Assembly (NCBI RefSeq): GCF_024345975.1
Contig: NZ_JAGQCD010000006.1
Location: forward strand, 62,001 to 126,000
From: Cyanobium sp. Cruz-8D1
Lineage (GTDB): Bacteria; Cyanobacteriota; Cyanobacteriia; PCC-6307; Cyanobiaceae
Direction: 5' to 3'
Length of the DNA: 64,000 bases
In this document: positions 1-64,000 of the stretch, piece by piece
Layout: each line of letters opens with the position of its first letter
How positions within the stretch are numbered: position 1 is the first letter of the stretch
Translations under genes and position numbers: made by a program
Notes under the pieces: generated by a model
What the model was told of the DNA's origin: nothing
Databases searched by the model: none
What the model saw: only the letters and a program-made list of their open reading frames with translations

Positions 1-377
1 GCCACCAGGGCGATCACCACCTTGGGCAGGCTGCGGATGATGCGTTGCAGGTCGAGCACGTTCAGCCGCGGCAGCCCCGCAGCGTCGAGGTAGCCGCCAT
101 CACCGCGCACGCTCTGGTCGCCTCCGGCGCAGAAGGCCCAGACGCCATCGGCGGCTGGGCCCGCGCCGGTGAACAGCACCACGCCGATGCAGGGGTCGTC
201 CCGGACCCGGTTGAAGGCATCACAGAGTTCCTGCACGGTGAGCGGCCGGAAGGCGTTGCGCTTCTCGGGCCGGTTGAGGCTGATCCGGGCGATCCCATCG
301 CCGCTGGTCTCGAAGCGGATGTCGCTGTAGTCGCCGGCGCTGGTCCAGCTCGGCAGGGGCGGGGGAACGGGGGTCAT
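1..377 (-). CDS. menB: 1,4-dihydroxy-2-naphthoyl-CoA synthase, partial (3' end off window)
   Basis: Crotonase-family enzyme that closes the second ring in phylloquinone/menaquinone synthesis, converting o-succinylbenzoyl-CoA to DHNA-CoA in the cytoplasm. Only the first ~125 residues lie in the window; the rest runs off the left edge. Visible are the crotonase start ([13 protein letters not shown], ~31-43) and the MenB-type oxyanion segment FCAGGDQS (82-89), which separates MenB from ordinary enoyl-CoA hydratases. The ATG overlaps the menD stop in an ATGA arrangement, so the two are almost certainly translated together. Phylloquinone is the photosystem I A1 acceptor, which fits a cyanobacterium. 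Confidence 0.93.
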
Positions 378-2173
378 GGGGACGTGACCTGGGCTGCGGC
401 CATTGTGCGCAGCCGTTGCCGCAGGGCGGCATCACGGCGTCGGTCGGTGGCGATCACCAGCAGCGCCATCGGCTGCTGCCGTGCCCAGGCCAGATCGCTC
501 TCCAGGGCCGCCAGGCACGCCACCCGCCGGCCCGGCACCCCGTGCACTGCCGCCAGCGCCAGGGGATCCACCGCCTGGGGCATGGCGAACAATCGCTCGA
601 AATCCATCGCCGCCGCCGGCTCGGTGCGGATGGGCAGCTGCTCGAAGATGCCGCCCCCCCCGTTGTCGATCAGCACCACGGTGAGGCGTCCCCGCAGCTG
701 GCTCCGCCACAGCCAGCCATTGGCATCATGGAGCAGGGCCAGATCGCCGCTCACCAGCACCAGCTCGCCCAGGGCCTCGGCCAGGCCGCAGGCGCTCGAG
801 AGGGTGCCATCGATCCCCGAGGCCCCCCGGAAGCCGTGCATCGGCCGCGTTAGGGCGCCCGGGTGGGCAAAGCTTTCCCAGTCGCGCACGGGGCTGCTGT
901 TGGCCAGCAGCACCGGCAGCCCCGCCGGCAGCAGCCGGCTGAGCCGGCGGGCCAGGGCCGGCTCCCCCTCCTCTTCGGCCAGCTCCTGCTCCAGCAGTGC
1001 CTGCACCTGAGCCTCCGCCTGGCGCCAGCGGTCCGCCAGCGCCAGCGATTCCCCTGCGGCCTCGCCCGCTTCGGTGGGCTGGGGTTGGGCCGCCAGCCAG
1101 GCCGCCAGGCCAGCGCCGCATTGGGCCCGCACCAGCCGGAGGGGGTCGAGGGGACGCCCGTCCCCTTCGCTCACCAGCACCTGGGGTCCGACCTGGGCGG
1201 CCAGCCAGCGCTGCAGGCGACGGCTGGCGGGCAGGGGCCCCAGGCGCAACACCTGCAGGCCCCCGATCGCCGTCGCACTGGAGGAGCCCTCCGCCAGGAT
1301 CAGGTCGTAGGCCTTCACGGTGGTGAGTCCCGGCAGACCCCGCAGGCTCGAGAGGGCATCGGCCAGCACGGGCCAGCCGCTGCGCCGTTGCCAGCACCGC
1401 AGGGCCTCCACGTGGGCGTGCCAGGCGCAGGGGCTGCCGCGCCAGGGCCCGGCCACCACCACGCCGGGACGGTCCGGGTCCAGGGTCGCGGCGTCTGCGG
1501 TGGCGAAGCGTGGAGGTGCCGGCGGGTTGCCCAACGGGGTCGGGGGGGCAGCGCCCGCTGGCTGGCTGGAGAGCGTGGCGGCCAGTTGGGTCAACTCCCC
1601 GCCACCGGCATGCAGCGGTTCGGCGAAGGGCAGGTTGAGGTGGACCGGGCCAGCGCCGCGCCCGGCCCCATCCCCTTGGGCGGCGGCAAGGGCGGCGCTG
1701 GCGAGGGCCTCCAGCTCCTTGGGCGCCATCGCCGCCAGCCCCTCGGGGGCGCCGCTGCCCAGCCAGCGGCAGCTGCAGGCCAGAAAGGCCTCCTGGTTGA
1801 CGCTCTGGTTGGCGCCGCAGCCCTTGAGCTGGGCCGGCCGGTCGGCCGTGAGCAGCAGCAGGGGCAGGGCGCCGAAATCGGCCTCCACGGCGGCGGGCAG
1901 CAGGTTGGCGACAGCGGTGCCGGAAGTGGTGATCACCGCCACGGGCTGGCCGCTGCCCCGACCCAGGCCGAGGGCGAAAAAGGCGGCGCTGCGCTCATCG
2001 ATGGCGGTGTGCAAGCGCAGGCCGCCGGGCTCCAGCAGGGCGGCGGCCACCGCCAGGGGCGCCGAGCGACTGCCCGGGCAGAGCACCCCATGGGCCAGCC
2101 CGCCGCGGCGCAGCGCTTTCAGCAGCGTCAGGGCCGCCGCCACATTGGCCAGCGATGACGGGGGCCCGGCCAC
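374..2173 (-). CDS. menD: 2-succinyl-5-enolpyruvyl-6-hydroxy-3-cyclohexene-1-carboxylate synthase
   Basis: ThDP-dependent enzyme joining isochorismate and 2-oxoglutarate in the phylloquinone pathway, just upstream of menB. The N-terminal ThDP-fold domain has [12 protein letters not shown] (~32-43) and the substrate region [10 protein letters not shown]; the C-terminal domain has the cofactor segments [13 protein letters not shown] and [12 protein letters not shown]. The open frame continues far upstream into lepB, but homology begins near 2143-2173. I chose GTG at 2173 (599 residues, near the family's ~550-600); GTG at 2143 is an alternative. No in-frame ATG lies near. It is divergent from lepB with about 54 bases between them. 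Confidence 0.93.
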
Positions 2174-2227
2174 GGGGGACGCTCCACTGTTCAGGATGGG
2201 GGGATCATCCTCATCGACGGCTTCGCC

Positions 2228-2836
2228 ATGGCCAGCGGCTCCGCCATCGCCACGCCCCCCTCCGGCCCCCAGCCTGGGGCCAGTGGATGGCTGCAGCAAT
2301 TCGCCCGCCTGCTGCTCTGGGTGCTGCTGGCCCTGATGCTGCGCTGGGCGGTGGTGGAGCCCCGCTGGATCCCCTCGGGCTCGATGCTGCCCACCCTGCA
2401 GCTCCAGGACCGAATCCTGGTAGAGAAGCTCACGCCCCGTTTCGGCTCCGGTGTGCGCACGGGCAGCATCGTGGTGTTCCACCCGCCGGCCCGGCTGCAG
2501 GAGGCGGGCTACGACGCCCGCACGGCCCTGATCAAGCGGGTTGTGGCGGTGGCCGGCGATCAGGTGGAAGTCAGGAACGGCCAGCTTTGGCGCAATGGCA
2601 GCCCTGCCGAGCCGGACTGGGCCCGCGAACCGATGGCCTATGCCCTGGAGCCCTTTGTGGTTCCCGCCGGCGAGGTGCTGGTGCTGGGGGACAACCGCAA
2701 TGCCAGCCTCGATTCCCATCTCTGGGGACCCCTGCCGGAGGCCGATCTGATCGGTACGGCCATCTGGCGCTACTGGCCCCTGGCCCGGTTCGGTCCGGTT
2801 GGGTTCTCCTCTCCCCACGCAGGGGAAGCTCCATGA
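2228..2836 (+). CDS. lepB: Signal peptidase I
   Basis: Membrane-bound serine protease that removes signal peptides from exported proteins. One N-terminal membrane segment (~residues 24-42) is followed by the S26 domain: nucleophile Ser52 in PSGSMLPTL, general base Lys103 in LIKRVVAVAGD, and the box GDNRNASLDSHLWG (154-167). At 202 residues it is the short bacterial/cyanobacterial type. The first ~20 residues are a Pro/Gly/Ala-rich cytoplasmic tail. It is divergent from menD and is followed by the DUF760 gene after 49 bases. Confidence 0.95.
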   Translation: MASGSAIATPPSGPQPGASGWLQQFARLLLWVLLALMLRWAVVEPRWIPSGSMLPTLQLQDRILVEKLTPRFGSGVRTGSIVVFHPPARLQEAGYDARTALIKRVVAVAGDQVEVRNGQLWRNGSPAEPDWAREPMAYALEPFVVPAGEVLVLGDNRNASLDSHLWGPLPEADLIGTAIWRYWPLARFGPVGFSSPHAGEAP

Positions 2837-2885
2837 TGGACTGCGTTAGGGTGCATGTCGTGTTGCAGCGCACACCGGAGGGGAA

Positions 2886-3245
2886 ATGTTCAACCCGGAG
2901 TTCCTGACCGCCGATAACGAGGCGATCAGCGACAATTCGCTGATTCAGTACCTGCAGGAACAGTCCCCAGACGTGCTCCAGAGGGTGGCCCGCTCGGCCA
3001 CCGGCGACATCCAGGACATCATTCGTCACAACGTCCAGGGCTTGCTGGGCATGCTCCCCGGCGAGCAGTTCGAGGTGAAGATCCAAGCCAGCCGCGACAA
3101 CCTCGCCGGCCTGCTGGCCTCGGCGATGATGACCGGCTACTTCCTGCGCCAGATGGAGCAGCGCATGGAGCTGGAATCGGCCATGCTCGGCAGCGGTGGT
3201 TTCGAGACCGGCCTCGACGACGATCCCGGCGAACTGGAGCTCTAG
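2886..3245 (+). CDS. DUF760 family protein
   Basis: Small (119 residues), soluble, acidic helical protein of the DUF760 family found in cyanobacteria and plastids; its function is not established. Family-like features are the opening LIQYLQEQSPDVLQRVARS (~22-40), the segment VQGLLGMLPGEQFEV, and the helix SAMMTGYFLRQMEQRMELE. A strong ribosome site, GGAGGGGAA, sits directly before the ATG. The stop codon TAG at 3243-3245 coincides with the edge of a decayed IS630 element; because that family inserts at TA, the reading frame and stop survived the insertion. Confidence 0.85.
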   Translation: MFNPEFLTADNEAISDNSLIQYLQEQSPDVLQRVARSATGDIQDIIRHNVQGLLGMLPGEQFEVKIQASRDNLAGLLASAMMTGYFLRQMEQRMELESAMLGSGGFETGLDDDPGELEL

Positions 3246-4080
3246 TGTCCCGTCCCGGTGATTTGCGAGCAAAGTCGCTGGAGCTTCTCAAGGATTGAGT
3301 CCTCTGTCGCGCTCCACTTGTGAAGGGTGCTTTGGTTTTGTTGTAGGCGGCCACGTATCGCTCGATTTTGGCGATCAGCTCTTAACGCTGCGCGTAAGTT
3401 GTGGGTGATCACCCCAAACCAGCGCTACACCTGACTAAGGCATCCGGATAACGTCAGCCTTAGCCAGGAGGCGTTGGTGGGTGAATCGTGGACGCGGAAG
3501 CGGCGCCGATGCCCCAGCCAGGCGCGGACCTACCGCTTCGCGGGTGACCGAAGGCTAGAGAGCGCCTGTGATTGCAGTAGTTGTTCACGATCCGATGGAC
3601 GTCCAGGCCCTCGGGAGCGGACCTTTCGATCAGGCGCAGGAACCCCAGGAATTCCTGAATTCCTGGTGCCCATGGCGCCGTCTGCACTGGATCAGCACCT
3701 CGCCGATGGCCACATCCAGAGCAGCGAACAGGTGGTGGGTGCCGTGACGCCAGGCCCATGGGCAGTAGCGGCTGGGGGCGGTCCAGCGCCTGGATCTGCG
3801 TCTTCTCACGGATCGGTGGAGCGCTTGTAGCCGTCAGGCTTCCGCGCAGCGGTGATGCTTCTGGTGATGGGGCTGGACTGAGAAGGTCTGCAGCCAGAGT
3901 TCAACACGACCTGGGCGCGCTGCACGATCAAATGCGGCAGTGAACGGGAACTCGCGAGAGCCTGCATCTGTTGAACCTCGTCCTCAGTGAGGACGAGCTG
4001 AGGCATCGGACGACCAAGCGCCACAGGCCACCTCGGGGGACAAGGACTATCGTGTTGCTATTTCCGGGACAACACACTAG
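3243..4080 (-). mobile_element. Decayed IS630-family element, copy 1 (deletion derivative with both ends)
   Basis: The minus strand carries pieces of an IS630-type DDE transposase in shifted frames: an N-terminal piece (LVLTEDEVQQMQAL, SLPHLIVQRAQVVL, ~3900-4000), a mid piece GIQEFLGFLRLIERSAP with DVHRIVNNY (~3590-3660), and the C-terminal end SILEKLQRLCSQITGTGH, whose stop is the CTA at 3242-3244. The helix-turn-helix part and part of the catalytic core are missing, and stops interrupt the rest. Ends are recognisable: plus strand from 3242 reads CTAGTGTCCCGTCCCGG and the minus strand from 4080 reads CTAGTGTGTTGTCCCGG, imperfect inverted repeats flanked by TA, the target IS630 elements duplicate. 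At ~830 bp it is shorter than a complete member (~1.1 kb). Confidence 0.85.
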
Positions 4081-4161
4081 ACGTCCTCCTGCAGTGGAGA
4101 GCGGCCTAAATACCTCACCAGCTCTCATGGGAACTGGACCACTGATGGGGGTCACGTCATG

Positions 4162-4920
4162 TCAGGGCTGGATCGCAGCTGCGGCATTATTGCTTCGTGC
4201 CTGGTCCCATTTGATCGAGGTCATACCGGCTGGTGTCCTGCGTGACTGGACTCTCTTGCGAAGCTTGCGGCTGTAGCCGTAGGCGGCACCTAGCCCTAAG
4301 AGGGGTAGAGGGCCAGGTGTCGGAACGGGAATTGTCTCTACCGAAATAATCTCTGGCCTTCTTGCTCGTTCTCTGCATTCAAGTGCATTCGGATTTTTGA
4401 TACAAGGGATACCACGATAATCGTATTCAAGAGGACTGAATCGAGATCTCGATGGCAATTCATACTCTCCGAAGTAGAATTGATAGAGCCTGTCTCCCAC
4501 GGCGTAGGCAAAGCCGTTGCCTGAAAACTGGTACTCTGTTGGCGGACTGCCAACCGAAGGATTAAAGAGATTGTCGGTGGGAAGCCCAGATAGAAGCGGA
4601 TCAAAAAAGCCTGCGGGCAATAACGCAGTTACTTCATTTCCTTCGTCTGTCCCAGTGATGCTCCTCATTAAATATCCAGAAAACCCATTCACGGTTGACC
4701 TCGTACTTTCAGTCGTAATACGAAGTCTGCCGCCTTCGATGCGGACGGGATCGCCATCAATTAGGAGCTTGTCAAAGTTAAACAGAAATGTCTGTAGTGC
4801 TTCAGCCTTTGCCGGGAAAAGGAAAGTAGAGACAATACAACTCAACACGACTGCCACCAAAGGGTTTACGTCGGATCGTGTGACACGCCTGTTCAGCATA
4901 CCTTTTAGAGAGTGCTTCAC
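4162..4920 (-). CDS. Secreted protein with PEP-CTERM-like C-terminal sorting tail
   Basis: Protein of 252 residues with an N-terminal signal peptide (hydrophobic ~18-34, AKAEA cleavage region) and a body I do not recognise. Near the C-terminus is a three-part signal: PGPLPLLG, a short hydrophobic stretch LGAAYGY, and the basic cluster SRKLRKR. This resembles the PEP-CTERM signals processed by exosortases, with PLP in place of PEP. The same tail occurs in the protein at 6876-7658. Unusually, ~29 residues follow the basic cluster. Start GTG 4920; ATG at 4899 is an alternative. The gene is visibly richer in A/T than its neighbours, suggesting acquired DNA. Confidence 0.75.
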   Translation of the reverse strand: MKHSLKGMLNRRVTRSDVNPLVAVVLSCIVSTFLFPAKAEALQTFLFNFDKLLIDGDPVRIEGGRLRITTESTRSTVNGFSGYLMRSITGTDEGNEVTALLPAGFFDPLLSGLPTDNLFNPSVGSPPTEYQFSGNGFAYAVGDRLYQFYFGEYELPSRSRFSPLEYDYRGIPCIKNPNALECRERARRPEIISVETIPVPTPGPLPLLGLGAAYGYSRKLRKRVQSRRTPAGMTSIKWDQARSNNAAAAIQP

Positions 4921-5289
4921 TTGGGAATCAACGCAAGTGAGCGGAAGAATGAAGCGCCAGGCACATGAGAACCAGGGCTGACATGAACCTATTCATAAAT
5001 CACAATTATAGAAAACTAGCAGGTGCAAGGTTGAAGGAGATCGCGGCGCTGCACATTGGATGCAGATGTGTTCTGTATTTGAGCGTTACCATCCTGTGTT
5101 GAGAAAGCAGGCAGCATTAATTCAAGGAGTCGAATCCTGCGATGGCCATTATTCAGCAAATAGTCAGTAACGATGCCCTCGTGTTTCCCGTGAACGATCG
5201 GATCAGCACTTCAGAGCCTCTCCAGGCCGTGTGTGAGGTGGATACCGCCTTTTGAGCGGGCGTCCCAGCGGATGGAGCAAGACCTGCGC
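4921..5289. other. Intergenic, A/T-rich, no gene recognised
   Basis: This 369-base stretch lies between the start of the first sorting-tail protein and the hipA remnant. It contains the A/T-rich segment 4985-5030, which may hold the promoter of the minus-strand gene, and a 37-codon plus-strand frame at 5142-5255 that I do not consider supported. I see no RNA gene or terminator. Confidence 0.5.
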
Positions 5290-5805
5290 ACAGGCTGAGG
5301 ACCCCTGCGACGCTCCCTTTCGACCTCCTGGGCTTCAGCTGGCCTGCCCTGCAGGCGCTCGGCGGAGGCCTGCAGCCCGCCCAGGATGGAGGAGGCCAGC
5401 TGTTCCGGGAAGCCGCTGGACAGCTCCGCCTGCCCAGCCAGGCCATCGCCACCACTGGTTCTGATGCCTGAGCAGGGCGGTTTTCTCCTGGGCTCCGGCG
5501 ATCGAGAGGCGCAGTTCCTTGTCGGCTGCGGCCGTGCTGCCTGGAAGCGGTTCAGCCACCACACCCTGCAGCAGGTGGCCGATGGCTCCCCCCGCAGCGC
5601 CGGGTGGCCCAGGCCAACCGGCAGCGAGAGCGAGAGGGGCTTGAACTGCGGCACGTCAGCCAGACAGGGTCGTAGTGGAACTCCTGCGGGCCCCGCCCCT
5701 GCCCGCGCCACTCCCCCACCCGGCCCGTTCGCTGCCGCCAACAAGAAAGAGGCGCAGCAGGCCTGCCGCGTTGAGCAGGCCAAGGGTGAGACCATCGGTG
5801 GTCAT
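5290..5805 (-). pseudogene. Remnant of a HipA-family kinase toxin
   Basis: HipA proteins are serine/threonine kinases of type II toxin-antitoxin systems. Landmarks occur in family order on the minus strand but in different frames: a start-like MTTDGLTLGLLN (~5805), QEFHYDPVWLT, then PLSLSLPVG, then the diagnostic box LRLSIAGAQEKTALLRHQN (~5480-5530), and finally a C-terminal-like piece SGFPEQLASSILGGLQASAE. About 200 residues of the central kinase domain, including the catalytic residues, are absent between the AGAQEKTALL box and the C-terminal piece. Frameshifts plus this internal deletion make it non-functional. No HipB-type antitoxin is visible upstream. The family assignment rests on the ordered motifs. 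Confidence 0.75.
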
Positions 5806-6875
5806 CCGAATGCGTTGCCCCTCAAAACGCATAGGGCACCAGAGCGGACGTGCTGCTCATGGCTGGGAAGGCGAGGGGATAGGGGCGCCGGACCCGCAAG
5901 GACCAGCAGGATCGTGCTCAGCTGCAGGGTCAATTTCAGCCACAGCAGCCACAGCGGGCGGCTGACCCGGACGGTGGTGGTGATCGGCCGGCGCGTGCGG
6001 CAGAAGGCCGACCGTGGGGGATTCCGTCCCTTCTCGCTGAGGCGAATCTTGGCGTGGTGGGCCATGAGAAGCGAACCTCCTCGCCGCCGTACGCATCGCC
6101 TTTCGGATTGCCCTCCTGGCCGTATTTCTGCGCCCAACGGGTCTCAAGGGTGAGCACAGCTCCGACATTGAGCTTGTCGCGGCGGTGCTGGAGGCGGGCT
6201 TCAATCCAGTCGCCGAAAGCTTTGGCCTTGAGGATCACCCCCACCCGATCACCGGGGGCCGGCGCACCACCGTGATCAGCGAGGCGTGCCGCCATCGTGG
6301 TGCCAGGCATGGCGATGGCGTGGATCACCAGTTCTTGCTTGACCCTGGGGCGCCCCTGGTGGTGTTTGCCGTGGCAATCGGCTCCATTTCGGCGCTGTTG
6401 AGGTTGCGGCGCAGGTGGTCCCGCGGTGCGCACGATCGCCTGATGGGCCTCTCCCGGTTCTGAGGACAAGTCGATAGGAGTCACGCCTTGATCACCAACT
6501 GTCCCTCGATGACCAACCCCATCAGAAACAGGTGCCGGTTCACAGCGCAGCAGAAAGCTGAGGTCGTGGAGCTCTGCCTGCAGGAGGGTCTCACTCCAGT
6601 CAAATCCTGATCGGTGTCCACGAAATTGGGCGAACCCCACCCGCTAGCCAGATTCACCTTGACTTTGGAATACCAATGGCTGTCTAAAAATAAAGGAATC
6701 TTCTGGAATCACGGACAAGCGGCCAAACAAGCAAACGATTTGGCTGCGGCAGAACTGCATCATATTGACGGTAAGCGGCCAGGGGAAAGCATCCCTTCAT
6801 GGCATAAAATTTGTGTGCCCAGTAAGCCTAGGCTTCCACTGTTTGATTCCATCAAAGTCATTTAGGTGAACTTCA
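5806..6875. other. About 1.07 kb without a recognisable gene
   Basis: Open frames exist on both strands here (a 234-codon minus frame at 5936-6640 is the longest), but none shows a start with a ribosome site, a signal peptide, a family motif or a sensible composition. The position between a hipA remnant and an acquired gene suggests eroded foreign DNA. The last ~260 bases (6614-6875) are A/T-rich and include an 83-codon plus frame that more likely forms the leader of the next gene than a protein. Confidence 0.45.
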
Positions 6876-7658
6876 ATGCCCTCTAAACCAGCTTTACCCA
6901 TCCATGGCTTCCGACGCAACAAGGCGGCTTACTCAGGCGTTGTTGGCGCCGTGCTGGTCGCCAGTGCTTTGGGCTTCGGTGCTACTTCGGCGAACGCAGC
7001 AGTTGTCAGCCTTGATTTTGAGGACATCGCTCCATATCCTAATGGCAATAATGTTTTCATTCAAGAGTTTTACAATGGCGGCACTAGCAGTATCGGCACC
7101 TCTGGCCCCGACTTGGGGATTTCGTTTGGGGATAATGCCCTGTTGATCTGTCTCAATGAAGTGGGGACGAGCTGTTCCAATACTTCGCGAGGCGGCCTTG
7201 GCGATCCTGCATCCCAGAAAGGGGCGTTGTTCTTCCTCTCCGGAAGCGAAACCTTCCTGAATTACGCTTCAGGTTTTGATACCGGATTCTCATTCAATTA
7301 CGTCTCATTCAGCTTTAATGGCAGCGTTGGAGTTTACGATGGATTGAACGGGACCGGCAACTTACTGGCGTCGCTCAACTTGACCCCCAATGCCGGGTCT
7401 TGCCCTGGATTCGATGCTGATTTCTGTCCGTTCTCGCCATCCGGCGTGCTGTTCCCGGGCACAGCAAAGTCGATCGGTTTTGGTGGCGTCGCCAACCAGA
7501 TCGTGTTTGATGACATCACCTTCGGTTCAGACATCCCAGGACCAGGACCAGAAACTGACACTGTTCCTGGCCCCCTGCCACTTCTTGGTTTAGGCGTTGC
7601 CTTCGGCTACAGTCGTAAGCTACGGAAGCGTATCAGCGGTAGCCACAAACTCGGCTGA
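6876..7658 (+). CDS. Secreted protein with PEP-CTERM-like C-terminal sorting tail
   Basis: Protein of 260 residues with a signal peptide (hydrophobic ~20-40, ending TSANA before AVVSLDFED) and an Asn/Gly/Ser-rich, probably beta-rich body. VVSLDFEDI near the mature N-terminus and FNYVSFSFNGSVGVYDG resemble surface beta-sandwich proteins of PEP-CTERM type. The tail is VPGPLPLLGLGVAFGY then SRKLRKR, seven residues before the stop: motif, hydrophobic stretch, basic end. It matches the tail of the protein at 4162-4920 almost exactly although the bodies differ. A strong terminator follows. Inferred fate: export, then C-terminal processing by a cyanobacterial exosortase encoded elsewhere and display on or release from the cell surface. 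Confidence 0.8.
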   Translation: MPSKPALPIHGFRRNKAAYSGVVGAVLVASALGFGATSANAAVVSLDFEDIAPYPNGNNVFIQEFYNGGTSSIGTSGPDLGISFGDNALLICLNEVGTSCSNTSRGGLGDPASQKGALFFLSGSETFLNYASGFDTGFSFNYVSFSFNGSVGVYDGLNGTGNLLASLNLTPNAGSCPGFDADFCPFSPSGVLFPGTAKSIGFGGVANQIVFDDITFGSDIPGPGPETDTVPGPLPLLGLGVAFGYSRKLRKRISGSHKLG

Positions 7659-7706
7659 TTGCCCCCAGTAACACTGAACAACTCCCTAGGATTAGCTCGC
7701 ATGGAT

Positions 7707-7744
7707 GTCCCCGTTTTGGCCCTGTCAAAACGGGGACTTTTTTT
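7707..7744 (+). terminator. Rho-independent terminator after the 6876 gene
   Basis: A perfect 11-bp stem, GTCCCCGTTTT paired with AAAACGGGGAC, with a nine-base loop is followed by seven T. It lies 49 bases downstream of the stop codon of the sorting-tail protein and ends its transcript. Confidence 0.93.
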
Positions 7745-8247
7745 GAAATACTGTCGCTCCAGCAGCACGCTGCCTTCTCTTTTGTCAGCCTCCGCATTCC
7801 CATAAAAGCATCACTATTGTTCGCTCTGCCTTACCTCCCTCACGGCTAAGTCCTGGCCACTCGAACAACGGCAGCACGAGCGGCTTGGCGCTACCCTAAG
7901 CGGCGATGGAGATCCTCAACGACCCAGGCGACACTCAATTTCGAGCGACTGAGTCATGTCACTAATCCAATAATGTTGTGTGACATTCAACCGCGCTTCG
8001 TGTATCAAAAGCCATCCAGCAAAGGCCGAAGTTTTTCCAGGGACCGCCGCCCGGCATGACCATTCTCTTGGCGGAAAACGCCGCAATTGTCGTGCTTCGA
8101 GCGGCTGGCTGTGAACCTTTCGGCACCAGCACTGCCGGCTGCTCAGAGCCTCCTGAGACCCCACCACCCGCTGATCGGGCGCCTTTAGTCGCAGCCGGAT
8201 CAGCGACGGAACTTCCGTTCCTCACTTCCCTTCCCTATCTGTCCGCC
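7745..8247. other. Intergenic, nothing recognised
   Basis: About 500 bases between the terminator and the HpsJ-like gene. The plus-strand frame of the next gene stays open back to 8056, but that extension is Pro/Ala-rich and not like the protein proper. I see no RNA gene, repeat or clear promoter. Confidence 0.45.
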
Positions 8248-9051
8248 ATGGCCCGTTCACCTGCGCACCACGAGCAAAGTGTCGAGGCGACTGCGCATGC
8301 TCCCCGGCTCATGGCTGCCCAGCTGGGGATCCTCGCCGTCTGCCTTCTCAGCCTCTACGTGGTGGTGGTGCTCGCCGCCATCCTGCCGACGGCCCTCCTG
8401 GATCCGGCCTGGCAGTTGCGGTTCACGAACGCGCTGATTGTCAACGGCTTCCTCGCTCTTCTTGGCCTGGCCCTTGTCCACTTGGCCGCCTATCTCGATC
8501 CCGCCAATCCCCATCTGGGCCGTCGACGCAATGACTTCGCCACCTGGGCTCTGATCCCCGTGCTGGGGTTTCTCCTCCTCATCCCCCTCCAGGGCTACGC
8601 CGTGTGGCGCGGCATCGGCACCGCGAAAATGGAGCAGAACAATCAGCTCAGGCAGGTGACCGGCAGGATCTCGGCCCTGCGGGAGGCGATCAACACATCC
8701 ACCAACACCCAGGACCTGCAACGCCGCTGGCAGGCACTCAAGGCTCCCCCCCTGAGGCCCACCGACCTGACCCAGCCCTGGCCGCAATTGCGCAACGGCC
8801 TGCTGGAGAGCTTGGAGCAGATGGAAATCCGAGCCGGCGATCGCCTCAAGGGGATCCAGCCCTCCGTTCTGTGGCAAATTACCCAGGGCAGCATCGGTAC
8901 GGTTCTCTCAGCTTTCGTGCTGGTGGTGGGCTTCGCTTCTTTTACTAAGCGCAAAGGCAGGGAACGGACGCTCCTTCAGCAGTGGCAGGATAAGTTCCAA
9001 AGCCGCAGAGGATCAGCGGGCTTCAGGTTGTCGCAACGAACAACCAGGTGA
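8248..9051 (+). CDS. HpsJ-like four-helix membrane protein
   Basis: Protein of 267 residues with three membrane helices near the N-terminus (~residues 26-46, 57-82, 100-122), a soluble helical segment with regularly spaced Leu/Gln/Arg (~125-215), and a fourth helix (~221-238). The sequence LLSLYVVVVLAAILPTALLD followed by DPAWQLRFTNALI resembles HpsJ-family proteins, which accompany cyanoexosortase systems in cyanobacteria. That fits two sorting-tail proteins in the same island. I chose ATG 8248 because the upstream frame lacks family character. Only HpsJ-like is claimed, from layout and local sequence; a different small membrane family is possible. Confidence 0.55.
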   Translation: MARSPAHHEQSVEATAHAPRLMAAQLGILAVCLLSLYVVVVLAAILPTALLDPAWQLRFTNALIVNGFLALLGLALVHLAAYLDPANPHLGRRRNDFATWALIPVLGFLLLIPLQGYAVWRGIGTAKMEQNNQLRQVTGRISALREAINTSTNTQDLQRRWQALKAPPLRPTDLTQPWPQLRNGLLESLEQMEIRAGDRLKGIQPSVLWQITQGSIGTVLSAFVLVVGFASFTKRKGRERTLLQQWQDKFQSRRGSAGFRLSQRTTR

Positions 9052-9177
9052 CATCGGGAGTAGCCTGAAGAGGTTATGCCGAGCCTCAGTGCGGGGAGAG
9101 CCTCTTGGCACCTCAGCCACCATCCGACTGGAAGTGATCGACCTATCCAGGCATTCTCGATTTTCAGCCCAGGACGA

Positions 9178-9683
9178 CTGGGTCTTCCCCGAGATCTGTG
9201 AGCAAAGTCGCTGCAGCGCTTGCACTGAGTGATCACCTCGCTGGTGGCCACGTTCAGCGCCGCCAACAGAGTTGTGTTGCCGTGGCGGATGTAGTCGTGG
9301 GTCACGCCCTCGACGTACCCAAGACCCATGGGTAACAGCGCTGAGTCCTGTCCAGAGGTTGGATCTGCGTCTTCTCACGGAGCTGTGGAGAGCTTGTAGC
9401 CGTCAGGCTTCCGCGCAACGGTGATGCTTCTGGCGGCGGGGCTGCACCGAGAAGGTCTGCAGCCAGCGATGGACTCTGTCGTCCCCGTAGATGCGTGGCC
9501 GGCCGGGGCGCAGCTCGTCGTGCAGACCTTCCAGCCCCAGTTCCCGGTACCGCTTGCCGACGGTCATGCCCGTCAGGTCCATCCGATCGGCGATGGCGGT
9601 GTTGGTTTCGCCGGCACCGCAGGCAAGAACGATCGGGGCACCCGGAGACACGCCTGTTTCTCGTCGCTATTTCCGGAACGGCT
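9178..9683 (-). mobile_element. Decayed IS630-family element, copy 2
   Basis: The minus strand encodes fragments of the same transposase type as copy 1: the helix-turn-helix part AGETNTAIADRMDLTGMTVG with YRELGLEGLHDELRPGRPR (~9500-9640), then HRWLQTFSVQPRRQKH, then GVTHDYIRHGNTTLLAALNV with EVITQCKR (~9230-9310), joined directly to the extreme C-terminal LQRLCSQISG. Most of the catalytic core is deleted. 9361-9464 closely matches 3792-3895 of copy 1. The end near 9666-9687 (GCTATTTCCGGAACGGCTCACC) corresponds to the IS end at 4057-4080 and overlaps the stop codon of the DUF4336 gene. It lies in the same orientation as copy 1. Confidence 0.85.
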
Positions 9684-10894
9684 CACCAGGGCTGAGGCTT
9701 TTGGCTCTGTTGTGTCTCCCCCGGCACCAGCCCCAGGCGCACCAGCGTGTTGTCGATTCCGGCCAGGGTTTGCCAGGAGCCTTGATCAGGCGCCCACTCC
9801 CCCGTCGCGATCCGGTCCGCCAGGGCGGTGAGCTCCGCTGCTGAGCTAGCCACGGGGGCCTCGTGGTGGGCCGGCACCACCCAGCGCAGATCCTTCAGGC
9901 CGGCCAGCACGCGGATCCAGGCCACCAGGGCAGGCCTCTGGCGGGGGAACACCAGCCGCTCCAACACCGCCGCCACCTGCAAACGGCTGCGGCCGCCCGG
10001 CGTCAGGGCCTCGAAATCCTCCTGCCAGCCGGGCAGCCAGCGGAACGGGTAGAAGCCGAAATGGGCCCTGGCCCCGCGGCATCCCGGTGCCAGGCAATGG
10101 CGCAGCACCTCGCCCAGGGGTGGCACCTCCAGGGGCCTGGGCCGCAGGTAGGTGGCGAACAGCACCATCCGCCACCAGCCCTTGCGGCGCCGCTGGGGAT
10201 CATCCAGCAGCGGTTCATCGCCCCGCTCGCGGGCATGGAACAGCAGCGGCGTGGGATCGAGATCGAACACCGCCGGCGGCTCCGGCGGAATCGCCACCAG
10301 GGCATCGGTCAGCAGCAGGCTGCCGCTGGCCCGATCGAAGCAGGCGATCTCCAGGAAGGTGCCCAGCCCCAGGTCGAGAGGGCCCAGGGGCAACCAGTCG
10401 AGCTGGTCGCCGTGGGGTACCCCATCGCTGAGCAGCACCCGGGTGCGGGAGGCGGGGAACCCCAGCCAGGCGGACGGCAGCGGCAGCGGGAAACTCCACT
10501 GCTTCGGCGACACCCATACCTGGGCCGCGGGGAAGGCCCGGGCCATGGCCGGCACCGGCAGCTTGTGCTCCAACCCCGATGCGGTGGGCAGCACGATGGT
10601 GCACACCCGGCCGTGGCGCTCCTCCAGTTCCCGCAGGCGGGAGAGCACCTCGGCGGTGGGCGCCACCGGGGCATAGAGCAGCAGTCCCTCCCGCACCCGC
10701 AGCACCAGCATCCGGATCGGCACCGCTACGTACCAGACCCCCTGCACCTGCTCGAAGCTCCACAGCCTGCCGGCGATCAGCTCCCGCACCAGGGTGCGGC
10801 GGCGGCCGTAGGGGTAGAGGGGCAGCAACGGCCACCAGGGCCAGCGTTGGTCGGCGGGCGAGGGCGTCGCAGCGACGTTGGCTGTCTCGCTCAC
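9683..10894 (-). CDS. DUF4336 domain-containing protein
   Basis: Protein of 403 residues of the DUF4336 family, thought to have a metallo-hydrolase-like fold; no reaction is established. Typical segments are WWPLLPLYPYGRRRTLVREL near the N-terminus, CTIVLPTASGLEHKLPVPAM, and WSFPLPLPSAWLGFP. The frame extends upstream, but the GTG at 10894 overlaps the mntB stop (GTGA), the natural start for a fourth operon gene. Its position as last gene of a manganese-importer operon suggests a metal-related role, by inference only. The stop at 9683-9685 lies inside the terminal sequence of IS630 copy 2, so the C-terminus may have been altered by that insertion. Confidence 0.82.
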   Translation of the reverse strand: MSETANVAATPSPADQRWPWWPLLPLYPYGRRRTLVRELIAGRLWSFEQVQGVWYVAVPIRMLVLRVREGLLLYAPVAPTAEVLSRLRELEERHGRVCTIVLPTASGLEHKLPVPAMARAFPAAQVWVSPKQWSFPLPLPSAWLGFPASRTRVLLSDGVPHGDQLDWLPLGPLDLGLGTFLEIACFDRASGSLLLTDALVAIPPEPPAVFDLDPTPLLFHARERGDEPLLDDPQRRRKGWWRMVLFATYLRPRPLEVPPLGEVLRHCLAPGCRGARAHFGFYPFRWLPGWQEDFEALTPGGRSRLQVAAVLERLVFPRQRPALVAWIRVLAGLKDLRWVVPAHHEAPVASSAAELTALADRIATGEWAPDQGSWQTLAGIDNTLVRLGLVPGETQQSQKPQPW

Positions 10895-11763
10895 GCGGAG
10901 GGGAAGCGGGAGGCCCGTGGGGAACGGCGCCGCTGCGCCAGCAGACCATGGCGGGGCGCCAGCAGGAAGCAGAGCAGGAACAGCAGCGTCTGCACCAGCA
11001 CGATGCAGCCAGCCGTGGAGGCATCCATCCAGTAGCTCCAGTAGATCCCCACCACGCTGGAGAGCACCGCCGAAAGGATCGAGAGCCACACCATGCGGTC
11101 GAAGCGATCGGTGAGCAGGTAGGCGGTGGCCCCCGGGGTGACCAGCATCGCCACCACCAGGATGATCCCCACCGTCTGGAGGCCGGCCACCGCCGCCAGC
11201 GACAGCATCGACAGCAGCAGGTAATGCAGCACGCCGGTGTGGAGGCCGATCGAGCGGGCGTGGGTGGGATCAAAGCAGAACAGCAGCAGGTCCTTGCGCA
11301 GCACCAGCAGCACGGTCAGCACCAGCAGGCTGATCAGCACCGTCTGGAGGATGTCGGAGGAGCTGATGCCCAGCACGTTGCCGAACAGGATGTGGGACAG
11401 GTCGAGGCTGCTGCGCACCTTGGAGATCAGCGTCAGGCCGAGGGCGAAGAAGCCGGTGAACACCAGCCCGATCACGGTGTCCTCCTTGATCCGGGTCATC
11501 TGCTTGATGAAGCCGATCAGGGCCACCGAGCCGACGCCAAAGACAAAGGCCCCGACCGCAAAGGGCAGATTCAGGGCGTAGGCGATCACCACACCGGGCA
11601 TCACCGCATGGGACACCGCATCGCCCATCAGGGCCCAGCCCTTGAGCGTCATGTAGCAGGAAAGCAGGCCGCAGACACAGGAGACCAGGGTGCTGACCAG
11701 CAGGGCCCGCACCATGAACTCCTGCTGCAGCGGTTCAACTAGCCAGGTGAGCAGGGTGGTCAT
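10891..11763 (-). CDS. mntB: Metal (Mn/Zn type) ABC transporter permease
   Basis: Inner-membrane permease of the ABC-3 metal-ion family, 290 residues with about eight hydrophobic segments. Family features include the early MTLKGWALMGDAVSHAVMPG (~38-57), SHILFGNVLGIS, and AAVAGLQTVGIILVVAMLVTP. With the ATPase at 11760 and the solute-binding protein at 12559 it forms a complete importer; binding-protein residues favour manganese. It overlaps the ATPase gene by 4 bases and the following DUF4336 gene by 4 bases. Confidence 0.88.
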   Translation of the reverse strand: MTTLLTWLVEPLQQEFMVRALLVSTLVSCVCGLLSCYMTLKGWALMGDAVSHAVMPGVVIAYALNLPFAVGAFVFGVGSVALIGFIKQMTRIKEDTVIGLVFTGFFALGLTLISKVRSSLDLSHILFGNVLGISSSDILQTVLISLLVLTVLLVLRKDLLLFCFDPTHARSIGLHTGVLHYLLLSMLSLAAVAGLQTVGIILVVAMLVTPGATAYLLTDRFDRMVWLSILSAVLSSVVGIYWSYWMDASTAGCIVLVQTLLFLLCFLLAPRHGLLAQRRRSPRASRFPSA

Positions 11764-12554
11764 GGCGCCTGCGGATCGGGGTCCATGGCTGTCGCCGACT
11801 CCGCCTCCAGACGCAGGCCACCGAAGGTCAGGGCCAGGTTCTCGCTGGTGAACACCGAGGCGGTCTCGCCATAGGCGAGCACGGTCTTGTTGATCAGCAC
11901 CACCTGGTCGCAGAAACCGGTGACGTGGGAGAGGTCGTGGGTGGAGATCATCAGCGTGCGCCCCTCAAGGCGGAACTGCTCGAACAGCTCGATCATCAGC
12001 TTCTCGGTGCGGATGTCGACGCCGTTGAAGGGTTCATCGAGCAGCATCACCGAGGCGCCCTGGGCCAGGGCCCGCGCCAGGAAGGCCCGTTTGCGCTGGC
12101 CCCCGGAGAGGGCCCCGATCTGGCGGTGGCGCAACGGCCACAGGTCCACCCGATCCAGCGCCTCCCGCACCGCCTCCCGGTCGAGCGGACGGGGTATCCG
12201 CAGCAGATTCATGGCGCCGTAGCGGCCCATCATCACCACCTCATGGACGTTGACCGGAAAGTTCCAGTCGACGCTCTCGGTCTGGGGGACATAGGCCACC
12301 GCCCTGGCCCGGCGGGCCTGGTGCAAGGGCAGACCATTGATGGCGATGCTGCCGGCCGTCGGGCGCACGAAGCCCATCAGGGCCTTGAACAGGGTGGACT
12401 TGCCGGCCCCGTTCATCCCCACCAGGGCGCAGATGCTGCCGGCATCGAGATGCAGGGAGGCGTCGTGGACGGCCACCACCCCGTGGTAATCGACGCAGAG
12501 ATGGCGAACCGAGATGCGCTCGTTGGCGCTGGGGTGAGGAAGGCGCGAGGGCAT
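11760..12554 (-). CDS. mntA: Metal (Mn/Zn type) ABC transporter ATP-binding protein
   Basis: ATPase subunit, 264 residues, energising the adjacent permease. Walker A GMNGAGKST (46-54), signature LSGGQRKR (149-156), Walker B VMLLDEP (169-175) and the switch histidine in MISTHDL are all intact. The Q-loop region AYVPQTESVDWNFPVNVHEV (88-107) is typical of manganese/zinc/iron chelate-family importers. It starts 4 bases after the binding-protein gene and overlaps mntB by 4. Confidence 0.92.
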   Translation of the reverse strand: MPSRLPHPSANERISVRHLCVDYHGVVAVHDASLHLDAGSICALVGMNGAGKSTLFKALMGFVRPTAGSIAINGLPLHQARRARAVAYVPQTESVDWNFPVNVHEVVMMGRYGAMNLLRIPRPLDREAVREALDRVDLWPLRHRQIGALSGGQRKRAFLARALAQGASVMLLDEPFNGVDIRTEKLMIELFEQFRLEGRTLMISTHDLSHVTGFCDQVVLINKTVLAYGETASVFTSENLALTFGGLRLEAESATAMDPDPQAP

Positions 12555-12558
12555 CGGT

Positions 12559-13551
12559 TCAATTCCCCGCCAGTCCCGCTTGCAGGGTTCTTACGTTATG
12601 ACGCTGCATCTCCAGCAGGTTGGGGGCCGGACCGTCCGGCAGGGAGAGGGAATCCACATGGAACACCCCCCCGAAGCGGGCCCCCGACTGCCGGGCCACC
12701 TGCTTCTGGGCCTCGGCGCTGACCGTGCTTTCGCAGAACACCGCCGGCACCTGGCGCTCCTTCACCAGGGCGATCAGGCGGGCCATGCGCTGGGGTGTGA
12801 TCTGGGATTCGGCGTTCACCGGCCACAGATAGGCCTCGGTGAGGCCATAGTCGCGGGCGAGGTAGGAGAAGGCCCCTTCACAGGTGGCGAGCACCCGCTG
12901 GCGGGGGGGGATCTGGCCCAGGGACACCTGCAGCTCCCTGTGGAGCTCGTCCAGCTGGGCGTTGTAGCGCTCGGCGTTGCGGCGGAAGGTCTCCGCGCCG
13001 GCGGGATCGAGCTGGGTGAGGGCCAGGCGGATGTTTTCCACATACACCTTGGCCAGCCGGGGGGACATCCAGGCATGGGGGTTGGGCTGGCCCTGGTGGG
13101 CGTCGCTGGCGATCGGCAGGGGTGTGATTCCTGCGGTGAGGGGCACATGGGGCACATCCCGGAGGCTGGCGTAGAAGCGCTGGGCCCAGCGCTCCAGCCC
13201 GAAGCCGTTCTCCAGCACCATCTGGGCCCCCGAAGCCCGCTTCAGGTCGCTGGGGGTCGGCTCGTAGCCGTGAACCTCGTCGCCCAGGCGCGTGATCGAT
13301 TCCACCCGTACCCGCTCGCCTGCCACCTGGCGGGTCATGTCCGCCAGGATCGTGAAGGTGGTGAGCACCAGGGGGCGCCCATCCGGCGCCGCGCCCGTCT
13401 CCTTGGGTCCGGGGGGCGTTCCCTTCTCCGCCGGCCTGCGGGCACAGCCGCTCGCCAGCAGCGGCACGACAAGGGCGGTGCCCAGGAGAACCCGCGTCAG
13501 ACGTTTGCTGAGGCCGCGTGGGCCCTGGCCATCCCTGCGGAGCTGAGGCAT
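12559..13551 (-). CDS. mntC: Metal ABC transporter solute-binding lipoprotein, probable manganese
   Basis: Cluster A-I binding protein, 330 residues. Lipoprotein signal with LLASGC, Cys36 being the lipidated residue. Metal ligands can be placed by family spacing: His94 in DEVHGYEPTPSD, His159 in NPHAWMSP, Glu225 in ATCEGAFSYL and Asp300 in FHVDSLS. The His-His-Glu-Asp set is the one used by manganese-binding members; zinc proteins usually carry a third His and a His-rich loop, absent here. I chose ATG 13551 directly before the basic signal-peptide start; the open frame further upstream has no such character. First gene of a four-gene operon. Confidence 0.88.
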   Translation of the reverse strand: MPQLRRDGQGPRGLSKRLTRVLLGTALVVPLLASGCARRPAEKGTPPGPKETGAAPDGRPLVLTTFTILADMTRQVAGERVRVESITRLGDEVHGYEPTPSDLKRASGAQMVLENGFGLERWAQRFYASLRDVPHVPLTAGITPLPIASDAHQGQPNPHAWMSPRLAKVYVENIRLALTQLDPAGAETFRRNAERYNAQLDELHRELQVSLGQIPPRQRVLATCEGAFSYLARDYGLTEAYLWPVNAESQITPQRMARLIALVKERQVPAVFCESTVSAEAQKQVARQSGARFGGVFHVDSLSLPDGPAPNLLEMQRHNVRTLQAGLAGN

Positions 13552-13633
13552 TCCGGCTGTGGGCAAGTGAGAAGGCTTGGCATGAACATTTTGGCGGTTG
13601 TTCCCCCCGATCGGTGGCTGGCTCAAGCCATAG

Positions 13634-13657
13634 AAAAGCCCCCTCCGCAGAGGGGGC
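13634..13657 (-). terminator. Rho-independent terminator of psbA
   Basis: On the minus strand GCCCCCTC pairs with GAGGGGGC around a four-base loop, followed by TTTTC. It lies 46 bases after the psbA stop and separates psbA from the downstream mntC operon on the same strand. Confidence 0.88.
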
Positions 13658-13702
13658 CAAGGGATGCATCGCCTGGCCACGGAGGCCGGACCGATCGCTG
13701 GA

Positions 13703-14779
13703 TCAGCCGATCGCCGGGGCGCGCAGGGCGACGGGAATCGACTGGGTCGCGGCCAGATCAAGCGGGAAGTTGTGCGCATTGCGCTCGTGCATCACTTCCA
13801 TGCCCAGGCCGGCACGGTTGAGGATGTCGGCCCAGGTGTTGATCACCCGGCCCTGGCCATCGAGGATCGACTGGTTGAAGTTGAAGCCGTTCAGGTTGAA
13901 GGCCATCGTGCTCACGCCCAGGGCGGTGAACCAAATGCCGACCACCGGCCAGGCTGCCAGAAAGAAGTGCAGGCTGCGGCTGTTGTTGAACGAGGCGTAC
14001 TGGAAGATCAGGCGACCGAAGTAACCGTGGGCGGCCACGATGTTGTAGGTCTCTTCCTCTTGGCCAAACTTGTAGCCGTAGTTCTGCGACTCGCTCTCGG
14101 TGGTTTCACGCACCAGGGAGCTGGTGACGAGCGAACCGTGCATGGCGGAGAACAGGGAGCCACCGAACACACCTGCCACACCCAGCATGTGGAACGGGTG
14201 CATCAGGATGTTGTGCTCAGCCTGGAACACCAGCATGAAATTGAAGGTGCCGCTGATGCCGAGGGGCATGCCATCGGAGAAGGACCCCTGGCCGAAGGGA
14301 TAGATCAGGAACACCGCGAAGGCCGCCGAGAGGGGGGCGGAGTAGGCGACGCAGATCCAGGGGCGCATGCCCAGGCGGTAGGAGAGTTCCCACTGACGGC
14401 CCATGTAGGCCGAGATGCCGATCAGAAAGTGGAAGACCACCAGCTGGTAGGGGCCACCGTTGTACAGCCACTCATCAAGGCTGGCGGCTTCCCAGATGGG
14501 ATAGAGGTGCAGGCCGATGGCGTTGCTGGAAGGAACAACGGCACCGGAGATGATGTTGTTGCCCTGGATCAGGGAGCCGGCGACGGGCTCACGGATGCCG
14601 TCGATGTCAACGGATGGGGCCGCGATGAAGGCGACGATGAAGCAGATGGCGGCAGCCAGCAGGCAGGGGATCATCAGCACACCGAACCAACCGACGTAGA
14701 TGCGGTTGTTGGTGGAGGTGACCCAGCCACAGAAGCTTTCCCAGCTTCCGGAGCGGCCGCTGCGGAGGGCAGTGGTCAT
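13703..14779 (-). CDS. psbA: Photosystem II D1 protein, D1:1-type
   Basis: Core reaction-centre protein binding P680, pheophytin, QB and the Mn4CaO5 cluster in the thylakoid membrane. 358 residues, one fewer than usual near the N-terminus, so numbering is offset by one: Tyr160 is redox-active YZ (161) and Asp169 is Mn ligand 170. The segment [16 protein letters not shown] carries Gln at standard position 130, marking the D1:1 (low-light) form rather than the Glu form. The C-terminal ligands HERNAH and DLA before the processing site are present. ATG 14779 follows from the family N-terminus MTTALRSGR; no Shine-Dalgarno sequence is close to it. Confidence 0.98.
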
Positions 14780-14808
14780 GGAAGTAAGACGGGTGTAAGA
14801 GGAGAGAT

Positions 14809-14825
14809 ACCTCCACAAGGGAGGT
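14809..14825 (-). promoter_or_regulatory. Hairpin in the psbA 5' leader
   Basis: ACCTCC pairs with GGAGGT around a five-base loop. On the psbA strand the 3' arm is GGAGGT, a Shine-Dalgarno-like sequence ~30 bases before the start codon and otherwise the only one in the leader. It could affect ribosome access or mRNA stability; that is inference from structure alone. Confidence 0.4.
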
Positions 14826-14934
14826 GCATTCACGTTAAGTAATGCCGTTCTGGATGGGCTCACAGCGCAATCATCCTTCAGGTAATCGGGCCGGAACTCA
14901 ATAAAAGTTGATGAAGAGACTTCATGAATCGTCT

Positions 14935-16329
14935 TTATGTGCTGGCTGGTAGGGAGCCGGTCCCCAGGGAAGCCAGCTGCTGGCCGAGCCAGTCACGTCC
15001 CTGCTGCAGGAACCCGGGCCAGTCGAGCTTTTCCGCCTCGGCCGCCCGCGCCACCAGCAGCGGCGCCTCCCGCTTGATCCGCTCCAGGTCCGGCGCCTCG
15101 ACGCCAGCTGAGAGGGCCAGCACATCGGCCATGGCATGGCACACCACCCGGGTGAGATAGGCCGCGCTCAGGGCCTGGAGCGCCCCGCCCACCAGCCAGG
15201 TGGCGCCATGCAGGCGTACGGCCGCCGCCAAGGCCTGGCTGCTCCACTCCACCACCCCCAGCAGCAGCGAGGCCTTGGCCAGTTCGACAGCGGCGGCCTT
15301 GAGCTGCTCCACGCTCCAGGGGCAATCCCAGAGACGGGCCATCTCCTGGAGCATCAGACCATTGGCCGCCGCCAGCACCACCAGATCCATTGAGGCAAGG
15401 GGGGCGGCAAACACCCCGGTCGCCACGACCCACTGGGTGCGCTGCTGCAGCTGCATGAGTCGCTGCCGTCGCAGGAGCTCCAGCTCCGCTTGCCAGTGGC
15501 GGTGGAGATCTTCGCTGCGCCGCAGCGGTGTGGCCCGGCGCAGGGCGGCACCGTCGCTGCTGAGCCAGCGGGCCAGGGGCTGCAGGCTGGCCGTCAACGC
15601 GTCGGGGCGGCCGTCCCAGCTCAGCACCCGCTCCGGAGCGGCGGCGGGCCACTGGGACACCAGCTCGGCCACCAGAGCCTGCGGGTCGCAGGGAGCCTCC
15701 GGTTGCACCAGCAGCCAGACGGGCTGACCCACGGGGACCGCCTCGAGCCAGCGCAGATCGGCGGCCCGCAGGGGGGACACCAGGTGGAACAGCACCACAT
15801 CAGCGGCGGCGAGGCCGTCCGGCCAGCGGCGCTCCTGGCTCACCGCCGGGAGGGCTTCGCCCCAGCGCAGGCTCAGGCCCAGCCGACCGCGCAGGGCCCG
15901 CTGCAGCTGGGGCGCCCAGGCGGCGTCAGGGGCCACGGAGCCCACCAGGGCCAGATGCAAACCGGGCCGGTTCCCTTCCTCGCGCAGGGCGGCCAGGCCC
16001 TCGCGGCGTCGCGCCTGGCCCTCGCCGGGCTCGCCTTCGAGCCGCTCGAACTGCACGAGGAGATCGTCGCAGCGCCGCAGCCAGGCCTCGAAGCTGCTGG
16101 GCAGCCGCGACGTTGCCAGCCGGGCGGGCCGCCGGCCCAGCCACCACCAGCCCGCCGCGATTCCCGCCAGCCCCATCAGGCCCCACCCTTCCCCGGGCAG
16201 CGACCGCAGGATGAACTCGCCACCCAGCACCCCTCCGGCCAGCAACAGGCCCTGCCTGCCCCAGCCGGCTGACAGCAGTGAGGACAGCAGCGACGGCAGT
16301 GCGGCTGGGCGCAGGGGGTCCTGGGGCAT
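14935..16329 (-). CDS. DUF697 family membrane protein
   Basis: Protein of 464 residues. Two hydrophobic segments near the N-terminus (~27-43 and 50-66) precede a soluble domain built like a GTPase-type module but lacking an obvious GxxxxGK[ST] loop: [15 protein letters not shown] sits where the P-loop would be. The C-terminal part is DUF697-like, with hydrophobic helices ([20 protein letters not shown]) and [24 protein letters not shown]697 proteins in cyanobacteria are poorly characterised. ATG 16329 gives the natural N-terminus; the open frame continues upstream without family character. It is divergent from the gene at 16441. Confidence 0.75.
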
Positions 16330-16440
16330 CACGGGTGGCTCCCGGCGGCGATGCCTCTCTAGCTCAGAAGTGACGGGGCTCACACCCCCGACCACCTCTC
16401 CCTTAGGCCAAGGCCCCTGCAGACCCCGGCAGGGCGCAGC

Positions 16441-17037
16441 ATGATTGTTGCTGTCGTCCGGGTCTGCTCCGTGCCGCCTTCCGATGACCGTGCCGGCCTG
16501 GCAGCAACGCTGGACGGTCTGTTCCTTCTGGACGACCAGCTGCAGGAGCTGCGCCGCACCCACGCTGAGCTGCGCCGCAGCGATCACTGGCACGGCGGCC
16601 TGCCTGTGCTGCTGCTGGAACGCTGCTGGCTGCGCCTGAGCCGTGTCTCGGTGGAGCATCTCGCCCAGCGGCTGCCCCCGGATTGCAGCCAGGAGGCCCC
16701 CGAGCTCTGCCGTTACCGGGAGCTGGTGGCAGCCGGTCGCTCGCCGTGGGAAGCCGAGCGGCTCTGCTGGGAGGACTTCGGGGCGGAGGCCTGCCGGGAA
16801 GCCCTGCGCAAGTTCTGGGCCGCCCAGGAGCGGGGGACCCAGGGCTGGACCCTGGAGACCTATCTCGACCTTCTCCAGCAATACCGCCAGCGTTTCGCCC
16901 TGGAGGGCCCTCGGCCCGTTCCTTTGTTGGTGCTGGCCCGGCGGGAAGGCCCCGCGCGCCTCGGCAGGCATCGGTTGCTGTGGCTGGTGCCCGAGGCGGC
17001 CGGCGGCCGGCCGTCGATGCGCGACACTTGCCCCTGA
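16441..17037 (+). CDS. Conserved hypothetical protein
   Basis: Soluble protein of 198 residues that I do not recognise as a named family. Leu/Arg/Glu-rich helices (LDGLFLLDDQLQELRRTHAEL, ~24-44 in outline), repeated WE/CW residues (RSPWEAERLCWEDFG) and no signal or membrane segment. It is divergent from the DUF697 gene with 111 bases between starts and followed after 15 bases by another plus-strand hypothetical and then trpS, so it probably opens that short operon. Confidence 0.65.
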   Translation: MIVAVVRVCSVPPSDDRAGLAATLDGLFLLDDQLQELRRTHAELRRSDHWHGGLPVLLLERCWLRLSRVSVEHLAQRLPPDCSQEAPELCRYRELVAAGRSPWEAERLCWEDFGAEACREALRKFWAAQERGTQGWTLETYLDLLQQYRQRFALEGPRPVPLLVLARREGPARLGRHRLLWLVPEAAGGRPSMRDTCP

Positions 17038-17052
17038 TTGCAGGCTGCGGCC

Positions 17053-17628
17053 ATGGGCGACGACACCAACACTCCTTTTCCCGTGGGCTCCGGCCGTGGG
17101 GACTCCCCCGAGCGGGGCAGCCGTTCGGGGGGCAACCGGGAGCCGGGTGGCTTCCGCATCCGTCTGAGCGACAACGAACTGCAGGCGGCCCGCGCCCTCC
17201 AGGACGCCTTCGGCCTGCGCTCCACCGTGGCAGTGCTGGGCTTTGCCCTGCGCACCCTTGCCGACCAGCTGGAGAAGGGGCAGCTCGAGGCCCTGGTCGC
17301 CGAGAGCCGGGCTCAGGCGGGTTCCCGCGCTCCGGCACCCCGCGGCGGGGGTGGTGAGCCCCGCCGCGTCATCGGCGGCGACGGCCAACCCCGCTCCGGC
17401 GGCCGTGGCGGCCAGGGCGCTGCCCGGATTGATCCCTTTGCCCGGCCCAGCAAGCCGGCGGCTCCGGTCGAAGTGAGTGAACCCGAAGCCCCTGCCGAGG
17501 AGGTGGCCCCGGATTCCGTCGATGAGACACCCGATTCCGTCGAGGTGGCCCCGGACGCCCTCCCGGAGCCTGGTGAAGCTCCGGTAGCCGCTTCCGAACC
17601 CGAGGTCGACGCCACCCCGGACGCGTGA
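17053..17628 (+). CDS. Hypothetical protein with ribbon-helix-helix-like core and low-complexity tail
   Basis: 191 residues. The N-terminal ~35 are Gly/Ser/Arg-rich. A folded segment, FRIRLSDNELQAARALQDAF to TLADQLEKGQ (~36-80), has the strand-helix-helix rhythm of small DNA-binding or dimerisation modules. The remaining C-terminal half is disordered: Gly/Arg-rich, then acidic repeats of EVAPDS/VDETPDSVE type. The stop overlaps the GTG of trpS (GTGA), implying coupled translation. ATG 17053 is preferred to the in-frame TTG at 17038. Confidence 0.62.
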   Translation: MGDDTNTPFPVGSGRGDSPERGSRSGGNREPGGFRIRLSDNELQAARALQDAFGLRSTVAVLGFALRTLADQLEKGQLEALVAESRAQAGSRAPAPRGGGGEPRRVIGGDGQPRSGGRGGQGAARIDPFARPSKPAAPVEVSEPEAPAEEVAPDSVDETPDSVEVAPDALPEPGEAPVAASEPEVDATPDA

Positions 17629-18662
17629 GCCAGCCCAGGACCGCTCCGGCACGGCCCCGGGTGCTCTCCGGTGTCCAGCCCACCGGCGCTCTGCATCTCG
17701 GCAACTGGCTCGGGGCGATCCGTAACTGGGTGGATCTGCAGGACAGTCACGAGACCTTCTTCTGCGTGGTCGACCTGCACGCGATCACGGTGCCCCACGA
17801 TCCGAAGCGTCTGGCGGAGGACACCCTCACCACCGCCGCCCTCTACTTGGCCTGCGGCATTGACCCGCAGCGGGCCACCGTCTTCGCCCAGAGCCAGGTC
17901 AGCGCCCACAGCGAACTCTGCTGGCTGCTCAATTGCGTCACGCCGCTCAACTGGCTGGAGCGCATGATCCAGTTCAAGGAGAAGGCGCTCAAGCAGGGCG
18001 ACAACGTTTCCGTCGGCCTGCTGGATTACCCGGTGCTGATGGCCGCCGACATCCTTCTCTATGACGCCGATCTGGTGCCGGTGGGAGAAGACCAGAAGCA
18101 GCACCTCGAACTGGCCCGCGACATCGCCCAGCAGCGCATCAACGCCCGCTACGCGCCGGATCTCGAACATCCCATCCTCAAGGTGCCCGAGCCCCTGATC
18201 CTGAAGGAGGGGGCCCGGGTGATGAGCCTCACCGACGGCAGCGCCAAGATGAGCAAGAGCGACCCCAACGAGGGCTCCCGCATCACCCTGCTGGACCACC
18301 CCGAGCTCATCACCCGCAAGATCAAGCGGGCCAAGACCGATCCGGTCGTGGGCCTGGAGTTCGGCAATCCGGAGCGGCCAGAAGCCGACAACCTGCTCGG
18401 GCTCTATGCCCTGGTGTCCGGCCTCGGTCGTGAGCGGGCGGCGGCGGAGTGCGCCTCGATGGGCTGGGGTGGTTTCAAGCCTCTGCTGGCGGAGGCCACG
18501 GTGGAAGCCCTGCGGCCCGTGCAGCAGCGTTACGTCGAGCTGCGCAGCGATCCGGCCACACTCGAGGCCGTTCTTCGTGACGGAAGGGAGCGGGCTGCGG
18601 CCGTGGCCGGAGCAACACTGCAGCGGGTGCGCAGCGCCCTGGGATTTCTGGCTTTGGATTGA
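17625..18662 (+). CDS. trpS: Tryptophanyl-tRNA synthetase
   Basis: Class I synthetase charging tRNA-Trp; 345 residues, normal bacterial length. HIGH motif as HLGN (24-27) in GVQPTGALHLGNWLGA, and KMSKS (208-212) in GSAKMSKSDPN. VGEDQKQHLELARD is the expected tryptophan/ATP pocket segment. GTG start overlapping the previous gene's stop by four bases. Confidence 0.97.
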   Translation: MSQPRTAPARPRVLSGVQPTGALHLGNWLGAIRNWVDLQDSHETFFCVVDLHAITVPHDPKRLAEDTLTTAALYLACGIDPQRATVFAQSQVSAHSELCWLLNCVTPLNWLERMIQFKEKALKQGDNVSVGLLDYPVLMAADILLYDADLVPVGEDQKQHLELARDIAQQRINARYAPDLEHPILKVPEPLILKEGARVMSLTDGSAKMSKSDPNEGSRITLLDHPELITRKIKRAKTDPVVGLEFGNPERPEADNLLGLYALVSGLGRERAAAECASMGWGGFKPLLAEATVEALRPVQQRYVELRSDPATLEAVLRDGRERAAAVAGATLQRVRSALGFLALD

Positions 18663-18786
18663 AGCGAGCGGTTCCCCCTCTGGAAAGGCGCCGCCGGAAA
18701 GTGTGAATCAATCGTTAAGTATTGATCACGACAACTGATGGTTCGTCCTGGGTGTAACTGGGAGCGCCCCCCATTCCCGTCTGCTA

Positions 18787-18999
18787 ATTCAAGTTTTCCT
18801 CAGAGCCGACCCCGCGCTGCAAAGCTTCGATCGCCATGGGCTCACGGCCGAGGTGCTGGCCCGGTTGGCACCGGAATGGGCTTCCCTGCCGACGCTGGAG
18901 GGCGTCAGCCATTACGGCCAGCCGGTGAAAGACCGCAGTGAGCTGCAGCGCTTCTACCAGCGTGAGTTGGATCCCTTGCGCCGGCTCACCAGCGCCTGA
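18787..18999 (+). CDS. Small conserved-looking protein with a probable non-canonical start
   Basis: A ~70-residue frame between trpS and the TM2 gene with convincing protein character: IQVFLRADPALQSFDRHGL, then TAEVLARLAPEWASLP, SHYGQPVKDRSELQRFYQRE and DPLRRLTSA. The in-frame stop upstream is ~18735, and no ATG, GTG or TTG lies between it and the coding-like region; ATT at 18787 or CTG at 18781 would be the start, or GTG at ~18853 of a shorter product. No function can be named. Evidence is reading-frame composition, low to moderate certainty for the start. Confidence 0.55.
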   Translation: MQVFLRADPALQSFDRHGLTAEVLARLAPEWASLPTLEGVSHYGQPVKDRSELQRFYQRELDPLRRLTSA

Positions 19000-19005
19000 G
19001 CCGGT

Positions 19006-19539
19006 TCAGGGTTCCCGGTACACCACACGGCCCCGTTCGTCGTTGCCCACATCGAGCAGGTGGTTGAGCAGCAGACGCTCAACCTCGGCGCTGACCACGC
19101 TGCTGTTGGCCTGGGCAGGAAGCTGGAGATCCAGCAACGCGTCGTTGAGGGTGAAGCCAGCCTTGCCGGCCCGTCGGGCGAGCTGCAGCAATTGCCGTTC
19201 GATCGGCGGGTAGGACGCCGTATCGCTGTCCGCCAGGGCCTCCTCCAGCAGCAGGGACTGATTGGCCTGCCGCACCATGTCGGGCACCAGCACCAGGTCC
19301 AGCAGCTGGCCGATGCCGCAGAGCCCGAAGGTGAGCAGCCAGAGCGTGCCGCTCAGGGGCTTGCGGTTGTAGAAGCGCTGCAGGCCGCACAGCCCCACCA
19401 GGCAGGTGCACCACAGCAGATAGCTGAGCGCCACGCTGCGCCGCTCGGACGCAGGGTTGAGCGCCAACCCCGCGGGACGGCTGGGGACTGGCCGCTGTTG
19501 TGGGCTCTGGACGGGTCCTGGCGTGGGTCGGGCAGCCAT
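19006..19539 (-). CDS. TM2 domain-containing membrane protein
   Basis: 177 residues. A Pro/Arg-rich N-terminus is followed by two helices joined by a short turn, the TM2 fold: LSYLLWCTCLVGLCGLQRFY and LSGTLWLLTFGLCGIGQLLD (~42-90), with the family's Gly-Gln-Arg-Phe-Tyr turn. The cytoplasmic C-terminus (~100-177) is helical and may be a winged-helix-like domain (IERQLLQLARRAGKAGFTLN). ATG 19539 (MAARPT) is chosen; ATG at 19590 or earlier would overlap the thrS start on the opposite strand. Confidence 0.8.
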   Translation of the reverse strand: MAARPTPGPVQSPQQRPVPSRPAGLALNPASERRSVALSYLLWCTCLVGLCGLQRFYNRKPLSGTLWLLTFGLCGIGQLLDLVLVPDMVRQANQSLLLEEALADSDTASYPPIERQLLQLARRAGKAGFTLNDALLDLQLPAQANSSVVSAEVERLLLNHLLDVGNDERGRVVYREP

Positions 19540-19610
19540 CAGGGTGCTCAGCACATCCAACTTAGGGCCGCTGCCGAGCCTCGATACCATGCCTTGAACA
19601 GGTGCCCTCC

Positions 19611-21458
19611 ATGCCGTCCGCGTCCCCTTCGCCAGTGCCACCGGCCTCCAGCCCCACCCCCTCCAGCGGCGGAGCTTCCGATGGCGCCGCCATGGTGCTG
19701 CCGAAAACGAGTCAAAGCCCCCAGCTGCTGCGGATTCGCCACTCGATGAGCCATGTGCTCGCCATGGCGGTGCAGAAGCTCTTCCCCCGGGCCCAGGTCA
19801 CCATCGGTCCCTGGACCGAGAGCGGCTTTTACTACGACTTCGACAACCCGGAGCCCTTCACCGAGGCTGATCTGAAGGCGATCCAGAAGGAGATGGGCAA
19901 GATCATCGCCCGCAAGCTGCCCCTGGAGCGCATCGAGGTGAGCAGGGAGGAGGCGGAGCGCCGCATCCGGGCCCAGAACGAGCCCTACAAGCTGGAGATC
20001 CTGGCCGGTCTGACCGAGCCGATCACCCTCTACACCCTGGGGGACCAATGGTGGGACCTCTGCGCCGGTCCGCATGTGGCCCACACCGGCGAGCTCCACC
20101 CCAAGGCCTTCGCCCTCGAGAGCGTGGCCGGGGCCTACTGGCGCGGCGACGAGAAACGCGCCCAGCTGCAGCGCATCTATGGCACCGCCTGGGAGACCCC
20201 GGACCAGCTGGCGGAACATAAGCGGCGCAAGGAGGAGGCCCTGCGCCGCGACCACCGGCGCCTCGGCACCGACCTGGACCTCTTCTCGATCGAGGAGGAG
20301 GCGGGTGCCGGCCTGGTGTTCTGGCACCCCCGCGGCGCCCGCATGCGGCTGCTGATCGAGGACTTCTGGCGGGCGGCCCACTTCGAGGACGGCTACGAGC
20401 TGCTGTACACCCCCCACGTGGCCGACCTCAACCTCTGGAAGACCTCGGGTCACCTCGATTTCTACAGCGAGAGCATGTTCGGGCCGATGGTGGTGGATGA
20501 GCGGCAGTACCAGCTCAAGCCGATGAACTGCCCCTTCCATGTGCTCACCTACGCCAGCCGGTTGCGTTCCTACCGGGAGCTGCCGATCCGCTGGGCCGAA
20601 CTCGGCACGGTGTACCGCTACGAACGACCAGGGGTGATGCATGGGTTGATGCGGGTGCGCGGCTTCACCCAGGACGACGCCCACGTGTTCTGCCTGCCGG
20701 AGCAGATCTCCGATGAGATCCTGCGGGTTCTCAACCTCACCGAGCGCATCCTCTCCACCTTCGACTTCCGCAGCTACGAGATCCATCTCTCCACCCGTCC
20801 GGAGAAGTCGATCGGCGAGGACGCCGTCTGGGAGCTGGCCACCGCCGGCCTGGTCGAGGCCCTGGAGCGCAAGGGCTGGGCCTACAAGGTGGACGAGGGG
20901 GGCGGCGCCTTCTATGGCCCCAAGATCGATCTCAAGATCGAGGACGCCATCGGCCGGATGTGGCAGTGCTCGACCATCCAGCTCGACTTCAACCTGCCGG
21001 AGCGCTTCGATCTCCACTACGTGGCGGCCGATGGCAGCCGCTCGCGGCCGATCATGATCCACCGCGCCATCTTCGGCTCCCTGGAGCGTTTCTTCGGCGT
21101 GATGGTGGAGAACTACGCCGGTGATTTCCCCTTCTGGCTCGCCCCCGAGCAGGTGCGGCTGCTGCCGGTCACCGACGACGCCCTCCCCTGGGCCGAAGAG
21201 CTCAAGGGTCAGCTGGTGGCCGCCGGCATCCGCGCCGGCATCGACCACAGCGGCGATCGGCTCGGCAAGCTGATCCGCAACGGCGAGCAGATGAAGATCC
21301 CCGTGCTGGGGGTGATTGGTGCCCGGGAAGCCGAAACCCGCAGCGTCAGCCTGCGCAGTCGCCGCCAGGGGGATCTGGGCAGCGTCGAGGCTGAGGCCCT
21401 GGTGTCCGCCGCTTCGGCCGCGAATGCCAGCCGGCTGGCCACCCTGGCCCTGGCATGA
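19611..21458 (+). CDS. thrS: Threonyl-tRNA synthetase
   Basis: Class II synthetase, 615 residues. It lacks the N-terminal TGS domain of long ThrRS; after a ~30-residue Ser/Pro-rich leader it begins with the editing/SAD region (RHSMSHVLAMAVQKLFP). Motif 2 KPMNCPFHVLTY, with the zinc-site Cys, and RYERPGVMHGLMRVRGFTQD are intact, as is the C-terminal anticodon domain. It overlaps glk by four bases (ATGA). GTG at 19602 is an alternative start three codons earlier. Confidence 0.96.
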   Translation: MPSASPSPVPPASSPTPSSGGASDGAAMVLPKTSQSPQLLRIRHSMSHVLAMAVQKLFPRAQVTIGPWTESGFYYDFDNPEPFTEADLKAIQKEMGKIIARKLPLERIEVSREEAERRIRAQNEPYKLEILAGLTEPITLYTLGDQWWDLCAGPHVAHTGELHPKAFALESVAGAYWRGDEKRAQLQRIYGTAWETPDQLAEHKRRKEEALRRDHRRLGTDLDLFSIEEEAGAGLVFWHPRGARMRLLIEDFWRAAHFEDGYELLYTPHVADLNLWKTSGHLDFYSESMFGPMVVDERQYQLKPMNCPFHVLTYASRLRSYRELPIRWAELGTVYRYERPGVMHGLMRVRGFTQDDAHVFCLPEQISDEILRVLNLTERILSTFDFRSYEIHLSTRPEKSIGEDAVWELATAGLVEALERKGWAYKVDEGGGAFYGPKIDLKIEDAIGRMWQCSTIQLDFNLPERFDLHYVAADGSRSRPIMIHRAIFGSLERFFGVMVENYAGDFPFWLAPEQVRLLPVTDDALPWAEELKGQLVAAGIRAGIDHSGDRLGKLIRNGEQMKIPVLGVIGAREAETRSVSLRSRRQGDLGSVEAEALVSAASAANASRLATLALA

Positions 21459-22486
21459 GCCTCCTGCTGGCGGGCGACATCGGCGGTACCAAGACCCTGC
21501 TGAGCCTCTGGCACTCGGGCGCGGACCGGCTCGAGCTGCTGCTGGAGGAGCGGTTCGTCTCGGCGGCCTGGGACGACCTGGCCCCGATGGTGCGCCACTT
21601 CCTGGCCGGCGCCGGAGCGGTGGCCGAAACGCCACCGGCGGCCGCCTGTTTTGCCGTGGCCGGACCGGTGCAGGGGGGGCAGGCCCAGCTCACCAACCTC
21701 CCCTGGCGGCTCGATGCCGAGGCCCTGGCCCGCGGGTGCGGTCTGCCGGCGGTGGAGCTGGTCAACGACTTCGCCGTGCTGATCTACGGCCTGCCCCATC
21801 TCCAGCCTGGCCAGGTGGCGCCGGTGCGTGATGGTCGCCGCGACCCGCAGGCGCCGCTGCTGGTGCTGGGGGCCGGCACCGGCCTTGGGGTGGCCATGGG
21901 CCTGCCCAGCGCCACTGGTCTGCGGGCCATCCCCAGCGAAGCGGCCCACGGGGAATTCGCCCCCCGCAGCCAGCAGGAATGGGAGCTGAAGCAGTGGCTC
22001 CAAGCCGATCTGTCCCTCGCGCGGGTCTCGATCGAGCGGGTGGTCAGTGGCACCGGCCTGGGCCATGTGGCCCGTTGGCTCCTGCGTTGCCGCCACCCCG
22101 ATGGCGACCATCCCCTCAGCGCGCACGCCCGGCTCTGGAGCGCGGCCGATGATGGGCCTGCCCAGTCCGACCTACCCGCCGAGGTGGCGATGGCCGCCGC
22201 CGCCGGCGACCGTCTGGCGGCCGACGCCCTGGACCTGTGGCTCGGAGCCTACGGCAGCGTCTGCGGCGATCTGGCCCTGGCCGCCCTGAGCCGGGGCGGG
22301 GTCTGGCTGGCCGGCGGCACGGCCGCCAAGCTGCTCGACGGCCTGCGCTCGAGCACCTTCCTGGAGCCCTTTCTGAACAAGGGGCGCCTGCGCTCCACCC
22401 TGGAGCCCGTGCCAATCACCGCCGTGGTGGATCCGGCGGTGGGGAGCTTCAGCGCCGCCTGCCGCGCCCGGATGCTGCTGGGCTGA
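21455..22486 (+). CDS. glk: Glucokinase
   Basis: ATP-dependent glucose kinase, 343 residues. ATP-binding GDIGGTKT (7-14), substrate region VELVNDFAVLIYG with the catalytic Asp, LGAGTGLGVAM, and the GEFAPRS segment are visible. Feeds glucose released from glycogen into metabolism. Translationally coupled to thrS; thrB follows after 53 bases. Confidence 0.95.
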   Translation: MSLLLAGDIGGTKTLLSLWHSGADRLELLLEERFVSAAWDDLAPMVRHFLAGAGAVAETPPAAACFAVAGPVQGGQAQLTNLPWRLDAEALARGCGLPAVELVNDFAVLIYGLPHLQPGQVAPVRDGRRDPQAPLLVLGAGTGLGVAMGLPSATGLRAIPSEAAHGEFAPRSQQEWELKQWLQADLSLARVSIERVVSGTGLGHVARWLLRCRHPDGDHPLSAHARLWSAADDGPAQSDLPAEVAMAAAAGDRLAADALDLWLGAYGSVCGDLALAALSRGGVWLAGGTAAKLLDGLRSSTFLEPFLNKGRLRSTLEPVPITAVVDPAVGSFSAACRARMLLG

Positions 22487-22539
22487 GGCCAGCACACCAC
22501 AGGGTCGGCTGCAACACTGAGCCCAACGACAGGTCACGT

Positions 22540-23514
22540 ATGGTTCAGCCCCAGATTGGCCAGGGGGTGGTAGTGGAGGTTCCGGCCACCACCGCCAACA
22601 TCGGCCCAGGATTCGATTGCCTCGGCGCCGCCCTGGCCCTCGGCAACCGCTTCGAGCTGCGCGTGATCGAGGGGGGCGGTGAGCGCTTCGAGCTGATCAT
22701 CGAGGGCCCGGAGGGGGCCCATCTGCGCGGCGGCCCCGACAACCTCGTCTACCGCTCCGCCCAGCGGGTCTGGCGCGAGGTGGGGCTGGAGGCGGTGGCC
22801 CTGGAGGCGCGGGTGCAGCTGGCGGTTCCCCCCGCCCGGGGTCTGGGCAGCAGCGCCACCGCCATCGTGGCGGGTCTGATCGGCGCCAATGCCCTGATGG
22901 GGGAACCACTCAGCCGGGAAAAGCTGCTGGAGCTGGCCATCGACATCGAAGGCCATCCCGACAACGTGGTCCCGTCCCTGCTGGGGGGCCTGTGCCTGAC
23001 GGCGCGGGCCGCCTCCCACCGCTGGCGGGTGGTGCGCTGCGAATGGAACCCGCTGGTGAAGGCGGTGGTGGCGATTCCCACGATCCGGCTGAGCACCAGC
23101 GAGGCCCGCCGCGCCATGCCGCGCAGCATCCCGATCAGCGATGCGGTGATGAATCTGGGGGCCCTCACCCTGCTGCTGCAGGGGCTGCGCACCGGCAATG
23201 GTGACCTGATCGCCGATGGCATGCACGACCGCATTCACGAGCCCTATCGCTGGGGGCTGATCCAGGGGGGCCGGGCCGTGCGGGAGGCGGCCCTGGAGAC
23301 CGGGGCCTGGGGCTGCGTGATCAGCGGCGCCGGCCCCAGCCTGCTGGCCCTGGCTCCTGCCGATCGGGCCGAGGCGGTGGGGCAGGCCATGACCGGCGCC
23401 TGGCAGGGGGAGGGGGTGAGCAGCCACAGCGCCGTGCTCGGACTCCAGGAGGGCGGCAGCACCTGGGCACCCCTGGTCGAGGCCAGCCGCCCACAGGTCA
23501 TCGCTGCCGACTAG
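22540..23514 (+). CDS. thrB: Homoserine kinase
   Basis: GHMP-family kinase making O-phosphohomoserine for threonine. 324 residues; the substrate region VPATTANIGPGFDCLG (14-29) and ATP loop PPARGLGSSATA (97-108) are intact, as is EGHPDNVVPSLLGG. ATG 22540 matches the family start; the open frame extends upstream through glk in another frame. Adjacent to thrS, linking threonine synthesis and charging. Confidence 0.96.
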   Translation: MVQPQIGQGVVVEVPATTANIGPGFDCLGAALALGNRFELRVIEGGGERFELIIEGPEGAHLRGGPDNLVYRSAQRVWREVGLEAVALEARVQLAVPPARGLGSSATAIVAGLIGANALMGEPLSREKLLELAIDIEGHPDNVVPSLLGGLCLTARAASHRWRVVRCEWNPLVKAVVAIPTIRLSTSEARRAMPRSIPISDAVMNLGALTLLLQGLRTGNGDLIADGMHDRIHEPYRWGLIQGGRAVREAALETGAWGCVISGAGPSLLALAPADRAEAVGQAMTGAWQGEGVSSHSAVLGLQEGGSTWAPLVEASRPQVIAAD

Positions 23515-23626
23515 AAGAGCGCTCCAATGGGTACAACTACCCAGTTGATAAGCTCTGCGCCCAAGGGAGGCCTGCCACTGAGGTCGAGTCCCCCGTCATA
23601 CTTCCTGCCTGGAGCACCGCACAGTG

Positions 23627-25222
23627 ATGGACGCCAGCCTGCCGCTTTCGCTCGCGTCCTCTACGTTTCCCGCCGGACTCTCTGAAGGTGCCGGATTTCC
23701 CTGGCTCAGCCTCATCGTGCTGCTGCCGGCCACGGCAGCCCTGGTGATGCCCCTGCTGCCTGGCGACGGCAGCGACCCCCGCCTGCCCCGCACCGTGGCC
23801 CTCGGGGTGCTTGGCGTGGATTTCGCCCTGATCCTGTGGGTGTTCGCCCGTCATTTCGATGGCGGTCTCAGCGAGCTTCAGCTGGTGGAACGGGTGTCCT
23901 GGGTGCCGGCCCTCGGCCTGGAATGGTCCCTGGCCGCCGATGGGCTCTCGGCCCCCCTGGTGGTCCTCAGCGGGCTGGTCACCCTGCTCTCGGTGGCGGC
24001 CAGCTGGAACATCCGCCTCAAGACACGCCTCTATTTCGGCCTGCTCCTGGTTCAGGCCACGGCCCAGAGCCTGGTGTTCCTCTCCCAGGATTTCCTGTTG
24101 TTCTTCCTGGCCTGGGAGCTCGAACTGGTGCCGGTGTATCTGTTGATCGCCATCTGGGGCGGCAAGCAACGCCAGTACGCCGCCACCAAGTTCATCCTCT
24201 ACACGGCCACGGCCTCCCTGCTGATCCTGATCAGCGGCCTGGCCCTGGCCCTCTCCGGCGACAGCTTCACCCTCAACCTCAGCGAGCTGGCGGCCCGCTC
24301 CCCGGGCGGCACCTTCGGCCTGCTCTGTTATCTGGGTTTCCTGGTGGGCTTCGGCGTGAAGTTACCGATGTTCCCGTTGCACACCTGGTTGCCTGACGCC
24401 CATGGCGAAGCCAACGCGCCGGTGTCGATGCTGCTGGCGGGGGTGCTGCTCAAGATGGGCGGCTATGCCCTGCTGCGCTTCAACGTGCAGATGCTCCCCG
24501 AGGTGCACCTGAGGCTGGCGCCGGCCCTTATCGTGCTGGGGATCATCAACATCATCTACGGCGCCCTCAACGCCTTCGCCCAGGACAACGTCAAGCGCCG
24601 CATTGCCTGCAGTTCGGTGAGCCACATGGGCTTCGTGCTTCTGGGGATCGGCGCCATTGATGCCCTCGGCATGAGCGGCGCCATGCTGCAGATGATCAGC
24701 CATGGGCTGATCGCCGCGGCGATGTTCTTTGTCACCGGCGTCTTTTACGAGCGCACCGAGACCCTTTCGATCCCCAACATGGGTGGTCTGGCCAAGGTGC
24801 TGCCGATCACCTTCGCCTTCTTCCTGGCCAGCTCCCTGGCCTCCCTGGCCCTGCCGGGGATGAGTGGCTTCATCAGCGAGATCACCGTGTTTCTTGGGGT
24901 CACCTCCTACGAGGGCTTCACGGTCGGCTTCCGCGTCATCGCCATCGTCCTGGCTGCCATCGGCCTGGTGCTCACCCCTGTGTACCTGCTCTCCTTGTGC
25001 AGGCGGGTCTTCTTCGGTCCCCGGATTCCGGCCCTGGCGGTGGTGGGCGATATGAAGCCCCGGGAGCTGCTGATCGGCCTCAGCCTGCTGGTGCCCACCC
25101 TGGTGATCGGTTTCTGGCCGCGGGTGGCGATCGACCTTTATGAGGCCAGCACCAATGGTCTGGCCGCCGAGCTGGCCAGCCAGGGGGCCGTGGCCATGGG
25201 ACGGTTGGCCGCCCTCGGCTGA
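23627..25222 (+). CDS. ndhD: NAD(P)H-quinone oxidoreductase subunit 4
   Basis: Proton-pumping antiporter-like subunit of the cyanobacterial NDH-1 complex, 531 residues with about 14 membrane segments. Characteristic stretches: [20 protein letters not shown] with the key Glu, [18 protein letters not shown], and the discontinuous-helix region [20 protein letters not shown]. Which NdhD paralogue (respiratory or CO2-uptake complex) cannot be decided here; no ndhF or cup gene is adjacent. GTG 23624 directly before the ATG is an alternative. Confidence 0.94.
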
Positions 25223-25283
25223 CCCGCACCCCTGCGCCGGGGTGGGCTGAAATGGGATCTTCCACCGCAGCGGCCGCCCGGCG

Positions 25284-27398
25284 ATGACCAGCACCCTCCA
25301 GAGCCCCCCTGCCCTGCTGGCCGGAGAGGGACTGCCCCACTTCGAGGCCATCACCCCGGATCAGGTGCGGGCCCACATCCCCGAGCTACTGACTGGCCTT
25401 GGGGCGGAGCTGGATCGGGTCGAGGCGGATCTGACTGAGGCGGCGGCGGCCGCAAGACCCCTCAGCTGGGCCGAAGTGATGGATCCCCTGCACCGCCTGG
25501 GCGAACGGCTGCGCTGGAGCTGGGGGGTGGTGAGCCACCTCAACGGCGTTTGCAATAGCACTGAACTGCGGGAGGCCCACGCCAGCCAGCAGGCGGCGGT
25601 GGTGGCCTTCGGCAACCGTGCCGGCCAGAGCCGGGTGCTCTACGAGGCCCTGCGCCGCCTCCAGGGCCAGGGGGGGCTGGATGCCACCCAGGAGCGCATC
25701 CTCACGGCGGAACTGCGGGACATGGAGCTGAGGGGCGTCGGCCTGGAGGGCGCCGCCCAGGAGGCCTTCAACGCTGCCAGCCAGGCGCTGGCGGAGCTGG
25801 CCACCGGCTTCGGCAACCGGGTGCTGGATGCCACCAACAGCTGGACCCTCAGGCTCACGGATCCCGCCGAGGTGCTGGGCCTGCCCGAGAGCCTCAGGGA
25901 GCAGCTGGCCCAGGCCGCCCGCGATGCCGGCGATGGCCAGGCCACGGCCGCTGCGGGGCCCTGGCTGCTCGGGCTCGACATGCCCCGCTTCGGCCCGTTC
26001 CTGAAGTACAGCCGCCGCCGAGACCTGCGGGAGATTGCCTACAAGGCCCACGTCAGCCGCGCCTCGGGCGAATCCGATGGCAACTGGCCCGCGATCGAGC
26101 GGATTCTCAGCCTGCGCCGTGAGCAGGCCCACCAGCTCGGCCATGGCTCCTGGGCCGAGGTGAGCCTGGCTTCGAAGATGGCCGGTTCGGTGGCCGAGGT
26201 GGAGGCCCTGCTGGAGGACCTGCGCACCGCCGCCTACCCGGTGGCCCTGCTGGAACTGGAGGCGTTGCGCGCCTGTGCGGCTCGGGAGGGGGCGGCCGAG
26301 GCGGCGGATCTCAAGCCCTGGGACGTCAGCTTCTGGGCGGAAGTGCGGCGCCAGGAGGCGTTCGATCTCGACAGCGAGGCCCTGCGGCCCTGGTTCCCCC
26401 TGCCCCGGGTGCTTGAGGGCCTGTTCGGCCTCTGCGACCGCCTGTTCGGCCTCCACATCCACCCCGCCGATGGCGAGGCGCCCGTCTGGCATCCGGATGT
26501 GCGTTTCTTCCGCGTCGATGACGCCAGCAGCGGCCAGCCCCTGGCGGCCTTCTATCTGGACCCCTACAGCCGGCCGGGCAGCAAGCGCGGTGGCGCCTGG
26601 ATGGATGAGTGCCTGGCGCGCTCCGTGGACGGGACGGGCGCGCCCGTCCTGCCCGTGGCCTACCTGGTCTGCAACCAGAGCCCACCGGTGGGTGACACCC
26701 CCAGCCTGATGACTTTCGAGGAGGTGGAGACCCTGTTCCACGAATTCGGCCACGGCCTCCAGCACATGCTCACCACGGTGGAGCGTCCCCAGGCGGCCGG
26801 CATCAACAACGTGGAATGGGATGCGGTGGAGCTGCCAAGCCAGTTCATGGAGAACTGGTGCTACGACCACGCCACCTTGATGGGCATGGCCCGCCACTGG
26901 CAGAGCGGTGAACCGTTGCCGGAGGCGGAGTTCGCCAAGCTCCGGGCCGCCCGCACCTTCATGGGCGGTGCCGCCACCCTGCGCCAGGTGCACTTCGCCC
27001 TCACCGACCTGCGCCTCCATAGCCAGTGGACCCCGGAATGCGGCCAGACGCCGGAACAGCTGCGCCGCGAGATCGCCGCCACCACCACCGTGCTGGAGCC
27101 GATCGAAGAAGATGCCTTTCTCTGCTCCTTCGGCCACATCTTTGCCGGCGGCTATTCCGCCGGCTACTACTCCTACAAGTGGGCCGAGGTGCTCAGCGCC
27201 GATGCCTTCAGCGCCTTCGAAGAGGTGGGCCTGGAGAATGAGGCGGCGATCCAGGCCACCGGCCGCCGCTTCCGCGAGACGGTGCTCAGCCTCGGCGGCA
27301 GCCGCCACCCCGGCGAGGTGTTTGAAACCTTCCGGGGCCGGGCCCCCAGCCCGGAGGCCCTGATCCGGCACTCGGGGCTGGGGGCCACTGGCGGCTGA
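25284..27398 (+). CDS. prlC: M3-family zinc oligopeptidase (oligopeptidase A type)
   Basis: Cytoplasmic thimet-type metallopeptidase that degrades short peptides, 704 residues. Zinc site HEFGH at 486-490 in LFHEFGHGLQHMLT, followed by the third ligand region VEWDAVELPSQFMENWCYD. C-terminal GGYSAGYYSYKWAEVL is also diagnostic. Stands alone, 61 bases after ndhD. Confidence 0.93.
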   Translation: MTSTLQSPPALLAGEGLPHFEAITPDQVRAHIPELLTGLGAELDRVEADLTEAAAAARPLSWAEVMDPLHRLGERLRWSWGVVSHLNGVCNSTELREAHASQQAAVVAFGNRAGQSRVLYEALRRLQGQGGLDATQERILTAELRDMELRGVGLEGAAQEAFNAASQALAELATGFGNRVLDATNSWTLRLTDPAEVLGLPESLREQLAQAARDAGDGQATAAAGPWLLGLDMPRFGPFLKYSRRRDLREIAYKAHVSRASGESDGNWPAIERILSLRREQAHQLGHGSWAEVSLASKMAGSVAEVEALLEDLRTAAYPVALLELEALRACAAREGAAEAADLKPWDVSFWAEVRRQEAFDLDSEALRPWFPLPRVLEGLFGLCDRLFGLHIHPADGEAPVWHPDVRFFRVDDASSGQPLAAFYLDPYSRPGSKRGGAWMDECLARSVDGTGAPVLPVAYLVCNQSPPVGDTPSLMTFEEVETLFHEFGHGLQHMLTTVERPQAAGINNVEWDAVELPSQFMENWCYDHATLMGMARHWQSGEPLPEAEFAKLRAARTFMGGAATLRQVHFALTDLRLHSQWTPECGQTPEQLRREIAATTTVLEPIEEDAFLCSFGHIFAGGYSAGYYSYKWAEVLSADAFSAFEEVGLENEAAIQATGRRFRETVLSLGGSRHPGEVFETFRGRAPSPEALIRHSGLGATGG

Positions 27399-27461
27399 GG
27401 GGTGGGATCTTCAGTCCGCTGGTGGCCGCCACGGCTGGATGAATGCCGATCGCACTCAACC

Positions 27462-28202
27462 CTACGAGCGTACCAATGACGTAGCAGATCCATAGGCCAT
27501 AGAAGGATCTGTTCCTGAAGAGGCTTGTCGGATGATGGGGAGCTGAAGCGACCGCCGGCTGGGCAAGGACTGGCTGGGGTTGCCAGGTCTTGTCTTGGGT
27601 GGCAGCTTCATGGTGAAGGACAGGGCCACGATGATCACCATCATGGCGCTGCCAAGAAGGCGCAGGGTGGGCCTCACCGTATAGGCCTCGATGAGGTGGT
27701 TGGCGAGGGGGGCGGTGATCAGTGGGGAGAGCCCAAAGCCAATGATCGTCAGTCCAACGGCCAACCCTTTCTTATCAGGAAACCATCCGGAGACCACCAG
27801 AATCGGAACCCCATAGACAATGCCAATCCCTGGCCCTCCAATGATTCCGTAGCTGACAACAAGCTCTCCCACCTGGGTGGCAAAGCTTGAAAGAATGTAG
27901 CCCAGGCCAACGATGATGCCGCCGACCGCTGTCGTCAGGCGGATTCCGAGGCGGGACAGATAAAAGCCAGTCAAGGGCTTCAGCGCCGCTTAGAACACCA
28001 GCACGACAGTGAACGGCATCAGGCTTTGCGTCGCGCCCATCCCCAGCGCCTGCTCCAATGGGGTTCTGAAGAGGCTCCAGGACTACACACTGCCCAGACA
28101 GAGCAGGATCACCATGCCCAGGGGAATCAGGAGCCATCGCCCTTGGCTGGCCGGCCGTCCCAGGAGCCTGACCTGGCGCCCAGACTGAATCGTCAGGTTC
28201 AT
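27462..28202 (-). pseudogene. Broken OFA-type (oxalate/formate antiporter family) MFS transporter
   Basis: From ATG 28202 the frame reads NLTIQSGRQVRLL, then IPLGMVILLCLGSV, and meets TAG where a Tyr codon is expected before SWSLFRTPLEQALG. A second in-frame stop (TAA) follows MPFTVVLVF. Beyond it the frame is open with clear family sequence: PLTGFYLSRLGIRLTTAVGG, GLGYILSSFA, GIVYGVPILVVSGWFPDKKG and GLAVGLTIIGFGLSPL. After ~MKLPPKTRP the similarity ends, so the C-terminal half is missing as well. Two nonsense codons plus truncation make it inactive. The nonsense changes are single-base type, so decay looks fairly recent. Confidence 0.85.
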
Positions 28203-28472
28203 CGGGGTCCTGGAAGAGCGTGGGCAGAGCGGCTGATCGGGCTGCTTGTGCTGTTGCTCCACAAGTGACGTCTATCCCGTGTTCAGAGGACGATTGAGGG
28301 GCTTCGTAACACTTTCAGGCCGCTTGGATCAAGGCTAAAGCGTTTCTGTTCGTCCATCCCCAGCGACCTGGCTCGAATTGTCGGGATCCACACGAATCTG
28401 TGCAGCCTCAGTTAGTATTAAACGGGCTGATCCATTTCCAGTGAGTCCTTCGTCCTTTGCCGGAGACACGTG

Positions 28473-29720
28473 ATGGCAGCCCAGCGAATTCTGATCGTGG
28501 GCGGTGGCTTCGCCGGACTCTGGAGTGCCCTTTCGGCTGCCCGGCAGCTGGACCAGCTGGGCATCGGCCAGGACAGCATCGAAGTGTTGCTCATCAACCG
28601 CGACGCTTTCCATGGCATTCGTGTGCGCAATTACGAGCCCGACCTCACACCACTCAGGGTCCCCCTGGCGGCGGTGCTGGCTCCCGCCGGTGTCCGCTGG
28701 CTGGTGGGGGAGGTCGGCCCCATCGATCTGGCCGCCCGGACCGTCACGGTGCTGGCGGAGTCTGGCCCCCAGATCCTTGCCTATGACCGGCTGGTCTTCG
28801 CCCTGGGCAGCCAGCTGCTGCGGCCCAAGGTCCCGGGCCTGGCAGAGCACGGCTTCGATGTCGACACCTATGGCGGCGCCTTCCGGCTCGCGCAGCACCT
28901 GGAGGCCTTGGCGCAGCACCCCGAAGCACCCGGCCAGTTCACGGCCGTGGTGGTGGGGGCCGGTCTGACCGGGATTGAGGCCGCCTGCGAGCTGCCGGCA
29001 CGGCTGCGGGCCGTTCAGGAGCGCGCCGGCCTGGCCCAGCCGCTGCGGGTTGTCCTGGTGGATCACAACCCCACAGTGGGCTCCGACATGGGTGATGCGG
29101 CGCGGCCGGTGATTGAGCAGGCCCTGGCGGCCCTCGGGGTGGAGGTGTCCCTCGGCGTGCGGGTGGACGGCCTCGATGGCTCCTCGATCCGCTTCGATTC
29201 CGGTGAGGTCCTGGCCTCGTCAACGGTGGTCTGGTGTGCCGGAATGCGGGCCAGCCCGCTCACCGCTGGCTGTGGGGTGGCCACCGATGGCCTCGGTCGC
29301 CTTCCGGTCGATGCCTTCCTGCGGGTCGAGGGGCTCAGGGATGTGTTCGCCGCAGGCGACAGCGCCAATCTGGCGCTGGGTGATGGCCACACCTCGGTCA
29401 TGTCCTGTCAGCACGGCCGGCCCATGGGCCGGTTTGCCGGGCACAACGCGGTCTGCGATCTGCTGGGCCTGCCGCTGTTGCCGCTGCGGATCGATTGGTA
29501 CACCACCATCCTCGATCTGGGTCCCTGGGGGGCCCTTTACACCGAAGGTTGGGAGCGTCATGTCGTCGCCACCGGGGAAACGGCCAAACGCACCAAGCGG
29601 CTGATCAACGGCGAGCGCATCGTCCCGCCCATGAGCGGCGACCGCGGCGAGATCCTCGCGGCCGCGGCACCGGTGATCCAGCGTCCACCGCCGATCGTGC
29701 CCCAGGGGAGCCAGCCATGA
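28473..29720 (+). CDS. Type II NADH dehydrogenase-like FAD oxidoreductase (NDH-2)
   Basis: Membrane-associated flavoprotein of 415 residues with two dinucleotide folds: FAD site ILIVGGGFAGLWSA (6-19) and a second AVVVGAGLTGIEAACEL around 155. The typical VFAAGDSAN near the C-terminal half positions the flavin. Known members pass electrons from NAD(P)H to quinone without pumping protons. The gene overlaps the next by four bases (ATGA), so it is translated with the TVP38/reductase fusion. GTG 28470 is an alternative start. Confidence 0.85.
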   Translation: MAAQRILIVGGGFAGLWSALSAARQLDQLGIGQDSIEVLLINRDAFHGIRVRNYEPDLTPLRVPLAAVLAPAGVRWLVGEVGPIDLAARTVTVLAESGPQILAYDRLVFALGSQLLRPKVPGLAEHGFDVDTYGGAFRLAQHLEALAQHPEAPGQFTAVVVGAGLTGIEAACELPARLRAVQERAGLAQPLRVVLVDHNPTVGSDMGDAARPVIEQALAALGVEVSLGVRVDGLDGSSIRFDSGEVLASSTVVWCAGMRASPLTAGCGVATDGLGRLPVDAFLRVEGLRDVFAAGDSANLALGDGHTSVMSCQHGRPMGRFAGHNAVCDLLGLPLLPLRIDWYTTILDLGPWGALYTEGWERHVVATGETAKRTKRLINGERIVPPMSGDRGEILAAAAPVIQRPPPIVPQGSQP

Positions 29721-31909
29721 GCTCCCCAGCCCAGGCGGCCCCCCCCGGCGCACCCGTGACACGCCTCCTGTTGATCGCCCTGTTGGTGGTTGGGGTGACC
29801 CTGTTTTTCAGCCAGGGCTGGTATCGCCAGCTGGATCTCGCTGCGCTGCAGGCCTCCCGTAGCCAGCTCGTGGCCTGGCGCCAGGCGGCCCCGCTGGCCA
29901 CCGCTGCCGGGTATCTGCTGGTGTACGTGCTGGTCACGGGCCTCTCCCTGCCGGGCGCCACCGTGCTCACCCTGGCGGGGGGCGCCGTCTTCGGCCTGCT
30001 CCAGGGCACGCTGCTGGTGTCGCTCGGCTCCACCCTCGGCGCCACGGCGGCCTGCCTGCTGGCCCGCACCCTGTTGCGGGAGCCCGTGCGCCGCCGCTTC
30101 GGCTCCCGTCTGGGGCCGATCGAGGCGGGTGTCCGGAGTGACGGTGCCAGCTACTTGCTCAGTCTGCGGCTGGTGCCGGTGGTTCCGTTCGTTCTGGTGA
30201 ATCTGCTGATGGGACTCACCCCCATGCGGCTGCTGCCCTTTGCCTTCGTTTCCCAGCTGGGCATGCTGCCGGCCACCCTGGTGTACGTGAATGCCGGCAC
30301 CCAGCTGGGCCAGCTCACGAGCCTGACGGGTCTCCTCTCGCCGGCCCTGCTCGGTTCCTTCGCCCTGTTGGGCCTGCTGCCCTGGATCGTCAAGCTGCTG
30401 CTGGGCCGCTGGCGGCTCTGGCGGCTCTACCGCCCCTGGAGCCGGCCCCGTGTTTTTGATCGCAACCTGATCGTGATCGGCGCCGGCGCGGCCGGCCTGG
30501 TCACCGCCTACATCGCCGCCACCGTGCGGGCGAAGGTGACCCTGATCGAGCGGGCCCGCATGGGCGGGGACTGCCTCAACACCGGCTGTGTGCCCAGTAA
30601 GGCCCTGATCAGCAGCGCCCGCCTCGCCGCGCGCCTACGCCATGCCGACCGCTATGGCCTCAGCCCCCAGGAGCTCCAGGTGGATCTGCGCCGGGTGCTG
30701 GAGAGGGTGCGGCAGAAGGTGGCGGCCATTGCCCCCCACGACAGCGTCGAGCGCTACACCGCCCTGGGCGTGGATGTGCGCCTCGGCCAGGCCCGTCTGG
30801 TGAGCCCCTGGCAGGTGGCGATCACCGCCGCTGATGGCACCGAAACCGTGCTGTCGGCCCGCGCCATCGTTCTGGCCACCGGGGCCGCCCCGGTGATCCC
30901 TGCGCTGGCCGGCATCGACACGGTGCGTGCGCTTACCAGCGAGACCCTCTGGGACGCGCTGGCCGAGCACCGCTCCCCCCGGCCCAGCCTGGTGGTGCTG
31001 GGCGGCGGGCCGATCGGCTGCGAATTGGCCCAGGCCCTGGCCCAGCTGGGCCTGCCCGTGACCTTGCTGCAGCGCAACGCCCGGCTCCTGCCGCGGGAAG
31101 ATCCCGAGGTGGGGGCGCTGCTGCGCGAGGTGCTGGAGCGCGACGGCGTGCGGGTGCACACCGGATGCCGCGTGGAGCGCGTCGAGCCCACGGCCGAGGG
31201 CGGCGTGCAGGTTCACTTCCAGGATTGCGGTGGCGGCACCTGCGTCGAGGCCGACGAGCTGCTCTGTGCCGTGGGCCGCCAGGCCCGGTTGGAGGGCCAT
31301 GGTCTGCAGGCCCTGGGCATCCCCACCGGCCGCACCATCGACACCAGCCCCCATCTTCAGACCCTCTACCCCAACATCTATGCCGCCGGGGATGCGGCCG
31401 GCCCCTGGCAGTTCACCCACACGGCCGCCCATCAGGCCTGGTACGCGGCCGTCAACGGTCTGTTTGATCCGGTGCGCTTCGCCGTCGATGGCCGCGTCAT
31501 TCCGCGCACCACCTTCACCGACCCGGAGGTGGCCCGGGTGGGGCTGAACGAATCCGAGGCAATGGAGCAGGGGGTGGCCTTCGAGGTCACCCGCTTTGCC
31601 CTGGCCGAGCTGGATCGGGCCATCGTCGAATCGGCCGAAACCGGCTTCGTCAAGGTGCTCACTGTGCCTGGCAAGGACAGGATTCTGGGCGTCACGATCG
31701 TGGCGGAGCAGGCCGGGGAGCTGCTGGCTGAATTCGTGCTGGCGATGCAATGGAACCTGGGCCTGGGCAAGGTGATGGGGGCGATCCACGCCTATCCCAC
31801 CCTGGCGGAAGCCAACAAGTACGCCGCCGGTGCCTGGAAGAAAGCCCATGCCCCCCAGCGCACCCTGGCCCTACTGGAACGGTTTCATACCTGGCGTCGG
31901 GGCGGCTGA
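29717..31909 (+). CDS. Fusion of TVP38/TMEM64 membrane domain and mercuric-reductase-like flavoprotein
   Basis: 730 residues. Residues ~1-235 form a TVP38/TMEM64 (DedA/SNARE-associated) domain with membrane helices and the family segment LPGATVLTLAGGAVFGLLQG. From ~250 a pyridine nucleotide-disulfide oxidoreductase follows: FAD site LIVIGAGAAGLVTAYI, redox Cys286/Cys291 in GGDCLNTGCVPSK, NAD site VVLGGGPIGCELAQALA, IYAAGDAAG, and the C-terminal HAYPTLAEANK with His and Glu in the expected places. The terminal Cys pair of true MerA is absent, so mercury reduction is unlikely. It is a membrane-tethered reductase of unknown electron acceptor, coupled to NDH-2. Confidence 0.88.
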   Translation: MSSPAQAAPPGAPVTRLLLIALLVVGVTLFFSQGWYRQLDLAALQASRSQLVAWRQAAPLATAAGYLLVYVLVTGLSLPGATVLTLAGGAVFGLLQGTLLVSLGSTLGATAACLLARTLLREPVRRRFGSRLGPIEAGVRSDGASYLLSLRLVPVVPFVLVNLLMGLTPMRLLPFAFVSQLGMLPATLVYVNAGTQLGQLTSLTGLLSPALLGSFALLGLLPWIVKLLLGRWRLWRLYRPWSRPRVFDRNLIVIGAGAAGLVTAYIAATVRAKVTLIERARMGGDCLNTGCVPSKALISSARLAARLRHADRYGLSPQELQVDLRRVLERVRQKVAAIAPHDSVERYTALGVDVRLGQARLVSPWQVAITAADGTETVLSARAIVLATGAAPVIPALAGIDTVRALTSETLWDALAEHRSPRPSLVVLGGGPIGCELAQALAQLGLPVTLLQRNARLLPREDPEVGALLREVLERDGVRVHTGCRVERVEPTAEGGVQVHFQDCGGGTCVEADELLCAVGRQARLEGHGLQALGIPTGRTIDTSPHLQTLYPNIYAAGDAAGPWQFTHTAAHQAWYAAVNGLFDPVRFAVDGRVIPRTTFTDPEVARVGLNESEAMEQGVAFEVTRFALAELDRAIVESAETGFVKVLTVPGKDRILGVTIVAEQAGELLAEFVLAMQWNLGLGKVMGAIHAYPTLAEANKYAAGAWKKAHAPQRTLALLERFHTWRRGG

Positions 31910-31912
31910 GGC

Positions 31913-32284
31913 TCACGCCTGCGAGTGCAGCCCGATGCTGTTGCCTTCGCTGTCGAGCACCAGGCTCATGAAGCCGTAGGCGCCGATCGACATCTTGGCT
32001 TTGAGCACCGTGCCGCCGGCGGCCGCCACCCGGCTTTCTTCCACGGCGCAATCGTCGCAGTGGAAATAGATCAGGGTGCCGCCTCCCCCCGGGGCCATGC
32101 CCTCCATCTTCGCCAGGGCGCCTCCGGCCCCCACCTGGTCGTCCTGCATCGGGAAGGCGAAATACTCCATGTCCGCCTCGCCCATGGATTCCAGGCTCAC
32201 CTCAAACACGGTTTCGTAGAAGGCCCGGGTCCGGGCCATGTCGTCGACGTAGAGCTCGAACCAGATGACGGGGTTGACGGCCAT
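31913..32284 (-). CDS. VOC (glyoxalase/bleomycin-resistance fold) family protein
   Basis: 123 residues, a single VOC module: VIWFELYVDDMARTRAFYET at the start, the mid GGTLIYFHCDD, and the end SLVLDSEGNSIGLHS. Members bind a metal and act on small molecules; the substrate cannot be inferred. It converges on the preceding gene with three bases between stops. Start ATG 32284. Confidence 0.87.
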   Translation of the reverse strand: MAVNPVIWFELYVDDMARTRAFYETVFEVSLESMGEADMEYFAFPMQDDQVGAGGALAKMEGMAPGGGGTLIYFHCDDCAVEESRVAAAGGTVLKAKMSIGAYGFMSLVLDSEGNSIGLHSQA

Positions 32285-32330
32285 GGGTCCAATGAGATCC
32301 TGGGCTGAGATTAGGGCAGGAATCCGGGAA

Positions 32331-33707
32331 TCACCCCGCCACCCCCTGCTGCTGCCGGGGGCTGGCGGCCTTCCAGTTCTCCTTCACCAGCTGGCGGGCC
32401 CGGCCCAGGGCCAGGGCCCCGGCGGGCACGTCCTTGGTGAGGGTGGAGCCGGCCCCCACCGTGACTCCGGCCCCGAGGGTGATCGGCGCCACCAGCACCG
32501 AATTGGCACCGGTCTTGCTGCCGCCGCCGATCACGGTGCGGTGCTTGCGCACCCCGTCGAAGTTGGCGGTCACCGTGCCGGCGCCGATGTTCACATCAGC
32601 GCCAAGATCGGCATCACCCAGGTAGCTGAGGTGGTTGGCCTTGCAGCCCTCCCCCAGCTGGCTGTTCTTGACTTCCACGAAATTGCCGATGCGGCAGCCG
32701 GCGGCCAGGTGGGTTCCGGCCCGCAGCTGGGCGAACGGCCCGATGACGCAGCCGGGTTCCACGTGGCTGTCGCGCAGCACCGAATGGAGCACCTCCACGT
32801 CGGCGGCTAGGTGGCTGTTCTCGATCAGGCAGCCGGGGCCGATACGGCAGCCCTCGCCGATGCTGGTGACCCCGCGGAAATGGCACTGGGGCTCCACAAG
32901 CACGTCGCGGCCGAAACGGGTGTGCTCGCTGAGGGTGCAGCTGGTGGGATCGGTGAAGCTCACCCCCTCCGCCATCCAGTGGCGCCGCAGCCGCTCCTGC
33001 AGCACCGCCTCGCAGTGGGCCAGCTGCTGGCGGTCGTTGATGCCGGCCACCTCGTTGGGGTCGTCCACCGCCAGGTGCATGGCCGGCCGCAACAGGGCCA
33101 CGGTGTCGGTGAGGTAGAGCTCGCCCTGGTCGTTGTCGCTGCTCAGGCTGGGCAGCACGGCGGCAAGGCGGGCCCAGTCGAAGCAGTAGATCCCCGCATT
33201 GGTGAGTGTGTTGCCGAGCTGCTCGGCCGTGCAGTCGCGGTGCTCCACGATGCCGCTCACCTGTCCCGCCCCATCGGCGAAGACGCGGCCGTAGCCGCTG
33301 GGGTCGGCCAGCCGGGCGGTGAGCAGGGTCACCGCGGCGCCACTGGCGCGATGGCGGGCCAGCAGCTGCTCCAAGGTTTCCGGTCGCAGCAGGGGCACAT
33401 CACCGTTGAGCACCAGCAGCTCGCCCTCGAAGCCCGCCAGGGGTTGGAGCAGTTGCTGCACCGCGTGGCCGGTGCCGTTCTGGGGCTGCTGCAGGACGCA
33501 TTCCAGCCCCTCCACGCCAGCCAGGGTGCGCTCCACCCGCTCGGCCTGGTGGCCGACCACCAGCAGCTGGCGGTCGGGGGCGAGCCGGTGACAGCTGCCC
33601 AGCACCCGTTCCACCAGGGTGGCGCCGGCCAGGGGCTGGAGCACCTTCGGCAGGGCACTCTTCATGCGGGTCCCTTTCCCGGCGGCCAGGACGGCAACGG
33701 CGAGCAT
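32331..33707 (-). CDS. glmU: Bifunctional N-acetylglucosamine-1-phosphate uridyltransferase / glucosamine-1-phosphate acetyltransferase
   Basis: Makes UDP-GlcNAc for peptidoglycan and LPS. 458 residues: N-terminal uridyltransferase with [19 protein letters not shown] (~5-23), QNGTGHAVQ and NGDVPLL; C-terminal left-handed beta-helix with hexapeptide repeats and the acetyltransferase segment [22 protein letters not shown] 33707 directly precedes the nucleotide loop. Ends before the VOC gene on the same strand. Confidence 0.97.
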
Positions 33708-33802
33708 CGGCGGCGGCGGGGTGTCTGCGCCGGAATCTACCGGTGCCCTAAGGAGCAGCCCAGTGCGTTGATCGCTCTCCGTGGCCCTAAGCAACAGCCG
33801 GC

Positions 33803-35149
33803 TCAGTGGCGCAGGCGGGCCAGGTCCTCCCAGAAGCCGGGGTAGGAGACGGCGGCCGCCTCCGCCCGCCCCAGGCGGGTGTCGCCGCGGGCCACCAGGG
33901 AGGCCACCGCCAGGCTCATCGCCACCCGGTGATCGGTTTCGCTGTCCACCTCTGCTCCGTGCAACGGGGTGGGGCCTTCGATGCTGAGGCCATCGGCGTG
34001 CTCCTCGAGCCTGGCCCCCATGGCCGTCAGCTGGCGGGCCATCACCGCCAGCCGATCGGTCTCCTTCACCCGCAGCTCGGCGGCGCCGCTGATGCGGCTC
34101 ACCCCCTCGGCGCAGCAGGCCGCCACCGCCAGCACAGGGATCTCATCCACCAGGCGGGGGATCATCGGTTCCTCGATGCGGAAGGCCCGCAGGGGGCCGT
34201 GCTGCACGCGCAGATCCCCCACTGGCTCGCCGGCCACATCGCGGGCGTTGAGCACGCTGAGGCGGGCGCCCATCTCGGCCAGCACATCGAGAATGCCGGT
34301 GCGGCTGGGGTTGAGGCCTACGTTTTCAACTGTGAGATCGGCCCCCGGGGTGATCGCCGCCGCCACCAGCCAGAAGGCGGCCGAACTGATGTCGCCGGGG
34401 ACCACCACCGTCTGGCCCCGCAGGCTCGGGCCGGGCTTCACGGTGATGAAGCGGCCCTGGTCGCCATCCACCACGAGGTCGGCGCCGAAGGCCCGCAGCA
34501 TCCGCTCGCTGTGGTCGCGGGTGGGGGCCGGTTCGATCACGGTGGTGGGACCGCTTGCCGTCAGGGCGGCCAGCAGCAGGGCGCTCTTCACCTGGGCCGA
34601 CGCCACCGGCGTGCCGATGACACCGCCGTGGAGGGTCTGGCCCTGCACGGCCAGGGGGGCCAGATTGCCGTTCTCGCGCCCCTGGATCTGGGCCCCCATG
34701 TGAGCCAGGGGAATTCCCACCCGGCCCATGGGCCTGGAACGCAGGGAGGCATCTCCGGTGAGCACGAAGTGACGCCCGGCGCGGCCAGCCAGCAACCCCA
34801 GCATCAAGCGCATGGTGGTGCCGGAGTTGCCGCAGTCGAGCACGTCGGCAGGCTCTTGCAGCCCGTCGAGGCCCACCCCCTCCACGATCACCGGCTGGCC
34901 GGCGCTGATCGCCGAGACCGTCACGCCCATGGCCCGCAGGCAGGCGGCGGTGCTGAGGGGGTCTTCAGCGGGAAGGAGCCCTTCGATGCGGGTGGGCCCT
35001 TCGGCGATCGCCCCGAACAGGAGCGAACGGTGGGAAATGGATTTATCGCCGGGCACCGTCAAACTCCCCAGCAGGCTGCCGCCGGCCGGCAGCAGCAGGG
35101 GCGCCGGCAGGGCGGCCACGCTCGCTTCGACGCCCGCGGAAGAGGACAA
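33803..35149 (-). CDS. aroA: 3-phosphoshikimate 1-carboxyvinyltransferase (EPSP synthase)
   Basis: Sixth step of the shikimate pathway. 448 residues; [19 protein letters not shown] near 33-51, [19 protein letters not shown] and a C-terminal [15 protein letters not shown] are intact. The PEP-site GNSGTT places it in the class II-like, glyphosate-tolerant-type subgroup only if GDKSxSHR-type residues are weighed; I do not assign tolerance. Start is TTG 35149; no in-frame ATG or GTG lies close to the family N-terminus. 95 bases upstream of glmU on the same strand. Confidence 0.95.
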
Positions 35150-35205
35150 CAGTGTGGCGCCAAGTGGAGCGATCCTATGGAGCGACCGGTTCCTGGCCGC
35201 TTCGT

Positions 35206-35535
35206 TCAGGGTCGGATGCCGATCGCCCGCAGCTTGGACGACAGGCCCCAGACCTCCACCACCAGCCGGTGCCAGGCGGTGATCGTCTCCATGGCCAGTC
35301 CCATCGGCTTGGGGGCAGCGGCTCGTAGGGCCCGGGCCGCTGCCAGCGACCGGTGCGCCTCATCAAGCCGCTGGCCCAGGTTGGCCTGGTCGCCGGCGGC
35401 CATCACCGTCTCCGGGCAGTGCTCCAGCAGCAGCAGGCCGCGATCGAAGGACTCGGCGTAGTCCTGGAGCAGCGGCACCAGGATCTCCTCCAGCAGCGGG
35501 CCGGTGGGATCGGGCAGGGAAGGGGCGGGCTCCAT
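35206..35535 (-). CDS. DUF2605 family protein
   Basis: Small cytoplasmic helical protein (109 residues) of a cyanobacterial family with no known role. Family-like pattern: [20 protein letters not shown] near the start, repeated Leu/Glu helices, and the end [23 protein letters not shown] 35535 is chosen over further upstream codons because the upstream 32 residues are not family-like. Divergent from the DUF547 gene. Confidence 0.72.
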
Positions 35536-35629
35536 CCCGTCAGCGTAGGAAGTCCTGCCGTCGTCTCCCCGGTACGGATCACCAGTCCCCAGCAGGGGCA
35601 TGGAACGATGGCTTCCGAAGGGTTGCCCC

Positions 35630-36316
35630 ATGACTGACGTTGCTGCCTTGGATGGCCTGCTCCGCCGCCACGTCGATGGCGCTGGTCGGGTGGACTACGG
35701 GGCCTGGCAGCGCCAGGGCGCGGCCGAACTGGAGGACTGGCTGGCGGCCCAGCGCCCCTTTGATCCGGAACCCAACTCCAGGGCCGACGCCATGGCCCTG
35801 TGGATCAACCTTTACAACGCCTTGGTGATCAAGGCGGTGCTGGCGCGCTTCCCGCTGGCCTCGATTCGCCCCACCATCGCAGGGGTGCCCAACTGGCCGG
35901 CGTTCCTGGCTTTTTTTTCCCGGCCTGTGATCAGCCTGCAGGGCCAGCCCCTCAGCCTCAACCGCATCGAGCACGAGATTCTTCGCCCTCGATTCGGCGA
36001 CCCCCGCCTTCATTTCGCCCTGGTCTGCGCCGCTGTCGGCTGCCCCCTGCTGCGTCCGGAGGCCTACCGGGCCGAGCGGCTCGAGGCCCAGCTGGAGGAG
36101 GAGACCCTGCGCTTCCTGCAGGATCCACAGAAGCTGCGCTTTGATTCGGCCAGCGGCCGCCTGCACGGCAGCCGGATCTTCCAGTGGTACCGCCAGGACT
36201 TCCTGGCGGTGGCGCCCTCCATCGCCGCCTACGTGGGCCGCTACCTCCCGGAGTTGGCGTTGCCGGCTGGCGTCAGGCTCAGCTACCTCCCCTACGACTG
36301 GGCGCTCAACGGCTGA
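35630..36316 (+). CDS. DUF547 domain-containing protein
   Basis: 228 residues. The DUF547 core is clear: RADAMALWINLYNALVIKAV (~53-72), SLNRIEHEILRPRFGDPRLH, HFALVCAAVGCPLLRPEAY. The family is suspected to be enzymatic or protease-like because of conserved Cys/His residues, but no reaction is established. No signal peptide. Start ATG 35630. The end lies 3 bases from the stop of the convergent glycosyltransferase gene. Confidence 0.87.
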   Translation: MTDVAALDGLLRRHVDGAGRVDYGAWQRQGAAELEDWLAAQRPFDPEPNSRADAMALWINLYNALVIKAVLARFPLASIRPTIAGVPNWPAFLAFFSRPVISLQGQPLSLNRIEHEILRPRFGDPRLHFALVCAAVGCPLLRPEAYRAERLEAQLEEETLRFLQDPQKLRFDSASGRLHGSRIFQWYRQDFLAVAPSIAAYVGRYLPELALPAGVRLSYLPYDWALNG

Positions 36317-36319
36317 GCC

Positions 36320-37078
36320 TCAATCGCAGATCTCGCCGTAAAAGCGTTTGAGCTTTGAGGCCGGCACGCCCAGGCCCCACAGCAGGCCGATCATCAGATA
36401 GATCCCTGTGGCCTTCCAGGACCCCCAGCGCACCACCCGGCGGTCGGAGGACTCCACCACCCGGTTCAGCTGCCGGATGCGGCCCAGCCGGCCGAGCCGT
36501 TCGCACAGATCGGCGTCCTCCATGATCGGCAGGGTGTCATCAAAGCCCCCGCAGCGCTCGAAGTCGCGCCGGCGGCAGAACATCACCTGGTCGCCGAACA
36601 GCACCCGGAAGCCGTTCAGGAGGTAGCGATGGGGCCGGAACAGCAGCGCCGCGTAATGGGTCTTGAGGGCGTTGTGCAGGCTCACGCCCCAGCGGGTACG
36701 ACGGGCGCCCCGCATCAGGGAAAGGAAGCCACCGCAGCTGACGGCCGGGTCGGCCAGGGTCGTGGCCATCAGCTGCACCAGATCCGAAGGCACCAGCGTG
36801 TCGGCATGCAAGAAGCAGAGGATTTCCCCGCTGGCCGCCGCCGCTCCCCGGTTCATCTGCACCGCTCTCCCTTTCCGCTGCGAGCGGATCACACGGCAAC
36901 CGTGCATGTGGGCCAGGGTCAAGGTGGCATCGGTGCTACCGCCATCCACCACGATCACCTCTTCGGCAGCCGGATCAAGGATCTCCAGCTGGGTGAGGGT
37001 GCGGCCCAGGTGAGCGGCTTCGTTGAGGGTCGGGATAATGATCGAAACCGACGGCGCTATCAACTTGCTGCGCAACAA
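36320..37078 (-). CDS. Family 2 glycosyltransferase (TIGR04283-like)
   Basis: 252 residues. GT-A start VSIIIPTLNEAAHLGRTL (~11-28), VDGGSTDAT, the metal-binding-type HADTLVPSDLV, and the acceptor loop DDTLPIMEDADLCERLG. One hydrophobic segment near the C-terminus (ATGIYLMIGLLWGLGVP) could anchor it in the membrane. The substrate is unknown. Only TTG starts are available (37078 or 37063); both lie inside the start region of the divergent methyltransferase. Confidence 0.85.
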   Translation of the reverse strand: MLRSKLIAPSVSIIIPTLNEAAHLGRTLTQLEILDPAAEEVIVVDGGSTDATLTLAHMHGCRVIRSQRKGRAVQMNRGAAAASGEILCFLHADTLVPSDLVQLMATTLADPAVSCGGFLSLMRGARRTRWGVSLHNALKTHYAALLFRPHRYLLNGFRVLFGDQVMFCRRRDFERCGGFDDTLPIMEDADLCERLGRLGRIRQLNRVVESSDRRVVRWGSWKATGIYLMIGLLWGLGVPASKLKRFYGEICD

Positions 37079-37823
37079 CCTTTCATTCTACGATCAGCAG
37101 GCGGCTTGCTGGTGGGATGAAACCGCCACCATCTTTCCGCTCAGCCAACTCAATCCACTTCGCTTTCTCTTTTTCGATCGATTCGTTCCCCAGTGGGGAA
37201 ATCTGCGTGTTCTGGATGTGGGGTGTGGTGGTGGCTACACCTGTGAATTCCTGGCCCGTCGGGGGGCCTGCCTGAGCGGCATCGACCGTTCCGGCCCCTG
37301 CATTGAAGCGGCCCGGAGCCATGCGGCGGCGTCGGGTCTGGAGATTGACTACCGGGTGGGAATGGCGGAGCAGCTTCCCTTTGGGGCCGGAAGCTTCGAT
37401 GTGGTGATCTGCGTCGATGTGCTGGAGCATGTCGATCGTCCGGACGCCGTGATCGCGGAGATGGCCAGGGTTCTGGCCCCCGGAGGTCGCTTCTGCTTCG
37501 ACACCATCAATCGCACCTTCCGCTCCCGGCTCACCATGATCTGGTTGCTGGAGACGTTGCTGCGGCTGATCCCGGCCGGTGTTCACGACTGGGAGCGGTT
37601 CGTGACGCCCGTTTCCCTGCGTGGCTGGCTGGTGGCCAGTGGATTCAGCACCATCGCGATGCAGGGCATGGATCTGTTCGGCCGTGGTCCGCTGCGCACC
37701 CTGGGCCGGCTGCTCCATTACTGGCGCACCGGTGGCTTCCAGGTGGACTTTGACCAGGACCTGGCGGTGATGTTCATCGGTGTCGCCAGCCTCAGCCCAG
37801 CAGAAGCCCCCCGGATTCGCTGA
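37038..37823 (+). CDS. SAM-dependent methyltransferase, UbiG-like
   Basis: 261 residues. N-terminal NNLSFYDQQAACWWDET and LNPLRFLFF are typical of UbiG-type (3-demethylubiquinone-9 O-methyltransferase-like) enzymes. SAM site VLDVGCGGGYTCEFLARRG (~63-81), then VICVDVLEHVDRPDAVI. Cyanobacteria lack ubiquinone, so the substrate is probably a different quinone or lipid; unknown. ATG 37038 overlaps the divergent glycosyltransferase start by ~25-41 bases. The 3' end overlaps the convergent Rrf2 gene by 32 bases. Confidence 0.85.
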   Translation: MIETDGAINLLRNNLSFYDQQAACWWDETATIFPLSQLNPLRFLFFDRFVPQWGNLRVLDVGCGGGYTCEFLARRGACLSGIDRSGPCIEAARSHAAASGLEIDYRVGMAEQLPFGAGSFDVVICVDVLEHVDRPDAVIAEMARVLAPGGRFCFDTINRTFRSRLTMIWLLETLLRLIPAGVHDWERFVTPVSLRGWLVASGFSTIAMQGMDLFGRGPLRTLGRLLHYWRTGGFQVDFDQDLAVMFIGVASLSPAEAPRIR

Positions 37824-38238
37824 AGGCCGCCCGGGCGCTGCGCAGATCGAAGAGCAGGTCCTCCAGGGTGAGGCGGTCTAGTTCCCTTTCCAGGGCCTGC
37901 AGCAGGCGTCGGTTGAGCACCCGGGTCACCCGGTCGCTGGGCTGGGGGTCCTGCTCGGGTTCCCGGGGGGCCACCAGGCTGGCGGCCGGGGCGTCGACGG
38001 CCGCCAGGATCGCCGCCAGGGGCAGGTCGGCGGGCAGGCGCCGCAGCCGGTAGCCCCCCTGCCGGCCCCGCCGCGACTCCACCAGGGCGGCCCGGCGCAG
38101 CTTGAGCATCAACTGCTCCAGCATCGGGGCGGGCAGGTCCTGGGCCAGGGCCAGGGCGCTCACCGACTGCCAGCGCGGTGGATCCAGGGCCAGCTCCAGC
38201 AGGGCCTTGAGGGCGTAGATGCCGCTGCGGCGCAGCAT
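37792..38238 (-). CDS. Rrf2-family transcriptional regulator without Fe-S cysteines
   Basis: 148 residues. Winged-helix DNA-binding start MLRRSGIYALKALLELALD (1-19), recognition region LPAPMLEQLMLKLRRAALVE, and the Rrf2 wing GRQGGYRLRR. The protein contains no Cys, so it cannot carry the iron-sulfur cluster of IscR or NsrR; it must sense another signal or none. It overlaps ubiD by one base (the A of its ATG is shared with the ubiD stop), so both come from one mRNA. Confidence 0.85.
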   Translation of the reverse strand: MLRRSGIYALKALLELALDPPRWQSVSALALAQDLPAPMLEQLMLKLRRAALVESRRGRQGGYRLRRLPADLPLAAILAAVDAPAASLVAPREPEQDPQPSDRVTRVLNRRLLQALERELDRLTLEDLLFDLRSARAAFSESGGLLLG

Positions 38239-39824
38239 CAGTGGCCAGCGGCGAGGCGCTCCAGCACGTACTCCAGGGTGTAGCCGAACAGGGCGGGGTC
38301 CGGCTCGCCCTGGCCCAGATCATCAAGGCCGAGTTCGCTCCAGCGACCATCCACCCGCGCCTCCAGGGCCGCATCCCGGCCTAGGGCCTGGCCCCAGTCG
38401 TGGCGCTTCTCCGGGCCGATCTTGGTGGTGGCATCAATCGCCAGCCGTCCCCCGAGTCCGAGCCGCTCGCTGGCGAAGTCGAGCGAGTCGAAGGGGGTGT
38501 CCTCCAGTACGAACAGGTCACGCTGGGGATCCACCTGGGCACTGATCGCCCAGATCACCTGGCGCGGATCACGGATCGCGATCGACTTGTCGACCACCAC
38601 CACGAACTTGGTGTAGGTGAACTGGGGCAAGGCGCTCCAGAACGCCATCGCCGCCCGCTTGGCCTGGCCCGGGTAGGCCTTGTCGATGGCGATCACCGCC
38701 AGCTTGTAGCTGAGCCCCTCCATGGGCAGGAAGAAATCGACGATCTCCGGGATCTGCTGACGCAGGATCGGCGTGTAGATCCGGTTCAGGGCGATCGCCA
38801 GCATCGCCTCCTCCTTCGGCGGGCGGCCGCTGAAGGTGGTCAGGAAGATCGGCTCACGGCGCTGGGTGACGCAGTGGAAGCGCACCAGGGGCGAGTCCTC
38901 CTCGCCGCCGTAGAAGCCCATGTGGTCGCCGCAGGGGCCGTCGGGGAGCACCTCACCGGGGGTGATGGTGCCCTCCAGCACCACTTCGCTGTGGGACGGC
39001 ACCTCCAGATCGAGGGTCTTGCAGCGGGCCAGCCGCACGCCCTCACCGGCGTAGAGGCCGGCGAACAGCCATTCGCTCAGCTGCACCGGAATCGGCGTCG
39101 CCGCCGCCATCACCAGCAGTGGGTGCACCCCGATGGCGACGGCCACCTCGAGCTTGCGGCCCAGCGCCGCCGCCTTGCGCAGGTGCCGGGCCCCGCCTCG
39201 CACACTCAGCCAGTGCACGGTGGCGCTGTTGACCGACTGGCGCTGCAGCCGGTAGACGCCGACGTTGGGGACCCCGGTTTCGGGGTCCTTGGTGATCACC
39301 AGCCCCAGGGTGATCACCCCGCCCGCATCCCCCGGCCAGGGGCGCAGCAGGGGCAGCTGCTCCAGGTTCACCGCTTCGCCCCGCAGCACCTGCTGGTGGC
39401 AGGGGGGGGTGAGGTCGCGGTCGGGCCTGGCCTTCACCAGGTCCCAGAACACCCCCCCGAACGTCATCACCTCCTTGAGCCCCTTCGGCGGCCGGGGCTG
39501 CTGCAGCAGGGCCAGGCGCTCGCCGAGGGCCTCGAGCTCCTCGGGCCGTTCCATGCCCATGCTCCAGAGCACCCGTTCCACGGTGCCCATCAGGTTCACC
39601 GCCACCGGCATGGGGGAGCCGATCACGTTCTCGAACAGCAGGGCCGGGCCGCCCATGGCCAGCACCCGATCGGCGATGGCCGCCAGTTCCAGATCCGGGT
39701 CCACCGGCGCCGTGATGCGCCGCAGTTGGCCGCGTTTCTCCAGCAACGCCAGGAAATCGCGCAGATTGCGCTGGCGCCCCAGGGCTTTGCCCCGTCCGAT
39801 CCCATCCGCCACCACCCCAGCCAC
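38238..39824 (-). CDS. ubiD: UbiD-family decarboxylase
   Basis: Prenylated-FMN-dependent decarboxylase family, 528 residues. Family features: RNLRDFLALLEKRGQLRRI near the start, SVNSATVHWLSVRGGARHLR, PDGPCGDHMGFYGGEE with the catalytic Glu region, and SGRPPKEEAMLAIALNRIY. Plausibly acts in quinone synthesis; the prFMN-making partner UbiX is not in the window. GTG 39824 is the start. Upstream gene comB is divergent. Confidence 0.9.
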   Translation of the reverse strand: MAGVVADGIGRGKALGRQRNLRDFLALLEKRGQLRRITAPVDPDLELAAIADRVLAMGGPALLFENVIGSPMPVAVNLMGTVERVLWSMGMERPEELEALGERLALLQQPRPPKGLKEVMTFGGVFWDLVKARPDRDLTPPCHQQVLRGEAVNLEQLPLLRPWPGDAGGVITLGLVITKDPETGVPNVGVYRLQRQSVNSATVHWLSVRGGARHLRKAAALGRKLEVAVAIGVHPLLVMAAATPIPVQLSEWLFAGLYAGEGVRLARCKTLDLEVPSHSEVVLEGTITPGEVLPDGPCGDHMGFYGGEEDSPLVRFHCVTQRREPIFLTTFSGRPPKEEAMLAIALNRIYTPILRQQIPEIVDFFLPMEGLSYKLAVIAIDKAYPGQAKRAAMAFWSALPQFTYTKFVVVVDKSIAIRDPRQVIWAISAQVDPQRDLFVLEDTPFDSLDFASERLGLGGRLAIDATTKIGPEKRHDWGQALGRDAALEARVDGRWSELGLDDLGQGEPDPALFGYTLEYVLERLAAGH

Positions 39825-39885
39825 CGTTGTCCTGCGCTGTCGAGCTGCTGCCTACTGTGACGCACCCCCGTAGCGATCGCGTCCC

Positions 39886-40641
39886 GTGCTGCTCTCCTAC
39901 TTCCACACCTCCGAAGCCGTTCCCCCGCTGCTTTCCCCCGAGGAGGGAGGTCCCGATGCGGCCGTGGTCATCGACGTGCTGCGGGCCACGACCACCATCG
40001 CCTGGGCGCTGCAGAACGGGGCCGAGGCGATCCAGGCCTTTGCCGACCTCGGCGCCCTTGAAGCCGCCGCAGCCGACTGGCCGGCCGCCCGACGGCTGCG
40101 GGCCGGGGAGCGCGGCGGCAAGCGGGTGGAGGGCTACGACCTCGGCAACTCCCCCCTGGCGGTCACGCCGGAGCGGGTGGAGAGCAAGCGCATTTTCCTG
40201 AGCACCACCAACGGCACCCGTTCCCTCGACCGGGTCCAGGCGGTGCCCCTGCTGCTCACCGCCTGCCTGCCCAATCGCACCGCCGTGGCCAGGCGGCTGA
40301 TCGAGCGCCAGGCCCTGCGGGTGTGGATCGTGGGCAGTGGCTGGGAGGGGGATTATTCCCTCGAAGACAGCCTGGCGGCGGGGGCCGTGGCTTCGGCCGC
40401 GATCGAGCTGGCGGTGGCGCCCCACATGGGGGTGCGCTGCGCCAACGACGAGATGCTGGCGGCCCTCGCCCTCTGGCAGCAGTGGCGCCATGACACCGAG
40501 ACCTGCCTGCGCAGCGCCAGCCACGGCCAGCGCCTGATCGGCCTGGGCAACCACGACGCCGACTTTGCCTGCTGCGCCGCCGTGGACAGCCTGGAGATCG
40601 TGCCGATCCAGGCCGAACCCGGGGTGCTGCGGGCCAGTTGA
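39886..40641 (+). CDS. comB: ComB-like 2-phosphosulfolactate phosphatase family protein
   Basis: 251 residues with the family pattern [16 protein letters not shown] (26-41), [21 protein letters not shown] and [19 protein letters not shown]. The named enzyme works in coenzyme M synthesis, but no other CoM gene is here, and cyanobacterial homologues are usually found alone, so the true substrate is open. Start GTG 39886. Confidence 0.85.
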
Positions 40642-40702
40642 GGCGCGCCTTGCCCTCTTGGGCGGGTCCCTTACGATTCGCCGGTCCTGGAGCGGTCTGG
40701 CG

Positions 40703-41521
40703 GTGAGCAGTTTTCTGGCAGCAGCGCTGCAACTCACCAGCACCCCGGATCCGGAGGCCAATTTCGCGGCGGCCGAGGAACTGATCGAGCTGGCGGCCCG
40801 CCGCGGCGCCGACCTGGTCGGCCTGCCCGAGAACTTCGCCTTCATGGGCGATGACGCCCGCCGGCTGGAGCTGGCACCGGTTCTGGCCGAGCGCTGCAGC
40901 CGCTTTCTGGTCACCATGGCTCGCCGCTACCAGGTGACCCTGCTGGGCGGCGGCTTCCCGGTGCCGGCCGGGGAAGGCCAGACCTTCAACCGCGCCGAAC
41001 TGGTGGGCCGGGAGGGCCAGCTCCTGGCCCGCTACGACAAGATCCACCTCTTCGACGTGGACCTGCCCGACGGCATCACCTACCGGGAGTCCGCCACGGT
41101 GCAACCCGGCCACGAACTGCCCCCCGTGGTCGACGTGCCGGGGCTGTGTCGCATTGGTCTGTCGATCTGTTACGACGTGCGCTTCCCCGAGCTGTATCGC
41201 CAGCTGGCGGGCTCAGGGGCCCAGTTGCTGATGATCCCGGCCGCTTTCACGGCCTACACCGGCAAGGACCACTGGCAGGTGCTGCTCCAGGCCCGGGCCA
41301 TCGAGAACACCGCCTACGTCCTGGCCCCCGCCCAGACGGGGCTCCACTACGGCCGCCGCCAGACCCATGGCCATGCCCTGGTGATTGACCCGTGGGGCAC
41401 CGTGATGGCCGATGCGGGGGTGGAGCCGGGCCTGGCGATGGCCCCGGTCGACATGGCCCATGAGGCCAGGGTCCGTGCCCAGATGCCGAGCCTGCAGCAC
41501 CGTCATCCGGCCCTTTTCTGA
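40703..41521 (+). CDS. Carbon-nitrogen hydrolase (nitrilase superfamily, Nit2-like)
   Basis: 272 residues, cytoplasmic amidase fold. Catalytic triad by family spacing: Glu43 in LPENFAF, Lys113 in YDKIHLFDV, Cys156 in SICYDVRFPELYR. The combination IHLFDVDLPDG and QTHGHALVIDPWG matches the omega-amidase / deaminated-glutathione amidase branch. GTG 40703 is the start. The next gene begins immediately after its stop. Confidence 0.92.
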   Translation: MSSFLAAALQLTSTPDPEANFAAAEELIELAARRGADLVGLPENFAFMGDDARRLELAPVLAERCSRFLVTMARRYQVTLLGGGFPVPAGEGQTFNRAELVGREGQLLARYDKIHLFDVDLPDGITYRESATVQPGHELPPVVDVPGLCRIGLSICYDVRFPELYRQLAGSGAQLLMIPAAFTAYTGKDHWQVLLQARAIENTAYVLAPAQTGLHYGRRQTHGHALVIDPWGTVMADAGVEPGLAMAPVDMAHEARVRAQMPSLQHRHPALF

Positions 41522-42625
41522 GTGTTCATGGGAGTGCGTGCGGCGCGATTCGCCTGGTTACTGAGCCTGCCCCTGTTGCTCGGCTCTTTGCCCGCCCAGG
41601 CGGCAAGCGCCCTGTCGGCCTGGCGCCTCAGCCGGGAGGGGGTGCTGGAACTGCGCACCTCCCCGGGGGTGCGGCTGCAGGCTTTCTACGAGGAGGGTTC
41701 GGGCGTCACCGGGCCCCGGGTCTGGGTGGATCTACCGGGCGCCCCCCAGCGCAGCCGTTCGGTGCCCGTCGGTGGTCTGGTGCGGGAAGTGAGGATCGGC
41801 CGGCCCGATTCCGGCACCACCCGGCTGGTGCTCGAATTCAGGCCTGGCACCCGCCTGGATCCACGCCAGCTGCGGCTGGTGGGCACCGCCCGTGACCGCT
41901 GGCGCCTGAGCCTCACCGGGCTGCCCCTGAGTGGCTTCACCCGCAATGTCGGCGAGGGGGACATGGACGCGCCAACCTCCAGCTGGAGTGCCACCCGCCC
42001 CGCCTTCAGCGGCAGCGGTCGGGCCACCTCCGGCCGGCCCCTATCCCCCGATGGGCTTCCTGTGGTGCCCCGGGGCCGCTTTCGGGTGGTGATCGACCCT
42101 GGCCACGGGGGCCCTGACCCGGGCGCCGTCGGGATCGGTGGACTGCGGGAAGCCGATGTCGTCCTGGATGTGAGCCTGCAGGTGGCCCAGCTGCTCCAGG
42201 CCCGGGGGGTGCAGGTGCTGATGACCCGCGCCTCGGACGTGGACGTTGACCTGCCGCCGCGGGTGTCGCTGGCCAACAGCAGCAACGCCGCCGTCTTCGT
42301 CAGCATCCACGCCAATGCCCTGAGCATGGCCCGCCCCGATGTGAATGGGGTCGAAACGTTTTATTTCCAGTCGGGCAGCTCCCAGCGGCTGGCCCAGGCG
42401 ATCCAGTCCCGGATCATGGCGATCTCGCCGGGGACCCCCGACCGCGGCGCCCGGCCGGGCCGCTTCTTCGTGATCCGCCGCACGGTGATGCCGGCAGCGC
42501 TGGCGGAAATGGGCTTCGTCACCGGTCGCATTGACGCTCCCCGCCTGGCCGATCCCAATTTCCGGCGCCGCATGGCCGTGGCCATCACCGCTGGGATCCT
42601 CGACTATCTCCAGGGGGACTCTTGA
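41522..42625 (+). CDS. N-acetylmuramoyl-L-alanine amidase (AmiC-like) with AMIN domain
   Basis: Periplasmic cell-wall hydrolase that cuts the lactyl-amide bond. 367 residues: signal peptide ending LPAQAAS (~20-29), N-terminal AMIN-type beta domain (~30-140), a Ser/Pro-rich linker, and the Amidase_3 zinc domain from ~185: His195 in [16 protein letters not shown], Glu in LREADVVLDVS, His in SIHANALS and a late Glu in LAEMGFVTG. Serves septal peptidoglycan splitting in known members. GTG 41522 directly follows the previous stop; ATG at 41528 is an alternative. Confidence 0.93.
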   Translation: MFMGVRAARFAWLLSLPLLLGSLPAQAASALSAWRLSREGVLELRTSPGVRLQAFYEEGSGVTGPRVWVDLPGAPQRSRSVPVGGLVREVRIGRPDSGTTRLVLEFRPGTRLDPRQLRLVGTARDRWRLSLTGLPLSGFTRNVGEGDMDAPTSSWSATRPAFSGSGRATSGRPLSPDGLPVVPRGRFRVVIDPGHGGPDPGAVGIGGLREADVVLDVSLQVAQLLQARGVQVLMTRASDVDVDLPPRVSLANSSNAAVFVSIHANALSMARPDVNGVETFYFQSGSSQRLAQAIQSRIMAISPGTPDRGARPGRFFVIRRTVMPAALAEMGFVTGRIDAPRLADPNFRRRMAVAITAGILDYLQGDS

Positions 42626-43446
42626 GCCTGCTCGTCGGTCTGTTCGACAGTGGCCTCGGCGGGCTGACGGTGCTGCGTCAGGTCCATGCCCTCTATCCCC
42701 ACTCCCCCTGCCTCTACCTGGGGGACACGGCCCGGGTTCCCTACGGACAACGGTCGAACGAAGAGATCCGGGCGATCGCTTCGGAGGTGGTGCACTGGCT
42801 GCGGTTGCAGGGGGTGGGGGTGCTGGTGATGGCCTGCAACACCTCCAATGCCCTGGCGCTCGACGTGGCCGTGGCCGAAGCCGGGGTGCCGGTGGTGGGC
42901 CTGATCGACAGCCTGGCCAGCGAACTCACCAGCGACCACGTCGGGGTCCTGGCCACCCCGGCCACCGCCGCCAGTGGCGCCTACCGGCGTTCGATCCAGG
43001 CCTGCCGACCCTCGGCCAGGGTGCTGGAAATGGGTTGCCCCGCCTTCGTGCCCCTGATCGAAGCCGGCGACCTGCAGGCCCCCGAGCTGCGCGCCGCCGC
43101 CGCCGCCTACCTGGCCCCGTTGCTGGAGGCGGAGGTGGACACCATCGTGCTGGGCTGCACCCACTACCCGCTGCTGCGGGCCCTGCTGGCCGACCTGCTC
43201 CCCCCCGACGTGCAACTGGTGGACCCGGCCCTGGCGGCTGCCCAGCGCCTCGGGCCCTTGCTGGCCAGCCTTGGCGATTCCCCCGAAGTGGACCAGGCGG
43301 TGGAGTCGGTGCGTCCGCCCCTGGAGCGCACCCGTTTCTGTGTCACCGGGCCCGCCGAGGCCTTCGCCACCGCTGCCGCCGCCTGGCTGGGAAGCCGGCC
43401 GGCGGTGCGCAGCGTCAGCCTGCAGTCGCCCACCCGCGCCTATTGA
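42622..43446 (+). CDS. murI: Glutamate racemase
   Basis: Supplies D-glutamate for peptidoglycan. 274 residues; FDSGLGGLTVLR (8-19), catalytic Cys72 in MACNTSNA and Cys179 in LGCTHYPLL. Start TTG 42622 overlaps the amidase stop by four bases, so two peptidoglycan genes are coupled. Confidence 0.95.
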   Translation: MSLLVGLFDSGLGGLTVLRQVHALYPHSPCLYLGDTARVPYGQRSNEEIRAIASEVVHWLRLQGVGVLVMACNTSNALALDVAVAEAGVPVVGLIDSLASELTSDHVGVLATPATAASGAYRRSIQACRPSARVLEMGCPAFVPLIEAGDLQAPELRAAAAAYLAPLLEAEVDTIVLGCTHYPLLRALLADLLPPDVQLVDPALAAAQRLGPLLASLGDSPEVDQAVESVRPPLERTRFCVTGPAEAFATAAAAWLGSRPAVRSVSLQSPTRAY

Positions 43447-43483
43447 GTCACGGCCCCTAGGATCGCTTCATCGTGGAGGTGAC

Positions 43484-44455
43484 GTGGCGACGGTTGCAGA
43501 GTTGCTCCAGCCGGTGGAGTCCGACCTCGATGCCCTGCTGGCCGACCTGCGCAGCCTGATCGGCGCCGGCCATCCGATTCTTCAGGCCGCCGCCGAGCAC
43601 CTGTTCGCGGCCGGTGGAAAGCGCATACGGCCGGGCATCGTGCTGCTGCTGTCGCGGGCCATCGCCCCCGATGGTGGCCTCAGCTCCCGGCATCGGCGGC
43701 TGGCGGAGATCACCGAGATGATCCACACCGCTTCGCTTGTCCACGACGACGTGGTGGACGAGGCGGCCACCCGCCGTGGTGTGGCCACGGTGCACAGCCG
43801 CTTCAACCATCGCGTTGCGGTGCTGGCCGGTGATTTCCTCTTCGCCCAGGCCAGCTGGCACCTTGCCAATCTCGACGATCTCGAGGTGGTGAAGCTGCTG
43901 TCCCGCGTGATCATGGATCTGGCCGATGGCGAGGTGCGCCAGGGCCTGTTCCGTTACGACACGGGCCAGAGCTTCGAGACCTACCTCGAGAAGAGCTACT
44001 GCAAGACGGCCTCCCTTATCGCCAACAGTGCCCGGGCCGCCGGGGTGCTCACGGGCTTAACCGAACCACGCCTCGACGCTCTCTACCGCTTTGGTCGCCA
44101 GCTCGGCCTGGCGTTCCAGGTGGTCGACGACATTCTCGATTTCACCGCCAGCGACCAGCAACTCGGCAAGCCCGCCGCCAGCGACCTCGCCTCGGGCTAC
44201 CTCACGGCCCCCGTGCTCTATGCCCTGGAAGAGCGGCCGGCCCTGGCCGGGCTGATCGAGCGGGAATTCTGCGAGGCCGGCGACCTGGATCAGGCCCTGG
44301 CCATGGTGCGCGGCTGCGAGGCCATCGGCCGGGCCCGCGCCCTGGCCGAGGGCTTCGCCCGTGAAGCCCACGAGGCAATTGAGTGGTTGCCGCCTTCAGA
44401 GCCCCGCAGCGCCCTGCGCGCCCTGCCGGAGTTCGTCCTCAGCCGCCTCTACTGA
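43484..44455 (+). CDS. sds: Long-chain polyprenyl (probably solanesyl) diphosphate synthase
   Basis: Chain elongating prenyltransferase that makes the side chain of plastoquinone. 323 residues; first Asp-rich motif HDDVVDE (87-93), second DDILD (215-219), and GGKRIRP (44-50). Start GTG 43484 is supported by GGAGGT seven bases before it. Chain length is inferred from the cyanobacterial context. It overlaps the convergent HAD gene by 7 bases. Confidence 0.92.
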   Translation: MATVAELLQPVESDLDALLADLRSLIGAGHPILQAAAEHLFAAGGKRIRPGIVLLLSRAIAPDGGLSSRHRRLAEITEMIHTASLVHDDVVDEAATRRGVATVHSRFNHRVAVLAGDFLFAQASWHLANLDDLEVVKLLSRVIMDLADGEVRQGLFRYDTGQSFETYLEKSYCKTASLIANSARAAGVLTGLTEPRLDALYRFGRQLGLAFQVVDDILDFTASDQQLGKPAASDLASGYLTAPVLYALEERPALAGLIEREFCEAGDLDQALAMVRGCEAIGRARALAEGFAREAHEAIEWLPPSEPRSALRALPEFVLSRLY

Positions 44456-45123
44456 TCCAGTCGCACCTCTTCCAGGGAATGGAGGCAAACCGCCCCCTCG
44501 GGGTAGGCCTGGCAACTCACCCCTGGCGGCAGAAGGACGTGCACGCGGCAGCCGGCACTGAGGGCGGCGGCCACACCAGCACTGGAGTCCTCGAAGGCCC
44601 AGCAGTCCGTTGGAGCCACCCCCAGGCGTCGGGCCGCCAGTAAGAAGGAATCTGGAGCGGGTTTACCGCCGCCCAGGTCCGGGTCATCGCCATAGACCCG
44701 TTCCCTGATCAGGGCCATCCAGGGGTGGGGCGCCACCTTGATCTCCACCGCCGCACGCGCGCTGCTGGTGGCCAGGGCCATGGGGATCTCCAGGGCCAGG
44801 CAACGTCGCACCAGGGCTTCGGCACCGGGCATCGCCGGGGCGCCCACCAGCAGGGCCTCGGCGATGGGCTGGCGCACGGCCAGCAGCTCCTGATCGCTCA
44901 GCGGCGGGCCTCCCGCGGCCGTGATCCACTGGCGCACCTGGCTGGCGCAGTCGAGGCGCCGCCGGCCCCGCAGGCTCAGCAACTCGGCCCCATCGAGGGG
45001 GCGACCGAAGCGGCTGGCCACCGTTTGCCAGGCCCTGGCATGGGCGGGTTCGGTGTCCAGCAGCAGACCGTCGAGATCGAACAGGCAGGCGGCGGGTCGC
45101 TGGGGCATGCTCCCAGCCTGCAT
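44449..45123 (-). CDS. HAD-superfamily phosphatase (beta-phosphoglucomutase-like)
   Basis: 224 residues. Motif I FDLDGLLLDTEPAHARAW with the nucleophile/acid Asp pair, motif II LATSS, Lys in GGGKPAPDSFL, and motif IV FEDSSAGVAAALSAG. Cap type fits the phosphoglycolate/beta-PGM branch; the substrate is unknown. The ATG at 45123 overlaps the stop of the upstream gene (ATGA), so the two are co-translated. A later ATG at 45108 is possible. Confidence 0.88.
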   Translation of the reverse strand: MQAGSMPQRPAACLFDLDGLLLDTEPAHARAWQTVASRFGRPLDGAELLSLRGRRRLDCASQVRQWITAAGGPPLSDQELLAVRQPIAEALLVGAPAMPGAEALVRRCLALEIPMALATSSARAAVEIKVAPHPWMALIRERVYGDDPDLGGGKPAPDSFLLAARRLGVAPTDCWAFEDSSAGVAAALSAGCRVHVLLPPGVSCQAYPEGAVCLHSLEEVRLDQ

Positions 45124-45449
45124 CAGGACGGATCGGTCTCGGGGTAACGGTCCTCCAGGGCGGTTTCCAGGGTAGTGAGCAGCAGCACCAGGGCGGCCCG
45201 CTCGTCGAGCTCGCTGCCGCTCACCTCCTCGATCCAGCGGTGGCAGAGGGCCTCGATCTGCTGGAACAGCCCAGTGCCGCCCCGCAGCAGGGTCATCACC
45301 TGCTCGACGTTGTCTTCATCGATGTCCGGCGGCAACCCCACCACATAGCGGCGACCGTCGTCCCCCACGTAGGTGAGGTTGCCCTCGGCGTCCCGTGTCG
45401 GGCCGGCATGGGGCGTGATGGGCTGCTCCTCCATGGCCTTGCGCTCCAT
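45123..45449 (-). CDS. Conserved small acidic hypothetical protein
   Basis: 108 residues, soluble, Asp/Glu-rich, family not named. YVGDDGRRYVVGLPPDIDED near the N-terminus is followed by a helical part, TGLFQQIEALCHRWIEEVSG and LVLLLTTLETALEDRYP. ATG 45449 or 45434. Coupled to the HAD gene, but that does not reveal a function. Confidence 0.68.
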   Translation of the reverse strand: MERKAMEEQPITPHAGPTRDAEGNLTYVGDDGRRYVVGLPPDIDEDNVEQVMTLLRGGTGLFQQIEALCHRWIEEVSGSELDERAALVLLLTTLETALEDRYPETDPS

Positions 45450-45549
45450 TCCCGTGGGTTCGCCCCCTGGCTAACGCCGCCGGGCGATCTTGCCAAGCAG
45501 CGATGAGCAGCCCTGATCGGCCCGGCGGACGCTCCGGGCCGGCGGGGTC

Positions 45550-46002
45550 TCATCGGTTCAGCTTCTGCATCCGCCAGGTCACGAAGGTGCCGACCGGGCT
45601 CCAGAGCAGGAAGGGCACCAGCAGCAGGCTGGCGGGGCTCGAGATCGGCAGCAGCGCTAACGCCAGGCCCAGGCCCCAGAGCCAGCCAGCCAGGCCTGCG
45701 GCCGTTCCCCAGGCGAGCCGCCGGGTGCGGCAGATCAGCAGCGTGTAGCTCTGCACCAACACCAGCAGCACCAGGAAGCCCACCATGGCCAACGGTGCCG
45801 ACACCCCACCGGCCCACCAGCGCAGCAGGGACGCAGCGTAGAAACAGAGGTAGATGACCGACCAGATCAGTGGGATCCAGCGCTCAAAGGTGAGCCAGCG
45901 GGGCCGGCGCAGCCGCAGGAACCAGGCGAACTGCTGCCGGCTCGGGGTCAGGACGGCGATCACCAGGCCCATCACCAGCAGGATCGTCAGCCAGGCGGGC
46001 AT
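45550..46002 (-). CDS. TspO/MBR-related membrane protein
   Basis: 150 residues with about five membrane helices. FLRLRRPRWLTFERWIPLIW (~28-47) and the terminal LLVPFLLWSPVGTFVTWRMQ resemble TspO (tryptophan-rich sensory protein/peripheral benzodiazepine receptor), which bind porphyrins. Divergent from acs with 80 bases between starts. Confidence 0.72.
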   Translation of the reverse strand: MPAWLTILLVMGLVIAVLTPSRQQFAWFLRLRRPRWLTFERWIPLIWSVIYLCFYAASLLRWWAGGVSAPLAMVGFLVLLVLVQSYTLLICRTRRLAWGTAAGLAGWLWGLGLALALLPISSPASLLLVPFLLWSPVGTFVTWRMQKLNR

Positions 46003-46082
46003 GGGGTGGGAGCCGTGTCCCTCCAGCGTGGCCTGTCTGCGGTTGAATGCACCATGCCCCAGCCCGTTCGGCAGGCTTTGCC

Positions 46083-48056
46083 ATGACCCAGGACTCCTCG
46101 CCCACCATCGAGTCGGTGCTCCAGGAACAGCGGCAGTTCGATCCGCCGCCCCAGCTGGCCGCCGAGGCTCGCATTGGTTCGATGGCGGCCTACGAAGCGC
46201 TGGCGGCGCGGGCCCAGGCCGATCCCGATGGCTTCTGGGGAGAGGCGGCCCGGCGCGAGCTGCACTGGTTCGAGCCCTTCGACACGGTGCTCGACTGGAG
46301 CAACCCGCCCTTCGCCCGCTGGTTCGAAGGGGGCACCACCAACCTTTCCTACAACTGCCTCGATCGCCATCTGGAGGGCCCCCGGGCCGACAAGACGGCC
46401 CTGATCTGGGAGGGGGAACCGGGGGACATGCGCCGCTTCACCTACCGCGAGCTGCACGCCGAGGTCTGTCGCGCCGCCAATGCCCTCAAGGCCCTCGGTG
46501 TCGGCAAGGGGGATCTGGTGGCCCTGTACATGCCGATGGTGCCGGAGGCGGCCATCGCCATGCTGGCCTGCGCCCGCATCGGCGCCCCCCACTCGGTGGT
46601 GTTCGGTGGCTTCTCCGCCGAGGCCCTGCGCGACCGCCTGATCGACGGCCAGGTGAAGCTGGTGATCACCGCCGACGGCGGCTTCCGCAAGGACAAGGCC
46701 GTCTCCCTCAAGCCAGCGGTGGATCAGGCCCTGGATGAGGGGTGCCCCAGCGTCGAGCACGTGCTGGTGGTGCGCCGCACCGGCGAAGCCACCGCCTTCG
46801 AGGCCGGCCGCGACGTCTGGTGGCATGAGCTGGTGGACGGCCAGAGCGCCGATTGCCCGGCCGAGCCCATGGCCAGCGAAGACCGCCTCTTCGTGCTCTA
46901 CACCTCCGGTTCCACCGGCAAGCCCAAGGGGGTGGTGCATACCACCGCCGGCTACAACCTCTGGGCCCATCTCACCTTCCAGTGGATCTTCGACATCCGC
47001 GAGGACGACATCCACTGGTGCACCGCCGATGTGGGCTGGATCACCGGCCACAGCTACATCGTCTATGGGCCCCTCTCCAACGGCGCCACCACCCTCATGT
47101 ACGAGGGGGCACCGCGGCCCGCCAAGCCGGGGGCCTTCTGGGAAGTGATCGAGAAGCACCGGGTGACGATCTTCTACACCGCCCCTACGGCCATCCGCGC
47201 CTTCATGAAAAACGGCCGCGCGGTGCCCGACCGCTACGACATGTCCAGCCTGCGCATCCTCGGCACCGTTGGCGAGCCGATCAATCCGGAGGCCTGGATG
47301 TGGTATCGCGATGTGATCGGCGGCGACCGTTGCCCCGTGGTGGACACCTGGTGGCAGACCGAGACCGGTGGGGTGATGATCAGCCCCCTGCCCGGGGCCA
47401 CCCCCACCAAGCCCGGCTCGGCCACCCTGCCCCTGCCCGGCATCGTCGCTGACGTGGTGGATCTGGAGGGCAACAGTGTGCCCACCGGCCAGGGGGGCTA
47501 TCTGGCGGTGCGGCGGCCCTGGCCCGGCATGATGCGCACCGTGCACGGGGACCCGGATCGCTTCCGTAGCAGCTACTGGGAGCACATCCGGCCCGCCGAT
47601 GGCAGTTGGCTGTATTTCGCCGGCGACGGCGCCCGCCGCGACGCCGATGGCTATTTCTGGGTGATGGGACGGGTCGATGACGTGATCAACGTCTCTGGCC
47701 ACCGGCTGGGCACGATGGAGATCGAATCGGCCCTGGTGAGCCATCCGTCGGTGGCGGAGGCCGCGGTGGTGGGCCGGCCCGACGATCTCAAGGGGGAAGG
47801 GATCGTGGCCTTCGTCACCCTGGATGTGGGGGTGGAGGGCGACGCGGCCCTCGAGGCCGAGCTGCGCCGGCATGTGGGCCTGGAGATCGGGCCGATTGCC
47901 CGGCCCGACATCATCCGCTTCACCGATGCCCTGCCCAAGACCCGCAGCGGCAAGATCATGCGCCGGATCCTGCGCTCCCTGGCCTCGGGGCAGGAGCTGA
48001 GCGGCGACACCTCCACCCTGGAGGACCGTTCGGTGCTCGACCAGCTGCGGGTCTGA
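46083..48056 (+). CDS. acs: Acetyl-CoA synthetase
   Basis: Activates acetate with ATP and CoA. 657 residues; AMP-binding core [37 protein letters not shown] and [11 protein letters not shown], hinge [20 protein letters not shown], and C-terminal acetylation-site region [13 protein letters not shown] with the catalytic Lys. ATG 46083 is preferred to the in-frame start at 46047. Confidence 0.97.
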
Positions 48057-48080
48057 GGCCCCGCGTCCGTCCGGGCGACC

Positions 48081-48809
48081 TCAGGCAGCCCCGCTCCAGG
48101 TGCTGATCTGCTCGGCCAGCCGCTCCATACCCCGCTGGCGGGCCGGATCATCGGCCCAGTCCCCCAGGAACTGTTTGCGCAGGCCGCCGCTGGCGGGGGT
48201 GAGGTGATCCCCGGGCAGCTCCAGCAGGGTGGAGGCATCGCCTGTCCTGGACTGCAGCACGCCGATCAGCCGGCCGCTCTGGTCGATGCTGTCGCGGCTG
48301 AAGCGCACCAGCAGATTGCGGGGCTGGCGGTAGCTGCGGCCGATCTGGAGCAGGGTGTCCTCCGGGGAGGGGCTGAATTCGCTGCGGAAGCGGAATTGCT
48401 GGCCCAACTCCGCCAGGAACGGGATCGATCGCTCGGCCGAGAAGTTGTTGAAGCTGAGGGCCACCAGGCCATCGCAGCGGCGGCCGCCATCGGGGGCGAG
48501 AAGGTGCAGCTTGCAGCCCAGGCTGTGGCCCAGCCGCAGCAGGGTGGCTTCGGGCTGGCCGGCCTGTTGTTCTCGCCACTGGCGGAACAGCCGCCAGGCG
48601 GCGTTGGCCTGGGACTGGTGGTCGAAGCCGGGCACGTAGCTCCAGGCATGGATCCGCCAGCCCCTGGTGGCCAGGGCCTCAAGAAAGCGCCGGTAGCTCA
48701 GCTGGGGGGTGGCGGCCAGGTAGCTGCCACCGATGAATTCGATCAGCCCCCGGGGCCGGCCCGTGGGCTCCAGCGTCCAGAGCTCCCCCTGCTGTCGCCA
48801 TGGCGTCAC
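48081..48809 (-). CDS. DUF1350 family (alpha/beta hydrolase-like) protein
   Basis: 242 residues, cyanobacteria/plastid family. FIGGSYLAATPQLSYRRFLE near the N-terminus and RLGHSLGCKLHLL, a nucleophile-elbow-like GHSLG, suggest an alpha/beta hydrolase; SFNNFSAERSIPF is also family-typical. No reaction known. Start GTG 48809, 34 bases after the peroxiredoxin gene on the same strand. Confidence 0.82.
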   Translation of the reverse strand: MTPWRQQGELWTLEPTGRPRGLIEFIGGSYLAATPQLSYRRFLEALATRGWRIHAWSYVPGFDHQSQANAAWRLFRQWREQQAGQPEATLLRLGHSLGCKLHLLAPDGGRRCDGLVALSFNNFSAERSIPFLAELGQQFRFRSEFSPSPEDTLLQIGRSYRQPRNLLVRFSRDSIDQSGRLIGVLQSRTGDASTLLELPGDHLTPASGGLRKQFLGDWADDPARQRGMERLAEQISTWSGAA

Positions 48810-48843
48810 GGTTTCGTTCCCCCCCTACGGATCGCGGCGCGGC

Positions 48844-49308
48844 TCAGGAGGCCTGGAGGCCACGCAGGGCCTCCAGGGCCTCGCGCCGGTGGGCCGGGCC
48901 ATCGAGCAGGTTGTTGAAGACGTGGCGAACCACCCCCTGGCCATCGATGACGTAGGTGACCCTGCCGGGCAGCAGGCCCAGCACGCTGGGGACGCCGAAG
49001 GCCTTGCGCAGCCGGTTGCCGCCATCCACCAGCAACGGAAACGGCAGCCGGTGGCGGTTGGCGAAGCGCCGGTGGCTGGCGGCATCGTCGCCGCTGACCC
49101 CCCACACCGCGGCCCCGAGCTCCTGCAGGTCGGCGTAGCTGTCCCGAAAGGCGCAGGCCTCCATGGTGCAGCCGGGGGTGTCGTCCTTGGGATAGAAGAA
49201 CAGCACCAGGGCTTTGCCGTCCAGCTGGTCGCTGCGCCGTTCCGTGCCGTCCTGGTCGTGGAGAGCGATCAGGGGGGCGGTGTCGCCGGGGGCGAGGGCT
49301 GGAGCCAC
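48844..49308 (-). CDS. Peroxiredoxin Q (BCP type)
   Basis: Thiol peroxidase, 154 residues. Peroxidatic Cys47 and resolving Cys52 in YPKDDTPGCTMEACAFRD give the atypical 2-Cys PrxQ arrangement. GTG 49308 matches the family N-terminus (VAPALAPGDTAPLIAL); the open frame extends further but without family character. Thioredoxin reduces known members. Confidence 0.93.
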   Translation of the reverse strand: MAPALAPGDTAPLIALHDQDGTERRSDQLDGKALVLFFYPKDDTPGCTMEACAFRDSYADLQELGAAVWGVSGDDAASHRRFANRHRLPFPLLVDGGNRLRKAFGVPSVLGLLPGRVTYVIDGQGVVRHVFNNLLDGPAHRREALEALRGLQAS

Positions 49309-49407
49309 GAAAGCGGAGAAACGGCGGGACCTCTCCAGCCTAGGAAGCGCGAAACCGGCGAGGCCTTGCCCGGGTTGCGACGATGGGGGGCGTGCGGACG
49401 GCGCCCG

Positions 49408-50304
49408 ATGCAGGAGCAACCCGGTCTCTGGCAACAGAACGATCTGCTGGGAGTGGCGGCCCCGGTGCCCGCCACCCCGGCTCCAAAACGGGTGTCAGCT
49501 CCGGATCCGGCCCCAGCCGAGCCTTCCCGGCCGGCCCCCCTCTCCCTGCCCGTCTGCGCCGGCCGCCCGCCGCAGGCCCTGCCCCGGGTTCCCGAGACCC
49601 TGTTGATCCTTGACACGGAGACCACCGGGCTCTCCACCCTCCAGGGCCAGTGCATCGAGGTAGGGGCGATTCTGTTCCATGTGCCCCAGCGGGCCGTGCT
49701 GACCCAGGTCTCCTTCCTGATGCCCTGCGCCGGTAACGCCGCCGAGGGCATCAACGGCATCCCTGCCGTGGTGACGCGGCTGGAGCAGCCCTGGCAGGAG
49801 GCCCTGGCTTGCTTCCGGGCCATGGTCGGCGCCTGTGACGCCTTGGTCGCCCACAACGTCGCCTTCGATCGGCAGTGGTTCGGCCTGGGGCCCTTGCCGG
49901 TGCTGGATCGCCCCTGGATCTGCTCGATGGAGGACATCCGCTGGCCGTCCGAGCGCCAGTTGCGCAGCACCCCTTCGGTCCGTGATCTGGCCCTGGCCTA
50001 CGGGGTGCCGGTCTGGGCGGCCCATCGGGCCCTGACCGACTGCATCTACCTGGCCCAGGTGTTTGAGCGCTGCACCGACCTCGAGGCGCTGCTGCAGGCC
50101 GCCCTGGAGCCCCGCAGCCTCTACCGGGCGGAGCTTCCCTACGCCGAGCGTCACCGCGCCCGGGAAGCTGGTTTCCGCTGGAACGAAGCGGTGCCAAAGG
50201 CCTGGAGCCGCCGTCTCAGCCGGCGGGAGGCAGAGGCACTGGCCTTTCCCGTCCAGTTGATGCCTGAGCCTTCGCCTGTCGAAGGCCTGGCCCGCAGCGC
50301 CTGA
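49408..50304 (+). CDS. 3'-5' exonuclease of the DNA polymerase III epsilon type
   Basis: 298 residues. A Pro/Ala-rich leader (~1-60) precedes the DEDD exonuclease domain: ExoI LILDTETTGLSTL (67-79, Asp69/Glu71), ExoII VAHNVAFDRQWF, ExoIII AHRALTDC. The C-terminal ~90 residues are an extra domain with Tyr/Arg/Trp (HRAREAGFRWNEA) that may bind nucleic acid. It could be a stand-alone proofreading or RNA-trimming enzyme. Confidence 0.88.
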   Translation: MQEQPGLWQQNDLLGVAAPVPATPAPKRVSAPDPAPAEPSRPAPLSLPVCAGRPPQALPRVPETLLILDTETTGLSTLQGQCIEVGAILFHVPQRAVLTQVSFLMPCAGNAAEGINGIPAVVTRLEQPWQEALACFRAMVGACDALVAHNVAFDRQWFGLGPLPVLDRPWICSMEDIRWPSERQLRSTPSVRDLALAYGVPVWAAHRALTDCIYLAQVFERCTDLEALLQAALEPRSLYRAELPYAERHRAREAGFRWNEAVPKAWSRRLSRREAEALAFPVQLMPEPSPVEGLARSA

Positions 50305-50415
50305 GGCCGGCGCCGGATCTTCCGTTTTTGTTTCGATGGTTGAAGCAGAACCGGGGATACGGGGCGCTTCCTCGCTGCCTCCCCACCCTTGGGGTGTTCT
50401 TCCGGCGTCGCCGTC

Positions 50416-50670
50416 ATGGTCACCCGGCTGCCAACCAGCTCCGGTGATGGCGCTGAACCCGCGCAGCACCGCGTGCGCCGCTGGCAGACAGCCCGCACCT
50501 GGGCACGGCTGATCCGGGAGGCGGAGGCCCTCTGGCGGGTCGACGTCCGCGCCCTGCGCCGGCTGGCGTCCCAGGAGCTGTTTCAGCTGGTGCAGGAGGT
50601 GCCACCCCGGCTGCGCCGGCGGGTCAATCTCTGGCTGGTGCGCTTCAACGTCGCCACCAGACTCCACTGA
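50416..50670 (+). CDS. Small basic hypothetical protein
   Basis: 84 residues, Arg-rich, with a helix LIREAEALWRVDVRALRRLA and the end WLVRFNVATRLH. The most likely start is ATG 50416 (MVTRLP); an upstream frame start at 50389 lacks a ribosome site. No family recognised. Confidence 0.55.
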   Translation: MVTRLPTSSGDGAEPAQHRVRRWQTARTWARLIREAEALWRVDVRALRRLASQELFQLVQEVPPRLRRRVNLWLVRFNVATRLH

Positions 50671-50703
50671 CGTTGGCCCAGGCTCCAGCCAGGCCTGCAG
50701 GCC

Positions 50704-50732
50704 AAAAAAAATCAGCTGATGGGATCAGCTGA
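50704..50732 (-). terminator. Rho-independent terminator after tRNA-Pro
   Basis: On the minus strand TCAGCTGAT pairs perfectly with ATCAGCTGA around a three-base loop, followed by eight T. It lies 53 bases after the tRNA 3' end. Confidence 0.93.
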
Positions 50733-50784
50733 CAGAAAAGGAACCGACCAACGCCTTAGTAGAACGTTTGGTGGGCCGGCTGAA

Positions 50785-50858
50785 TCGGAGCGGCGGGATT
50801 CGAACCCACGACCCCCACTACCCCAAAGTGGTGCGCTACCAAGCTGCGCTACGCCCCG
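50785..50858 (-). tRNA. tRNA-Pro, anticodon GGG
   Basis: Full cloverleaf on the minus strand: acceptor CGGGGCG with CGCTCCG (one G-T), D stem GCGC/GCGC, anticodon stem CCACT/AGTGG with loop TTGGGGT (anticodon GGG), T arm with loop TTCGAAT. CCA is not encoded. The tRNA lies 14 bases downstream of a protein gene on the same strand and before a strong terminator, so it may be cut from a longer mRNA or have its own promoter inside that gene. Confidence 0.93.
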
Positions 50859-50872
50859 GCGGGATGAAGCTA

Positions 50873-51235
50873 TCACAGCGTCCTTGGGGTTCTGCGACGC
50901 CTGGACAGCCGCCGCATCAGGCGGTTCGTGAGCCGTTGGCGCCCCATGACCGTGTAGCCACAGAGGCGCTCGCGGCGCGCCATCAGCCGCAGCTCCGCCA
51001 GTCCCATCGTGGCCAGCTGCAGCTCAGGCAACCGCTGCCAGGCCATCGACGGCAGGGGCAGTTCGGAGCCTTCCCGGCCCTCCCTGAAGCCCTTCAGGGC
51101 GCTGCCGGCCATCCACTCCGGCACCAGCACGAACAACACCGCCAGCAGGCCATAGAGCTCGACCAGCCCCTTGGGCAGCGGATGCAGCTGGCGCCTCGGC
51201 TGATCCTGATCCAGATCCTCGGTGGGGTCGTTCAC
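50873..51235 (-). CDS. Hypothetical membrane-associated protein
   Basis: 120 residues. One clear hydrophobic segment GLVELYGLLAVLFVLVPEWM (~20-40), then a basic C-terminal half rich in Arg and Leu ending RLTNRLMRRLSRRRRTP. GTG 51235 overlaps the stop of the upstream small gene (GTGA). No family recognised. The tRNA-Pro follows. Confidence 0.65.
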   Translation of the reverse strand: MNDPTEDLDQDQPRRQLHPLPKGLVELYGLLAVLFVLVPEWMAGSALKGFREGREGSELPLPSMAWQRLPELQLATMGLAELRLMARRERLCGYTVMGRQRLTNRLMRRLSRRRRTPRTL

Positions 51236-51393
51236 GAAAGCAGCGATGGCACCGAGACGCTCGGCCCCTGGCGCCACTGCAGAGGGGGCTGCCCGGAGGG
51301 GTTCAGCCGCACCGTCCAGAAGGCCAGGGCAAAACAGATCCCGACGGCGGCGATCAGGGCCACGATCACCACCCGATCGGAGAGGGGCTTCAT
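51232..51393 (-). CDS. Small single-helix membrane protein
   Basis: 53 residues: MKPLSDRVV, then a hydrophobic helix VIVALIAAVGICFALAFW, then a short polar tail. ATG 51393 overlaps the upstream gene by four bases and the stop overlaps the downstream GTG by four, giving an unbroken chain of coupled genes, which is the main evidence that it is real. Function unknown. Confidence 0.6.
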   Translation of the reverse strand: MKPLSDRVVIVALIAAVGICFALAFWTVRLNPSGQPPLQWRQGPSVSVPSLLS

Positions 51394-51698
51394 ACCTGTT
51401 CGCTGCGTACGCAGATCCGACGACTGGGCAGCTGTTCGAGGGTGAGCTCATCGCCGCGCAGGATCACCCGCAGGCTTTCGTTCTGGTAGCGAAGGCCCGG
51501 AGCCTCCGATTCCTCCCGGAACAGGGTGGACCGGGAGCGGCCAGCGATCAGCGAGGCCTGGGAGGCGTTGCGCTCCAGCACCACGGAGACGCGATCACCG
51601 CAGAGGAAGCGTTCCCGAACGTCGTAGTTCTCCCACCAGGGGGACTGCATCGCCAGCAGAGGCAGGAGTCCGAGCGCGAGCAGCGGTGGGGCGGCCAT
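51390..51698 (-). CDS. Secreted protein, possibly MliC-like
   Basis: 102 residues with a signal peptide (PPLLALGLLPLLAM). The mature part has two Cys (CGDRVSVVLERNASQASL and ICVRSEQV) that could pair, and a YQNESLRVILRGDELTLEQL strand region resembling the MliC lysozyme-inhibitor fold. Similarity is by pattern only. Located between msrA and the 53-residue gene, overlapping the latter. Confidence 0.6.
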   Translation of the reverse strand: MAAPPLLALGLLPLLAMQSPWWENYDVRERFLCGDRVSVVLERNASQASLIAGRSRSTLFREESEAPGLRYQNESLRVILRGDELTLEQLPSRRICVRSEQV

Positions 51699-51709
51699 GG
51701 GAGTAGCGG

Positions 51710-52447
51710 TCAGACGAGGGCGATCGGCGCATTGTCGCCGCGAAGGACGCAATGGGGGATGGCCCAGTCATAGCTTTCCCACACGGAGGCGGGAAGGAGG
51801 TAGCTGGCACCGGGATACGTGCCGAGGCTGAGGCCCGTGGGCTGGGCGGAGCAGTAAGGACGGCTTCCGGGCTTGGCCAAGTACTGCTGGTGGTAGGGCT
51901 CAGCGACGTGGAAACGTCTGCCGGAGCCGATCTCGGTGGTGATCCTTCCCGCGCCGGCGCTATCGAGGGCCTCCTGGTACGCCTGGCGGCTGGCTTCGGC
52001 GAGGGCCAGCAGCGTGGGGTCGTCCACGAAGATGGCGGATCGGTACTGGCTGCCCCGATCGTTTCCCTGGCGGTTGCCCTGGGTGGGGTCGTGGCACTCC
52101 CAGAAGAGCTTGAGCAGATCGGCGAAGGAGATCCGGGCGGTGTCCCACACCACCCGCACCACCTCGGCGTGGCCGCTGCGGCCGCTGCAGACCTGCTCGT
52201 AGCTGGGGGAGGCGAGCTGGCCACCGGCGTAGCCCACCGCGGTGGTGATCACTCCGGGAAGCCGCCAGAAGCCCTTCTCCGCTCCCCAGAAGCAGCCGCA
52301 GCCGAACTGGGCTTCCGCCTGGCCCGCCACCACTGGGGCCGCCAGGGGGGTGCCGAGAACCGCGTGGGTTCCTGCGGCCAGCGTGGCGCCGTTGTCAGGG
52401 GCCGGGTTGCTGCTGTCGCTCGAGGGGCTGTTGAAGAGGCCGAACAA
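51710..52447 (-). CDS. msrA: Peptide-methionine (S)-S-oxide reductase
   Basis: Repairs oxidised methionine. 245 residues; catalytic Cys52 in GCGCFWGAEKGF (50-60 region), YAGGQLASPSYEQVCSGRSG, DPTQGNRQGNDRGSQYRSA and the C-terminal HVAEPYHQQYLAKPG. Head of a minus-strand chain of small genes ending in tRNA-Pro. Confidence 0.95.
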   Translation of the reverse strand: MFGLFNSPSSDSSNPAPDNGATLAAGTHAVLGTPLAAPVVAGQAEAQFGCGCFWGAEKGFWRLPGVITTAVGYAGGQLASPSYEQVCSGRSGHAEVVRVVWDTARISFADLLKLFWECHDPTQGNRQGNDRGSQYRSAIFVDDPTLLALAEASRQAYQEALDSAGAGRITTEIGSGRRFHVAEPYHQQYLAKPGSRPYCSAQPTGLSLGTYPGASYLLPASVWESYDWAIPHCVLRGDNAPIALV

Positions 52448-52472
52448 GGTTGTTGCCGTCAGGACTCCAACC

Positions 52473-52751
52473 CTAGGAAGCGCCCTGATGATCCTGTTGC
52501 GGCACCAGGGCGATGTGGTTCAGCAGGGTGGTGATGAAGGCAAACAGCAGAAACGGCAGCGACAGCACCAGGATCAGGCCCACCCCCACCAGGGCGAACA
52601 GGGGACGGCTCGCCCCCATCAGGGCCAGACCCGCCGCCAGGCTCACAAAGATCACGGCCATCCAGATCAGGACCTGGGCGTAGATGTCGCCGAAGGTCAG
52701 GGTGCAGCGAACGTTGAGCGGCTGGCTGAGGGGTGACGGGGTGGGGGCCAT
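52473..52751 (-). CDS. Small two-helix membrane protein
   Basis: 92 residues with two hydrophobic segments, VLIWMAVIFVSLAAGLALMG and LFALVGVGLILVLSLPFLLF, separated by a short basic turn; polar ends. ATG 52751 (MAPTPSPL). Conserved-looking but of no named family. Confidence 0.65.
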   Translation of the reverse strand: MAPTPSPLSQPLNVRCTLTFGDIYAQVLIWMAVIFVSLAAGLALMGASRPLFALVGVGLILVLSLPFLLFAFITTLLNHIALVPQQDHQGAS

Positions 52752-52881
52752 GGGGACGGCGTGGCAGGCGGTGATGAAACCACGACCTTTCCAGGTAAGC
52801 CCAGCCATGGTCCCTGGACCGAGTAACTCAACATCTGTTTGAAACCAGGTGACCCATCCGGCCCTCAAGGGCCCAGCCGGT

Positions 52882-54630
52882 TCAAGCGGTCTGCAACTGA
52901 CGCACGGCTTCCTCCCGATCCCAGAGGCGGCGGTAGGTGCCCTCCTGCTGCAGCAAGTCGGTGTGGTGGCCCTCCTGGACGAGGTGACCCGCTTCGAGCA
53001 CCAGGACGCGGTCGCAGGCCGCCGCGGCCGAGAGCTGGTGGCTGATCATCAGCACCGTGCGCCGCTGCTCCTCGCGCACTGAGCGCAGGATGCCCGCGGC
53101 GGTGGTGTTGTCGACGCTGGCCAGGGCGTCGTCGAGCACCAGCAGGGGGGCCTCCACCAGCAGCGCCCGCCCCAGGGCCGTGCGCTGGCGCTGGCCGCCG
53201 CTCAGGGTGATGCCCCGCTCTCCCACCAGGGTGCGGTAGCCATCGGGGAAGCCCTTGATGTCCCCCTCCAGCCGGGCCTGGCGGGCGGCCTCCTCCACCC
53301 GCTCCATGCCCGCTTCGGGATCGCCGTAGCGCAGGTTGTCGGCCAGGCTGGCGGTGAACAGGTAGCCCTCCTGGGGCACCAGGGCCACCTGCCGGCGCAG
53401 ATCGCTCAGTCGCAGCCTGGTCACGTCGACGCCGTCGAGGAACAGCTGGCCGGAAGGCACCTCCACCATCCGGCCGAGGGCCCGGGCCAGGGTGGTCTTG
53501 CCGCAACCCACCGGTCCCACCACCGCCACCAGCTCACCGGGGTGGATCGCGAAGCTGAGGTTCTCCAGGGCCGGCCGCTCCGCCCCCGGGTAACGGACCG
53601 TGAGCCCCTTGGCCCTGACGGCCCCAAGGGCCGGCCTCCCAGGGGGCAGCGGATCAGAGGGCGACACGATGGCCGGGGGGTGGTTGAGGAGGGCTTCCAC
53701 CCGCTCCAGGCTCACTTGACCGGTCTGGAAGGTGTTGAGGGTGAAGCCCAGCAGGGCGGTCGGGAAGACCAGCCGCTCCACGAACAGGATCAGGGCCACC
53801 AGATCGCCGATGCTGAGCCGCCCGCTTTCCAGCTGGCCGCTGCCCAGCGCCAGCAGCAGCAGCAGGCTGAGGGAGGCGATGCCTTCCAGCAGCGGGAAAA
53901 GGGTGCTGCGGGTGCGGGCCAGGGAAAGCTGGGCATCGAGATAGACCTTGTTGAGGTCGGCGAAGGCCTTTTCCTCGGTGGCCTCCTGCCCGTAGATCTT
54001 GATGGCGCCGATGCCGCTGAGGTCCTCCTGGACCAGGTCGCTGAGGTTGGCCAACACCTCCTGCTGGCGGCGCTGCTGTTTCATCATGCGGCCGCCGAAC
54101 AGACGCACCACCATCAACATGCCGGGGTAGAGCGATACCGCCGCCAGGCTCAGCAGCGGGTCGATCGCCAGCATCGCCGGCAGGGTGAGGGCATAGGCCA
54201 GCACCGTGTTGGTCAGGCTGAGCAGGGCGAAGCCCAGCAGGCGCCGGATGTTCTCGACATCACTGGTGGCCCGGCTGATCACCTCGCCGCTGCCGGTGGT
54301 CTGCACCCAGCCGGGGTCCTGGGTGAGCACGTGGTCGAAGATGCGCTCCTTCAGGCTCGCCTCCACCTGCCGGCCCACCCCGAACACGAGCATCCGCGAA
54401 TAGAGGCGGGTGGCTCCCATCACCGTGGCCATCACGATGATCAGGCCGGCCACGCCCAGCACATCCGCCATCACGAAGCCGGGCTTGAGCGCATTGATCG
54501 TCTGCCGCACCACCAGAGGAATGGCCACCCCCAGCAGGTTCACCACCACCAGGGCACCGGCCCCCACCAGCACCGTGCGCCTGTGCGGTCGGAGATAGCG
54601 CCCGATCAGATCCAGCCGCAGGGCGCTCAT
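52882..54630 (-). CDS. ABC exporter (permease fused to ATPase), degenerate catalytic site
   Basis: 582 residues: six-helix exporter domain (~1-320) and C-terminal ATPase. Walker A GPVGCGKTT (372-380), signature LSGGQRQR (476-483), Walker B LLVLDD. The residue after the Walker B Asp is Asp501 where catalytic Glu is standard, as in one half of heterodimeric multidrug exporters such as YheI/LmrC-type subunits, so a partner with an intact site may exist elsewhere. ATG 54630 is chosen; 54648 is an alternative. The substrate is unknown. Confidence 0.9.
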   Translation of the reverse strand: MSALRLDLIGRYLRPHRRTVLVGAGALVVVNLLGVAIPLVVRQTINALKPGFVMADVLGVAGLIIVMATVMGATRLYSRMLVFGVGRQVEASLKERIFDHVLTQDPGWVQTTGSGEVISRATSDVENIRRLLGFALLSLTNTVLAYALTLPAMLAIDPLLSLAAVSLYPGMLMVVRLFGGRMMKQQRRQQEVLANLSDLVQEDLSGIGAIKIYGQEATEEKAFADLNKVYLDAQLSLARTRSTLFPLLEGIASLSLLLLLALGSGQLESGRLSIGDLVALILFVERLVFPTALLGFTLNTFQTGQVSLERVEALLNHPPAIVSPSDPLPPGRPALGAVRAKGLTVRYPGAERPALENLSFAIHPGELVAVVGPVGCGKTTLARALGRMVEVPSGQLFLDGVDVTRLRLSDLRRQVALVPQEGYLFTASLADNLRYGDPEAGMERVEEAARQARLEGDIKGFPDGYRTLVGERGITLSGGQRQRTALGRALLVEAPLLVLDDALASVDNTTAAGILRSVREEQRRTVLMISHQLSAAAACDRVLVLEAGHLVQEGHHTDLLQQEGTYRRLWDREEAVRQLQTA

Positions 54631-54701
54631 GCAGGAAGGGAGGGGCATCAGAGTCCCCTAACCTAGGCATCGCTCCCCAGGGCCCACGGGCCGCCCGGGC
54701 C

Positions 54702-55010
54702 ATGGACGACCAGAATCATCCCCTCCATGCCAGCGACCGGGAAACGGTCGACCGGCTCCTGGCGATGGAGCGTCCACAAGACGAGCACCTGGTGGATGCG
54801 GCCCGGCTGCAGATGCGTTATCGGGGCTTTCCTGGCGCCACCGACATCCGCGACGACCTGGAGCGGATCCTGAAACTCTGGGGTCTGGACGCCGAGGCGC
54901 TCCACGGCCGCACCCGGGCCATCTGGGCGGCCGGATTCCGGCCCGGCGCTGCTCCGGTGGCCGAAGCGGTGGGTTCCGGGTTTGACACCGCCTCCGACGA
55001 CGCGGGCTGA
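54702..55010 (+). CDS. DUF3288 family protein
   Basis: 102 residues, cytoplasmic, cyanobacterial family of unknown role. NHPLHASDRETVDRLLAMER near the start, ARLQMRYRGFPGATDIRDDL (~35-54), and LKLWGLDAEALHGRTRAIW are typical. A strong terminator follows. Confidence 0.8.
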   Translation: MDDQNHPLHASDRETVDRLLAMERPQDEHLVDAARLQMRYRGFPGATDIRDDLERILKLWGLDAEALHGRTRAIWAAGFRPGAAPVAEAVGSGFDTASDDAG

Positions 55011-55087
55011 CGCTGGGAGTGCCGTTTTTCAGTCTGTTGGTCAGAACGGCTCCGCACAGGCGATAGTGGGAACGTCCCCATCACCCG

Positions 55088-55118
55088 GCCCGCGTGCTTT
55101 GCACACGGGCTTTTTTTT
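55088..55118 (+). terminator. Rho-independent terminator after the DUF3288 gene
   Basis: GCCCGCGTGC pairs with GCACACGGGC (one mismatch) around TTT, followed by eight T. It isolates the DUF3288 gene from trpD. Confidence 0.88.
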
Positions 55119-55200
55119 GGGCAGAGGGCGGCCTGACCAGGCCTGGGCCAGCAGGTGGCCGGGGTCCCTTAAGTTGCCGCTGACGGTTCAGCGTTCGGTG

Positions 55201-56241
55201 ATGCCTGCTTTCCCCGCCTGGCCCCAGCTGCTGGAACAGCTGCTGTGTGGCCAGGACCTTCAGGCCGACCAGGCCGAGTCCTTGATGCGGGGCTGGCTGG
55301 CCGGCGCCATTGATCCGGTGCTGACGGGTGCTCTGCTGGCGGCCCTGCGGGCCAAGGGCACCAGCGGCGAGGAACTGGCCGCGATGGCTGCCGTCCTGAG
55401 GGAGGCCTGTCCCCTGCCGGGGGAGCGGCCCCAGCTGGAGCTGATCGACACCTGCGGCACCGGTGGCGCCGGTGCCGACAGCTTCAACATCTCCACGGCC
55501 GTGGCCTTCACGGCGGCCGCCTGCGGGGCCCATGTGGCCAAGCACGGCAACCGCAGTGCCAGTGGCCGCGTCGGATCGGCCGACGTGCTCGAGGCCCTGG
55601 GACTGCACCTGGGGGCCCCCCTGGCGACGGTGGTGGAGGCTCTGCCGCGCACCGGCGTGACCTTCCTGTTCGCCCCGGGCTGGCACCCCGCCCTGGTGGG
55701 GATGGCCCCCCTGCGCCGCAGCCTCGGCGTGCGCACCGTCTTCAACCTGCTCGGACCGCTCGTCAATCCCCTCACTCCCGAGGCCCAGGTGCTGGGGGTG
55801 GCCCGTCCCGACCTGCTCGATCCGATGGCCGATGCCCTGCGTCGCCTCGGTCAGCGGCGCGCGATCGTGGTTCATGGCCATGGCGGCCTGGATGAGGCCA
55901 CCCTGTCCGGTCCCAGTGAGCTGCGTCTTCTGGAGGACGGCGTGGTGCGCAGCGACTGGCTCGATCCCGCTGAGCTGGGGCTGGCGCCCGCCGATCTGGA
56001 GGCCCTCAGGGGCGGGGATGTGGCCGCCAACCAATTGATTCTGGAGTCGGTCCTGCAGGGACGGGGCACCCGGGCCCAGGCCGATGTGGTGGCCCTCAAC
56101 GCCGCCCTGGTGCTCAAGGCGGCGGGGCTGGAGCCCTCGATCGCCACGGCCCTGGCCCGGGCCCACCAGGCCCTGGCCGATGGCAGCGCCTGGGCCAGGC
56201 TGGAAGCGCTGCGGGCCGCCCTGTCGGGGTCTGAAGGATGA
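55201..56241 (+). CDS. trpD: Anthranilate phosphoribosyltransferase
   Basis: Second step of tryptophan synthesis. 346 residues; PRPP-site [17 protein letters not shown], and [20 protein letters not shown], plus the late [18 protein letters not shown] 55201 (GTG 55198 is adjacent). Ends by overlapping carA (ATGA), an uncommon pairing of tryptophan and pyrimidine/arginine genes. Confidence 0.95.
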
Positions 56242-57464
56242 TCGGGTTCCCTGCCGACGCCACCCTGACCACCCCACAGGAGGCCCCCGCTGCGCCCAGC
56301 AGCACCACTGACGCGGCTGCGCCCAGCAGCACCACAGACGACGCTGCGGCTGTGCTCGTGCTGGCTGATGGCACCGTGCTGCGGGGCCTGGCCTGCGGGG
56401 CCCGTGGCAGCGTCTGCGGCGAGGTGGTCTTCAACACGGGCATGACCGGCTACCAGGAGGTGCTCACCGATCCGAGCTATGCCGGCCAGCTGATCACCTT
56501 CACCTACCCGGAGCTCGGCAACACCGGCGTCAACGGCGAAGATCTGGAGGCGGACCATGCCCATGCCCGCGGCTGCATCGTCCGCCAGCTCTGCCCCCGG
56601 CCCAGCAACTGGCGTTGCGAGGAGACCCTCGACCACTGGCTGAGTCGTCAGGGGGTGGTGGGCCTCCGGGGTGTCGACACCCGTGCCCTCGTGCGCCACC
56701 TGCGCGAGGGGGGCGCCATTAATGGTGCCATCGCCAACGACGGCACCGACCCGGCCACCCTGCTGCAGCAGGTGCTGGCCACCCCGGCCATGGATGGCCT
56801 CAACCTGGCGGCCAGGGTCAGCACCAAGGAGCCCTACACCTGGAGCCGCACCTGCGCGGCCCGCTTCGACACCAGGCTCCAGCCGCGTCCCGACCGTCCT
56901 TATCGGGTGGTAGCGATCGATTTCGGCATCAAGCGGGCCATCCTTGAGCGCCTGGTGGCCCATGGCTGTGAGGTCACCGTGCTGCCGGCCGACTCGAGCC
57001 TGGACCAGGTGCTGGCGCTGCAGCCGGAGGGGGTGTTCCTCTCCAACGGCCCCGGTGATCCGGCGGCGGTACGCGAGGGGATCGCCCTCGCCCGCGACCT
57101 GCTGCAGCAAGCGCAGCTGCCGGTCTTCGGCATCTGCCTCGGCCACCAGATCCTCGGACTGGCCCTGGGTGGCCGCAGCTTCAAGCTCGGCTACGGCCAC
57201 CGGGGCCTCAACCACCCCTGCGGCTCACCCGGCTCGGTGGAGATCACGAGCCAGAACCACGGATTCGCCCTTGAGGCGGCCTCCCTGCCGGCCGAGCGGG
57301 TGCGGATCACCCACCACAACCTCAACGACCACACGGTGGCCGCCCTGGCCCTGCGCAGCCAGCCGGTGTTCGGCATCCAGTACCACCCGGAGGCCAGCCC
57401 CGGACCCCACGATGCCGACCACCACTTCGCCCGGTTCACGGCGCTGATGGCGGAACGCCGTTGA
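56238..57464 (+). CDS. carA: Carbamoyl-phosphate synthase small (glutaminase) subunit
   Basis: Hydrolyses glutamine for carbamoyl phosphate (arginine, pyrimidines). 408 residues; the class I amidotransferase nucleophile is Cys300 in [16 protein letters not shown], with the His/Glu pair in [15 protein letters not shown]. The first ~38 residues are not family sequence: they include a 27-base tandem duplication encoding two AAPSSTTDA-type units. The folded part begins near [12 protein letters not shown]. Confidence 0.96.
56289..56342 (+). repeat. 27-base tandem duplication in the carA leader
   Basis: Two adjacent 27-base units starting GCTGCGCCCAGCAGCACCAC, at 56289 and 56316, match at 24 of 27 positions and keep the reading frame. 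They add nine residues to the disordered N-terminus of CarA. Confidence 0.9.
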
Positions 57465-57533
57465 ATCGGCATGTTTCGTTGCGGTTCCCTGATTCGGGAT
57501 AGGGGTCTCTACAGTTCCACGCGTTCAACACCT

Positions 57534-57917
57534 TTGAGGACTGGGGCCATCACCGACCTGCAGCGACTGACCGTCTCCCTGAGAGGGGGCAGCGAACGGC
57601 GGGAAGAGTGCCTGCTGTTCAGTTTCACGGGCCAACTGGACGCCTATTCCGACAAGCAGTTCACCGAGTTCATCAGCGACCGGCACAAGGGGGACAACCT
57701 CCCGGTCGTCATTGACCTCAGCCGCATCGACTTCCTCGACTCCTCCGGACTCGGCGCCCTGGTCCAGCTGGCCAAGCTGTTCAACGAGAGCTCCCGTCAG
57801 TTCCTCGTGGTCGGCAACGCCCGCGTCGTCCAGACTGTCAAGTTGGTGCGCCTGGAGGCTTTTCTGCACCTGCAACCCGATCTGGAGTCCGCCCTTGGCA
57901 GCCTCGCCCCCGCCTGA
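57534..57917 (+). CDS. STAS-domain anti-sigma factor antagonist-like protein
   Basis: 127 residues from TTG 57534 (ATG 57471 would add 21 residues). A single STAS domain: LLFSFTGQLDAYSDKQFTEF, then VVIDLSRIDFLDSSGLGALV, with candidate phosphoacceptor Ser70/Ser71, and FLVVGNARVVQTVKLVRLEA. Such proteins switch partners by phosphorylation; no kinase is adjacent. The 3' end overlaps the mini-RNase III start by 23 bases. Confidence 0.82.
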   Translation: MRTGAITDLQRLTVSLRGGSERREECLLFSFTGQLDAYSDKQFTEFISDRHKGDNLPVVIDLSRIDFLDSSGLGALVQLAKLFNESSRQFLVVGNARVVQTVKLVRLEAFLHLQPDLESALGSLAPA

Positions 57918-58341
57918 GGGGCCCGGCCACTGGTTGGCTTCCGTCTCCACCCAGGCACCAGCCACGCCCCTGGCCACCGCCCAGCTGGCCTGGTTGGGGG
58001 ATGCGGTCTGGGAACTGCACCAGCGCCTGCGCCACTGCCGGCAGCCGGCGCGGGCGGCCGACCTGCACCTGGCCGTGGTGGCGGAGGTGCAGGCGGAAGC
58101 CCAGGCGGAAGCCCTGCGGCGTCTGGATCCCCTGCTGAGTGAGGCGGAGCGCCGCCTCGTGCTGCGCGGCCGCAACCAGGCGGGACGGGGTCCCCGCCGC
58201 GGCACCCCCCGGGCTTACGGGCAGGCCACGGGATTTGAGACGATGCTGGGATGGCTTTTTCTGCAGGACCCCAGACGGCTGGCTGAGCTGCTGGACCATC
58301 TCGAGAAGACCGAACCCTGTCCCCCCTCCGCCAGCCCATGA
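57895..58341 (+). CDS. mrnC: Mini-ribonuclease III
   Basis: RNase III-like catalytic domain without a dsRNA-binding domain; processes 23S rRNA in known members. 148 residues; LAWLGDAVWELHQRLRH (31-47) with Asp36, QAEALRRLDPLLSEAERRL, and the late YGQATGFETMLGWLFL. TTG 57895 start. Overlaps the following rRNA methyltransferase gene by four bases, so both 23S-rRNA-maturation genes are coupled. Confidence 0.9.
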   Translation: MAASPPPEGPGHWLASVSTQAPATPLATAQLAWLGDAVWELHQRLRHCRQPARAADLHLAVVAEVQAEAQAEALRRLDPLLSEAERRLVLRGRNQAGRGPRRGTPRAYGQATGFETMLGWLFLQDPRRLAELLDHLEKTEPCPPSASP

Positions 58342-60134
58342 GTCCCTCCCCTGACCGCCGCGGTGATCGCCGCCCCGACCGGCGTCCTGATCGTCGCCCT
58401 GATTCCGGTGCCGACCGGACCCCCCGCCGCCTCGGCTCCGGCGCCGGTGGCCGCCCCATCAGCCGCGGTTCCGGCACCGCCCGCCCCCGTCGCCCCGGCG
58501 AGGCCTATGGCCGTGACAAGCCCCCCTTTGAGCGGGAACGGGGCGGCGAGCGAGGTGGCGAGCGCGCTGGCGAGCGGCCGGGTGGCCCCGACCGTGCGGC
58601 CGGCAACCCCTACGGCCGGCGCCCCTACGAAGGCCGCCCCGGTGCCGATCGCCCCGACAACTCCGGCGGCGGCGCCGGTCGTCCGACCCGCGAACGGCGC
58701 GGAGGTGATCGCATCATTCCCGCCCGCCCCTCCTTCGGCCGCCCCGTCCCAGGCCGCGGTGGGGCCGGACGACCGAGCTCCGGCCGTCCCATCCCGTCGC
58801 GGTCGGCTCCGGCCCGCCGCGGACCAGCGCTGTTCCGGGACGCCGACCAGGCCCCACGAACCTTCCAGGGACGCCGTGGTCCGGATCGGCCGGAGTCCGA
58901 CGGCTCCGATGTCGATTTCCGTGGCGCCGCCGACGCGTTTGCCGCCGCCGCCCCCAGTGACCTGATCTGGGGCCGCCACACGACCCAGGCCAGCCTGGAG
59001 AGCGGCCGGCCGATCCACCGGGTGTGGTGCACGCCCGAGATGCGTTTCAACCCGCGTTTCCTGCAGCTGCTGCGGGAGGCGAAGTCCTCCGGCGTGCTGG
59101 TGGAGGAGGTGACCTGGGCGCGCCTGGGCCAGCTCACCGGTGGCGCGGTGCACCAGGGCATCGTGCTGCAGCCCGCCGCTGCCGAGACCCTCGACCTGAC
59201 CAGCCTGATCGAAGGCTGCCGCTTGATCGGTGAGGCCCCCCTGCTGATCGCTGTCGATGGCCTCACCGATCCCCAGAACCTCGGGGCCATCGTCCGCAGC
59301 GCCGAGGCCCTCGGTGCCCACGGCATGGTGCTGCCCCAACGCCGCAACGCCGGCCTTACCGGCTCGGTGGCCAAGGTGGCCGCCGGGGCCCTGGAGCATC
59401 TGCCAGTGGCCCGGGTGGTCAACCTCAATCGCTCCCTGGACACCCTCAAACAGGAGGGTTACCGGGTGGTGGGTCTGGCGGAGGAGGGCACAGTCAGCCT
59501 GGAGGAGGTGGACCTGAAGGGCCCCCTGGTGGTGGTCACCGGTTCGGAAGGGGATGGCCTGTCGCTGCTGACACGCCGTTCCTGCGACCAGCTGGTGCGT
59601 ATCCCCCTGCGGGGCGCCACCCCGAGCCTGAACGCCTCGGTGGCCACGGCGCTGCTGCTCTATGAAGTGGCCCGTCGCGGCTGGATGCGGGGCCTGACGG
59701 GCACCGCGCCCGCCCCCAGGATTGTGCGCCCCTCGATGCCGGCGCCGCCCGATCCCGAGCTGCCGAGCGAGCCTGAGCGGCCAATCCAGGATGGGCCCGA
59801 AGCCACCACCCTGGAGGTCGCGACTCCAGAGCCATCCAGCGACGATCTGCCGTTTGAGTCCGAGGACCTCCAGCCCGTGGAGTTTGAAGCCACCGCCATC
59901 GAAGCCACCGCGATCGAAGCCCCTACCGAGCCGCCCGTCTGGCAGCACCAGGAATCACCTGGAGACAGTGAGCCGGAACCGACCGTGGACAGCGCAATGG
60001 AGGCGATGGCCGAGCCGACCGCCAGCGGGACGCTCGCTGGGCCCCCTCTGGAATCTCCCCAGGAGGACTCCCTGGAGACGCTTCCCTACCTGCCCGTGAA
60101 CGCCCCAGGCTTCGAGGGTGACATCCGCCTCTGA
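58338..60134 (+). CDS. rlmB: RlmB/TrmH-type rRNA methyltransferase with long disordered ends
   Basis: SPOUT methyltransferase (2'-O-methylation of rRNA), 598 residues, over twice the usual ~250. The enzyme occupies ~205-455: substrate-binding domain, then knot motifs NLGAIVRSAE (314-323), VTGSEGDGLS and SLNASVA (430-436). The N-terminal ~200 residues are Arg/Gly/Asp/Pro-rich with repeats DRRPDRRPDRRPD and GGERGGERAGER; the C-terminal ~140 are acidic and Pro-rich. The ends have opposite charge. Cyanobacterial members often have an N-terminal extension; this one is long. Confidence 0.9.
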   Translation: MSPSPDRRGDRRPDRRPDRRPDSGADRTPRRLGSGAGGRPISRGSGTARPRRPGEAYGRDKPPFERERGGERGGERAGERPGGPDRAAGNPYGRRPYEGRPGADRPDNSGGGAGRPTRERRGGDRIIPARPSFGRPVPGRGGAGRPSSGRPIPSRSAPARRGPALFRDADQAPRTFQGRRGPDRPESDGSDVDFRGAADAFAAAAPSDLIWGRHTTQASLESGRPIHRVWCTPEMRFNPRFLQLLREAKSSGVLVEEVTWARLGQLTGGAVHQGIVLQPAAAETLDLTSLIEGCRLIGEAPLLIAVDGLTDPQNLGAIVRSAEALGAHGMVLPQRRNAGLTGSVAKVAAGALEHLPVARVVNLNRSLDTLKQEGYRVVGLAEEGTVSLEEVDLKGPLVVVTGSEGDGLSLLTRRSCDQLVRIPLRGATPSLNASVATALLLYEVARRGWMRGLTGTAPAPRIVRPSMPAPPDPELPSEPERPIQDGPEATTLEVATPEPSSDDLPFESEDLQPVEFEATAIEATAIEAPTEPPVWQHQESPGDSEPEPTVDSAMEAMAEPTASGTLAGPPLESPQEDSLETLPYLPVNAPGFEGDIRL

Positions 60135-60194
60135 TTCCGCCGGGGGGCTGGCCCCAGCCGCCCCCCAGAATGGCTACAACGCCACCCCTCCTCC

Positions 60195-60446
60195 ATGAAT
60201 CCACTGCTCTGGCCCACGCGCGGCATCGCCAATGGGTTGGGCCTGGCCTGGTGGGCGCGGGTGGAAACCCGCTCCCCCGACGCGGTGTACTGGTTCGGCC
60301 CGTTTGTGCGCCGGCAGACGCTGGAGCGGGCTCTGCCCGCCTTCCTCGACGATCTGCGGGCGGAGTCACCGGCCTCCCTGGAGCACCAGTGCCTGCGCAC
60401 CGGCCGCAGCGAACCCTTCACCGAATCCGCAGATCTGGCCGACTGA
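60195..60446 (+). CDS. DUF1816 family protein
   Basis: 83 residues. LGLAWWARVETRSPDAVYWFGPF is the family hallmark; known DUF1816 proteins relate to phycobilisome linker-like CpcD domains. No Cys or signal. Precedes gatA by 44 bases. Confidence 0.8.
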   Translation: MNPLLWPTRGIANGLGLAWWARVETRSPDAVYWFGPFVRRQTLERALPAFLDDLRAESPASLEHQCLRTGRSEPFTESADLAD

Positions 60447-60490
60447 TTCTGGCCGACTGATAGCGTCCATCGCAGCTGGCTAGCGGTTGG

Positions 60491-61963
60491 ATGGGCATCG
60501 CCGAATGGCGGGAGCAGCTTCGGTTGGGCGAGGTGTCGGCCCGGGAGCTCACGGATCGCCACCTGGCGCGCATCGCGGCGGTGGACCCCACCGTGCATGC
60601 CTTCCTGGAGGTGACCAGCGAGCGGGCCAGGGCTGATGCCGACCGCATCGATGCGGCCCGGGCGGCGGGCGAGCCCCTGCCCCCCCTGGCCGGCATCCCC
60701 CTGGCCATCAAGGACAACCTCTGCACCAAGGGGATCCGCACGACCTGCTCCAGCCGCATGCTGGAGAACTTCGTTCCCCCCTACGAGTCCACGGTGACCA
60801 AGCGGCTCTGGCAGGCCGGTGCTGTCCTGCTGGGCAAGACCAATCTCGATGAGTTCGCCATGGGCAGCTCCACCGAGACCTCGGCCTTCGGCGCCAGCCG
60901 CAACCCCTGGAACCCGGATCGGGTGCCCGGGGGCAGTTCCGGTGGCAGCGCGGCGGCCGTGGCCGCCGGTGAGTGCATCGGCGCCCTGGGCTCCGACACC
61001 GGCGGCTCGATCCGCCAGCCCGCCAGCTTCTGCGGTGTGGTGGGTCTCAAGCCCACCTACGGCCGGGTGAGCCGCTGGGGACTGGTGGCCTTCGCTTCCT
61101 CCCTCGATCAGGTGGGTCCGTTCAGCAGCAGCGTCGCCGATGCCGCCGAGCTGTTGCAGGTGATCGCCGGGGAGGATCCCCGTGATGCCACCTGCCTGAA
61201 GGCGCCGGTGCCCGATTACGCCGCCCAGCTGGAGACGCCCATCGCCGGGCTGCGGGTGGGGCTGATCCGCGAGTGCTTCGACCAGGAGGGTCTGGATCCC
61301 GCGGTGAAGGCCTCGGTGCTGGCGGCCGCCGCCCAGCTGGAGGCCCTGGGCTGTGAGCTGGTGGATGTGAGCTGCCCCCGCTTCAACGACGGCATCGCCA
61401 CCTACTACGTGATTGCCCCCTCGGAGGCCTCCGCCAACCTGGCCCGTTATGACGGCGTCAAGTATGGCTTCCGGGCACCGGCCACCGAAGTCGGCAGCGA
61501 TGGCCTGGCGGCGATGACCGCCCGCAGCCGGGCCAGCGGCTTCGGCGAGGAGGTGCAGCGGCGCATCCTGATCGGCACCTATGCCCTTTCCGCCGGCTAT
61601 GTGGACGCCTACTACCGCAAGGCCCAGCAGGTGCGCACCTTGATCCGCCGCGATTTCGACCGCGCCTTCGAGACCGTCGACGTGCTGCTGACCCCCACCT
61701 CGCCCACCACCGCCTTCCCCAGCGGCGCCCACGCCGGCGACCCCCTGGCCATGTACCTGGCCGACCTGCTCACCATCCCTGCCAACCTGGCCGGACTGCC
61801 CGCCATCAGCGTGCCCTGCGGCTTCGACGCCCAGGGCCTGCCGATCGGCCTGCAGCTGATCACCGGCGTTCTTGAGGAGGCGAAGCTGCTGCAGGTCGCC
61901 CACCAGTACGAACAGGCGGCGCTTGTGATGCAATCTCGGCCTGCGGCGGAGCTGGTGGCCTGA
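60491..61963 (+). CDS. gatA: Aspartyl/glutamyl-tRNA amidotransferase subunit A
   Basis: Glutaminase subunit that makes Gln-tRNA from Glu-tRNA with GatB and GatC. 490 residues; triad Lys74 in [11 protein letters not shown], Ser149 in [11 protein letters not shown], Ser173 in [13 protein letters not shown]. gatB/gatC are not in the window, usual for cyanobacteria. Start ATG 60491. Confidence 0.97.
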
Positions 61964-62036
61964 GCAGGGCTCACCCCTCAGCCGGAGGGGCCTGGAGGCT
62001 TGTGCCTAGGGTTGTGCTGATCGGGCATCGCCGACC

Positions 62037-62468
62037 ATGCATGCGAACGAAGCGGCGATTCGAAACGTGCTCGATCAGTGGGCCGAGGCCACACGGGACG
62101 GCCGGCAGGACGACGTTCTCGCCCACCATCAGGACGATCTGGTGATCTTCGATGTCCTCTCGCCGCTGCGGTACACCTCGGCGGCGCAGTACCGGGACAG
62201 CTGGGAGTCCTGGCAGCCGGACGTCCGGGGCGCGGTGCAGTTCGCCTTGCAGGATCTCGCTGTTGAGGCCGGAGCGGATGTGGCCTATGCCTTCGGCCTG
62301 CTCCAGTGCGGGGGCACACTCCCCGACGGACAGACATTCAGCGATACCGTGCGCATCACCTTCTGCCTGTGCAAGCGGAGTGGCCAATGGAAGGTCGCCC
62401 ACCAGCACGTCTCCAGACCCGTCGAACGGAATGGATGCAGCGTTCCATCGCCAAGGAGCCACGGATGA
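62037..62468 (+). CDS. SnoaL-like/NTF2-fold protein
   Basis: 143 residues. NTF2-like pattern: AAIRNVLDQWAEATRDGRQD, then DLVIFDVLSPLRYTSAAQYR, and the late RITFCLCKRSGQWKVAHQHV. Fold members are enzymes or binders of small molecules; no specific role visible. The stop overlaps the start of the following secreted-protein gene (ATGA). Confidence 0.8.
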   Translation: MHANEAAIRNVLDQWAEATRDGRQDDVLAHHQDDLVIFDVLSPLRYTSAAQYRDSWESWQPDVRGAVQFALQDLAVEAGADVAYAFGLLQCGGTLPDGQTFSDTVRITFCLCKRSGQWKVAHQHVSRPVERNGCSVPSPRSHG

Positions 62469-62887
62469 AGCGACGCCTGGCCGTCCTGCTGCTCTTGATC
62501 GTCGCGGCACCTGCCGTCTGGGCGGATCAGGGCCATGTCCGCTGTCTGAGATCCATTGGCCTCACAACTCCCCTGAGACTGCAGCTCGGCATTTTGTCTG
62601 ACAGCAATGACAGGGGCTACGTTCTTTACCAGGGCGGCAGTGGGCGCATTCCCCTGAAGTTGTTGAAGGTGACTGAATTGAGAAGGGTGTACGGAGGAAG
62701 ACCATCGGAGTTTGAAACCCAGTGGATTGAAATGTCCCCCAATGGATCGGGAGGACGCTATGTCTATGTCAATCAAGGTGCCATCATCGATGACTTTCGA
62801 TACATCCGCAAGGATGGAAGGGTCTTCAAGTTCGTGGATGACCTTGATGCCTTCACTGACGATGGATGCACATGGGCCGCCCCCTAG
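62465..62887 (+). CDS. Secreted protein of unknown family
   Basis: 140 residues. Signal peptide RRLAVLLLLIVAAPAVWADQ (~3-22), then a mature domain with CLRSIGLTTPLRLQLGILSD, GYVLYQGGSGRIPLKLLKV and ending CTWAAP; two Cys could pair. Base composition is less G/C-rich in the second half (62640-62870) than in neighbours. Translationally coupled to the SnoaL-like gene. Confidence 0.65.
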   Translation: MKRRLAVLLLLIVAAPAVWADQGHVRCLRSIGLTTPLRLQLGILSDSNDRGYVLYQGGSGRIPLKLLKVTELRRVYGGRPSEFETQWIEMSPNGSGGRYVYVNQGAIIDDFRYIRKDGRVFKFVDDLDAFTDDGCTWAAP

Positions 62888-62987
62888 GGCGGAGTCCCCG
62901 GGCCTAGCCAGGCCGTTGCATCCCATCGGCCACGGATCCGCCGCATCGATCGGCCAACGGTGCCCTGCGGCCTGACTAGAGAGACGT

Positions 62988-63485
62988 ATGGATAACCCCA
63001 ACCTTTCGAATCGGCAGAACAGGACTTGGCTGGCCGTGCTGTCAGCGGTGGTGTTGATGGTGGCCGGTTTCGCCATCCTCAACAAGCAGCATCAGCAACG
63101 GCTTCAGGCCGAGGCCCGGGTCCAGGCCGCCCAGGATCAGGCCAACCGGGAATCGATGCAACGGATGCAGGGCGAATTGGCCCTCCACAATGAATTGGAG
63201 TCCGCCTCGCAGCGGGAGGCCGCTCTCCAGCTGCAGCTCAAGGAGATGGACGCGGGGGCAAGCCGCCTTGAGGTGGCTGACGGCGTGCAGCAGGCCAAGC
63301 GCCAGCAGGCGGAACGGGAGCTTCAGGAGCTGCGCACCCAGCGAGCCAAGCTGGAGAAGCAGGTTGACTGCGAACGCATTCAGTTGACGGTGAACCAGCT
63401 CAGCGCCAAGGGCGACACCGATCAGGCCACCAAGCTCCAGAGCCTGTGGGCCGCACCTTGCCCCAACCTCCAGGCGGCCCGATAG
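62988..63485 (+). CDS. Membrane-anchored coiled-coil protein
   Basis: 165 residues. A single N-terminal helix, [19 protein letters not shown] (~13-31), is followed by a long Gln/Glu/Ala/Arg-rich heptad-type segment (~33-130) and a short end with two Cys (VDCERIQ and APCPNLQ). Looks like a membrane-anchored spacer or scaffold; no family named. Confidence 0.62.
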
Positions 63486-63531
63486 GCGGGGCACCAGATC
63501 TGGTGGTTCGCCGGTAGGGTGGACGCACCCT

Positions 63532-64000
63532 GTGGTGGCGCTGCCCTCCGACGCCGTGGCCTTCGTTCCGCTCCACAACCACAGCGACTACAGCCTGCTG
63601 GACGGGGCCTCCCAGCTGCCGGCGATGGTGGAGCGGGCGGTGGCTCTGGGCATGCCGGCCCTGGCCCTCACCGACCACGGGGTCATGTACGGCGCGATCG
63701 AGCTGCTGAAGCTCTGCACCAAGGCAGGCATCAAGCCGATCATCGGCAACGAGATGTACGTCATCAACGGCTCGATCGAGGATCCCCAGCCGAAGAAAGA
63801 GCGCCGCTACCACCTGGTGGTGCTGGCCCGCAACGCCGTCGGCTACCGCAACCTGGTCAAGCTCACCAGCCTCAGCCATCTGCGCGGCATGCGCGGCCGG
63901 GGCATCTTCGCGCGGGCCTGCATCGATAAATCCCTGCTGCGTCAGTACAGCGAAGGCCTGATGGTGGCCACCGCCTGCCTGGGCGGGGAGATCCCCCAGG
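63532..64000 (+). CDS. dnaE: DNA polymerase III alpha subunit, partial (continues off window)
   Basis: The PHP domain at the N-terminus of the replicative polymerase: [19 protein letters not shown] with HNHSD (~15-19), [15 protein letters not shown], and the segment [11 protein letters not shown]. About 156 residues are present before the right edge. Start GTG 63532 or the next GTG; GTG 63556 is also possible. It lies 46 bases after the coiled-coil gene. Confidence 0.93.

Follow-up and report, generated by a model that had tools for sequence, protein, structure and literature searches.

A 6.4-kb island bracketed by decayed IS630 copies, probably a former composite transposon, at a CTAG site between two convergent Cyanobium genes

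How a block of more than 6 kb came to lie between two convergent genes of Cyanobium sp. Cruz-8D1, with an IS630 remnant at each of its borders, and whether it was gained as one unit, are the questions raised by this locus. The window, meaning the whole stretch of 64,000 nucleotides that was analysed, represents positions 62001-126000 of contig C65 of genome G000, which comprises 3.97 Mb in 108 contigs. The initial annotation had placed an accessory island of about 6.4 kb at 3243-9683, between the genes for a DUF760 and a DUF4336 protein. Its size holds, and the borders were refined to 3245 and 9686, giving an island of 6,442 bp in the gap between the two genes. The neighbouring genes and the traces of the target site are as follows:

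2886-3245, plus strand: DUF760 gene, left neighbour (Pfam PF05542, E = 1.9e-30)
3243-3244: left TA of the target duplication, within the CTAG at 3242-3245 (border compared with the empty site of the relatives)
9687-9688: CA, the decayed right TA, followed by GGGCTGAGG of the empty site (alignment with 14 relatives)
9683-10894, minus strand: DUF4336 gene, right neighbour (Pfam PF14234, E = 1.3e-112)

As the initial annotation had proposed, we compared the flanking genes in related genomes. The DUF760 and DUF4336 genes were adjacent, convergent and without the island in all 20 extracted loci of the same genus (L039-L058), with a spacing of at most about 430 bp. A wider set of relatives, which overlaps these 20 loci, showed the adjacency in 24 of 29 cases, and the other five, more distant relatives contained no DUF4336 gene within 1.5 kb. 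When the junctions of 14 relatives were aligned to the joined flanks of the window, they read GAGCTCTAG/GGCTGAGGCTT across the junction (marked here and below by a slash) and contained zero island sequence. The gene order of the island, whose occurrence without IS remnants in most relatives had been named beforehand as evidence against an insertion, was found in no relative examined. The island is an insertion relative to the sampled relatives, and it also differs in composition, with a GC content of 0.59 vs. 0.69 outside and a CTAG density of 1.24 per kb vs. 0.28 per kb outside.

The point of insertion can be read from the borders. The empty site of the relatives is CTA/GGGCTG; the outer ends of the two ISs lie directly against it (CTA/GGGCTGAGG), with CTA/GTGTCCCGTCCC at the left border of the island and GGCTCAC/CA/GGGCTGAGG at the right one. 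The locus shows insertion at a TA within a CTAG with duplication of these 2 bp, of which the left copy is intact and the right one has decayed to CA. The stop codons of the two flanking genes have a four-base overlap in seven of the closest relatives; in G012, G025, G009 and G003 these four bases are the palindrome CTAG and so give a TAG on both strands. Because the IS begins with a G after the TA at both ends, DUF760 keeps its TAG stop, and DUF4336 would have kept its own as well. The TAG of DUF760 (3243-3245) is the insertion site itself, restored by the IS end, and the encoded protein is 100% identical to that of G013, a genome with an empty site. The DUF4336 gene now ends at a TGA (9685-9683) within the IS end, one codon (W) later, since the right TA was changed into CA; the C-terminus of its product is KPQPW in the window vs. 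KPQP in G012, G013 and G003. Neither of the flanking genes is broken by the island.

The two IS630 remnants described at the borders, lying in one orientation, are indeed present, and both align to an intact IS of the related genome G020:

3245-4077, minus strand: IS630-family copy A, decayed, both termini kept (78% identity with the intact IS over 747 aligned bases)
9178-9686, minus strand: IS630-family copy B, decayed, both termini kept (79% identity with the intact IS over 488 aligned bases)

Each copy has suffered large internal deletions. The transposase gene of copy A, on the minus strand, contains deletions, and the HTH region of copy B is matched by NF033545 at E = 4.8e-8, which is below the cut-off for the full-length model. 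The intact relative has 1,149 bp and occurs in nine near-identical copies in G020, as found by searching 42 genomes of the same genus; the three copies that we compared have in common the 1,149-bp element, the CTAG flanks and, on the minus strand, a transposase reading frame of 371 codons. A segment of 100 bases had been taken to show that both remnants belong to one type, which is correct, although the shared segment is slightly longer, with 127 bp aligned gapless at 87% identity (3771-3897 vs. 9340-9466). Further matching blocks lie at both outer ends, and the BLAST comparison of A with B yields E = 3.6e-41.

Copies A and B also have a private deletion of about 77 bp in common, with the identical junction CTTCTC/ACGGA. 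It was present in no other aligned copy, and among the remaining matches in the 42 genomes none extends across the junction. Therefore, A and B descend from one already defective copy, and an independent arrival of the two is ruled out. The deletion takes out the segment coding for VLCVDEK in the intact frame, the Asp of which we take to be the first catalytic Asp of the DDE triad. Both copies lack this region of an active transposase and contain further deletions; judged from their sequences, they are remnants of IS630 members rather than functional members. Because their ancestor was already dead, they could have transposed later only with a transposase provided in trans. Other diverged IS630 copies in the same genome, about 75% similar at their ends and partly located at contig ends, are a possible source.

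At fourfold sites, the flanking genes diverge by 14-16% from those of the closest relatives with an empty site. Copies A and B are about 15% apart over the 135 bp that align best and 22-26% apart in certain other blocks. In their well-aligned parts, the copies differ by about 15-20%, which is similar to the fourfold sites, so the IS pair is of roughly the same age as the split from these relatives, or older. The island itself entered the site after this split, unless all relatives have lost it, and the IS pair may be older than its insertion into the site. The age of the IS copies would also be expected if the island were ancestral and every sampled relative had lost it through a precise deletion. 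We regard this as extremely improbable, as it requires a precise removal in every one of them, down to overlapping or near-touching stops, and the GC and CTAG contents of the island are foreign to its surroundings.

Between the two IS copies, the island carries the following features:

4080-4161, plus strand: 3' end of an IS3-family transposase gene (79 bp at 90% identity with IS ends that are multicopy in G009 and G028)
4162-4920, minus strand: PEP-CTERM-like (sorting-tail) gene a, 252 aa, tail PTPGPLPLLGLGAAYGYSRKLRKR
5235-5722, minus strand: hipA remnant, deleted and frame-broken (71-86% to blocks of the intact HipA gene of G020)
5659-6449, minus strand: decayed accessory genes from an integrative element (blocks of 75-89% to G020:C1:409k and to contigs C18 and C51 of the same genome)
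6441-6640, minus strand: IS3-family remnant, ends kept and centre lost (parts of a multicopy IS3 element of G023)
6876-7658, plus strand: PEP-CTERM-like (sorting-tail) gene b, 260 aa, intact, tail VPGPLPLLGLGVAFGYSRKLRKR
8248-9051, plus strand: HpsJ-like protein, 267 aa, intact (NF050013 HpsJ_like_A, E = 2.7e-16)

The contents listed in the initial annotation, i.e. two sorting-tail reading frames, one HpsJ-like reading frame and a hipA remnant, were all recovered, and the approximately 1 kb left unassigned there consists of the debris of an integrative element (5659-6449) and the IS3-family remnant (6441-6640). The intact HipA of G020 (L167) has 508 aa and matches Pfam HipA_C at E = 4.8e-51, and the remnant shows a deletion of about 700 bp. 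Next to the intact locus G020:C1:409k are genes for a tyrosine integrase and a Bro-N protein. The IS3 remnant corresponds to two parts of the G023 element, matching one at 83% over 150 bp and the other at 91% over 35 bp. The cargo is a mosaic to which several elements have contributed. A plasmid origin was rejected, with a megablast search against plasmids matching only 47 bp, inside the IS.

Apart from this debris, the cargo comprises three genes. The sorting-tail proteins matched no Pfam or NCBIfam model above the cut-off, and the tails, of the form GPLPLLGLG..GYSRKLRKR, are visible and common across the genus. Gene a, whose product runs past the usual C-terminal end, is closest to G008:C9 (78% DNA identity, dN/dS 0.18-0.25), and close relatives of gene b were restricted to G062, G008 and G063 (dN/dS 0.11-0.14). 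With dN/dS values of 0.11-0.36 against their relatives, the three cargo genes have been subject to purifying selection for the larger part of their history. The HpsJ-like protein scores 59.8 bits with NF050013, under the cut-off of 140, and by that model it is a relative and not a member of the family. The genome has a resident pair of PEP-CTERM and HpsJ genes on contig C43. In the tree, the resident HpsJ groups with those of G006, G004, G002 and G036 (support 100/99), while the island HpsJ falls outside this clade, in unresolved order with G009 and G014, and is pairwise nearest to that of G009 (71% aa identity vs. 66% to the resident copy). This position rules out a duplication of the HpsJ gene within the same genome and points to an origin from another lineage of the genus. 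An exosortase is encoded elsewhere in the genome (G000:C1:77123-77851, PF09721, E = 6.8e-26, over the cut-off), and none was found within the island.

The inner flank of copy A bears on the way in which the block was assembled. The IS3-family gene fragment at 4080-4161, which was assigned from its translated C-terminus and not by a profile search, is cut by copy A at a CTAG (4077-4080). Because the inner flank of A lies in an IS3-family gene and A adjoins the DUF760 stop on its outer side, it is no simple local insertion. Its flanks stem from different places, which fits a composite transposon or a recombination between IS copies and argues against a stepwise accretion at the native site. By such an accretion, a second IS630 would have been added beside the first one at the renewed CTAG, and other elements would have gathered between them as in a neutral dumping ground. 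The CTAGs to the left of A (3242) and at its inner end (4077) both persist, and the mosaic cargo combines several elements, as this course would predict. However, the IS3 fragment cut exactly at the CTAG places copy A in an IS3 element elsewhere, and A and B come from one dead ancestor instead of separate arrivals. We therefore consider accretion quite improbable.

With moderate confidence, and as the simplest explanation, we interpret the block as a decayed composite transposon of the IS630 type which integrated at the shared CTAG. Two direct-repeat copies of one defective IS630 would have bracketed a segment with PEP-CTERM-like and HpsJ-like genes, acquired in another lineage of the genus, and a transposase acting in trans would have cut at both outer IS ends. 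The whole unit would then have been pasted into the TA of the CTAG formed by the overlapping DUF760 and DUF4336 stops, where the G of the IS ends gave a TAG stop back to each gene and the cost of the insertion was presumably small, and both IS copies would have decayed afterwards. Of this, the insertion relative to the relatives, the exact IS borders, the CTAG site, the private deletion and the mosaic cargo are observed at the locus. As expected of a composite transposon, related IS copies occupy both outer borders, next to the outer TA, the decayed CA and a known empty site. Movement as one unit, the transposase in trans and the donor are suppositions of this interpretation. A unit of IS630, cargo and IS630 at another site was not found in 41 other genomes of the same genus, which counts against this interpretation, as does the possibly greater age of the IS pair.

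The main rival is that one IS630 had inserted at the CTAG first and that the cargo, together with a second defective copy on a circle or other incoming DNA, was joined to it by homologous recombination, which likewise leaves the cargo between direct IS repeats. The direct orientation of A and B, their ancestry as seen from the private deletion and the foreign inner flanks are also expected in this case. Such a recombination requires one defective copy both at this site and in the donor DNA, as well as enough identity between copies which now differ by 15-20%, and the single-copy intermediate was not seen in the relatives. We regard this course as possible but somewhat unlikely. One genome cannot prove composite transposition against recombination between IS copies, since both give identical borders. 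The more general proposal of the initial annotation, a gain by IS-mediated events or by recombination between copies, is borne out: the outer IS ends fit the empty CTAG exactly and the deletion is common only to A and B, which supports an IS-mediated origin.

Returning to the favoured composite transposon, its target site suggests a wider question. ISY100 inserts into TA with duplication of the TA (PMC2170065), and CTAG is the preferred target of an IS630-associated composite transposon according to the title of Tenzen and Ohtsubo (1991, J Bacteriol 173:6207), as cited in PMC2170065. In G020, eight exact copies of the intact IS were located, and every one of them sits at a CTAG and is flanked by a TA duplication. 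A pattern search of the fetched loci, which itself required TAG, showed a C before the TA at nearly all IS ends. Two of the eight G020 copies are located in the TAG stop of a long open reading frame with Pfam support, which is weak in one case (L193, PapA_C, E = 2.7e-5, below the cut-off) and consists of a family 2 glycosyltransferase match in the other (L194, E = 1.4e-9). One IS630 copy of the genome studied here lies behind an open frame of 348 codons that ends in TAG. CTAG is scarce in the window, with 25 occurrences observed vs. 188 expected from base composition, and stop codons may simply be the places where this rare sequence occurs. Our tentative proposal, which we hold to be rather unlikely in this general form, is that overlapping CTAG stops of convergent genes are safe and self-renewing landing pads for IS630 elements. 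If so, the G at the IS ends would rebuild both stops and renew the CTAG on each side, IS630 copies and whole islands would accumulate harmlessly between convergent genes, and picocyanobacteria would gain accessory genes preferentially at such junctions.

The island is well preserved, but as a genome insertion it is of an ordinary kind. Its value lies in being a clean case, with a known empty site, of picocyanobacteria gaining genes for probable surface proteins via IS630 elements, and in indicating that the CTAG preference can make an insertion at overlapping stops nearly harmless, which is testable across genomes. Among known systems, it resembles the IS630-associated composite transposon of Tenzen and Ohtsubo (1991) in its IS630-family ends, the TA duplication and the CTAG target, and, as far as that title describes the transposon, differs in having two dead ISs, a cargo of PEP-CTERM and HpsJ genes with debris, and a target at convergent stops. 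It is also similar to ISY100 (ISTcSa) of Synechocystis, a cyanobacterial member of the IS630/Tc1/mariner family which moves by cut-and-paste into TA with a 2-bp duplication; however, ISY100 is a single intact element studied in vitro (PMC2170065), whereas the island copies are deleted and have cargo between them. Finally, the cargo is reminiscent of the PEP-CTERM/exosortase system with an HpsJ-like partner (NF050013, NF038305), in that sorting-tail proteins adjoin an HpsJ-like gene, as on contig C43. It departs from that system in carrying no exosortase within the island, an HpsJ-like protein below the curated cut-off and sorting tails which match no NCBIfam sorting-domain model above the cut-off.

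Both decayed IS630 copies bordering the island carry the same short hairpin motif, and hairpin-like insertions of other sequence occur in IS630 transposase genes of the window and of other loci:

Window 3830-3853 and 9399-9422: ~24-bp motif AGCCGTCAGGCTTCCGCGCAGCGG, hairpin CCGC-GCA-GCGG.
Window 3532-3559 and extracted loci L135, L139, L151 and L113: other short hairpin-like insertions inside IS630 transposase genes.

The motif was detected in 13 of 42 same-genus genomes with one to three copies per genome, within many IS630 transposase genes and also elsewhere, while the same search with its reversed control gave 0 matches; the motif is apparently a small dispersed repeat. The other insertions have the sequences CCGC-TTC-GCGG and GTGCC-GGA-GGCAC and break the transposase genes at differing positions.

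The IS630 target CTAG is strongly under-represented in the window (1-64000): base composition predicts 188 sites and the window has 25, of which 9 lie in the 6.4-kb island or at its edge. An IS630 end at this target was also observed in the same-genus genome G009:

L156 1-510 (G009, contig C38): IS630 end at CTAG, cutting a PEP-CTERM gene.

The interrupted gene lies immediately upstream of the HpsJ gene of the resident locus, and this HpsJ, like that of the island, falls outside the main clade.

Because several contigs of the source genome (C23, C43, C31 and C66) terminate within or close to diverged copies of IS630, the breaks in this assembly probably mark multicopy, intact IS630 elements.
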